39,827 nt of DNA from an uncultured Pseudomonadota bacterium (GTDB taxonomy: Bacteria > Pseudomonadota > Gammaproteobacteria > Ga0077536): NCBI GenBank assembly GCA_903825645.1, contig CAIKBL010000005.1, forward strand, positions 1-39,827. Reading direction: 5' to 3'. Below are positions 1 to 39,827 of the stretch, piece by piece. The notes beneath the pieces are model-generated. The model had not been told where the DNA came from. It did no database searches and was given only the letters and a program-made list of their open reading frames with translations. Each line of letters begins with the position of its first letter. Within the stretch, counting starts at the first letter, position 1. The translations under genes and the position numbers were made by a program.

Positions 1-477
1 CAATTTGAGTGCCTGCCAGCAAATAAAGCTGAGCCGCCCCGTCGGCCGAAGCGCGCCGTGCAGATTGGCGAAGGCACCGAGCGGATCGGGGAAAAACATC
101 ACACCGAAACGGGAAGTCACGAGATCCAAGCTCGCGGGCTCGATGAACATGCTGCCCGCATCGTTTCGTTCAAAACGGAGATTGGGCACTGTCTCGAACC
201 GTCGTTTAGCGACCTCCAAGATGACTTCTGAGATATCCAGTCCCAGCACCGCGCCTGTGTCGCCGACTGCATCCGCAAACGCTTTGCTCGTTAGCCCGCC
301 GCCGCAACCGACGTCCATCACCCGCTCACCCACACCTGCCGCCGCCTCAGTCAACAGACTCGCCGCCAACGGCTGGAGCATGCGCTCCACACGCTCGATA
401 TTGGCAACCCATCGCCGCCCCCCGTTTTCATTCCAGTAGTGGGCCATTTCGGAATCCATCGAATTGGTCTCGGTCAT
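1..477 (-). CDS. Class I SAM-dependent methyltransferase (3' end cut by window edge)
   Basis: This reading frame starts at ATG 475-477 and stays open to the left edge, so 159 N-terminal residues are visible and the C-terminus is missing. Motif I for S-adenosylmethionine binding is clear at residues 55-61 (DVGCGGG). It is followed by the acidic end of strand beta2 (GLDIS) and a typical later block reading FGVMFFPDPLGAF. This is the Methyltransf_11/25 type of Rossmann fold, seen in enzymes that methylate small molecules such as quinones, lipids or natural products. The substrate cannot be told. It lies 62 bases downstream of the FMN monooxygenase on the same strand, so the two may be co-transcribed. 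The family is firm; the role in the neighbouring catabolic cluster is a guess. Confidence 0.85.
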   Translation of the reverse strand, partial: MTETNSMDSEMAHYWNENGGRRWVANIERVERMLQPLAASLLTEAAAGVGERVMDVGCGGGLTSKAFADAVGDTGAVLGLDISEVILEVAKRRFETVPNLRFERNDAGSMFIEPASLDLVTSRFGVMFFPDPLGAFANLHGALRPTGRLSFICWQALKL

Positions 478-539
478 GCTCAATCCTTCCATTCAATTCA
501 GTTAACTTTTAATGATCGCCGGCCTGCCACGAGCACCGT

Positions 540-1964
540 TCAACGCGCGTGCGCCGCGTAGCGCCGCTTGCGCTTCCCTGATTTCTTTTGCTTCCACGCA
601 GGCAACGCCTGATGCGCAACATGCCCCGGCTCCAAACGCGAATGTCCCGCCCCAAAATAGTGTTCGCGCAAGGTTTCCCCGGCGTAGTGCGTCGGCATGC
701 GACCCCGTCGCTGCAGCTCAGGGACGACCAAGGCGACGAAGTCGGCAAAGCCTCCCGGTTGGGTCACCGGCACCAGATTGAAGCCATCACACTCACCTTC
801 GTCCATCCATTTTTCCAACACGTCAGCCACCGTCTGAGGACTGCCCACTATCTTCGGCATGAGACTACCGATAGACAGGTATTCACCGATTTCCTGCAGC
901 GTCCATTCTCGCTCGGGATCAATCGCCGCAAAATAGCTGACGAGTCCCTGGATCGCGTCCGTCTTCATGTTCAACAGGCCCTTGCCGGAAGGCAAACGGG
1001 AAATATCTACCCCGATCCAGCCGCAGAAAAGCGCCAAGGCACCTTCGGGACTGCGATAGCGCCGACAGGTTTCCAGTTTAAGTTGCGCTTCTTCGTCCGT
1101 CGGCGCCACGATAACCGAGATCCCGGGGAAATACTTGACGTCACGCCGATGCCGTCCCGCGGCCTTCAAGGCCGCTTTCAATTGTCGGACAGCCGCTTTA
1201 CATGCCGCGATATGCGGATGGATGGCAAACACGGCCTCGGCATGGCGCGCCGCAAACGCGACGCCTCGCTCGGATTGACCGGCCTGAAATAACACGGGCG
1301 TGCGCTGCCTCGAGGGCTCGCACATATGCGGACCCGGCACATTGAAATACTTCCCGGCGAAATCGATCTGGTGCACTTTGTCCGGATTGATGAGCGTATC
1401 GTTCGCCACATCCCGAACCATCGCGTCTTCTTCCCAGCTGTGCTCCCACAGCTGATAACACACCGAGAGATATTCCTCCGCGCGATCGTAGCGCTCATCG
1501 TGCGGCATCATCCCCTTCAGCCCAAAATTAGCGTTGGCGTCGGCGAGATATGAGGTCACGATATTCCAACCGATCCGACCCTCCGTGAGATGATCGAGTG
1601 TGGAGAACAACTTTGCCGTGTGATACGGCGGATAGTAAGTAGTGCTGTAGGTGGTCGCAAAGCCGAGATGCCGCGTGGCGGCCGCCATCGCCGGGATGAT
1701 CAGGGTCGGATCATTACTGGGAAACTGGGTGCCATGGCGAACGGCCACCTCACGAGAGCCCTTATAGACATCGTAGGTACCATGGACGTCCGCCAGAAAA
1801 AGGGCATCGAACATACCGGCTTCGAGGATGCGGGCGAGCTCTATCCAGTAGTGCACGCTTTTATACCCATCCAGCGGCCGGTCTAATGGATGTTTCCATT
1901 GGCCAATCGAATGATGTCCGATGCAGCACTGGGTAAACGCATTCATGTGGATTTGCTTGGCCAT
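540..1964 (-). CDS. FMN-dependent monooxygenase, NtaA/SnaA/DszA family
   Basis: A 474-residue flavin monooxygenase of the bacterial luciferase-like (LLM) superfamily. The N-terminus (MAKQIHMNAF), a central GRIGWNIVTS motif and the length are characteristic of the NtaA/SnaA/DszA branch. Known members use reduced FMN from a separate reductase to oxidise nitrilotriacetate, EDTA, pristinamycin or dibenzothiophene sulfone, cleaving C-N or C-S bonds. I chose ATG 1964 over upstream in-frame starts because family members begin with this MxxKxIxxNAF-like segment. No flavin reductase is visible in the window, so the partner must be encoded elsewhere. The last 20 or so residues are rich in Lys and Arg. 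The gene is read divergently from the OsmC-like gene with a 114-base spacer. The family is certain; the substrate is unknown. Confidence 0.9.
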   Translation of the reverse strand: MAKQIHMNAFTQCCIGHHSIGQWKHPLDRPLDGYKSVHYWIELARILEAGMFDALFLADVHGTYDVYKGSREVAVRHGTQFPSNDPTLIIPAMAAATRHLGFATTYSTTYYPPYHTAKLFSTLDHLTEGRIGWNIVTSYLADANANFGLKGMMPHDERYDRAEEYLSVCYQLWEHSWEEDAMVRDVANDTLINPDKVHQIDFAGKYFNVPGPHMCEPSRQRTPVLFQAGQSERGVAFAARHAEAVFAIHPHIAACKAAVRQLKAALKAAGRHRRDVKYFPGISVIVAPTDEEAQLKLETCRRYRSPEGALALFCGWIGVDISRLPSGKGLLNMKTDAIQGLVSYFAAIDPEREWTLQEIGEYLSIGSLMPKIVGSPQTVADVLEKWMDEGECDGFNLVPVTQPGGFADFVALVVPELQRRGRMPTHYAGETLREHYFGAGHSRLEPGHVAHQALPAWKQKKSGKRKRRYAAHAR

Positions 1965-2078
1965 GATCTTATCTCGGAGCGTTATTATTGAAGACACGGC
2001 GTCAGCAGTTGCGTGACCCCGGCGGGGGTCGCTACGATGCCCCATCAACCGCGAAGAAACCAGTCATCGGAGAAATTA
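1965..2078. promoter_or_regulatory. Divergent intergenic region, monooxygenase / OsmC-like gene
   Basis: This 114-base spacer separates two divergent genes and must hold both promoters. A Shine-Dalgarno-like GGAGA (2069-2073) serves the plus-strand gene. I could not pick out a convincing -35/-10 pair or operator by eye. Confidence 0.4.
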
Positions 2079-2585
2079 ATGGACGCCGAATCCCTTAAAG
2101 CGCTGCAAGCGCCCCTCAAAGCCCAATACCGGGATATGCCCGCCCGTGCTGTCGTGACGCTACGGGCAGAATCCACCGGCAGTGAAGGCGTTGCCTGCAG
2201 TCTGTCCACGCACCGCGGTATGATCGAGGCCGGTTTACATCCCGCCACCGGCGGTAGCGGCTTGCAGGCCTGCTCCGGTGACATGCTCCTCGAAGCACTC
2301 GTCGCCTGCGCGGGCGTCACTCTGCAGGCAGTCGCGACGGCCTTCGGGGTCACCCTGACTAAATCGCGGATCTGCGCTGAAGGCGATCTCGACTTTCGCG
2401 GCACCCTGGGCGTCGCCAAAGAAGCCCCAGTGGGTTTCAGCGATCTGCGGATCACCTTCGATATCGCGGCAGACGCGGCAAGCGAGACGCTCGCCAAAAT
2501 CGTCTCCACCACGGAGCGTTATTGCGTCGTGTTGCAGACGATACAGCGTCCACCGAATGTGCAGATCTTGACCAAAAGCGCTTGA
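2079..2585 (+). CDS. OsmC family protein
   Basis: A 168-residue protein of the OsmC/Ohr family, in which a pair of cysteines reduces organic hydroperoxides. Here the block GDMLLEALVACAGVTLQAVA holds the first conserved Cys (on the central helix). A second Cys occurs in the TTERYCVVLQTI segment near the C-terminus, where the family's second redox Cys sits. Length and order match small OsmC-like proteins. ATG 2079 is preferred over an upstream start at 2013 because GGAGA at 2069-2073 lies 5 bases before it, and because 2013 would overlap the divergent gene's upstream region. It probably protects against, or processes, peroxides or electrophiles made by the neighbouring oxygenases; this is inference from context. 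Confidence 0.85.
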   Translation: MDAESLKALQAPLKAQYRDMPARAVVTLRAESTGSEGVACSLSTHRGMIEAGLHPATGGSGLQACSGDMLLEALVACAGVTLQAVATAFGVTLTKSRICAEGDLDFRGTLGVAKEAPVGFSDLRITFDIAADAASETLAKIVSTTERYCVVLQTIQRPPNVQILTKSA

Positions 2586-2915
2586 ATTTAAAATGTGACG
2601 AGTCGTAACTGGTGTGAACGCATGAGCGGCTGCGTACCGACGCACAAGCAGCGTCGTCAGTGCAGCCCCCTGTACTGACGACAACTACCGAGAAACGCAA
2701 TTCGATGACCAACGTCAACGATCACCTATCGCCGATGGCGAACTGCCCTGTCATCCATTCTGCCAGGATGCCAGACGCCGAACCCCTGCCGACTGTCATT
2801 CATCGCGACTGAGGCGCGCCGAGTAACGTCGATGAACCCGGCACTCCCACGGGGATTTGACTGCGGATTGTCGCGATAGGTAACGACAGTCCGTTCCCAC
2901 GCGTCCCCCCTATCC
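2586..2915. other. Non-coding stretch with one hairpin
   Basis: No frame here has convincing protein character; all frames are broken by stops. The only structure seen is the inverted repeat at 2653-2682. It lies just before a decayed gene fragment, and the whole region to 3651 looks degraded. Confidence 0.5.
2653..2682 (+). terminator. Hairpin downstream of the OsmC-like gene
   Basis: A perfect 9-base inverted repeat (GTCGTCAGT / ACTGACGAC) with a 12-base loop, about 70 bases after the OsmC-like stop codon. There is no T-run after it on the plus strand, so it may be a transcript-end stabiliser rather than an intrinsic terminator. Confidence 0.35.
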
Positions 2916-3185
2916 TTGCGCTCCGATACCATCGAGGAGCAGTACCACGTCACTTTCCCGACAAATGCTCGACTTGACGGGATCCCTCCGGGGACGCACT
3001 ACGCACAGGACGGGATCGAGTATCAAATCGAATTCAAGGCAAGCGACCAGACGGTCACCGCAACCCGGAGGCTCGTCGTGCAATATCCCTCGGCGGTCTG
3101 CACGCCAGCGGACGATCAGCGTTGGCAGACTTTCCGTAAAGAGATGCTTCAATGTGATCTGCGCGCGCAGATTTTCTACCGGTGA
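2916..3185 (+). pseudogene. C-terminal fragment of a DUF3857/transglutaminase-type protein
   Basis: About 89 codons with good protein character, ending in TGA at 3183-3185. An in-frame TAG lies at 2877-2879, so the upstream part of the gene is gone. The segment has the layout of the C-terminal beta domain of DUF3857 transglutaminase-like proteins: a beta-rich YQIEF...TATRRLVV run, a proline-containing PPA/TPADDQRW-type turn, then a final helix (FRKEMLQCDLRAQ). No ribosome-binding site precedes the first usable codon (TTG 2916). I read it as the relic of a larger periplasmic or secreted protein. The family assignment rests on overall pattern, not on a diagnostic motif, and needs a profile search. 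Confidence 0.45.
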
Positions 3186-3258
3186 GGAGATCGGCCAAGC
3201 ACTGCCGCCATCGGCGAGCGCGCCCGGGCCCTCGACCCAAGCCGCGCCCCCGACTCCG

Positions 3259-3629
3259 ATTCTTGGAACGGGCCAAGTCGCGCTGCCGCTCGAGCTCCTG
3301 TTGTCGCTCCAACTCCCGTGCCTTCTGTTGTGCCAGCTCTTGCGCCCAGCGCTGCGCCACCAATTGATCCCGCTTCTCTTGCGCACTGATGTCCAGTTGC
3401 GCGGGGGGTAGCGGTACGCGAGGGCTCGAATGCTCTCAACTCCTGGCCATGTTCTTTCAGCTGTTCCACCAGTCGCTGCGCCGCGCTGGGCGCTGCGACT
3501 TCGGAAGTATGCTCTGGCATCTTGACCTTGCGAGCTCGCTGCCGCGGCACCAACGCCGAGAGCTCGAACAGGGTGCGCTGGTTCCCCTTTATCGATCCAC
3601 CGCGTTGTGATCTCGCGATTTGCTTTCAT
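3259..3629 (-). pseudogene. Frameshifted coiled-coil gene remnant, family unknown
   Basis: Two minus-strand frames join to make one plausible protein. The upstream frame reads RTLFELSALVPRQRARKVK and then AAQRLVEQLKEHGQELRAF. At a run of six G (3403-3408) the sense moves to another frame, which continues with AQLDISAQEKRDQL and then a Glu/Gln/Arg-rich heptad region (ELERQQELERQRDL), a likely coiled coil. Near 3624-3626 a run of three A offers a second shift that would connect to the ATG at 3627-3629. It begins about 22 bases after the hydrolase stop codon. Either the gene is decayed or the homopolymers are miscounted. I do not recognise the family. Confidence 0.35.
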
Positions 3630-3651
3630 CCTCCACGACGATGAGGACGCG

Positions 3652-5394
3652 TTAACGATCGACCCGCGGGAGGATCAGGTAAGACGGATGTGCGGCGTCG
3701 TGCAAGATCTGGTTCCGGGCGACCACGAAATCTACGGCCACCGCATCGGCAATAACGCCCCCATGGTTCGGGTTGCGATCGAAGCGCGGGAAATTACTGC
3801 TGGAGACTTCGAGGCGCATGCGGTGCCCGGCTTTGAACAGGTTGGCGGTCGCCACCAGATCGATCGTCAGCTCGTAGGCTTCTCCGGGCTTCAGCAGGCT
3901 CTGCGCGGAAAGCGAATGGCGATAACGCGCGCGAAGAATGCCGTCGGTCAGGATAAAGGCACGCCCGTCGGGATAAACATCGACCAGTTTGCCGGTGAAA
4001 TCGGTATCGAGCGCCGAGGAAATGACGTGCAGGACAAGCTGAACGGGGCCGGTGACTTCCGTGTCCTGAACGAACGGCTCACTCGTATAACACAGCACGT
4101 CACCGCGCGACTCCACGCCTTGTTGATCGCGGGGTCCCGCATTGGCCGCGACGAACAGGCCCGGTAGAAAGGTCGAGCCCCCGGTCGTTGGCACCGGATC
4201 GCTCGGATCGTAGGCATAAGCATCCGCTGGCTCTTTCTGCGGCGGTGTTGTCGACAAGGTGCCATCACCGGCCGCGGTGTTCGCGCCTCCACCGCTGTGC
4301 AGATACCAACGTTCGAAGCGGGTATCCGGCAGCGGCCAGTCCTGCTCTTCGCGCCAGACGTTACGTCCCATGATGAACAATTTGACCGGCAACTCATCCG
4401 GAACGCCGTTATCTATCCCTTTCAGCCAATGATCGAACCAGCGGATCTGCAGGGCCGTCACGTCGACGACGCCATCGTGCGCCATCATTCCGAAGTTACG
4501 CTCGGGATAAACGCCCCCGTTGTATCCGTGTACCCATGGGCCGATCACCAAGCGCTGATGTCGGCGCGCCTCTGCGCTGCCACCTCGAGCTTTCATCCCC
4601 GCATAGTTGGCCAAAGTGCCGCCGAGGAAAAGATCGTACCAGCCACCAAAATTGAGGGCAGGCGCCGTAATTTTTTCATAGTGATCACAAGGGGCCGCCG
4701 CGCGCCAATAATCATCGTAATCGGGATGGGCGAGCCAATCCCTAAAGTAAGGCGCGAGCCGATCGAGTGCCGGCCAATCATTCAGCGGCAAATGATGATA
4801 GCCGCGCGCTACCCCATCCGCTGCCGCCAATGCAGCCTGTAGCTCTGCCGGGCCCGACTCGCCGCGTCCGAGGCGACGCACCACTTCTCCGATAGCAAAA
4901 GTGGACGTCGCCCACTGCAGCATGAAACCAAGCTGGAAAGCCCCCCCCTGGTAGGTCCATTTCTCGTGATATTGATCCGTAGTGATGAACGGCGCCATTG
5001 CCCGCAGCGCCGGCGGCGACTCCCCCGCAGCCAACCATTGGGTGGCGCCGTAGTAGGACGCGCCCATCATCCCGACGACGCCGTTACACCAGGGCTGCGC
5101 CGCCACCCAGGCCAACGTGTCGGCCCCGTCTTCTCCTTCCTGGAAATAGGGACTGAAAGTGCCTTCGGATTCGAAAGTGCCGCGGCAATCCTGCACTACC
5201 ACGACATATCCGGCTTGGGCCACGCGTAGGATGTCGCCGCTGAGAAAGAGCAGAAATGGCTGCTCCTTGTTGTACGGCAGACGCAGCACTACCGCGGGCA
5301 CCGGCGCCGGTCCGGCGGGCCGATACAGATCGGCTTTCAGCGTTATCCCGTCGCGCATCACCACGGCGAGATTCTTTTCAATATTTAGATTCAT
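3652..5394 (-). CDS. CocE/NonD family serine hydrolase (X-Pro dipeptidyl-peptidase-like)
   Basis: A 580-residue alpha/beta hydrolase of the CocE/NonD group, whose members include cocaine esterase, alpha-amino acid ester hydrolases and X-Pro dipeptidyl-peptidases. The N-terminal sheet begins VVMRDGITLKADLYRPAG. The nucleophile motif GASYYG (GxSYxG) lies in the expected first third. The C-terminal jelly-roll domain (XPD_C) runs over the last 200 residues and ends with the conserved RFDRNPNHGG block near the C-terminus. The start is well supported: GGAGAAGCGT precedes ATG 5394. There is no signal peptide, so it is probably cytoplasmic. It likely cleaves an ester or amide bond. Its place between oxygenase genes suggests a role in opening or trimming a substrate. 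The family is firm; the substrate is unknown. Confidence 0.92.
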   Translation of the reverse strand: MNLNIEKNLAVVMRDGITLKADLYRPAGPAPVPAVVLRLPYNKEQPFLLFLSGDILRVAQAGYVVVVQDCRGTFESEGTFSPYFQEGEDGADTLAWVAAQPWCNGVVGMMGASYYGATQWLAAGESPPALRAMAPFITTDQYHEKWTYQGGAFQLGFMLQWATSTFAIGEVVRRLGRGESGPAELQAALAAADGVARGYHHLPLNDWPALDRLAPYFRDWLAHPDYDDYWRAAAPCDHYEKITAPALNFGGWYDLFLGGTLANYAGMKARGGSAEARRHQRLVIGPWVHGYNGGVYPERNFGMMAHDGVVDVTALQIRWFDHWLKGIDNGVPDELPVKLFIMGRNVWREEQDWPLPDTRFERWYLHSGGGANTAAGDGTLSTTPPQKEPADAYAYDPSDPVPTTGGSTFLPGLFVAANAGPRDQQGVESRGDVLCYTSEPFVQDTEVTGPVQLVLHVISSALDTDFTGKLVDVYPDGRAFILTDGILRARYRHSLSAQSLLKPGEAYELTIDLVATANLFKAGHRMRLEVSSSNFPRFDRNPNHGGVIADAVAVDFVVARNQILHDAAHPSYLILPRVDR

Positions 5395-5455
5395 ACGCTT
5401 CTCCGGAAACTAGCCGCATGCCACCTCGCGGGCTGGCAGCGCATGTTGAAACAAG

Positions 5456-5478
5456 ACGCGGGGCCTCGAGCCCCGCGT
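5456..5478 (-). terminator. Probable intrinsic terminator of the Rieske oxygenase gene
   Basis: A perfect 9-base-pair GC-rich stem (ACGCGGGGC / GCCCCGCGT) with a 5-base loop lies 39 bases past the oxygenase stop. In minus-strand sense it is followed by CTTGTTT, a weak T-rich tail. It probably separates the oxygenase transcript from the hydrolase gene. Confidence 0.55.
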
Positions 5479-5516
5479 GATAAGTGTCGCGCTGCCCCAC
5501 CGACGGGGGGCCGTGC

Positions 5517-6758
5517 CTAGGGTCGGTATTCCGCCAACGGGGGTTGCCCCAGCGCTGCGCGGTAATTGTTATGGAAATGGTGAAGTGCGGGCTCGTTACG
5601 GCCGAACAGAAAATGCTCCACCAGTCCACTATTTGCCGCCGCCTGGGAGCGCGTGCCCATATAGTAGTCTTCGTGCTCTACGGTACTGATAAACAGCTCG
5701 GCACTGGCCTCATAGTTGAACTCAATGCGACTGGTCGTATCGATCTGGTAAAGATTCTCACCTGAAAGCTTTTGAATTTCGCCGCTGTCCACCACGTGGG
5801 CCGCGATATGCGGGATGGCGTAGTGCGAGACCCGGGTAATCGACTGCCCCACTTTCTTCGGATCCGGATAAATCCGCGCGAGTGCGATCATGCGGTTGAG
5901 CACGACAACTTGCACATTCGGAAACAGGTAGTACGCGACAACCGCACCGTCCGTGACACTCCAGTTTTCTTCCGGCTGATGACGCATCGTATCCAGATAT
6001 TTGCTCGCCAGGCAGATCCGGTGATTACGTCCGAATTCCTTGTAGGTGGCGACGTCCCCGTGCAGCAAATTGGCCAACGTGTCTTTATGCAGAGTACTGA
6101 AGTGGTAGACCTCGCCAAAGGTATCGTTCGCGATCTTCCAGTTGACCGGCATATCGAGCACGGTCTCGCCGTGATAGATCGCCTTATCGAACTGCCAGGT
6201 TTCCAACTCCGGGGCCAAATCTCCGAGCAGCGCATCGACATCGAGCGTGCCATCTATTTTTGGGTGAGCGAACAGCAGACCGTATTTTTCGACTGCAGGT
6301 AACTCCACCAGATTGAGACAAGCCTTATCGACGGCCCCAAACTGCTCTGGCGCACGCACGCCCATCAACTTCCCGTCATTGCGATAGGTCCAGCCGTGGA
6401 AAGGACAGGTAAAACGCGCCTGCTCTCCTCTCGCTTCTGCGGCCACATGCGCGCCACGATGTCGACAGGCGTTTACAAACACGTGGAACTTGCCATCGGC
6501 GTCTCGCGTCGCCAGCAGCGGAATACCGAAATCGTTAATCGTAATGTAGCTGCCGGGCGTGGGTAACTCCCCGGACAGGCCAATCATCTGCGGATGATTG
6601 GCGAAGAACGTATCCCATTCCTGCTTGGCGAGTGCTTCGCTGGTATAAGAAGCTACGGGATTGACTACCACGCGACCCGCATCGCAGGTTTGCTTTTCGT
6701 CAACGCTTCGAATCAAGTCTTTTAGGATTTGGATCTGCATCGCGTGCTGCATTGTCAT
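5517..6758 (-). CDS. Rieske ring-hydroxylating oxygenase, alpha (catalytic) subunit
   Basis: A 413-residue Rieske non-heme iron oxygenase. The [2Fe-2S] ligands form C-x-H-x17-C-x2-H: Cys98, His100, Cys118, His121 (counting from ATG 6758). The catalytic domain has the mononuclear iron motif NDTFGEVYHFSTLH, with His219 and His224 as ligands and Asp212 nearby. Such enzymes hydroxylate or demethylate aromatic or aliphatic substrates using electrons from a separate reductase. No beta subunit, ferredoxin or reductase gene is visible nearby, so it is probably an alpha-only type served in trans. An AGGAG lies upstream; the ATG at 6758 and the one two codons later are both possible starts. It is read divergently from the acyl-CoA dehydrogenase pair. 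Confidence 0.93.
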   Translation of the reverse strand: MTMQHAMQIQILKDLIRSVDEKQTCDAGRVVVNPVASYTSEALAKQEWDTFFANHPQMIGLSGELPTPGSYITINDFGIPLLATRDADGKFHVFVNACRHRGAHVAAEARGEQARFTCPFHGWTYRNDGKLMGVRAPEQFGAVDKACLNLVELPAVEKYGLLFAHPKIDGTLDVDALLGDLAPELETWQFDKAIYHGETVLDMPVNWKIANDTFGEVYHFSTLHKDTLANLLHGDVATYKEFGRNHRICLASKYLDTMRHQPEENWSVTDGAVVAYYLFPNVQVVVLNRMIALARIYPDPKKVGQSITRVSHYAIPHIAAHVVDSGEIQKLSGENLYQIDTTSRIEFNYEASAELFISTVEHEDYYMGTRSQAAANSGLVEHFLFGRNEPALHHFHNNYRAALGQPPLAEYRP

Positions 6759-6852
6759 AGGCTCCTGCTGTCATCCGTACTTCAGGTAACACCGCGAGAC
6801 ACCGAGTCGCCGGTATTCGTATCGAGAGATGCTTTCATCCTGCGGTAATTTA

Positions 6853-6882
6853 ATCAACGGCCTTTTGATGCTGCGACGCAGC
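6853..6882. promoter_or_regulatory. Candidate operator: two adjacent inverted repeats
   Basis: In the 215-base divergent spacer between the oxygenase and dehydrogenase genes there are two back-to-back inverted repeats. One is ATCAA-7-TTGAT (6853-6869); the other is GCTGCG-A-CGCAGC (6870-6882). A position midway between two divergent catabolic genes is where a repressor or activator would bind. No regulator gene is present in the window, so this is only a candidate. Confidence 0.3.
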
Positions 6883-6973
6883 TAAAATCTGCTGACCGTG
6901 GCAAGGTCGACGCACGCCCCTTCGTGCTCGGGCGTAAGGTAGAATACGACCCTCCCCAAACAGAGCAATCACC

Positions 6974-8161
6974 TTGGACACACTCGCAGCATTTCGTGCC
7001 GAGACCCGCGCCTGGCTTATCGATCATTGTCCGGACGCGATGCGTACGCCGCAGCCGGAGGACGAGCGCGTCTGGGGTGGGCGAAACGGGGTGTTCAAAC
7101 ATCCCGACAGCCAGCGCTGGCTAACCCAGATGGTTGCCCGGGGCTGGACGGTCCCTACCTGGCCGGTGGCGTATGGGGGCGGTGGGCTCAACAAGGAAGA
7201 GGCGATCATCCTCGACGAAGAAATGACCCGCCTCCAGTGCCGTATCCCGCTGTTCGGTTTCGGGATCAGCATGTTGGGCCCGGTGATGTTGAAATATGGG
7301 ACCGAGGCCCAGAAGCAACGATTCCTGCCGCCCATTGCGCGCGGCGAAATGCGCTGGTGCCAGGGTTATAGTGAGCCCAATGCGGGCTCTGATCTCGCGA
7401 ACCTGCAGACGCGCGCGGTCGATGATGGGGACGACCATTTTGTGGTCACCGGTCAGAAAATATGGACTTCTTACGCGAACCACGCTGACTGGATTTTCTG
7501 TCTGGTGCGGACCGACACGACCACCAAACAGGGCGGGATCAGTTTTCTGCTCTTTGACATGACGAGCCCCGGCGTCGAGACCCGTCCCATTACCCTGCTG
7601 AGCGGTGCCTCCGTGTTCTGTGAGACTTTCTTTGACCAGGTCCGTGTCCCGAAGGAAAATCTTGTCGGCAAACTGAACGAAGGATGGACCATCGCCAAGG
7701 AACTCCTGCAGCACGAGAGAGGCATGATTTCGCAGATAGGCCGCGCGGTCGGCGGGACAGTGCCTTCGGTCGAACGCGTAGCGCAGCATTATCTCGGTGA
7801 CGAGCAGGGTCGCATTCGTGATCCAGCGCTGCGTGACGCCATTGCGCAACATGTCATGAATGATCGCGCCTTCGCACTTACGATCCGACGCGCGAATGAA
7901 GCCAGTGCGGCCGGCGCCGGTGCCGGTGGCGCCTCCTCCATGTTCAAGTTCTATGGCACCGAACAGAACAAACGCAAATTCGAACTCATTCTCAAGTGCG
8001 CGGGCAGCCAAGGGCTGGGTTGGGAGGGCGATGAGTTTACCCCTGAAGAGTTACAGATATGTCGCAGTTGGCTGCGCTCAAAAGGGAATTCCATCGAAGG
8101 CGGCACCTCGGAGATCCAACTAAACGTCATTGCCAAGCGCGTGCTTGGCTTGCCGGATTGA
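6974..8161 (+). CDS. Acyl-CoA dehydrogenase, probable catalytic subunit
   Basis: A 395-residue FAD-dependent acyl-CoA dehydrogenase. The middle domain carries the flavin-contacting WCQGYSEPNAGSDLANL block and the ITGQKIWTSYA-like VVTGQKIWTSYA segment. The C-terminal helical domain ends with IEGGTSEIQLNVIAKRVLGLP, where the Glu of the EGGTSE motif matches the catalytic-base position of the medium-chain enzymes. It starts with TTG at 6974; no better start lies nearby and the Shine-Dalgarno is weak. It is followed after 8 bases by a second, dissimilar dehydrogenase, as in heteromeric enzymes that act on bulky acyl-CoAs such as steroid side chains. It introduces a 2,3-double bond into an acyl-CoA; the exact acyl group is not known. 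Confidence 0.93.
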   Translation: MDTLAAFRAETRAWLIDHCPDAMRTPQPEDERVWGGRNGVFKHPDSQRWLTQMVARGWTVPTWPVAYGGGGLNKEEAIILDEEMTRLQCRIPLFGFGISMLGPVMLKYGTEAQKQRFLPPIARGEMRWCQGYSEPNAGSDLANLQTRAVDDGDDHFVVTGQKIWTSYANHADWIFCLVRTDTTTKQGGISFLLFDMTSPGVETRPITLLSGASVFCETFFDQVRVPKENLVGKLNEGWTIAKELLQHERGMISQIGRAVGGTVPSVERVAQHYLGDEQGRIRDPALRDAIAQHVMNDRAFALTIRRANEASAAGAGAGGASSMFKFYGTEQNKRKFELILKCAGSQGLGWEGDEFTPEELQICRSWLRSKGNSIEGGTSEIQLNVIAKRVLGLPD

Positions 8162-8169
8162 GAAACCTT

Positions 8170-9309
8170 ATGAGCATGTTACCGAACGAAGAGCAGCTGC
8201 TGTTGAAGCGCTCTGCACATGAATTTTTCAGCGCAAAGTCACCCGTCCAAGCGCTGCGCACGTTGCGCGACGGGCCGGATCCTGTCGGTTTCGACCGTGC
8301 GCTTTGGCGAGAAATGGCCGAGCTCGGTTGGGCCGGAATCTTGATCCCCGAAACCTATGGTGGCGTTGATTTTGGATATAAAGGCCTCGGCCAGATCCTC
8401 GAAGAAGCCGGACGCACACTCGCGGCCTCCCCTTTTCTCTCTAATGTACTGCTGGCCGGACCGCTGATCCTCGCGGCAGGCTCGACGTCCCAGAAACAGA
8501 CTTTGCTACCCGCCATCGCGGGGGGCGAACTGCTCATCGCACTGGCACTCGAAGAAACTGGCCGCCATGCGCCCTCGCACATCCGGACACGTGCGGCAGC
8601 CACATCGCAAGGCTATGTCCTCAACGGTCGCAAGATCTTCGTACTCGATGGTCATATCGCAGATCAATTCATTGTCGTAGCGAGATCTGTCGACGGCGCC
8701 GGCGCACTCGGCGGTATAAGTTGTTTTTTGGTGCCGGCCGATGCCCCAGGGGTTGTCCGCAAACGCACCCCGATGGTGGATGGTCGCAATGCGGCGACGC
8801 TCGAACTGGTCGAGGTGTCGGTCGACGAGACCTCACGACTCGGACCGCTCGGGAATATGGCGGCATTACTCGAATTGACCCTGGACGGTGCGCGGGTTGG
8901 TTTGGCCGCGGAGATGTTGGGGACGGGTCTCGAGGCCTTTGAACGCACGCTGCGCTATCTCAAATTGAGGACTCAATTCGGTGTCCTCATCGGTTCATTT
9001 CAGGCGCTTAAACATCGCGCCGCGTTAATGTATTGCGAGCTTGAACTGACCACTTCAGCCGTCCTTGAAGCACTCACGGCGCTGGATGAGAAACGCGATG
9101 ACGTGCCGCACCTTGCAAGTCTGGCAAAAGCCAAAGCCTGCGAAATGCTTGAATTAGTCACCAGCGAGGCGGTTCAGCTTCATGGTGGCATCGGCATGAC
9201 GGATGCGGAGGAAATTGGCTTTTTCCTCAAGCGCGCACGCGTCGCCCAACAGACGCTTGGCGACGCCACCTTTCATCGCGATCGCTATGCCCATCTGATG
9301 GGCTTCTAA
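8170..9309 (+). CDS. Acyl-CoA dehydrogenase, probable non-catalytic partner subunit
   Basis: A 379-residue acyl-CoA dehydrogenase family protein. The N-terminal helical domain (NEEQLLLKRSAHEFF), the EMAELGWAGILIPE block, the middle beta domain and the C-terminal helix VQLHGGIGMTDAEEIG are all present. The EGT/EGG catalytic-Glu segment at the end of the fold is absent: the equivalent stretch reads QTLGDATFHRDRYAHL. This matches the beta subunits of alpha2beta2 dehydrogenases, where only one partner holds the catalytic base. I chose ATG 8170, 8 bases after the upstream stop, because a start at 8059 would overlap the first gene by about 100 bases. It was probably co-translated with and bound to its neighbour. 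The subunit roles are inference. Confidence 0.9.
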   Translation: MSMLPNEEQLLLKRSAHEFFSAKSPVQALRTLRDGPDPVGFDRALWREMAELGWAGILIPETYGGVDFGYKGLGQILEEAGRTLAASPFLSNVLLAGPLILAAGSTSQKQTLLPAIAGGELLIALALEETGRHAPSHIRTRAAATSQGYVLNGRKIFVLDGHIADQFIVVARSVDGAGALGGISCFLVPADAPGVVRKRTPMVDGRNAATLELVEVSVDETSRLGPLGNMAALLELTLDGARVGLAAEMLGTGLEAFERTLRYLKLRTQFGVLIGSFQALKHRAALMYCELELTTSAVLEALTALDEKRDDVPHLASLAKAKACEMLELVTSEAVQLHGGIGMTDAEEIGFFLKRARVAQQTLGDATFHRDRYAHLMGF

Positions 9310-9669
9310 TGCGGCGTGTGCAACGACCGTAGACTTAAGGGACGCTCCTGGTGCTGTTCAACACCTGTTGCCGAACGACACTCCGCCGTGTGCCACCTTT
9401 GGTGTACGCTTGAGGGGGGCCGCTGACGTGGGCAGGTTCGACTTTCCGTGGGCACGCGTTCAGGGGAGAACGGGACCCGACTGGCCCGCGCGCCCCCAAC
9501 CACCCGCCCCTGGGGCAAACAATGCCGACAATTAACATTCGCCGATAAACGCCTGGTGTTGGATTGGGCCTCCGACATTTACGACCCTGTGCGCTACACC
9601 ACCTTATGCATGCCGCCTGCCCGATCGAACGGGAAGCACCGTTCAGTGCGTTAAAACAGGCGACGGCGA
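9310..9669. other. Intergenic region without a recognisable gene
   Basis: 360 bases between the convergent dehydrogenase and RND pump genes. Short open frames exist on both strands but none has a ribosome-binding site or a recognisable motif. No clear terminator with a T-run was found. Confidence 0.5.
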
Positions 9670-12600
9670 TTACCAAGGTGGATCGGTCCGTGGGTTGTGA
9701 TGCAGCAGTGCGAAGACCATCGGCACGAAGATGAGCGTCGCCAGCGTGGCAAATAACAGGCCCCCGGTCACCGCGCGCCCCAGCGGCGCGTTCTGCTCGC
9801 CGCCTTCGCCTAATCCAAGTGCCATCGGCAGCATGCCAATAATCATCGCCAGCGCGGTCATTATCACCGGCCTCAATCTGAGCACGCCGGCCTCAATCGC
9901 CGCATAGGTGGCGTGTCCGTGCAGGGCGAATCGTTCCCGTGCCTGACTCACGACCAGGATGCTGTTGCAGGTCGCCACGCCAACGCTCATCAACGCCCCC
10001 ATCAAGGCGGGCACACTCAAGGGCGTCTTAGTGAAAAAGAGCATGAGCACAATGCCCGCCATGGCACCGGGCAGCGCCGTTAAGATGATCAGGGGGTCAA
10101 GCCATGAGTGGAAGTAAACGACCATCATCATGTACACGAGGACGATGGCGAAAACGAGGCCCATCAGTAGTCCTGAATAGGAGGCTCGCATGGTATCTAT
10201 TTGACCTCGAACGGTGACAAAAGTACCGCGAGGCAGATGCTTTTTGATTGCGCTCACCAGCGCATCCACATCCTGACTCACGGCCCCGAGATCGCGACCG
10301 TCAACGCTCCCAAAAATATCAACGACGCGGCGGATATTATAGTGGGACACAATCGCCATCTCGCGAGCTCGATGCGTCGATGCTACGTCGTTCAGAATAA
10401 CGGGGCTCACCGTATCCTTGCTCGTCAGCGGAATATTCTGAACCTCGCTGAGCGACTGCATGTGATACTGAGGTGTTTGCATGACGAGATTGTAGTTCAC
10501 CCCATTCCCCCAGTTGACGAAGAACATCGGGGTTACCTGGAAACTCCCACTCAGTGAATTCAAGACGCTCGAAGCGACGTCGCGCTCGGTCAGCCCGGCG
10601 TCCAACGCTTTAGTCCGGTTGACGTCGACATCAAGTGTCGGATAATCCATGTCCTGTTGAATATGCAGATCCACCAGCCCAGGGATCCGCTTAAACTCCG
10701 CGAGTAGTTTTCGCGCAATGTCATGACTGATGTCGACCTTTGCGCCTTCCACTTGGATATCGATCGGTGCTGGCAAGCCGAAATTGAGGATCTGCGTCAC
10801 CATATCAGCGGGCACAAAATAAAATGTCACGCCCGGGAATTGTCGCGGAAGCAGTCGACGCAATTCGCGTACGTAATCAGCGGTCGGCCGGTGGCTTTCT
10901 CTTAGTGAGATCAGAATATCCACGTCGTTTACACCGCTGAGTCCCGTCGTCGCATGGATAACATGGACGGGGGACCACGGCATGCCAATATTATCGACGA
11001 TATTTTCGATCTCATCCGGCGGGAACCTAGAACGTATGAACGTTTCCACTTCGTCGGTGACTCGCGCGGTTTCCTCTATCTGCATCCCGGTTCTGCTCCG
11101 CAGATGGAGCGAAATTTGGCCATTATCCGATGAGGGGAAAAAATCCTGACCTAGCCAAGGAATAAGCAGGAACACCGACGCCACAACCGCGAGAAAAATC
11201 GCAATAAAAACGAGCCGACGCGTCACGCAAATCGTCAGCAACCCCTCGTAGCCCACGCGAAACGCAGAGAAGCCCCGTTCAAAACTTTTCTGAAAGCGTA
11301 TAAAGATATTTTGAGCGCCCTGTACCGGTTGATGGCTATGCAGCTTAAGCATGTACATGGCCATCGTCGGCGCTAATGTCCGGGAAAGAACATAGGACGC
11401 TAGCATCGCGAGCACGACCGCTTCACCGAGCGGCACGAACAGATAACGCGACACACCGCTCAAAAAAAACAAGGGCATGAACACAATGCAGATGCAGAGC
11501 GTGGAGAGCAGCGCAGGTGCGGCAATCAATTGAGAACCGCGCAAGATCGCCTCTTTGATGTCCTTGGCGTCACCGCTTTCGATAATCTGACTGACGCTCT
11601 CAATCATGACCGTCGCGTCATCGACAAGAATACCGACGGCGAGCGCAAGCCCACCCAAGGTCATCAGATTAATCGTCTCATGTAGTAGGTTGAGGATGAA
11701 CACGGAGGTCAGGATGGACAACGGAATAGAGACCGCGATGATGATCGTACTCCGCCAGTTTCCGAGGAAGAGCAAGATCATCAACGCCGTCAAACTACCG
11801 GCAATCAGCGCTTCCCGGATGACGCCGTCAATCGCCGATCGCACGAAAATTGACTGGTCCGCAAGTAACGATACCTTGAACTCCTCTGGCAGCATCGATT
11901 TTGCCCGGATGAGCGTTTCCTGTATGCCCGCCACGACATCGAGCGTCGATGCCTCTCCAGACTTGAGGATGGCCATCAAGACACAACGTATTCCGTTGTT
12001 CCGCACGACGTTTTTTTGAATCGCGAAACCTTCGCTCACACGTGCGACCTCGCGCAGATAAATCGTGGTCTTGCCTATTCGCTTGATGGGGAGCTCATTG
12101 ATTTCGGGGACAGTTCGTGGGCTTACGTTCAGGCGAACATCCAGCTCGCTGCCGCCTATCTTGGACGTGCCGGACGGGAAAATAAGATTCTGATCATTAA
12201 CGGCACTCAATACCTCGGCCGGTGAGACGCCTTTTGCCTGCATTAACCGATTGTCGAGATTGATCATGATCTGCCGCATTTTTCCCCCGAACGGCGGCGG
12301 GATGACGGTCCCGGGAACCGTGCCAAGCTGGGGGCGCAGGAAGTTCAACGACAGATCGTTGACCTCCTGTTCGGACATATTTTTCCCGGACAGCCCAAGC
12401 TGCAGCACCGGCACGCTTGAGGCACTGTAGTTGAGAATCATCGGGGGCTGAGTACCCGGCGGCAGATAACGCAGAATGTACTGGGAGGCGGAAACTACTT
12501 GGGCATTCGCGGTATCGCGACTCGCACCCGGATGCAGGAAAAGTTTGATGACGGCTGAGCCGTTATAGGTCGTCGATTCTGTATGCTGGACATTGTCGAC

Positions 12601-12822
12601 CAAGAGCGTCAGGATTTTTTCATAGGGTGTGGTCAGGCGTGTTTCGAGATCTTCCGGGTTGAGACCAGCGTAGGTCCACGCCACCGCAACGACCGGGATC
12701 TCGATGTTAGGGAAAACATCAGAGGGCATTTCCTTGAGGGCGATAGCGCCCCCCATCAGTACAAGCAGCGCCATCACTACAAAGGTGTACGGGCGACTTA
12801 ACGCGAGCTTCACAATCCACAT
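9670..12822 (-). CDS. RND-family efflux pump, inner-membrane transporter subunit
   Basis: A 1050-residue resistance-nodulation-division transporter, the usual length for AcrB/MexB-like pumps (about 1030-1050). It shows the N-terminal LALSRPYTFVVMALLVLMGG first membrane helix, a large periplasmic loop, the helix 4 block LALAVGILVDDATVMIE with the paired Asp of the proton relay, a second periplasmic loop, and closing helices. Such pumps export drugs, solvents or metals with proton drive, working with a periplasmic adaptor and an outer-membrane channel. Neither partner is encoded on either side here, which is unusual. The start is supported by AAGGAAG just before ATG 12822. The substrate is unknown; the absence of the long Cys/Met metal-binding pattern was not examined in depth. 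Confidence 0.93.
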   Translation of the reverse strand: MWIVKLALSRPYTFVVMALLVLMGGAIALKEMPSDVFPNIEIPVVAVAWTYAGLNPEDLETRLTTPYEKILTLLVDNVQHTESTTYNGSAVIKLFLHPGASRDTANAQVVSASQYILRYLPPGTQPPMILNYSASSVPVLQLGLSGKNMSEQEVNDLSLNFLRPQLGTVPGTVIPPPFGGKMRQIMINLDNRLMQAKGVSPAEVLSAVNDQNLIFPSGTSKIGGSELDVRLNVSPRTVPEINELPIKRIGKTTIYLREVARVSEGFAIQKNVVRNNGIRCVLMAILKSGEASTLDVVAGIQETLIRAKSMLPEEFKVSLLADQSIFVRSAIDGVIREALIAGSLTALMILLFLGNWRSTIIIAVSIPLSILTSVFILNLLHETINLMTLGGLALAVGILVDDATVMIESVSQIIESGDAKDIKEAILRGSQLIAAPALLSTLCICIVFMPLFFLSGVSRYLFVPLGEAVVLAMLASYVLSRTLAPTMAMYMLKLHSHQPVQGAQNIFIRFQKSFERGFSAFRVGYEGLLTICVTRRLVFIAIFLAVVASVFLLIPWLGQDFFPSSDNGQISLHLRSRTGMQIEETARVTDEVETFIRSRFPPDEIENIVDNIGMPWSPVHVIHATTGLSGVNDVDILISLRESHRPTADYVRELRRLLPRQFPGVTFYFVPADMVTQILNFGLPAPIDIQVEGAKVDISHDIARKLLAEFKRIPGLVDLHIQQDMDYPTLDVDVNRTKALDAGLTERDVASSVLNSLSGSFQVTPMFFVNWGNGVNYNLVMQTPQYHMQSLSEVQNIPLTSKDTVSPVILNDVASTHRAREMAIVSHYNIRRVVDIFGSVDGRDLGAVSQDVDALVSAIKKHLPRGTFVTVRGQIDTMRASYSGLLMGLVFAIVLVYMMMVVYFHSWLDPLIILTALPGAMAGIVLMLFFTKTPLSVPALMGALMSVGVATCNSILVVSQARERFALHGHATYAAIEAGVLRLRPVIMTALAMIIGMLPMALGLGEGGEQNAPLGRAVTGGLLFATLATLIFVPMVFALLHHNPRTDPPW

Positions 12823-13230
12823 AATGACTTCCTTTCGTCCAAATTTGCCCAGAGCTGGACGTGGTTTTCGGCGCTGCTACCGATGCCTCGCTTTCAGGTA
12901 CAGGCGCCGCATCTTCCCGTGGCGCAAGAGACCAGAAGTGGCTGCGCTCGACCGATGAGGCGGAAAGAATCCTCGACATACACACATCGCAACGCGCGAG
13001 GTTCGAGGAAATTCGAGAATTCCTGAACGATACGGCACGCCGCGGCCTCCAGATCTCGACCGATCCGACGCCTAAATGGGGGGATTTTCTGTGCAGCCGC
13101 CTGGTTTTGCTCGGTTAATTGCCCCCTAGCACCGCATGAGGGCGCCACACCAAGCAGCCGAAGACAGCGCGTTCGTGAGGGACCAGACGCGCACATCTCA
13201 ACGTTTCGTCCGATTGCCAGATCGGCGCGC
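12823..13230. other. Intergenic region where a pump adaptor gene might be expected
   Basis: 408 bases upstream of the RND pump. No adaptor (membrane-fusion) protein signature was found in the minus-strand frames. A plus-strand open frame at 12861-13118 is listed separately as a weak candidate. The pump promoter must lie here but I could not place it. Confidence 0.4.
12861..13118 (+). CDS. Possible small protein, unrecognised
   Basis: An 85-residue open frame starting with GTG, divergent from the RND pump with a 38-base gap. Its second half has reasonable protein character: an acidic/basic helix-like run (AERILDIHTSQRARFEEI, then REFLNDTARRG) and a final KWGDFLCSRLVLLG. No signal peptide, membrane helix or known motif is seen, and the ribosome-binding site is doubtful. 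It may be a regulator, a relic or a chance frame. I do not recognise it. Confidence 0.22.
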   Translation: MVFGAATDASLSGTGAASSRGARDQKWLRSTDEAERILDIHTSQRARFEEIREFLNDTARRGLQISTDPTPKWGDFLCSRLVLLG

Positions 13231-14007
13231 TCAGAAGCTCGAACAGCCTCGATCCGTATACTCCGTCGTACCCAGCAACTTTGCCAACAGGGGATTGTCC
13301 CAATGGCGAACCTGCCCGCCGAATCGGCAGATCTCCAACATCTCGAGCCGGATCTCCATCCGTCGGGTCAACGGAAGCTTAATTTCGATCGGCTTCAGGG
13401 TCCGCGCATTGATGAAGGTCATCCAGCAAAAATCTTCGTTGCGGGCGTCATCATGCCCTACCCGCTCACAAAATTTCGGATCTTTGATGGTAGCACCGCC
13501 CAGCCAAACCTCATGATTACCCCGACCCAATGACCATTCGCCGAATAGTGCGGCCCACGGCGGCGCCCAGTGGGGCTTGAGCAGTTTCTCCGAATCCTCC
13601 GCGCTCGCCGCAAACCACCCGTCCCACGGCCGGACATGAAATGACGCCGGAAAAGACACCGGCGGATACGGAAATTCAACAATCATCGGCGGGTAGTTCG
13701 AATAACGCTGCATGTCAATCGGGTCGAAGCGCAACCGAACCCGTCCGGGTCGATCGAAGCGGAGCAAATCACCTGTCTGCGACAGCGACCACTGCACAAA
13801 ACCCGGACCGCATTTTTTGACCAACGGCGCATTCGCGGCATCACGCGTCGGATCTTGCTCCATCCCGCGCATGATGTGATAAACCGCGCAGTCGTCGCTT
13901 GCAAACTCACGCGGATGAATTGGTTGCCAACCCGAATAGAGCAAAGTCTGGCGCCCGAATAGCCCCAGCCCGGCGAGCATGGTCAAGATCAGAAGCGTGC
14001 GTAACAT
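13231..14007 (-). CDS. Hypothetical exported or membrane-anchored protein
   Basis: A 258-residue protein of unknown family. Residues 1-20 (MLRTLLILTMLAGLGLFGRQ) form a hydrophobic segment that could be an uncleaved signal anchor or a signal peptide. The rest is soluble in character, rich in Pro, Trp and aromatic residues, and has about seven Cys spread through it. This could support disulfides in the periplasm. Distinct blocks include HVRPWDGWFAASAEDSEKLL and EWSLGRGNHEVWLGGAT. No ribosome-binding site is obvious before ATG 14007. It stands alone, between an RND pump and a PerM-like protein, all on the minus strand with gaps of about 64 and 408 bases. Codon use looks like the neighbours, so I take it as real. 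Confidence 0.65.
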   Translation of the reverse strand: MLRTLLILTMLAGLGLFGRQTLLYSGWQPIHPREFASDDCAVYHIMRGMEQDPTRDAANAPLVKKCGPGFVQWSLSQTGDLLRFDRPGRVRLRFDPIDMQRYSNYPPMIVEFPYPPVSFPASFHVRPWDGWFAASAEDSEKLLKPHWAPPWAALFGEWSLGRGNHEVWLGGATIKDPKFCERVGHDDARNEDFCWMTFINARTLKPIEIKLPLTRRMEIRLEMLEICRFGGQVRHWDNPLLAKLLGTTEYTDRGCSSF

Positions 14008-14071
14008 TGGTGAGAGAGTGCCATATGGCCGCGCGCGGTGCCAGCAGAAGCGGACAAAAGCGGACCCTCAA

Positions 14072-15085
14072 TTAGATCAGGCCGTTATCGCCCAACTCGT
14101 CTTTCAAATAGGCATAGTACAGTGGCGCCGCGACTAGTCCCGGAACCCCGCATGCAGATTCCAGGATCAACATCGCCATCAATAGCTCCCAGGCACGCGC
14201 CCGGATGTGACTGCCGATGATCCGTGCATTCAGAAAATATTCCAACTTGTGAATCAGGACAAGAAACCCGAGTGCGCTAAACGCGACCCCCAAGGATTGG
14301 CTGAGGCTGACGGTAACGATGATCGCGTTAGAGATGAGATTGCCCAGAATAGGGATCATCCCGGCCAAAAAAGTGATCAGAATCAGGGTATTGGTAAACG
14401 GTAGGTGGATCCCGGCAGCTGGCAGAATGATGAGTAGATAAACACTACTGAAAATCGTATTAATCCCGGAAATCCAGAACTGCGCGAAGAACACGCGCCG
14501 AAACGCGAGTCCGAGACGTACCGCTCGACGCGCGAAGGCGCTCGTCAAGGGCCCACGCGAGTCGCTCATATCTGCCGACTCAAGCGAAAGCAACGCCCCA
14601 ATCACAAAACCGATCAGTACTTGGGCGAGCGCGCGTCCCAGGCCCGCTCCCGCCGTCTGAAACATGTCGGCATGTCGCCGTAACATGTCGACCACTACGC
14701 TGCGCAAATCGTCCGTATCCGCGGGTAGATTTTCCGAGACCCAGGACGGTAAACGTGCCCTCGAGTGTTCGATGATTTCCGCCATCCGCTGGAACAGCGC
14801 AGGCAGGGTTTCATGACTGCTCCGGAGCACAGACAAGAGACTGAGTACCGCCAGACTCACGAGCGCAGTCAGGATGCCGGCCACCAGCACCAGCGCCAGT
14901 AAGCGCGGACCACCCCGACCGAGCGCGGAGATGCGTAGCACCGGAATGAGGGCGTTAATGAGCGAGAAGATGAGCAAACCCGCGAGTAGGGCCGGTAGGA
15001 GGTTGACTTGTATCAGCCAGATCAAGCTCACCCCCAGCAGGATGCTGGCGGCATACTCACAACCCTCAGCGCGAGAAAAAGTCAT
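14072..15085 (-). CDS. AI-2E family (PerM/TqsA-like) membrane protein
   Basis: A 337-residue integral membrane protein of the AI-2E transporter family. It has a hydrophobic N-terminal pair of helices (ILLGVSLIWLIQVNLLPALL), a central amphipathic soluble region (about residues 85-150) and a C-terminal bundle of helices with the family's LITFLAGMIPILGNLISN block followed by a VPGLVAAPLYYAYLKDEL ending. Members are annotated as autoinducer-2 exporters or putative permeases and some act as ion exchangers; the real substrate here is unknown. A clear GGAG sits before the ATG. It is 39 bases downstream of tilS on the same strand, so it may be the last gene of the large operon. Confidence 0.88.
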   Translation of the reverse strand: MTFSRAEGCEYAASILLGVSLIWLIQVNLLPALLAGLLIFSLINALIPVLRISALGRGGPRLLALVLVAGILTALVSLAVLSLLSVLRSSHETLPALFQRMAEIIEHSRARLPSWVSENLPADTDDLRSVVVDMLRRHADMFQTAGAGLGRALAQVLIGFVIGALLSLESADMSDSRGPLTSAFARRAVRLGLAFRRVFFAQFWISGINTIFSSVYLLIILPAAGIHLPFTNTLILITFLAGMIPILGNLISNAIIVTVSLSQSLGVAFSALGFLVLIHKLEYFLNARIIGSHIRARAWELLMAMLILESACGVPGLVAAPLYYAYLKDELGDNGLI

Positions 15086-15124
15086 GTCACTCCGTTCAGC
15101 CCCGTAAGGGCATTATGGCGCCAA

Positions 15125-16486
15125 TCAGGGCGCCAGCGCCCCGGAGACGGGGATCCATTCAGGCTGCCAGGCCGCTTGCCCCGGTTGCGCCAGAAAGTCT
15201 GCGCAAACGAACAAGTTCGCCACCGCGGCCAACTGCTCCCCTATATAGACCAGCGGAAGCCCCGGGCGTTCCCAAGGCGGGATTTGCAAATCTTGCAGTA
15301 CGTGCTTCAGCGTGTGGTGCTGTGCGCGCCCGGGAAGCTGGCAGCGCTCGCCTCCCAATCGACTTCGGACGGAGAGACCCGGTCCGGTCAAGTCTGCTCG
15401 GATCCCCTCCCCGACTGTCCAGCGCGCAGACAACATCCCCTCGGGTAATTGGAGTGCGCGGGTCGGATCCCATCCGATCGCAAACGGGCTTGCGGGACGC
15501 ACAGGAGCGGGCAGCAGATACAGGATTCCCGCGTAACGCCTGACACAGACCCCTTTCCAAATGACCACAGGCACTCGGTCAGTCCGTGCGCCGAGCACAC
15601 ACGTCAACATCCGCTCAACGTGGGTCGCCATAGGCGTTGGAAATCCCGCCCGCGCAATCCAGCGCCGCAGCACCGCACCTCGAACCTCGGGCGCTTGCGC
15701 GGCCAGCACTTCGCAGCTCAGCTGGGTTGTTCGCGACAGCCCTGCCGCGTCCAGGATCTCGTCCGCCAGACGATCGATGGCCAGTACGCCTTCGCGCTGC
15801 AGGCGTGCACTGCGGCTCAAGGTCTGCGCCCACGCCGGCCAATGGCTACGCAGCGTCGGCACGACTTGATGGCGCAGATAACTCCGATCGAAATTGAGCG
15901 CGGCATTCATCGGATCTTCGTCCCACGTCAGTTGCCGCCGAGCGGCATATTGCGCGAGTCGCTTAGTTGCGATACCGAGCAACGGTCGGCACAACCAACC
16001 TCGCCCCAGCGCGCGGGAAGGGGCAATACCGCGCAAGCCTGCCGCTCCGCTGCCTCGCAGGGCATTAAGCAGAAACGTTTCGGCATTGTCATCCTCATGA
16101 TGCGCGGTCAGGACCACGTCGTGGGGACCGAGATGGCGCGCAAAGGCTTCGTAGCGTGCCGTGCGCGCCCACGCTTCGACGCTCTCCCCGGGTGCTGGTT
16201 CCCCGGACAGTGTGACGACTGACAGCGACACCTCGAGGGTCTCGCAGCGTACCCGACACGCCTCAACCCACTGCCCACTCTCGGCTTGCAGCGCGTGATC
16301 GACATGCAACGCCACCAACGGTCCCGCGAGCCGCGCACGACAGGCCGCGAGCGCTTGGAGAAGAACCACCGAATCGCGCCCGCCACTCAGCGCCACCACC
16401 AAGCGTCCAATCGGGCCGAGCGGGGCCAACAACTGAGTGCAGGCGGCAAGAACCGCCGTTTCGAAGGCGGTGCACTCCTCCTCCAT
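15125..16486 (-). CDS. tilS: tRNA(Ile)-lysidine synthase
   Basis: A 453-residue enzyme that attaches lysine to C34 of the CAU-anticodon tRNA(Ile), so that it reads AUA codons. The N-terminal ATP pyrophosphatase (PP-loop) domain shows SGGRDS at residues 34-39, then LHVDHAL and TAHHEDDNAETFLLNALRGSG. The middle substrate-binding domain and the C-terminal TilS domain fill the remainder; the length is close to the E. coli protein (432). AAGGAAACC precedes ATG 16486. It follows accA by 14 bases, the usual gammaproteobacterial arrangement. It is essential in most bacteria and acts in the cytoplasm. Confidence 0.97.
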   Translation of the reverse strand: MEEECTAFETAVLAACTQLLAPLGPIGRLVVALSGGRDSVVLLQALAACRARLAGPLVALHVDHALQAESGQWVEACRVRCETLEVSLSVVTLSGEPAPGESVEAWARTARYEAFARHLGPHDVVLTAHHEDDNAETFLLNALRGSGAAGLRGIAPSRALGRGWLCRPLLGIATKRLAQYAARRQLTWDEDPMNAALNFDRSYLRHQVVPTLRSHWPAWAQTLSRSARLQREGVLAIDRLADEILDAAGLSRTTQLSCEVLAAQAPEVRGAVLRRWIARAGFPTPMATHVERMLTCVLGARTDRVPVVIWKGVCVRRYAGILYLLPAPVRPASPFAIGWDPTRALQLPEGMLSARWTVGEGIRADLTGPGLSVRSRLGGERCQLPGRAQHHTLKHVLQDLQIPPWERPGLPLVYIGEQLAAVANLFVCADFLAQPGQAAWQPEWIPVSGALAP

Positions 16487-16500
16487 CGCGGTTTCCTTGG

Positions 16501-17490
16501 TTACTTTTCGATGAATTCGCCGAACTGATTCAAGCGCGCGTGGCGTTGCTGCACGAGCGTATCCAGATCGAGCGAAACCAGCTTATCGAGCACCTCTTCA
16601 AGCGCCGTCCCCACCCGCTCTATCATCGCTTTGTAATCGCGATGGGCGCCACCGAGCGGCTCATCCAGAACCTTATCGACGAGTTTGAGTTGTTTTAGCC
16701 GTTCGGACGTAATCCCCATCGCTTCTGCCGCGTCAGGCGCGCGATCCGCGCTTTTCCAGAGAATGGACGCACAGCCTTCGGGTGAAATGACGGCATAGGT
16801 CGCGTATTGCAACATGAAGACGCGATCGGCGACCCCGATGGCGAGCGCGCCGCCCGAGCCGCCCTCGCCGATGACCGTGGCCACGATGGGCGTACGCAGA
16901 TTGGCCATCACCAATAGATTGCGTGCAATCGCCTCACTTTGCCCCCGCTCCTCCGCATCAATCCCTGGATAGGCACCCGGTGTATCAATGAACGTGAGAA
17001 CAGGCAGACGAAAGCGCTCGGCCATCTGCAAGATACGCAGGGCTTTACGGTAGCCCTCCGGTTTCGGCATACCGAAATTCCGGTAGAGATTTTCCTTGGT
17101 GTTGCGACCCTTCTGATGTCCCATGAACGCGACGCCTCGGCCCCGAAACCGCCCAATGCCGGTAATGATAGCCGGATCATCGGCGAAGGCACGGTCGCCA
17201 TGTAACTCTTCGACTTCTTCAAAAAGGCGCGAGACGTAATCCTGCGTAAAGGGCCGGAGCGGATGGCGCGCCAGCTTCGAAATTTGCCAGGAGGTCAGCC
17301 CACCAAAAATTTGGCGCGTTAATTCCTTTGAACGCTCCTGCAAACGATTTATTTCGTCCGAGATATTAATCTCAGAATCATTACCGACCTTCCTGAGCGC
17401 TTCTATCTTCGCCTCGAGCTCCGCAATCGGCTGCTCGAAATCAAGAAACTGGTAATTAGTACCAATATTTTCAGACGTTATCTCAGCCAT
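16501..17490 (-). CDS. accA: Acetyl-CoA carboxylase, carboxyltransferase alpha subunit
   Basis: A 329-residue alpha subunit of the carboxyltransferase that makes malonyl-CoA for fatty acid synthesis, together with AccD, which is encoded elsewhere. The N-terminal [15 protein letters not shown] helix, the crotonase-like core with [10 protein letters not shown] and [17 protein letters not shown], and the [18 protein letters not shown] block are all diagnostic. It is about ten residues longer than the E. coli protein at the N-terminus ([14 protein letters not shown]). GGGAG sits just before the ATG. It lies between dnaE and tilS as in many gammaproteobacteria. A perfect -10 box upstream suggests its own promoter. 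Confidence 0.97.
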
Positions 17491-17507
17491 GATTCTCCCA
17501 GCTTTTC

Positions 17508-17513
17508 ATTATA
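17508..17513 (-). promoter_or_regulatory. Candidate -10 box for accA
   Basis: A perfect TATAAT in minus-strand sense, 18 bases before the accA start codon. Transcription would begin near 17501 and give a leader of about ten bases holding the GGGAG. The -35 region is poor. This would let accA-tilS be transcribed apart from the upstream operon. Confidence 0.4.
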
Positions 17514-17588
17514 ACGGTGCGTTCTAATGTCTTCACCATCTCTCGAGAAATCGCCCCCAAGCGTCTTAGACACGTGCATGCCCCGTTT

Positions 17589-20500
17589 TCAATATTCGAT
17601 GCGGATGGCGGCCTCGCCAAGATAGCCCCGCAATTGTTCAATTAAGGCCTCGGTCGCCTGGACGCGCCATTCATCCCCGAGGCGTAGTCGCGCCTTGGTG
17701 CCGAGGGACGTATATTCGATGGATACCGGACAGGAACCATGGCCGAACGTTTTGAACGTGCTCTGCAAGGTATCGGCAAATCCATTGAACGTCTGACCTT
17801 CTAGCGAGATCACCAATGCACGGGCATGGCGCTGCCGGACCTCGTCAAGACTTTGGATTGATTGCGCATTCAAGGCATGTTCGCCGCTGAATTCGTCAAC
17901 CGCGCATTCCCCGTCGATGATGACAAGACGCTCTACGGCAAGTTTATCTACCGAGGCTTCAAGCACGTCATTGTACACAGTGACTTCGATTCGGGCGGTA
18001 TTATCGTCCAGCGTCAGAATCGCCATGCGACCCCGTCTGCTTTTCGTGAAACGCAGCGCCAAAATCAACCCTGCAGCGCGGCGACGGCCTGGTTTAAGGT
18101 CAACTAATCGGGCTGCTGTCAGTCCACGCAACTCTTCCCGGTAGCGATCAATCGGATGTCCACTCAGATATAGTCCCAGCGTTTCCTTTTCCCATGTAAG
18201 CAACTGCGGCTGCGACCATTCCTCGCAGGCTAGGGCCGTCGCCCAGGCACGTTCATCCAACGCGTCGTGTGCGTTGTTGCCCACACTCCCCCCAAACAAA
18301 TCCGTCTGGCCTAACGCTTCTGCTTTTGCCTGTTGCTCAGCGGCCTGCATGGCCTGCTCGAGAATCATCATCAAGCCCCGCCGGCGAACCCCGAAAATAT
18401 CCAAAGCGCCGGCTTTGATAATGGCCTCCAACACGCGTCGACTTAGTTTTCGCGCATCGTTGCGCCGACACAAATCGAAGAGATCGCGATAGAGTCCGCG
18501 CGCCTGTCGCTCCTCTACGATCGACATCAGTGCCGCTTCGCCAACCCCTTTGATGGCCCCTAGCCCGTAACGAATCGTCGCTGAGTCGGCCACAGTGAAG
18601 CGGTACTCGCAGGTATTGATATTCGGCGGTTCAACCTTGATTTCAAGCTGCCGGCACTCGTCGATCAAACGCACCACTTTGTCGGTGGTATCCATGTCGG
18701 CAGACAGTACCGCGGCCATAAAAGCGGCGGGGTGATGCGCTTTCAGCCAAGCCGTCTGATAGGCCACGAGCGCATAAGCCGCCGAATGCGATTTATTGAA
18801 GCCGTAGCCTGCAAATTTTTCCATTAAATCAAAAATTTGGGCTGCCGCCTCCTGCTCTACACCCCTCGCCTTCGCACCGTCGACGAAAGTCTGGCGTTGC
18901 TTCGCCATCTCTTCCGCCTTCTTTTTCCCCATGGCGCGACGCAAGAGATCGGCTCCACCCAAGGTATAACCCGCGAGCACCTGGGCTATCTGCATGACCT
19001 GCTCTTGATACAGAATCACGCCATAGGTCGGTTTCAAGATCTCTTCAAGTTCCGGATGCAGGTATTTGACGGGTGCACGCCCGTGTTTGCAGTCGATAAA
19101 GTCGTCAACCATGCCGGACTGTAGGGGACCTGGTCGAAACAACGCGACAAGTGCGATCAACTCTTCGAAAACATCCGGGCGAAGACGTTTGATGAGCTCT
19201 TTCATGCCCCGCGATTCGAGCTGAAAAACCGCCGTGGTCTGCGCCTGTTGGACAAGCTTGTAGGTCAGCGCGTCGTCCAAGGGTAGCTGTGCAATATCGA
19301 GCGGCGAGTCGCCCACCAGGGCGCGATTCCGATTTATTTCGCGCACCGTCCAATCGATGATGGTGAGTGTGCGCAACCCCAGAAAATCAAACTTGAGCAG
19401 CCCCACCGCCTCGACGTCACTCATATCGAACTGGGTCACCGCCGTGTCACTGCCCTGTTCACAGTACAGCGGCATGAATTCCGTCAACGGCTGCGGGGCG
19501 ATCACGATGCCACCGGCATGCTTGCCAGCATTCCGCGACAGGCCTTCTAAAGCGAGTGCCAAATCAATAATCGCCCTGACGTCTTCTTCATCACGATAAC
19601 GAGATTTGAGCAGGGGCTCTTCATTGAGCGCCCTATCGAGCGTCATATTCGGGTCGAACGGCACGAGCTTCGCGAGCTGATCGACGAAGCCGTACGGAAA
19701 GGCCAGCACACGTCCCACGTCACGCAAGACCGCTTTCGCCGCCATGGTGCCGTAGGTAATGATCTGCGCGACCTTGTCCCGCCCGTAACGTTGATTCACG
19801 TAGTCGATGACTTCGTCTCGGCGATCCATACAAAAATCAACGTCGAAGTCGGGCATCGAAACCCGCTCAGGGTTCAGGAATCGCTCGAACAGTAAATCGT
19901 AGTCGAGCGGATCCAATTCTGTGATCCCCAGCGAATACGCAACCAGCGATCCCGCGCCCGAGCCGCGGCCCGGCCCCACCGGTATCGACGCCCGTTTGGC
20001 CCACTGGATGAAGTCCGCCACGATCAAAAAATAGCCTGCGAAACCCATCTTGGTGATCACATCGAGTTCAAATACCAATCGCGCCTCATAGACCGCCGCG
20101 TCACGCAGCGGTGCACTCGCCGCACGTGTCTCTGTCAGCCGCCGATCTAGTCCCGCTCGACTATCTGCTTCCAGTAATTGATCGACCGTTAGACCTTCTG
20201 GGACGGGAAAATTCGGGAGAAAGTAGCGCCCGAAACTCAATTCCAAATTGCAGCGACGTGCAATTTGGACGGCGTTTTCCAGCGCGTCCGGGAGATCTTC
20301 GAACAACGCATTCATTTCCGCCGCAGAGCGCAGATATTGCTGTGGAGTATAGGCATGGGGTCGCCGCGGATCGGATAGCGTACGCCCTTCCTGAATACAC
20401 ACCCGCGCCTCATGCGCGTGAAAATCATCTGTCGTGAGAAAACGTGCGTCGTTGGTGGCGACCAGCGGTAACTCAACCTGATCGGCTAACGCCACCACTT

Positions 20501-21053
20501 CCGCCAGATAACGCTCTTCTTGCGCGCGTCCGGTCCGGGCAATCTCGAGATAGAACCGCTGCGGAAACAGCGCACCCCACGCATGCGCCCGTTCGCGGGC
20601 ACGTTCAGCTTGTCCTTCCAGGAGTAACTGTCCGATATCGCCGTGGACGCCACAGGACAGCGCGATCAACCGGGAACTACCCACTCCCTTGAGCCAATTA
20701 AACTCAATATGGGGGATCCCCTGAACCTGTCCTTCGCGATAACTGCGGGTCAACAAGGTGGAAAGCTGGCGAAAACCTTCTCGGTCCATGCACAACAGAA
20801 CGATCCGGCTCCGCGCGACCGCTTCCCCGGTCTGTTGCACCCACAACTCAGCCCCGATGATCGGTTTGATGCCGGCGCGTTCGGCCTCCTGATAAAACTT
20901 AACCGCGGCAAAGGCATTGCATTGGTCGGTCAACGCAAGCGCAGGGATCCCGGAAGTCCTAGCCTGCTCGATCAGTTCAGGGATGCGAATAAGGCCATCA
21001 ATCAGCGAAAATTCAGTATGGAGATGCAGATGGACGAAGGGTGCGGCGGTCAT
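17589..21053 (-). CDS. dnaE: DNA polymerase III alpha subunit
   Basis: The 1154-residue replicative polymerase (E. coli 1160). The N-terminal PHP domain starts with [15 protein letters not shown]. The palm carries [14 protein letters not shown] and the catalytic PDFDVDF near residue 401, matching Asp401 and Asp403 of E. coli. Later come the [10 protein letters not shown] block, the [20 protein letters not shown] helix-hairpin-helix region and an OB fold near the C-terminus. It extends DNA in the holoenzyme with the epsilon proofreader and the beta clamp. Its ATG overlaps the rnhB stop by 4 bases (ATGA), so the two are translationally coupled. Nothing unusual is seen in motifs or length. Confidence 0.98.
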
Positions 21054-21646
21054 GTATTCAAATCCTTCGAAGCGATCACTCGTGCATGGCGCATGACGGG
21101 CCGGAACGACAGGCGATGGACGGTCGTGATGATTCCGTGGTCGGCCAAGGCACGGAGATGATCGGCGGTCGGATAGCCTCGATGACGCTCAAAACCGTAG
21201 ACCGGATATGCCTCCGCCAACCTATCCATCAGCGCATCACGCGTCACTTTGGCAATAATGGAGGCGGCGCTGATGGCTGGTACGGTCGCGTCACCGCGCA
21301 CCACAGCCGTCGCGGTGCAGGCAAGCACAGGGCAGACATTGCCGTCCACTAATGCGTGGTGTGGCGCCACTGACAGTGCGGCGACGGCCCGTTGCATCGC
21401 CAGTAAGGTGGCGTGGTAAATGTTCAATTCATCAATCTCCGCCACGCTCGCCATGCCAATCCCATAACTTAACGCATCGCGCTCGATGAGGACGGATAAC
21501 GCTTCGCGGCGGCGTGCCGACAGTTTTTTGGAATCAGCGAGTCCCGCGATCGGACGGTGAGGATCGAGGATGACCGCAGCGGCCACGACCGGTCCCGCCA
21601 ATGGACCGCGTCCTGCTTCGTCAATGCCTGCAACCCACTCTTTCAT
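21050..21646 (-). CDS. rnhB: Ribonuclease HII
   Basis: A 198-residue endonuclease that cuts RNA in RNA-DNA hybrids and at single ribonucleotides misincorporated in DNA. The hallmark N-terminal [20 protein letters not shown] holds the first two catalytic acidic residues (DE). ADSKKLS, and later [16 protein letters not shown] with the conserved KxxRD, complete the family pattern; [13 protein letters not shown] is also typical. It overlaps lpxB upstream and dnaE downstream by 4 bases each, a fully coupled arrangement found widely in proteobacteria. Confidence 0.97.
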
Positions 21647-22812
21647 GCCTTTTCCCCCGGCAGGCGCACACGCACGGCCTGCTCACGCAGCAGTGCGAGA
21701 ATGGCTTCCGCGGCTGCCGCGCCGGCATTGTTGCGGAGCATTTGGTGCAATCTCAGGCACTCACTACGGAACGCCAGCACGCGCGCCTTGTCCCGCAACC
21801 AGTCGAACAGTGCCGTGGCCAAATTCTCAGGCGTCGCCTCTGCCTGAATATACTCCGGAATCACGGGCGTCCCGAGCAACAGATTGGGCAATGCGATGTA
21901 ATTAACGCGGACTAGGCGCCGTAACAGCGCGTAGGTCACGGGTGACATCTTATAGGCAACGACCGTTGGGGTCTTCGTCAACGCCGCTTCCAGTGTAATG
22001 GTGCCGGAAACGCACAGCGCGGCATCTGCCGCGGACAGCGCCGCGATGGACTGGCCGATCACGATCTGGAGCGCAATCCCGGCGCGGGCCGCCAGCACGG
22101 TCGCCTGCTGCGCCGCACTTTCATTCACAACCCCCAGCAGAAAGCGACAATCGGGTAGGCGCAACAGCAGTACTTTTGCCGCAGCTAAGAACAAGGGCAA
22201 GTGCAGTTGAGTTTCCTGCCGTCGGCTGCCCGGTAACAGCACCACCACAGGCGCATTGCCCGGCGTCAGACCCAGGCTGGCTTGTGCGGCCGCCCGATCG
22301 ACCTCCATAGGAATGCGATCGGCGAGCGGATGTCCCACGAAACGGGCTTCGATCCCGTGGGCGGCCAGAAAAGTCGTTTCGAACGGGAATAATGTCAGCA
22401 AACGGGTAATGGCGCGACGCATCGCCGGAATTCGGCCAGCACGCCAAGCCCAAACCTGAGGACACACGACATGAACGGTCGGGATCCCAGCGGCTTTGAG
22501 TTTGCGCTCCATATGCAACACAAAGTCGGGCACATCGATACCCACGAACACATCCGGCTTTAATTCGAGGAACTGCTGCAGGAGCGTATTGCGAAGACGT
22601 CTCAAACGCGGGTAGTGCCGCATCACTTCGACGAGCCCCATCACCGAAAGCGACTCGATTCCCGCCACTTCAAGACAACCCGCTCGCCTCATCTGCGGCC
22701 CAGCCATTGCCGTAATTTGGACATCGGGAACGCGCTCGCGAAGCCCTTGTATCAGCGACGCGCCGAGTTGATCGCCCGAAGGCTCGCCTGCAACGATGCC
22801 AACCCGCAACAT
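21643..22812 (-). CDS. lpxB: Lipid-A-disaccharide synthase
   Basis: A 389-residue glycosyltransferase (family GT19) that joins UDP-2,3-diacylglucosamine and lipid X to form the beta-1,6 disaccharide of lipid A at the inner membrane face. It begins [20 protein letters not shown] and carries [21 protein letters not shown], the [11 protein letters not shown] block and PGSRRQE, all strongly conserved. I prefer ATG 22812, 4 bases after the lpxA stop, over an upstream TTG at 22863 that would overlap lpxA by 47 bases and add a tail not seen in the family. It ends in an ATGA overlap with rnhB. Confidence 0.96.
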
Positions 22813-22816
22813 TCCA

Positions 22817-23602
22817 TCAGGTCGCCCGACAGCGGACAACCCCACGCGTACTCTTTCGGACAAAACTGATGTAGCGTTCGACTTCAGCGAACTGATTAGC
22901 GAGCGGCGTGAGTTCGTCCAAGGCTTTCTCTACGGTCAAGCCCTGACGATAAAGGACTTTGTACGCGCGTCGAATGGCCTCGATGACTTCCACGCTCATG
23001 CCGCGTCGACGCATGCCTTCGCGATTGATCGCACGTGCCCTGGCCGTGTTACCTTCGACCATCACGAACGGCGGCACGTCTTTGACAATCACCGCCGAAA
23101 TCGCCGTAAAACTCGACTCGCCGATTCGGCAAAATTGATGCACAGCCGCAAATCCCGCCAGAATCGCATAGTCCCCAATCTCTACATGCCCGGCGAGCGT
23201 GGCATTGTTGGCAAAAACCGTGTGATCACCCACATGGCAATCATGCGCGACATGGCAATACGCCATAATCCAGTTGTCGTTTCCAATCGTCGTCACCCCA
23301 CCACCGCCTGGTGTGCCCCGATTGATACTGCAGTATTCCCGAATCGTGTTCCCGTCCCCGATTTCTAGACGGGTTGGCGTACCTGCTTCGAACTTTTTGT
23401 CCTGCGGATCTTCGCCCAGCGAGCAGAATCCGTAGATGTGATTATTGGCGCCGATGCGCGTAGGGCCTTTAATGATGCAGTGCGCGTCCACGCGAGAACC
23501 AGCACCTATCTCGACGTCTTCACCGATAATGGTCCAGGGGCCGACCTTTACGTCTGACGCGAGGCGCGCCGTGGGATGAATACGTGCACTAGGATCAATC
23601 AA
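22817..23602 (-). CDS. lpxA: UDP-N-acetylglucosamine acyltransferase
   Basis: A 261-residue left-handed beta-helix enzyme that adds the first 3-hydroxyacyl chain to UDP-GlcNAc, the first step of lipid A synthesis. Hexapeptide repeats (IHPTARLASDVKVGPW and onward) fill the first two thirds. The catalytic His lies in the CHVAHDCHVGD block, and GFAAVHQFCRIG and the helical C-terminal tail are typical. It starts with TTG (23600-23602) inside a TTGA overlap with the fabZ stop, so its translation depends on fabZ. This enzyme, fabZ and lpxB sit together, but the next acyltransferase gene, lpxD, is missing from its usual place. Confidence 0.96.
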   Translation of the reverse strand: MIDPSARIHPTARLASDVKVGPWTIIGEDVEIGAGSRVDAHCIIKGPTRIGANNHIYGFCSLGEDPQDKKFEAGTPTRLEIGDGNTIREYCSINRGTPGGGGVTTIGNDNWIMAYCHVAHDCHVGDHTVFANNATLAGHVEIGDYAILAGFAAVHQFCRIGESSFTAISAVIVKDVPPFVMVEGNTARARAINREGMRRRGMSVEVIEAIRRAYKVLYRQGLTVEKALDELTPLANQFAEVERYISFVRKSTRGVVRCRAT

Positions 23603-24048
23603 GCCCGATCCTCCATTTCGGTCGTCATGAATTCAGCACTGGAAACGAGATGTTCCCCGACATGGGCGGTGGCGGTGAACTTATAAATTCCGCGGATCTT
23701 GCGCTGCAGATGTGCCACCAGGATCAACTGATCGCCCGGTTCGACCGGCCGCTTGAAACGCGCTTTGTCGACACCGACCAGATAGTAGATATTTTTGCTC
23801 TGCGAGCGCGCCTGATGGGAATGGAAAGCCAGCAAACCGGTTGCTTGCGCCATTGCTTCGAGAATCAACACGCCGGGCATAATCGGTTTGCCGGGGAAGT
23901 GCCCCTGAAAAAAGGGCTCTGTGGCTGTCACGTTCTTAATCGCCTTAATACTCTTGAAGGCGGTGCACTCGAGCACCCTGTCCACGAGCAGGAAGGGGTA
24001 ACGATGCGGCAGGATATCAAAGATTTCCCGAATCGCGATTTCGCCCAT
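23599..24048 (-). CDS. fabZ: (3R)-hydroxyacyl-ACP dehydratase
   Basis: A 149-residue hot-dog fold dehydratase of fatty acid elongation. PHRYPFLLVDRV with the catalytic His and HFPGKPIMPGVLILEAMAQ with the catalytic Glu are unmistakable. I chose ATG 24048 rather than a start at 24192: it gives the normal family length, and AAGGAA lies at the right distance upstream. The 48 codons before it lack family similarity. FabZ competes with LpxA/LpxD for 3-hydroxyacyl-ACP, so its coupling to lpxA by a 4-base overlap balances phospholipid and lipid A output. Confidence 0.97.
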   Translation of the reverse strand: MGEIAIREIFDILPHRYPFLLVDRVLECTAFKSIKAIKNVTATEPFFQGHFPGKPIMPGVLILEAMAQATGLLAFHSHQARSQSKNIYYLVGVDKARFKRPVEPGDQLILVAHLQRKIRGIYKFTATAHVGEHLVSSAEFMTTEMEDRA

Positions 24049-24425
24049 GTCAATTTCCTTGATTTTCGCGACCGACTTCGCCGTTACAGTTATTCCTAAC
24101 GCTCGGCAACACGCTGAGGAGATCCCGTGCGCGGGCCATTCTTTATAAGCACTGCTCAACCGGATCTTTGTTTTACGGGACACACTCGCCATGCGAGGGG
24201 TCCCGATAAGATTTCAACATCGGATCAGCGCAACACCGCCCGTGCAGACGTATCGTCTACCCTCGCGCTGGGTGGCTACCCGGATCGCCAAGCACGCTTG
24301 GCCGAATTACAACTAGAAATCCGACCAGACCAAGAGCGCACGAGAGTGACCGGAGGGCCTCTCCCACCAGCGCCCGGCGTGGGGCGCCCTAAATTTCAGG
24401 ACGCCCGCCGTCGGCCAGAGAAGAG
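24049..24425. other. Gap between ompH and fabZ where lpxD is expected
   Basis: 377 bases without a supported gene, at the position of lpxD (about 1 kb) in related genomes. All three minus-strand frames have stops and show no hexapeptide repeats. A plus-strand frame is open to 24429 and has a faint LpxD-like look at 24300-24420; see the findings. The only other feature is a GC-rich hairpin at 24370-24387. Confidence 0.6.
24370..24387 (-). terminator. GC-rich hairpin after ompH
   Basis: A stem of GCGCCC / GGGCGC with a 6-base loop, about 40 bases after the ompH stop. No T-run follows in minus-strand sense. It may slow or partly end transcription between the bamA-ompH and fabZ-lpxAB segments. 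Confidence 0.3.
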
Positions 24426-24944
24426 TTAGGGGTTATTTTTCTTCAGGCGCTCGATGACGCTCTCGGTAATATCGACCGCCTTGCTCGCATAAATCACGCT
24501 CTCACCAAGCACGAGGTCGTATTTTTGCTCGTCGGCAATTTGCTTGATTGATTCGATAATCATGCGCTGAATTTTACCGAATTCTTCATTCTTGCGGAAA
24601 TTGACGTCTTCACGGAACTCATCCGAATCACGCTTCAGGTCGCGCTGTTTCGAGACGATTTCTCGATCAAGTCGAGTGCGTTCGGTGTCACTCATGATCG
24701 CGCCATCTTTATTGATCCGGTCCTGCAGTGACTTCAGGTCTTTCTGCGTTTCGAGCAGTTTTTTATCGCGCCCTGAAAACTCACTTTCAAGTTTCTTTTT
24801 GGCAATGGCTGCCTGCGGTGCCGCATCAAGCACCCTAACGGCGTTCACCACCCCGATTTTATACTCTCCGGCCAAGGCAGAGCACGAGATCAGCAGTGCA
24901 CCGACCAGAACCAGCGAACCTTGTCTAAGCTTCATCATGTTCAA
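24426..24944 (-). CDS. skp: OmpH/Skp family periplasmic chaperone
   Basis: A 172-residue Skp-like chaperone that holds unfolded outer-membrane proteins in the periplasm and passes them to the Bam complex. An N-terminal signal peptide (about residues 1-25, ending CSALAGEYK) is followed by the conserved KIGVVNAVRVLDAAP strand, a long charged coiled-coil region (about residues 50-130) that would form the tentacles, and a closing strand with YDLVLGESVIYAS. The start may be TTG 24944 (7 bases after GGAG) or ATG 24938/24935, which are more distant from it. It follows bamA, its functional partner, by 52 bases. Confidence 0.93.
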   Translation of the reverse strand: MNMMKLRQGSLVLVGALLISCSALAGEYKIGVVNAVRVLDAAPQAAIAKKKLESEFSGRDKKLLETQKDLKSLQDRINKDGAIMSDTERTRLDREIVSKQRDLKRDSDEFREDVNFRKNEEFGKIQRMIIESIKQIADEQKYDLVLGESVIYASKAVDITESVIERLKKNNP

Positions 24945-24996
24945 AGTAAATCTCCAACATCAGATATTTCTTGGGACGATCCTACAGATGCACCGA

Positions 24997-27291
24997 TCAG
25001 AACGTGGTTCCAAAGGTAAACTGGAACACTTGGACATGGTCTGTCGGCTGCTTGTTAAACGGCTTGGCGATGCTAACTGAAATCGCACCAAACGGCGAGA
25101 GCCATATCCCGGACACGCCAGCGGACATCCGAGTTTCTCTGAACTTGATGGGATCGTACAGCGTATTCCAGACGTCTCCGACGTCGTAGAAGGCCGACAC
25201 TCGCACCGATTTCATCTCGCGCAGTCCGGGCACCGGCAGCACCAATTCGGCATTACCGATGACCATCACGTTACCACCGGTGGCCCGGCCATACTGGTCT
25301 TGTCTACCCAGTGTACTTTCTTCATAGCCTCGGACCGTGCGTGGCCCACCCGCATAGAAGTTTTCCCAGAACGGAAATTCGAAGGTATTACCATACACCG
25401 CGCCGTACCCGGCCTGCCCCTTCAGTACAAACACGTAATCCCGACCCAGGTCGAAGAAATAGCGGGAGTCATAATTGACTTTGTAGAAGAGCAGATCGCC
25501 TAACGGCACCGTTCCTTCTAGCTTGATCGACTGCAGCACGCCGTCCGTCGGAAAAATGGTCGCGTTCCGGGTGTCGTAAGCATACCCCGCGCTTAGACGC
25601 ACATCGTTGTAGTGGTTGCCTTCAACGAGAATGAACTGGAGCACCTGAGGATCAAGATAGAGCGGATTCGCATTGATCGACGTGTCCTCGAAGGCGACAC
25701 CAAATGACAGCGCATTGTATTCGCTGATGGGCACGCCGAAATTCAATCCCGTCGACAGCGTCTTCGAATCATAGGCTGTAATCTGCTGGTTCGTGCCGTT
25801 GATGGCAGAATACTGCGCAAAGGCGCCAACGCTGACACCATCGATAGTCCAGTACGGATCGGTGAAACCAAGGCGATAGAGTGTTTGGATGTCACTATTA
25901 CTGAACGCAAAAGTGACGTTTTTCCCACTACCGAGGAAGTTATTCTGCGACACATTCGCATTGAAAATAATCCCAGCCGTCTGGGCATAACCGACACCCA
26001 AACTTAACGTGCCCGAGGGCCTTTCCTTCACGGTATAATTGACATCAACGCGGTCAATCGAGCCCGCGACCGCCGGCGTCTCGACATTGACGTCTTCGAA
26101 ATACCCGAGGCGCTGGAGACGAACTTTTGAGCGCTCAACGGCCTTCGTGGAAATCCAACCGCCTTCCAGTTGCCGCATCTCGCGCCGCAATACTTCATCG
26201 CGCGTTTTGGAGTTCCCGTTGAAACTGACCCGCCGCACGTACACGCGCTGTCCCGGATCAACGTAGTAGGTGAGGTTAACCGTTTTCGTGGCGGGATTGA
26301 TCTTGGGAATAGCGTTCACGTTCGCAAACGCGTAGCCCTCCTCGCCCAGTCGGTCGCCCAAATCCTTTTGCGTCTGCGTCACGCTTTTACGTGAAAACAG
26401 CATGCCCTGGCGTGTCTGTATTTTCTCGAGCAGTAATTTTTCGTCGATGATGAGGCGGCCCGAGAGCTTCACGGTGCCGATGTTATAGCGATTACCTTCG
26501 TTGATATTGATGGTGATATAAACGCCGGATTTGTCCGGCGTGATGGAAACCTGGGTCGAGTCAATTTTGAAATCAACAAAACCGTCATCCTGGTATCTGG
26601 AGCGAAGCGTCTCTAAGTCCGCCGCGAGTTTCTGCTTGGAATATTGGTCGTTCTTGCTGAACCAACTGGTCCACGTGGGAGTGGTCAGCTTGAACTCTCT
26701 CAGCAGTGTTGAGGTCGGAAACGATTTATTGCCGACGATATTGATCGCTTGAATGCGGGCTGCAAGCCCCTCAACGATTTTGAAATTGACGGTGACACTG
26801 CTCGAATCGAGCGGCGTGACCGTTGGTTCGATCTTGCTGCCGTAATGCCCATTGGAGTAGTACTGGCGACTCAGTTCCTGCACAACCCGGTCAAGCTTGG
26901 CTTCGTCGAAGACATCTCCCTTTGCGAAGCCGGCTCCTTTTAGCCCCTTCAGCAGATCATCTTTTTTAATAGCCTTGTTGCCCTCAAACGTGATGTCGGC
27001 AATCGACTCACGTTCGACCAACGAGACGACGAGCACATCCCCCTTGCGGCTAAGCCGGACGTCTTTGAACAGGCCGGTCTTGAACAGTGTCCGCAGCGCT
27101 TCTTGGCTGCGCTTCTCGTCGATTTTGTCGCCAATGGTAATCGGCAGGTAATTAAACACCGTCCCTGGCGTGATACGTTTTAGACCTTCGACTTGGATGT
27201 CGTCGACGATAAACTCGTCTGCGCGCGCTACTTGTAGGGACAGGGCCATCGAAAGGCACGCCATCCATCGTAAGGCTCGGGGTTTCGCCAT
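24997..27291 (-). CDS. bamA: Outer membrane protein assembly factor BamA
   Basis: A 764-residue Omp85 protein, the core of the machine that inserts beta-barrel proteins into the outer membrane. Residues 1-24 form a signal peptide ending AARA/DE. Five POTRA domains follow (about residues 25-425; the first begins FIVDDIQVEGLKRITPGTV). The C-terminal 16-strand barrel has the conserved GGPRTVRGYEESTLG loop, a VRGF-type motif, near residue 650 and ends FQFTFGTTF with the terminal aromatic insertion signal. Length and layout match the family. It lies between rseP and skp as expected. Confidence 0.97.
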   Translation of the reverse strand: MAKPRALRWMACLSMALSLQVARADEFIVDDIQVEGLKRITPGTVFNYLPITIGDKIDEKRSQEALRTLFKTGLFKDVRLSRKGDVLVVSLVERESIADITFEGNKAIKKDDLLKGLKGAGFAKGDVFDEAKLDRVVQELSRQYYSNGHYGSKIEPTVTPLDSSSVTVNFKIVEGLAARIQAINIVGNKSFPTSTLLREFKLTTPTWTSWFSKNDQYSKQKLAADLETLRSRYQDDGFVDFKIDSTQVSITPDKSGVYITININEGNRYNIGTVKLSGRLIIDEKLLLEKIQTRQGMLFSRKSVTQTQKDLGDRLGEEGYAFANVNAIPKINPATKTVNLTYYVDPGQRVYVRRVSFNGNSKTRDEVLRREMRQLEGGWISTKAVERSKVRLQRLGYFEDVNVETPAVAGSIDRVDVNYTVKERPSGTLSLGVGYAQTAGIIFNANVSQNNFLGSGKNVTFAFSNSDIQTLYRLGFTDPYWTIDGVSVGAFAQYSAINGTNQQITAYDSKTLSTGLNFGVPISEYNALSFGVAFEDTSINANPLYLDPQVLQFILVEGNHYNDVRLSAGYAYDTRNATIFPTDGVLQSIKLEGTVPLGDLLFYKVNYDSRYFFDLGRDYVFVLKGQAGYGAVYGNTFEFPFWENFYAGGPRTVRGYEESTLGRQDQYGRATGGNVMVIGNAELVLPVPGLREMKSVRVSAFYDVGDVWNTLYDPIKFRETRMSAGVSGIWLSPFGAISVSIAKPFNKQPTDHVQVFQFTFGTTF

Positions 27292-27322
27292 GAGTGAGCT
27301 TTTTAAATTAGAAAGTCAGCGT

Positions 27323-28693
27323 TTAAAAATAGCGCATGAAATGCATTAAATCGTTGTACATCGCGAGCCCCATCAAGCCCAGCAATAACCCCATGCCCAG
27401 CTGCTGCCCAGCAACTTGGATAGACTCCGGAATCGGCCTGCGCAGGACGGATTCTATCAGGTAATAAATCAGGTGTCCGCCATCCAGCATGGGGACCGGC
27501 AAAAGATTCAGTACCCCAAGACTGACGCTCACCAACCCGAGAAACTCGAGGAAACGGGACACCCCAAGCTTGGCAGATTCCCCCGCAAACTGCGCAATGC
27601 TAAGCGGCCCACTCAAATTCTGAACAGAGGCTTGCCCGATCACCATTTGCCGGAGAAATTTCAGCGTCGTCGTCGTCACCTCGTAAGTACGGGCGCCCGC
27701 GCGTACCGCGGCGGCGATCGGCGTGTAGCGTTCGATGGCCATAAGCGGTGCTGACGACGCCGGCGGCGGGGCCACTTCCGCGCCGATCCGGCCGACGAGG
27801 CGACCCTCTTCACTCGTATTCCGCGGCGTCACTTCGAGTACCACGCGCTGCCCGGCACGTCGGACCGTGGCATGCACGAGTTTGCCGGGCCGCGCCCGCA
27901 CGTATTCAACCCAAATCATCCAGCCACTGACCGGCTGACCGTCTGCCTCGATAATGGTATCGCCGACCAGAAAGCCCGCCTTGGCGGCTGGCTCGTCCGG
28001 CTTCAGCTTGCCAATGATCGCGGGGATCTCCACGCGCAGGGGCTGAAATCCGGCTTTTCCGAAAAAATCCCCATGGGAAACATCATCGATAGACAACCCG
28101 GCAAAGTTCAGCGTGATCTGCCGCGCAATCGCATCCTTGCCCCGCACTTCAAGACTGAGCGTTCGACTATCGAGAATGGCGTCGATCGCGTGATTCAGCA
28201 CGTTATCCCAGATGGCTGTCGGCTCACCATTGACGGCAAGGATCTCATCCCCCCCGCGCAAACCAGCCAGCGCGGCCATGCCTTGTGGCGCGACGACGCC
28301 GACGAACGGCCGAGGGCCGGCAACGCCGACCATGAAACTGCCCCAATAAACCAGCAAGGCCAGGAGAAAATTGGCAAGCGGCCCGGCGCTCACGATCGCC
28401 GCGCGCACTAAGACCGATTGGCGATTGAATGCACGATGACACTCATGAGGTAGAACTTCGCCTTCCCGCTCGTCAAGCATCTTGACGTAACCACCCAGCG
28501 GCACGACGGAAAGCGCGAATTCGGTCTCGTCCGGGCCAAAGCGTCGGATCCAGAGCGGACGCCCGAATCCCAGCGAAAAGCGCAGAATTTTGACGCCAAG
28601 GCGGCGGGCTACCCAATAGTGTCCGTACTCGTGAAAGGCCACAAGAACGCCGAGGGCGAGCAGAAAAGCCGCGATCGTCTGGAGGATTTCCAT
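27323..28693 (-). CDS. rseP: Site-2 protease RseP
   Basis: A 456-residue intramembrane zinc metalloprotease. The active-site HEYGH is at residues 21-25 within the first membrane helix, and the third zinc ligand is in NLLPVPMLDGGH near the C-terminus. Two PDZ domains (about residues 115-300) lie between, including the GLRGGDEILAVNGEP and AGFLVGDTIIEADGQPV blocks. In relatives it cuts the anti-sigma factor RseA, releasing sigma E when outer-membrane assembly fails. ATG 28693 overlaps the dxr stop (TGATG); a GTG one codon earlier is also possible. Its neighbour bamA is part of the system that it monitors. Confidence 0.96.
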   Translation of the reverse strand: MEILQTIAAFLLALGVLVAFHEYGHYWVARRLGVKILRFSLGFGRPLWIRRFGPDETEFALSVVPLGGYVKMLDEREGEVLPHECHRAFNRQSVLVRAAIVSAGPLANFLLALLVYWGSFMVGVAGPRPFVGVVAPQGMAALAGLRGGDEILAVNGEPTAIWDNVLNHAIDAILDSRTLSLEVRGKDAIARQITLNFAGLSIDDVSHGDFFGKAGFQPLRVEIPAIIGKLKPDEPAAKAGFLVGDTIIEADGQPVSGWMIWVEYVRARPGKLVHATVRRAGQRVVLEVTPRNTSEEGRLVGRIGAEVAPPPASSAPLMAIERYTPIAAAVRAGARTYEVTTTTLKFLRQMVIGQASVQNLSGPLSIAQFAGESAKLGVSRFLEFLGLVSVSLGVLNLLPVPMLDGGHLIYYLIESVLRRPIPESIQVAGQQLGMGLLLGLMGLAMYNDLMHFMRYF

Positions 28694-29874
28694 CACATCG
28701 CCCGGCGGGCAACCGCCTTGGTCGCAAACTCACGGGCGCGCCGATCATCCTCCAGCACGACCGCCAGATCTTTCGCCGGTTGATGAGCGACGCCGGCGAG
28801 GGTCTCCTCTACGACTTCCGCGATAAACGGGAACCGCAGCTTCTCATCCAGAAAAGCGGCGACCGCAATCTCATTGGCTGCATTCAAAATGGCGGCGGCG
28901 GTACCGCCTGCAGAGAGCGCCTCGCGCGCCAGCCGAAGGCTCGGGAAACGGATCGGATCCGGCTCTTCAAATTCAAGTTTGCGAATATCGAAAAGATTCA
29001 GCCGCGTCACCCCGGAGGCCATCCGATCAGGCCATGCCAAGGCGTACGCGATGGGGGTACGCATATCCGGGTTGCCAAGTTGCGCAAGCACTGAGCCATC
29101 GACGTACTCTACCATCGAATGAATCACACTTTGAGGGTGCACCACGACCTCGACGTGCGCTTGGGTTGTCCCAAACAGCCAACACGCTTCGATGATCTCC
29201 AACCCTTTGTTCATCATGGTGGCCGAGTCTACCGAGATCTTGCGCCCCATGACCCATTTCGGATGGGCGCAGGCTTGATCCGGCGTGACTGCGTGCAGGT
29301 CAGCCAAGGCCCGTGTGCGAAAAGGTCCGCCAGAGGCTGTCAATAGGATGCGGTTGACGCCGACCCGCGGCAAACCATCGCCAAAAGCGGGCGGCATACA
29401 TTGGAAAATGGCGTTGTGCTCGCTGTCGATCGGTAACAATTCTGCGCCACTGGCATGCACGGCATCCATAAACAGCTGGCCCGACATGACAAGGGATTCC
29501 TTGTTGGCCAGCATCACCCGTTTGCCGGCACGCGCCGCCGCCAAATTGGGCAACAGACCCGCCGCGCCGACGATCCCGGCCATGACGTAATCCGTATCCG
29601 GATGTGCGGCGACCTCCGTCAATCCCGCCTCGCCACTCAGCACTTCCGTCGCAATACTTTCGGCTTTCAAACCGGCACGAAGTTCACGCGCCGCGTGCTC
29701 GTCCACCATGACCGCGAACGGCGGACGCCAAAGGCGACACTGCGCGAGCAAATCCGAGACATTCTTGTTCGCGGTGAGCGCAAACACCTTGAAACGCCCC
29801 GGTTCGCGAGCAATCACGTCGAGCGTATTGACGCCGATAGTGCCCGTAGAGCCGAGAATTGTGATCCCTTTCAT
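28693..29874 (-). CDS. dxr: 1-deoxy-D-xylulose 5-phosphate reductoisomerase
   Basis: A 393-residue NADPH-dependent enzyme that makes 2-C-methyl-D-erythritol 4-phosphate, the committed step of the MEP isoprenoid pathway. The N-terminal [18 protein letters not shown] binds [28 protein letters not shown] and the catalytic [18 protein letters not shown] block are diagnostic. It overlaps cdsA by ATGA and rseP by TGATG. Its product feeds isoprenoid supply for UppS, encoded two genes upstream. Confidence 0.97.
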
Positions 29875-30719
29875 CGTGTATTCGCCATAAAAATTAAGGT
29901 CGCTACATAGACCGGTGCCGCGGCCAACAGACTGTCGATCCGATCAAGTACCCCGCCGTGTCCCGGGAGTAGCGATCCGCTGTCCTTGAATCCGCCACGC
30001 CGCTTCACCAGACTTTCAAACAAGTCTCCGATTATCGAGGCTACCACCACTAGACTGCCTACCCCAATCATCGCCAAGGGCGAGAGGGGGCTTGTGCCGG
30101 CAATCAAGTTGACCGCGAGCCCCGCCCAAGGCGCCAACAGCAGCGCGGCAAGCGCCCCAGCCCAGGTCTTGCCGGGACTTATCCGGTCCGCGAGGCGCCG
30201 CACCCCCCAGGCTCTACCCGCAAAATACGCCGCCGTATCCGCAGTCCAGATGAGCACGAAAACCCCTACCAAAAGGCTGCGATCTGTCGCTTGAAGCCAC
30301 AGCAACGCTAGATACGCAGGCACCAACGCTACCAATCCTAACATGGCCCAAACGAGATCTCCGGACGGCAGAAAATTGCGTCCACGTTGCGCCCCCACGA
30401 GCACCAGGGCGATCCCGACCCAACCGAGCAGCGCTCCCCCAAAAATGGGCAGCGCGCATTGCGGCAACCGAAACACCACCGCCCCGGCCGCACAAAGCGC
30501 GAAAACGGCGGTCATAAACGCCACCCGCGCCACACCCTGCCAGCGCATCAGCGTCGTCCACTCAAATGCGCCAATGGCCATAAAGCCCCCGAACACGAGC
30601 GCCGTCAGGCGGAGAGAGCCCAACCATAAGGTTCCAATCAAAAGGGGTATTAGGACTGCAGCTGTCAACACGCGGGGCATCAACCCGGACGCGGTGGGTT
30701 TCGCGGGGGACGAAATCAC
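29871..30719 (-). CDS. cdsA: Phosphatidate cytidylyltransferase
   Basis: A 282-residue polytopic membrane enzyme making CDP-diacylglycerol from phosphatidate and CTP, the branch point of phospholipid synthesis. Several hydrophobic helices start at about residue 15. The signature [21 protein letters not shown], closed by VLDRID, is complete near the C-terminus. I chose GTG 30719: GAGAG lies 8 bases upstream, the gene then starts 10 bases after uppS, and the length is close to E. coli (285). ATG 30680 would cut 13 residues and has no clear ribosome-binding site; a start at 30779 would overlap uppS by 50 bases. Confidence 0.95.
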
Positions 30720-30729
30720 AAGACAACTC

Positions 30730-31512
30730 TCACGTGCCAGACGTGTCAGACGCCGCCAGATCGGAACTGTGGGCGCCATCGACCTGATCGCCCGTCATCC
30801 CAAAACGACGTTGTCGAGAGCCATAGCTGGACAATGCCTGTTCGAACTCCGCTTGCCCGAAATCAGGCCAGAGACACTCGGTAAAATACAATTCTGCGTA
30901 CGCGAGCTGCCAGAGCATAAAATTGCTGATCCGATGCTCACCGCCGGAACGAATGAACAAGTCGGGAAAGGGAAGATCACTGGCCGATAGACAGGTGGCG
31001 AGGCGATCTGGGGTGATGTCTGTTTCGGTCAAACGCCCTGCCGCGACTTCGCCGGCAAGATAACGCGCCGCGTTAGCGATATCCCACTGACCGCCATAAT
31101 TGGCCGCGATGACCAGAGTCAGCCCTGTATTATTGTGGGTCAGGCCCTCAGCGGTCTCGATGCTCGCTTGCAATTTATCCGGAAAGAGCGAGCGATCTCC
31201 AATCACACGCAGTCGGACACTGTTTTCGTGGAGCTTTTGAACCTCTTGATCGAGCGCCATGACAAAGAGATCCATCAGCAAACGGACCTCAAGCGGTGGA
31301 CGACGCCAATTCTCACTGCTGAAGGCAAACAGCGTCAGCGCTGCTATCCCCCGCTTCGCCGCGCAACTGACCAGCGTACGGATGTTTTCGACACCGGCAC
31401 GGTGACCGGCTACACGAGGCAAATGGCGCTTGCTGGCCCAGCGCCCATTCCCGTCCATGATAATCGCCACATGACGAGGCATTTTTTCGCCATCGGCTTG
31501 CGGCGTTACCAC
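30730..31512 (-). CDS. uppS: Undecaprenyl diphosphate synthase
   Basis: A 260-residue cis-prenyltransferase that extends farnesyl diphosphate to the C55 lipid carrier used for peptidoglycan and O-antigen. HVAIIMDGNGRWA with the catalytic Asp is near the N-terminus, followed by TLFAFSSENWRRP and the C-terminal DLFIRSGGEHRISNFMLWQLAYAE (first part RSGGE.RISNF). The predicted start is GTG 31512, 4 bases after frr; ATG 31482 is an alternative that removes ten residues. The C-terminal tail after SYGSRQRRFG is short and polar. The position frr-uppS-cdsA is the conserved one. Confidence 0.95.
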   Translation of the reverse strand: MVTPQADGEKMPRHVAIIMDGNGRWASKRHLPRVAGHRAGVENIRTLVSCAAKRGIAALTLFAFSSENWRRPPLEVRLLMDLFVMALDQEVQKLHENSVRLRVIGDRSLFPDKLQASIETAEGLTHNNTGLTLVIAANYGGQWDIANAARYLAGEVAAGRLTETDITPDRLATCLSASDLPFPDLFIRSGGEHRISNFMLWQLAYAELYFTECLWPDFGQAEFEQALSSYGSRQRRFGMTGDQVDGAHSSDLAASDTSGT

Positions 31513-31516
31513 CGAA

Positions 31517-32074
31517 TCAGACAGCCATTATTTCTTGTTCTTTCCCGACCACGAGTTCGTCGATCTTCTTCACCTGCGCATCGGTCAGTTTCTGCACGTC
31601 TTCCTGCCCCTTGCGCTCCTGATCTTCAGCGATCTCTTTTTCCTTAAGCAGCTCCTTGAGATCGGCCATGGAATCACGCCGGATATTCCGGACGGCGACC
31701 TTTGCCTGCTCTGCCTCCGTCTTGACCACCTTCATCAGATCGCGTCGACGCTCCTGAGTCAGCGGTGGCAACGGGATCCGAATCACCGTACCTGCCGTCA
31801 TCGGGTTTAGACCCAGGTTCGACTCCAGAATCGCCCGCTCTATGGCGGTGACCATCGCCTTGTCCCAAGCTGTGACCGCGAGCGTTCGCGCATCCTCGAC
31901 CGTGACATTGGCTGCCCGACCAATCGGCGTGCTCGTGCCGTAAAAGTCGACATGAATATGGTCCAACAGACTGGGGTGCGCGCGACCCGTTCGGATTTTT
32001 GCCAATTCGAGGCGAAAGCTCTCGACTGATTTGGCCATCCGCTCCTGCGTGTCTTTTAAAATATCTTGCAGCAT
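31517..32074 (-). CDS. frr: Ribosome recycling factor
   Basis: A 185-residue protein, exactly the E. coli length, that with EF-G splits the post-termination ribosome. It shows the family blocks [18 protein letters not shown] and [16 protein letters not shown], with the three-helix bundle of domain I at both ends and the small beta domain II between. It lies 5 bases after pyrH and 4 before uppS, so expression is tied to the upstream genes. Confidence 0.97.
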
Positions 32075-32079
32075 TTGTG

Positions 32080-32814
32080 CTAGCCCGCCGTTACGAGAGT
32101 CCCAACATTTTCACCCAGTGCCGCGCGGACAAAAGCTCCCGGTCGGGTCATATCGACCACCCGCAGGGGCATCTGATTGTCACGACACAACACCACCGCC
32201 GTCGCGTCCATCACCCCAAGCTTGCGGTCCAAGACTTCGTCGTAGCTCAGGACATCATAACGCGTCGCATCAGGCACCTTAGCCGGATCTGCGGAGTACA
32301 CCCCATCCACCTTGGTTGCCTTGATCATTAACTCAGCGTTGATTTCTATTGCGCGCAAACTGGCGGCAGAATCGGTTGTGAAAAAGGGATTTCCGGTACC
32401 CGCCGCGAGGATGACCACCCGGCCCTTTTCCAAATGTCGGATGGCACGGCGTCGAATGTAATCCTCACAGACCTCGTTGATCTTGATCGCGGACATCACA
32501 CGTGCATAAAGGTTCGCCCGCTCCAACGCATCCTGTATGGCCAGGGCGTTGATCACGGTCGCGAGCATACCCATCTGATCCGCCGTCACCCGGTCCATGC
32601 CTGTCGCAGCGAGTCCTACTCCGCGGAAAATGTTTCCGCCGCCGATCACAATGGCCACTTCCACTTCAGCGCGGACGAGCTCATGAATCTCGTCCGCGAT
32701 TCGCCCCAGCAGAGTCGGATCAATGCCGTACTCTTCCTGTCCCATCAAGGCTTCGCCGCTCAGCTTAATGAGCACCCGACGGTAACGTGGCGAGCGGTGA
32801 TTAGAAGGACTCAC
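32080..32814 (-). CDS. pyrH: Uridylate kinase
   Basis: A 244-residue amino-acid-kinase-fold UMP kinase of pyrimidine nucleotide synthesis. [13 protein letters not shown] binds phosphate, [11 protein letters not shown] and [18 protein letters not shown] are conserved, and [13 protein letters not shown] closes the active site. It starts with GTG at 32814, 6 bases after tsf; no strong ribosome-binding site is seen, so it is probably coupled to tsf translation. The hexameric enzyme in relatives is activated by GTP and inhibited by UTP. Confidence 0.97.
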
Positions 32815-32820
32815 GACAGC

Positions 32821-33702
32821 TTAATCTGCAGCGCGGGCTTGAGCTTTGACTTCTTCGGCGAAATCCACAGTCTTCTTTTCGATGCCCTCACCCACTTCGA
32901 AACGAATAAACTCGAGGACCTGAGTCCCTGCCCCGAGCAGTTTCGCGACCGTCTTTTCTGGATCTTTCACAAATGGCTGACCCAACAGCGTGATTTCGGC
33001 CACGAACTTCCTGATCTGTCCCGTCACCATCTTTTCGACGATGTCAGCCGGCTTGCCACTGGTCTCCGCCAGCGCCATCCGAATTTCGCGCTCCTTTGAG
33101 AGCAGTTCGGGCGGGACTTCCTGCTCCGAGATACACGTAGGATTAGTCGCCGCAATGTGCATCGCAATATCTTTGCCAAGCTCAGCGGTTCCGCCCTGAA
33201 GGACCACAAGCACACCAATGCGCTTTCCGTGTCGATAGCCCGCCAACACCTGTCCCGCTCCCGCCTTGCGCACTTCAAAGCGACGAATAGAAATGTTCTC
33301 GCCTATCTTAAGCACCAGTTGCTGACGCGCAGCCTCGACGGTTTCCGTGCCACCCGGTAACAACATGCCACCTAACGCGGCGATATCCGCCGGGTGTCCC
33401 GCTAAAATCGCCGCGACCACGGCTTGGGCGAATTGGGTAAAATTATCATCGTTAGCGACGAAATCAGTCTCGCTGTTGATCTCCACGAGCACCGCTTGAC
33501 CCTCTCGCTCAACGACGATGACAGCGCCTTCCGCCGCGATGCGGCCAGCCTTCTTGGCAGCTTTTGCCGCCCCCGATTTACGGAGATGTTCGAGCGCCGC
33601 TTCAAGATCGCCTTCGGTCGCCACCAGCGCATTCTTGCACTCCATCATGCCCGCCCCGGAACGTTCCCGGAGTTCCTTAACAGCGGCTGCACTGATCTGC
33701 AT
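32821..33702 (-). CDS. tsf: Elongation factor Ts
   Basis: A 293-residue nucleotide exchange factor for EF-Tu. The N-terminal UBA-like domain (AAAVKELRERSGAGMMECK) and the core with INSETDFVANDDNFTQFA, which carries the TDFV motif that contacts EF-Tu, are clear. ATG 33702 is chosen because GAGGGAAG precedes it and the family begins at this Met; a start at 33747 adds an unrelated 15-residue tail. It is about ten residues longer than E. coli EF-Ts. It follows rpsB with a 142-base spacer that contains a strong hairpin. Confidence 0.96.
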   Translation of the reverse strand: MQISAAAVKELRERSGAGMMECKNALVATEGDLEAALEHLRKSGAAKAAKKAGRIAAEGAVIVVEREGQAVLVEINSETDFVANDDNFTQFAQAVVAAILAGHPADIAALGGMLLPGGTETVEAARQQLVLKIGENISIRRFEVRKAGAGQVLAGYRHGKRIGVLVVLQGGTAELGKDIAMHIAATNPTCISEQEVPPELLSKEREIRMALAETSGKPADIVEKMVTGQIRKFVAEITLLGQPFVKDPEKTVAKLLGAGTQVLEFIRFEVGEGIEKKTVDFAEEVKAQARAAD

Positions 33703-33803
33703 GGGTCTTCCCTCTAAAATTAGATAAAATTCTCTGGTGCCGCTCACATTATTGGCGTCCCCCTAGGGGAACATGTCGTAAGTAGAGCGCGTCCCACTAG
33801 CAG

Positions 33804-33839
33804 AGCGCCTGCGCGGGCCTTTAAGCCCACGCAGGCGCT
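33804..33839 (-). terminator. Strong hairpin between rpsB and tsf
   Basis: A stem of about 15 base pairs (outer AGCGCCTGCG / CGCAGGCGCT) with a TTAAAG-type loop, directly after the rpsB stop codon. There is no T-run in minus-strand sense, so it looks more like an attenuator or an RNA-stability element than a full terminator. In E. coli the rpsB-tsf spacer also holds an attenuating structure. Confidence 0.5.
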
Positions 33840-33844
33840 ACGTC

Positions 33845-34735
33845 TTATTCGTCGCTGCCCGTATCCTCGGTAGCCCCTGGCCGACGGGCCGGTCGCTTAT
33901 TGGCAGGGGAAGGCAAAACCTTCTTTTTAGCCCGGCGATTCGCCTCGTCTTCCGCGCTACGCTCACCCGCCGCATCGCGACGAACGACCATCGGATTACC
34001 CTGTTCGTCCAATTCGACGAACTCATCCTGTGCGCCGCTTGCTGCTGCAGACATCGTAATCCGGGCGTCCATCACCGCATCGGCCGCAGCCTTCGCGTAC
34101 AGATTGATAGCGCTGATCGCGTCATCATTCCCAGGGATCACATAATCAATGGGATCAGGTTTGCAGTTAGTATCGACCACCGCAATCACCGGAATTTTGA
34201 GTTTGTTTGCTTCAGCGACAGCGATTTTTTCAAAACCAACGTCGATCACAAACAAGGCATCAGGCAGCTTATCCATGTCCTTGATACCGGACAGGCCAAT
34301 ACAGAGCTTGTCGTACTCCCGCCGCAGTTGCAGTGCTTCGCGCTTCGTCACACGCTCCAACGAGCCGTTCTGGATCCGCTCTTCCAGCTCCTTCAAGCGT
34401 TTGATGGACAATTTCACGGTTTTGAAATTGGTCAACATCCCACCCAACCAGCGTTTATTGACAAAAGGCATGCCGCAGCGCGCCGCTTCACGCGCGATCG
34501 CTTCCTGAGCCGAGCGTTTGGTCCCAATGAAGAGTATCTTGCCCCGACGGCTGGCCATGCGGCCGATAAAGCTCATCGCGTCCTTGAACAGCGGGACCGT
34601 CTTTTCGAGGTTGATGATGTGAATTTTGTTGCGATCACCAAAGATATACGGGGCCATCTTAGGATGCCAGAATCGGGTTTGGTGGCCGAAATGAACGCCA
34701 GCCTCAAGCATCTGGCGCATACTTACGTCAGTCAT
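33845..34735 (-). CDS. rpsB: 30S ribosomal protein S2, with a C-terminal extension
   Basis: A 296-residue S2 protein. [22 protein letters not shown] at the N-terminus (key part [11 protein letters not shown]), [13 protein letters not shown] and [26 protein letters not shown] (key part [12 protein letters not shown]) are the family signatures. The folded S2 core ends near residue 226. About 70 residues of highly charged, low-complexity sequence follow, ending [16 protein letters not shown]. coli S2 has 241 residues, so roughly 55 are extra. AGGAG precedes the ATG. S2 is the classic repressor of its own operon in gammaproteobacteria. The gene heads the large minus-strand operon. Confidence 0.97.
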
Positions 34736-34772
34736 TTAACAATCTCCTGTGTGGGTTATGCCTCCACGGGTC

Positions 34773-34827
34773 CTGTACATCTATCCTGGCAGGGCTGAAA
34801 ACCCGTCCCGGACACCCAGGTGTACAG
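34773..34827 (-). promoter_or_regulatory. Structured rpsB leader, possible S2-binding operator
   Basis: The rpsB 5' leader contains nested complementary arms: CTGTACA (34821-34827) with TGTACAG (34773-34779), then CCTGG (34816-34820) with CCAGG (34785-34789), and a GGG/CCC apical stem. Position and complexity fit the known autoregulatory leader of rpsB-tsf in gammaproteobacteria, to which S2 binds. Similarity to that element was not tested. Confidence 0.5.
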
Positions 34828-34884
34828 TTAATGACACGTGTGTGGGGTATTTGAACTTTTCTTCATTGCTCTAAGAGCGCGCGC

Positions 34885-34913
34885 TTTATACCATATAACC
34901 TTTGTAGCAACAA
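34885..34913 (-). promoter_or_regulatory. Sigma70-type promoter of rpsB
   Basis: In minus-strand sense TTGTTG (-35) is separated by exactly 17 bases from TATAAA (-10). Transcription would start near 34878, about 140 bases before the rpsB ATG, giving room for the structured leader. It lies in the divergent spacer shared with map. Confidence 0.6.
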
Positions 34914-34935
34914 CGAGTTGGATCTCGCATTCCCA

Positions 34936-35715
34936 ATGCCTGTCAGCATCAAATCCCCCCCTGAAATCGAACAGATGCGACTGGCTGGCAAATTGGCCGC
35001 GGACGTATTGGAGATGATTCAACCCCATATCGTGCCCGGTGTGACCACCGATGAGCTGGACCGACTGTGCCACGTCTATATGGTGGAGGTCCAAGACGCC
35101 ATCCCGGCACCACTCAATTACCACGGATTTCCGAAATCGATTTGCACGTCAGTCAACCACGTCGTTTGTCATGGGATCCCTAACGAGAAGCGTCTCAAGG
35201 ACGGCGACGTCGTCAATATTGATATCACGGTGATCAAGAACGGCTTTCACGGCGACACAAGCGCGATGTATTGTGTGGGGAAGACCGTGACGAACAAAGC
35301 CCAACGCCTCGTGGAGACGGCTTACACCTGCCTGAAACTGGGTATCGAAATGGTCAAGCCCGGGATTCGGCTGGGGGACATCGGCGCCGCAATTCAAGGC
35401 CACGCCGAGGCTCGGAATTATTCTGTCGTGCGGGAATATTGCGGTCACGGCATCGGCCGCCTCTTCCACGAGGAGCCCCAAGTGCTGCATTACGGGGTCA
35501 CCGGCACCGGCTATCTTCTCGAGCCGGGCATGACCTTTACCATCGAGCCCAAGATCAATGCCGGCAAACGCCACGTGCAGTTGCTCTCCGATAATTGGAC
35601 CGTAGTCACCAAGGATCGCAGCCTTTCGGCCCAATGGGAGCACACCATTTTGGTGACCGAAACCGGCTTTGAAGTACTCACCGCGCGTTCGGATGAGCAC
35701 TTCCATGGCAGCTGA
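34936..35715 (+). CDS. map: Methionine aminopeptidase, type I
   Basis: A 259-residue enzyme that removes the initiator Met from new proteins. The metal-binding residues of the pita-bread fold are visible: NIDITVIKNGFHGDTSAMY (two Asp), GHGIGRLFHEEP (His and neighbours), TIEPKIN (Glu) and QWEHTILVTE (Glu). ATG 34936 matches the family start MxxSIKxPxEIEQMRLAG; TTG 34918 would add six residues. It is divergent from rpsB, as in E. coli. Its last codons overlap the start of glnD. Confidence 0.96.
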   Translation: MPVSIKSPPEIEQMRLAGKLAADVLEMIQPHIVPGVTTDELDRLCHVYMVEVQDAIPAPLNYHGFPKSICTSVNHVVCHGIPNEKRLKDGDVVNIDITVIKNGFHGDTSAMYCVGKTVTNKAQRLVETAYTCLKLGIEMVKPGIRLGDIGAAIQGHAEARNYSVVREYCGHGIGRLFHEEPQVLHYGVTGTGYLLEPGMTFTIEPKINAGKRHVQLLSDNWTVVTKDRSLSAQWEHTILVTETGFEVLTARSDEHFHGS

Positions 35716-38389
35716 GCACGCCCCCGCTCGACCCGGTCTGGCGCCGATCATTGATCCTAACGAGTTGGATCGGGCACTTGCGCACGCTCCCGGTGAGCTA
35801 CCACCCATCGCGACCGTCAAGCCGCTCCTGCAACGTTTCAATGAGGCACTCAAGGGCGCTTTTTTCTCAGGCCTGCCTGCTGAGCAGGTCGTACAGGCTC
35901 GAAGCAAGGCGATGGACACCATCGTTCGCGGGATCTGGCGTCTTTTCGAACTCGACCAATCGCACCACACCGTGCTCGCCGTGGGGGGCTATGGCCGTCG
36001 CGAGCTCCATCCGTTCTCGGATGTTGACATCACGATCCTGACCGGTGACGCGGCGACCGACGTCGAGCGTCAGGAAATCGAAGGCTTTGTGCGATACCTC
36101 TGGGATCTCGGTCTCGAGGTTGGTAACAGCGTACGCACTATCGCTGAAACTGCGGACGCCGCACGCGGTGACGTCACCATCATGACCAATCTCTTGGAAG
36201 CCCGGCTGTTAGTGGGGACTGCGGACATCTTCGAGGCGGTCCGAGTCGCATTGGCACCGATCCACGTCTGGAATAGCGAAGAATTTTTAATCGCGAAGGC
36301 CCAGGAGCAAGATCGCCGGCATGCCCGGTACGACGACGCTTTCCAGCAACTCGAACCCAATATTAAGGAAAGTCCCGGTGGCCTGCGCGACATTCAGGTC
36401 ATCGCCTGGGTCGCCAATCGACATTTCGACTCCCGTGGCCTAAGTAGCTTGGTGGGACACGGATTCCTCAGCGAAGCGGAATTCGAAGCGCTCCAGAAAG
36501 GACAGAGTCATCTCTGGCGTATTCGTTGCGCTTTACATTTCCTCTCAGGCCGGCGCGAAGATCGCCTGTTATTCGACCATCAGAAACGCGTAGCCGAATT
36601 GTTCGGCTATACCGACGTCGCCCATAATCGGGCAGTCGAACATTTCATGAAGGATTTTTACCGAACGGTCCGAGAGCTGAGCCGACTAAATGAAATTCTG
36701 CTCGGGTTATTGCAGGAAGCCATCCTGCATCATGACCGTGAAATACGCTGTGCGCCGCTATCGCGCCGTTTTCAGGTGCGCGGCAATTACATTGAAGCGG
36801 TGAGTGACACAGTATTTGTTCGAACCCCTCCCGCGCTCTTAGAGATTTTTCTACTCATGCAGAAAAATCCGACCATCAAAGGCGTCCGGGCTAGTACCAT
36901 CCGGCTCATTCGGGCAAACCTGCATTTGATCGATGACAAGTTCCGACGAGATATCCGAGCCCGCAGCCTGTTCATGGAGATCATACGGGAACCCCGTCGG
37001 ATCGGGCACGAACTCCGGCGCATGCACCGCTACGGTGTGCTACCTGCCTATCTGCCGCCGTTCGCCCGGGTCGAAGGCCTCATGCAGTTTGACCTGTTCC
37101 ACGTTTACACCGTGGACGAACATCTCCTGTTTGTCGTGCTCCAGATGCGACGCTTCTCGTACCCGATCACCAGCGAAGATCAGCCCCAATTAGTCCGGCA
37201 GGTCATCGAGCGGATCCCTAAGTTGGAATTGCTGTACCTGGCAGGATTGTTTCACGACGTCGGCAAGGGTCAAGGACAGGATCATTCGGAAACCGGCGCC
37301 ATCGAGGCTATTGAATTCTGTCATGGTCATGGGCTAAGTCTCTACGATACCAATTTAGTCACGTGGCTCGTCCGGAATCATCTGCTGATGTCCAACGTGG
37401 CGCAGCGCCAGGATATTTATGATGCAGAGGTGGTGGCTGATTTCGCCGGAAAGGTAGGCGATCAAATTAGACTGGATTACCTCTTCTTGCTCACCATCGC
37501 GGATATTCGCGGCACCAATCCTAATTTATGGACCAGCTGGAAGCAGTCATTATTAGGAGAGCTCTACCTGCTCACACTGCGCCGGATGCGCTCTGGGGCC
37601 GAGACCCCCAATGACAAAGCCGAACGTATCCGGGAAACGCAGAGCGAGGCGCGCAAACAGCTTAATGCAGATCTGTTTTCGGAGCATGCCGTGTCACTGC
37701 TGTGGAGTACCTTGAGTGATGATTATTTTTTACGGCATCGTCCCCTCGAGATTGCCTGGCATACCGAAGCGATCCTAAGTGCTGACGAGGATGAGCTGCC
37801 GGTAGTTGCCATCCGTAACTTCGAGCACCGCGGCAGCACTTCGATATTCGTCTATGCCGCCGACATGGATTTTTTGTTTGCGATCTCCACCGCGATACTG
37901 GATCGACTGCGTCTCGATGTTCAGGACGCCCGGATCATCACTTCGGAGGCGAACTACACGTTAGACACCTACAGCGTTCTCGATGCAGAAACACGCAGTC
38001 CTGTAGAAGAACCGATGCGCCGACAGGAAATCCAGACGCGCCTACGCTCAGCCATTCTCGCACGAGAAATCCCCCTCGCCCGCAGCCCCCAAGCGACCCA
38101 ACGGCGATTGCAACATTTTAAGTTTGCGGCATCTGTCGAGTTTTTACCGGACAGCTCCCGTAACCGAACGGTGATGGAAGTCATTGCAACCGATCGCCCT
38201 GGCTTTCTATCAGTCGTTGGTCGTGCGATGCAAAATTGTGGTGTGCGCGTGCATGATGCCCGGATTGCCACCATCGGAGAGCGCGCTGAGGACTATTTTT
38301 ACATCACCGATTTTCTCGATAATCCCGTAACGGATGAATCTATACGTGAGCGTCTGCGGGCCAGTATCGTCAGCGAATTGAATGCCTGA
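35705..38389 (+). CDS. glnD: Bifunctional PII uridylyltransferase/uridylyl-removing enzyme
   Basis: An 894-residue nitrogen sensor that uridylylates PII proteins when glutamine is low and removes UMP when it is high. The nucleotidyltransferase motif GGYGRREL...SDVD is at residues 94-108. The HD domain for removal carries GLFHDVGKGQGQDHSE near residue 515. Two ACT domains, which bind glutamine, fill the last 200 residues; the second begins TVMEVIATDRPGFLSVVGRAM. I chose ATG 35705 because GGATGAG lies 7 bases upstream and the length is near E. coli (890); ATG 35693 is possible. It overlaps map by 11 bases and mutH by 8. Confidence 0.96.
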   Translation: MAAEHAPARPGLAPIIDPNELDRALAHAPGELPPIATVKPLLQRFNEALKGAFFSGLPAEQVVQARSKAMDTIVRGIWRLFELDQSHHTVLAVGGYGRRELHPFSDVDITILTGDAATDVERQEIEGFVRYLWDLGLEVGNSVRTIAETADAARGDVTIMTNLLEARLLVGTADIFEAVRVALAPIHVWNSEEFLIAKAQEQDRRHARYDDAFQQLEPNIKESPGGLRDIQVIAWVANRHFDSRGLSSLVGHGFLSEAEFEALQKGQSHLWRIRCALHFLSGRREDRLLFDHQKRVAELFGYTDVAHNRAVEHFMKDFYRTVRELSRLNEILLGLLQEAILHHDREIRCAPLSRRFQVRGNYIEAVSDTVFVRTPPALLEIFLLMQKNPTIKGVRASTIRLIRANLHLIDDKFRRDIRARSLFMEIIREPRRIGHELRRMHRYGVLPAYLPPFARVEGLMQFDLFHVYTVDEHLLFVVLQMRRFSYPITSEDQPQLVRQVIERIPKLELLYLAGLFHDVGKGQGQDHSETGAIEAIEFCHGHGLSLYDTNLVTWLVRNHLLMSNVAQRQDIYDAEVVADFAGKVGDQIRLDYLFLLTIADIRGTNPNLWTSWKQSLLGELYLLTLRRMRSGAETPNDKAERIRETQSEARKQLNADLFSEHAVSLLWSTLSDDYFLRHRPLEIAWHTEAILSADEDELPVVAIRNFEHRGSTSIFVYAADMDFLFAISTAILDRLRLDVQDARIITSEANYTLDTYSVLDAETRSPVEEPMRRQEIQTRLRSAILAREIPLARSPQATQRRLQHFKFAASVEFLPDSSRNRTVMEVIATDRPGFLSVVGRAMQNCGVRVHDARIATIGERAEDYFYITDFLDNPVTDESIRERLRASIVSELNA

Positions 38390-39062
38390 GCGGGGTCCGG
38401 CGCCACCTCAAACGGAAACGGAGTTACTCGAACGCGTGCGCGGGATCGCCGGCCTGCGGCTGAGTGAACTCGCGCAAGCGCTAAATTTCCCGCCGCCCGG
38501 AAGAGCCACGAGCGCGAAGGGTTGGGCCGGGGAGTTGCTCGAAAGAGCGCTGGGAGCGGATGCTGGAAACCGACCTATCCCCGATTTTACGAATTTGGGT
38601 ATCGAGCTGAAAACCGTGCCCATCAATGTACGGGGTGCCCCTCAAGAATCTACTTACGTCTGCCGCGCCCCGTCGCGAGTCTCGCCCGAAATGCGTTGGC
38701 ACAATTCGTTAGCACGTCATAAGCTCGCACACGTCTTATGGCTACCAGTCGAAGCCGCGACTGAAACCGATATTGGTCGTCGGCGTATTGGATGGGGCTT
38801 CCTCTGGCGACCTAATGCAACGCAGGAGGCTCTACTACAGGCCGACTGGGAAGAATTGGTCGAATTGTTGGCGACGGGACGCCACGAGGAAATCAATGCT
38901 CGCCTGGGACTTCTCATGCAGCTTCGCCCGAAGGCGCGGGATGCCAGCTATCGCGATGTTGGCGCTGACGAGACCGGAGCACCCGGTGCGGTCTCACCGC
39001 GAGGTTTCTATCTTCGGGCTCGTTTTACCGCGGAGATCCTTGCCGCGGGGATGACTTCCTGA
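38382..39062 (+). CDS. mutH: DNA mismatch repair endonuclease MutH
   Basis: A 226-residue endonuclease that nicks the unmethylated strand at hemimethylated GATC sites during mismatch repair (E. coli 229). The catalytic DxnExK motif is intact: Asp68, Glu75 and Lys77 in DFTNLGIELKTVP, with the spacing of E. coli Asp70, Glu77 and Lys79. KGWAGELLERALGADAGN, ESTYVC, RHKLAHVLWLPVE and PRGFYLRARFT also match. Its presence implies MutS, MutL and Dam methylation in the host. The ATG lies 8 bases inside the end of glnD, so it is probably translated from the map-glnD transcript. That neighbourhood is not the one known from E. coli. Confidence 0.95.
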   Translation: MPERGPAPPQTETELLERVRGIAGLRLSELAQALNFPPPGRATSAKGWAGELLERALGADAGNRPIPDFTNLGIELKTVPINVRGAPQESTYVCRAPSRVSPEMRWHNSLARHKLAHVLWLPVEAATETDIGRRRIGWGFLWRPNATQEALLQADWEELVELLATGRHEEINARLGLLMQLRPKARDASYRDVGADETGAPGAVSPRGFYLRARFTAEILAAGMTS

Positions 39063-39557
39063 GCGGTCGCCCGTTGTTTTGGCGAGTCTCCGTCCAACAC
39101 CCCGACTGACTACGCTTTTCACAGGTGAGTCCATACGCCTAAGCCCCCGACTGGCTGAGGGTTCAGGTCTGCTGCTCGCGGACCATCCCGTTTCACGACC
39201 ACCACGCGGCAGTCTAAGGCGCGATTTCATCGATCAGCGATCGCTGAAAAGCGATCTGACGCTCGTTTGGCTGCCACGCCAAGCCTGCCCGGTACGGGCC
39301 TGTCCTATCGCGCGTCGAGGAAGATGGGTGCCGCAGTACCGGCAAGCGAAGCGCCGATCGAATCCGGCGCTTGGTGGTTGCTGATGATAGCCGCGTGCAA
39401 GCTCTGGGGGAGTTTGGCGAGATGTATGTAAAGCCTGCTTTGTTGGCGCCGGTTTAAAAGTGCGCCAGCAGGTAGTCCCCCAACAGTTTGGCCTCGATCG
39501 TCGGCCAGTGTTGCTTGAGATGATCCTTGAACTCGGCGATCCCGATGCCGGCGACTC
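39063..39557. other. Non-coding or decayed stretch after mutH
   Basis: About 500 bases without an intact gene. On the minus strand one frame ending at 39454 reads GIGIAEFKDHLKQHWP, then TIEAKLLGDYLLAHF before its stop, and looks like a genuine protein tail of unknown family; it may have been joined to the transposase fragment. A short palindrome (CAGCGATCGCTG) lies near 39235-39246. Confidence 0.4.
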
Positions 39558-39827
39558 GCGGGGCTTGGTGCGCTTTTGCGGTTCTCGCTCAGAGCGTCGG
39601 TGAGCCAACTGGTCTTCGCTGCGCAGTACCCGGTAGAAAGTCGATTCAGAAGCCAAATACCGGCCCTGGTCGGCCAGCCGCGGCACAATCTGACTCGGCG
39701 GTAGGTGACCAAACCCAGGCGAATTGGCGACCGACAGCACCTCGGCGCGCTCGGCATTCGACAGCTTATGAGTGGGTGATTCGTGCCGCAAACTACGGCC
39801 ATCAACGGACTCCCTATCCGCGCTCCA
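39558..39827 (-). pseudogene. Truncated IS3-family transposase (OrfB N-terminal part)
   Basis: The minus-strand frame enters from beyond the right edge and shows the helix-turn-helix region of IS3-type transposases: KLSNAERAEVLSVANSPGF, LPPSQIVPRLADQGRYLAS and ESTFYRVLR. After REPQKRTKPR the similarity ends; the DDE integrase core that should follow is missing and the frame runs into unrelated sequence. It is therefore a broken insertion sequence, cut by a deletion or by recombination. The terminal inverted repeat on this side was not found. Confidence 0.75.

Follow-up and report, generated by a model that had tools for sequence, protein, structure and literature searches.

We wondered how a gammaproteobacterium might complete its lipid A when lpxD is missing from the place where the operon should carry it. 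In the window, the whole stretch of 39,827 nucleotides analyzed here, open reading frames (ORFs) on the minus strand follow the order rpsB-tsf-pyrH-frr-uppS-cdsA-dxr-rseP-bamA-skp-gap-fabZ-lpxA-lpxB-rnhB-dnaE-accA, and the gap lies exactly at the skp-fabZ position that lpxD occupies in E. coli.

The empty skp-fabZ junction

Family-model scans backed the names of four genes around the gap, all on the minus strand: bamA (24997-27291; Pfam POTRA 244.6 bits, Omp85 243.2 bits), skp, encoding an OmpH-family periplasmic chaperone (24426-24944; Pfam OmpH 103 bits), fabZ, encoding a 3-hydroxyacyl-ACP dehydratase (23599-24048; Pfam FabA-like domain 119.7 bits), and lpxA, encoding a UDP-GlcNAc O-acyltransferase (22817-23602; Pfam PF13720 95.9 bits). 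The remaining genes of the window were named by recognition, the names of lpxB, rnhB, dnaE and rseP resting also on the match to E. coli gene order. For lpxB (21643-22863, minus strand), the lipid A disaccharide synthase gene, homologous ORFs were found at the same place in relatives. Directly upstream of rpsB, a t44 RNA match (34755-34862, minus strand; RF00127, 51.7 bits, gathering cut-off 44) is probably an ordinary rpsB leader.

The interval between skp and fabZ (24049-24425, minus strand) measures 377 bp and holds no ORF with homology. The fabZ ORF can be extended upstream to an in-frame ATG at 24192, which would shrink the gap to 233 bp. FabZ homology sets in at about 24048, where the alignment starts in most relatives; these align only from residue 42-61 of the longer ORF, the two exceptions being G022 (from residue 2) and G015 (from residue 24). 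An ORF on the plus strand that lies mostly inside the gap (24127-24429) found no conservation support, as the gap DNA of the window genome (G000) aligned to that of its congener G002 no better than shuffled sequence, and the same comparison revealed no conserved element. Nor did the window gap contain a significant lpxD remnant: the best score of 46 was equalled by 3 of 60 dinucleotide shuffles and, with stops read as X, by 27 of 100 mononucleotide shuffles. This best hit, a 23-residue C-terminal-like stretch matching the operonic LpxD of G011, was rejected because it did not stand clearly above shuffles. The window is free of ambiguous bases (N). The original prediction that lpxD is missing from an otherwise complete bamA-skp-fabZ-lpxA-lpxB block thus describes a real gap.

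The window genome is a draft of 90 contigs (99.5% complete), and a draft may contain an assembly error or a collapsed region at this point, as the original prediction had itself considered. However, comparison of the gap in relatives, which it had suggested, showed that among the 31 family genomes with a readable junction lpxD is kept in nine and absent from 22. The junction is empty without N in all of these 22, which include four other congeners, and we therefore assign an assembly artefact a negligible probability.

The longest empty junctions belong to two members of genus g10, G014 (L061, 610 bp) and G025 (L074, 443 bp). The G025 gap contains weak pieces resembling an lpxD N-terminus, collinear with residues 9-35 and 37-49 of the operonic copy of G020. 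Controls were mixed, with scores as high in 1 of 60 dinucleotide and 15 of 100 mononucleotide shuffles; at the DNA level the alignment of this gap to G020 scored 29 versus a maximum of 26 among 50 shuffles. The pieces are suggestive of a possible remnant.

A distant LpxD and its distribution in the family

The original prediction had proposed searching the full genome with the LpxD model. In the window genome, TIGR01853 (LpxD equivalog; curated cut-off 242.5 bits) returned a single match over the cut-off, on contig C8 and away from the operon (C8:30057-31007, 333.8 bits, E 1.1e-99); the protein on its own scored 334.3 bits and spans positions 1-318 of the 325 in the model. The matches inside the window (48.4 and 35.3 bits) are weak cross-matches to lpxA. 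The C8 protein also scored 347.9 bits against PRK00892, an NCBIfam model for a broader subfamily with a cut-off of 207 bits, and is a full-length member of the LpxD family over both cut-offs. We refer to this type of LpxD as D2. The D2 gene of the window genome, identified by profile match, encodes 331 amino acids (L036:8028-9023) and lies among metabolic genes, with an HMG-CoA lyase-like gene on one side and, on the other, pgpA, ilvD and genes for a VKOR-domain protein and a lytic transglycosylase.

The window genome also has the other lipid A genes that we looked for, with matches to LpxC (403.1 bits), LpxH (251.8 bits), LpxK (253.5 bits), a WaaA domain (235.5 bits) and a weak LpxL-family match (39.7 bits versus a cut-off of 22.3). 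With these present the lipid A pathway looks whole, and D2 would be active and essential in it. That the LpxD step was truly lost, or is performed by an acyltransferase outside the LpxD family, is barely conceivable to us: the empty junction itself is the one point in its favor, whereas D2 exceeds two curated cut-offs and keeps the equivalents of His239, Asp232, Gly257 and His276 (E. coli numbering). Among the outcomes offered by the original prediction, outright loss is contradicted by the gene on C8, and replacement by a distant acyltransferase came nearest, although the replacing enzyme turns out to be a full-length LpxD, scoring over the TIGR01853 cut-off and belonging to a remote branch of the LpxD family. 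The case cautions against judging a lipid A pathway incomplete by what its operon contains.

TIGR01853 profile searches identified D2 in 34 of 36 family genomes, covering all ten genera. At least three of seven tested neighbor genes were present at each of the 34 loci, that of the window genome included; HMG-CoA lyase was found at 30, SLT and IlvD at 27 each, ArgA and PgpA at 24 each, Gor at 23 and VKOR at 21, counts that include some loci cut by contig ends. The occurrence of D2 across ten genera at one conserved locus indicates that it predates the radiation of the family. In the two genomes without D2, G028 (57% complete) and G033, the locus is probably unassembled, since both lack a close HMG-CoA lyase neighbor: G028 has none and G033 has one of 42% identity, compared with 55-64% in the other four genomes searched.

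The lpxD gene between skp and fabZ, hereafter operonic lpxD, was retained in G005, which belongs to the window's own genus, and in G013, G012, G019, G020, G028, G011, G018 and G010. Eight of these nine genomes carry D2 as well, the exception being the incomplete G028. Operonic lpxD was absent from five of six genomes in the window's genus, from all eight readable genomes of g4, from four of g3, two of g5 and one of g2, and from two of the four g10 members. By parsimony on a quick species tree of 14 concatenated proteins this pattern requires at least six changes, a number also forced by the starred branches, and counting losses only, by eye on the same tree, gives 7 or 8, depending on where G005 is placed. 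Operonic lpxD may accordingly have been lost about 6-8 times in the family, an approximate number, as the tree is rooted by a single long outgroup and places the small AT-rich genera g2, g3 and g5 unsurely.

Absence of operonic lpxD is unusual for the class. TIGR01853 detected an LpxD over the cut-off in 19 of 22 class genomes from other families; among the matches listed, an lpxA-like cross-match lay close to LpxD in 17 of the 19, and in the remaining two (G052, G057) the lpxD-fabZ-lpxA arrangement was directly observed. Two of the three genomes under the cut-off had weak matches (G043, G055) and one had no match (G053). In a sample of 369 class genomes, the four that belong to the family reached 545-560 bits against a D2 profile, and no other genome exceeded 297 bits. 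Second LpxD copies as such are not rare: at least two D2-profile matches at E <= 1e-60 were seen in 16 (one a family member) of the 335 class genomes that matched, a count for which up to six candidates per genome were scored and which may include split genes.

Phylogenetic separation of D2 and operonic LpxD

That the window genome has a single LpxD above the cut-off, and at an unexpected place, might mean that operonic lpxD itself simply moved to C8, as the original prediction had also envisaged. However, the two genes coexist in eight family members, and operonic orthologues, where kept, still lie between skp and fabZ. In both of two LpxD trees, a quick one of 102 and a careful one of 45 LpxDs, D2 and the operonic copies each formed one fully supported group, and a single clade uniting them was rejected (p-AU 0.016, the clades for AU tests having been named after the first tree was seen). 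Because of this co-occurrence and separation we rejected relocation, which we consider very unlikely. The same test argues that D2 is not an in-family duplicate of the operonic gene, and we rejected that source as well.

The operonic copies, borne on a long stem, branched within the LpxDs of the Gammaproteobacteria. D2 lay outside this class clade in both trees (clade support 92 in the quick and 100/100 in the careful tree). The careful tree put D2 among LpxDs of Acidobacteriota, Verrucomicrobiota, Nitrospirota and others, whereas in the quick tree D2 and a Parvibaculum LpxD adjoined the class clade, at a weak support of 41. Grouping D2 with all gammaproteobacterial LpxDs against other phyla was not rejected (p-AU 0.40). 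In view of this value and the weak placement in the quick tree, D2 may be of foreign origin or may equally be a paralogue of great age. Among the matches listed, D2 was 33-43% identical to the 79 other loci, and no donor was singled out. The closest solved structure to D2 by sequence was 2iu8, of the entry group of Chlamydia LpxD (207.4 bits); 3eh0, which we take to be E. coli LpxD, scored 169.5 bits. For the operonic copy of G005, the closest structures were 6uec/6ued/3pmo (143.5 bits), presumably those of Pseudomonas aeruginosa LpxD. From these data we conclude that operonic lpxD was probably displaced by a distant LpxD, D2.

Divergence of the operonic copies and the acyl-chain ruler

We then compared the two types of LpxD where they coexist. 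The operonic protein was less identical than D2 in 8 of 8 genome pairs (for example 84 vs 95%, 62 vs 82% and 40 vs 65%). Against TIGR01853, eight of the nine operonic copies scored 195-240.4 bits, under the cut-off of 242.5, and that of G020 was at the cut-off (242.4 bits, or 242.7 with neighbors in frame); three copies rescored alone yielded 209.9, 239.6 and 209.7 bits. The PRK00892 cut-off of 207 was passed by the three of the nine that were scanned (237.5, 274.7 and 221.4 bits). The reading frame is open in all operonic copies. For the two closest pairs, dN/dS was about 0.16 for the operonic gene vs 0.13 for D2, and 0.28 vs 0.19. Both genes thus have values far below 1, the operonic one slightly the higher, indicating that the operonic copies are not neutral pseudogenes and are under constraint. 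As operonic dS was higher too (0.54 vs 0.17 and 1.17 vs 0.68), part of the operonic speed is not relaxed constraint. The operonic copies may retain a function or have altered it.

To compare residues, here given in E. coli numbering, we aligned 34 D2, 9 operonic, 42 class and 79 other-phyla LpxDs. For E. coli LpxD, a review names His239 as the catalytic base and Gly257 as the residue stabilizing the oxyanion, and reports a 32-fold drop in kcat for H276A (PMC6286764). His239, Asp232 and Gly257 were retained in every aligned LpxD. His276 was kept in 34/34 D2, 41/42 class and 78/79 other-phyla proteins vs 0/9 operonic copies, all of which have Gly, and Asn240 in 34/34 D2 and 40/42 class proteins vs 0/9 operonic ones. 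Gln236, a contact to the 3-hydroxyl that does not define the family, was mostly lost from the operonic copies; in D2 it is replaced by Met (32/34), Val (1) or Ile (1), and Met at this position occurs elsewhere in 2/42 class and 4/79 other-phyla LpxDs. On the UDP side, positions 44 and 47 vary in D2, with no Asn among the residues listed at 44. These departures from E. coli LpxD count against taking D2 as a wholly standard enzyme.

The same review describes Met290 as the residue that closes the acyl pocket of E. coli LpxD, M290A as a variant that admits C16 and C18 chains, and Chlamydia LpxD as having Gly at this ruler position and transferring a 20-carbon chain (PMC6286764). D2 carries Gly in 22, Val in 7, Met in 3, Ser in 1 and Leu in 1 of 34 proteins, and the operonic copies carry Met (6), Leu (2) or His (1). 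The D2 of the window genome has Val, not Met, and differs from gammaproteobacterial LpxDs also in lying outside the bamA-skp-fabZ-lpxA operon and outside the class clade. Class LpxDs mostly have Met (18) or Leu (11). Because Gly is usual at the ruler outside the class (65 of 79 in other phyla), its presence in D2 gives no more than a hint that the chains are longer. Longer N-linked acyl chains are possible with D2, so that the altered lipid A mentioned in the original prediction could take the form of a changed chain length. The window LpxA has Ile in place of E. coli Gly173, which we take to be a chain-length position.

We propose that the family ancestor already had D2 at a chromosomal site beside HMG-CoA lyase, VKOR and pgpA genes. 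By supplying the UDP-3-O-acylglucosamine N-acyltransferase, D2 would have relaxed the constraint on the gammaproteobacterial LpxD of the operon, and we infer that its gain was the cause of this relaxation. The operonic LpxD would then have evolved fast, losing His276, Asn240 and mostly Gln236 on the substrate side, and its gene would have been deleted repeatedly, one of these deletions falling in the window's own lineage. The window genome would represent the end state, in which the operonic gene is gone, D2 is the sole LpxD identified and the usual pathway yields lipid A, perhaps with a different acyl chain length. The full combination, in which the family exchanged its LpxD for a distantly related xenologue whose ruler is open, with amide-linked chains longer than is normal for gammaproteobacteria, and the operonic enzyme lost the function of His276 before being deleted about 6-8 times, is tentative and we consider it rather unlikely as a whole. 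A single family offers both the two-copy stage and the stage without the old copy for comparison, which makes the order of gain, relaxation and deletion testable.

Two LpxDs in one genome are already known from Francisella, in which lpxD1 is presumably the operonic copy, and from Leptospira. According to one report, the LpxD1 and LpxD2 of Francisella add different acyl chains depending on temperature (PMC4688374), and the parallel to the present family is that of two LpxDs within one gammaproteobacterium. By analogy, the two enzymes might add different chains under different conditions, with lineages living in one regime dropping the operonic copy. Their open frames, retained His239 and dN/dS below 1 fit such a division of labor, as does the ruler position, at which 6 of 9 operonic copies have Met but most of the 34 D2 proteins have Gly (22) or Val (7), given the effect of M290A described above. 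However, the equivalent of His276, replacement of which was so costly in E. coli, is absent from 9 of 9 operonic copies, and operonic identity was lower in all eight pairs; unlike in Francisella, one copy was repeatedly lost, the survivors lack His276, and the genomes offer no evidence of temperature switching. We consider this explanation possible, if somewhat unlikely. The surviving operonic copies may still provide a special acyl pattern or may be in the course of being lost.

The Leptospira case, in a different phylum, resembles ours in copy number: two lpxD copies are annotated in all genomes except one subclade, P2 (PMC10248169). A further parallel is the loss of lpxH2 where lpxH is present, an older form being lost in the presence of another; the authors infer in-lineage duplication there, which is the difference from D2, and this Kdo2-lipid A gene study across bacteria gives Gloeobacter as an example of lpxD duplication (PMC3087551). 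The function of LpxH2 is called unknown in a later review (PMC6286764). Displacement of lpxD would mean that an essential-pathway gene was replaced in a cluster kept almost everywhere examined in the class. Among the papers listed from the open-licence literature, surveyed by titles and abstract openings, we found no report of a family-wide displacement of operonic lpxD. In this family, a gene that occupies the canonical position may have ceased to perform the standard function.

Further irregularities were observed among the relatives. Profile searches did not match LpxC in five family genomes, G003, G014, G020, G035 and G028; the expected lpxC place reads N in G003, and G028 is the genome that is 57% complete. 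ftsZ was likewise unmatched in G014, G020 and G035 (94, 98 and 86% complete), and in these three the missing ftsZ and lpxC are probably missing sequence, not biology. Two g4 genomes carry a second, divergent LpxA that is 49% identical to the window LpxA (G022, L063:4899-5654; G016, L064:1496-2251). Divergent LpxD-like genes of neither D2 nor operonic type occur in G018 (L107, about 6507-7162) and G032 (L108, about 6280-7106), with 169 and 196 bits; they group together near a G051 gene, at a point where long branches meet. The congener G004 encodes a third type of LpxD on a long branch (L039:7019-8020 on contig C27), which lies away from both the D2 and the operonic loci and scores 306.8 bits, over the TIGR01853 cut-off.
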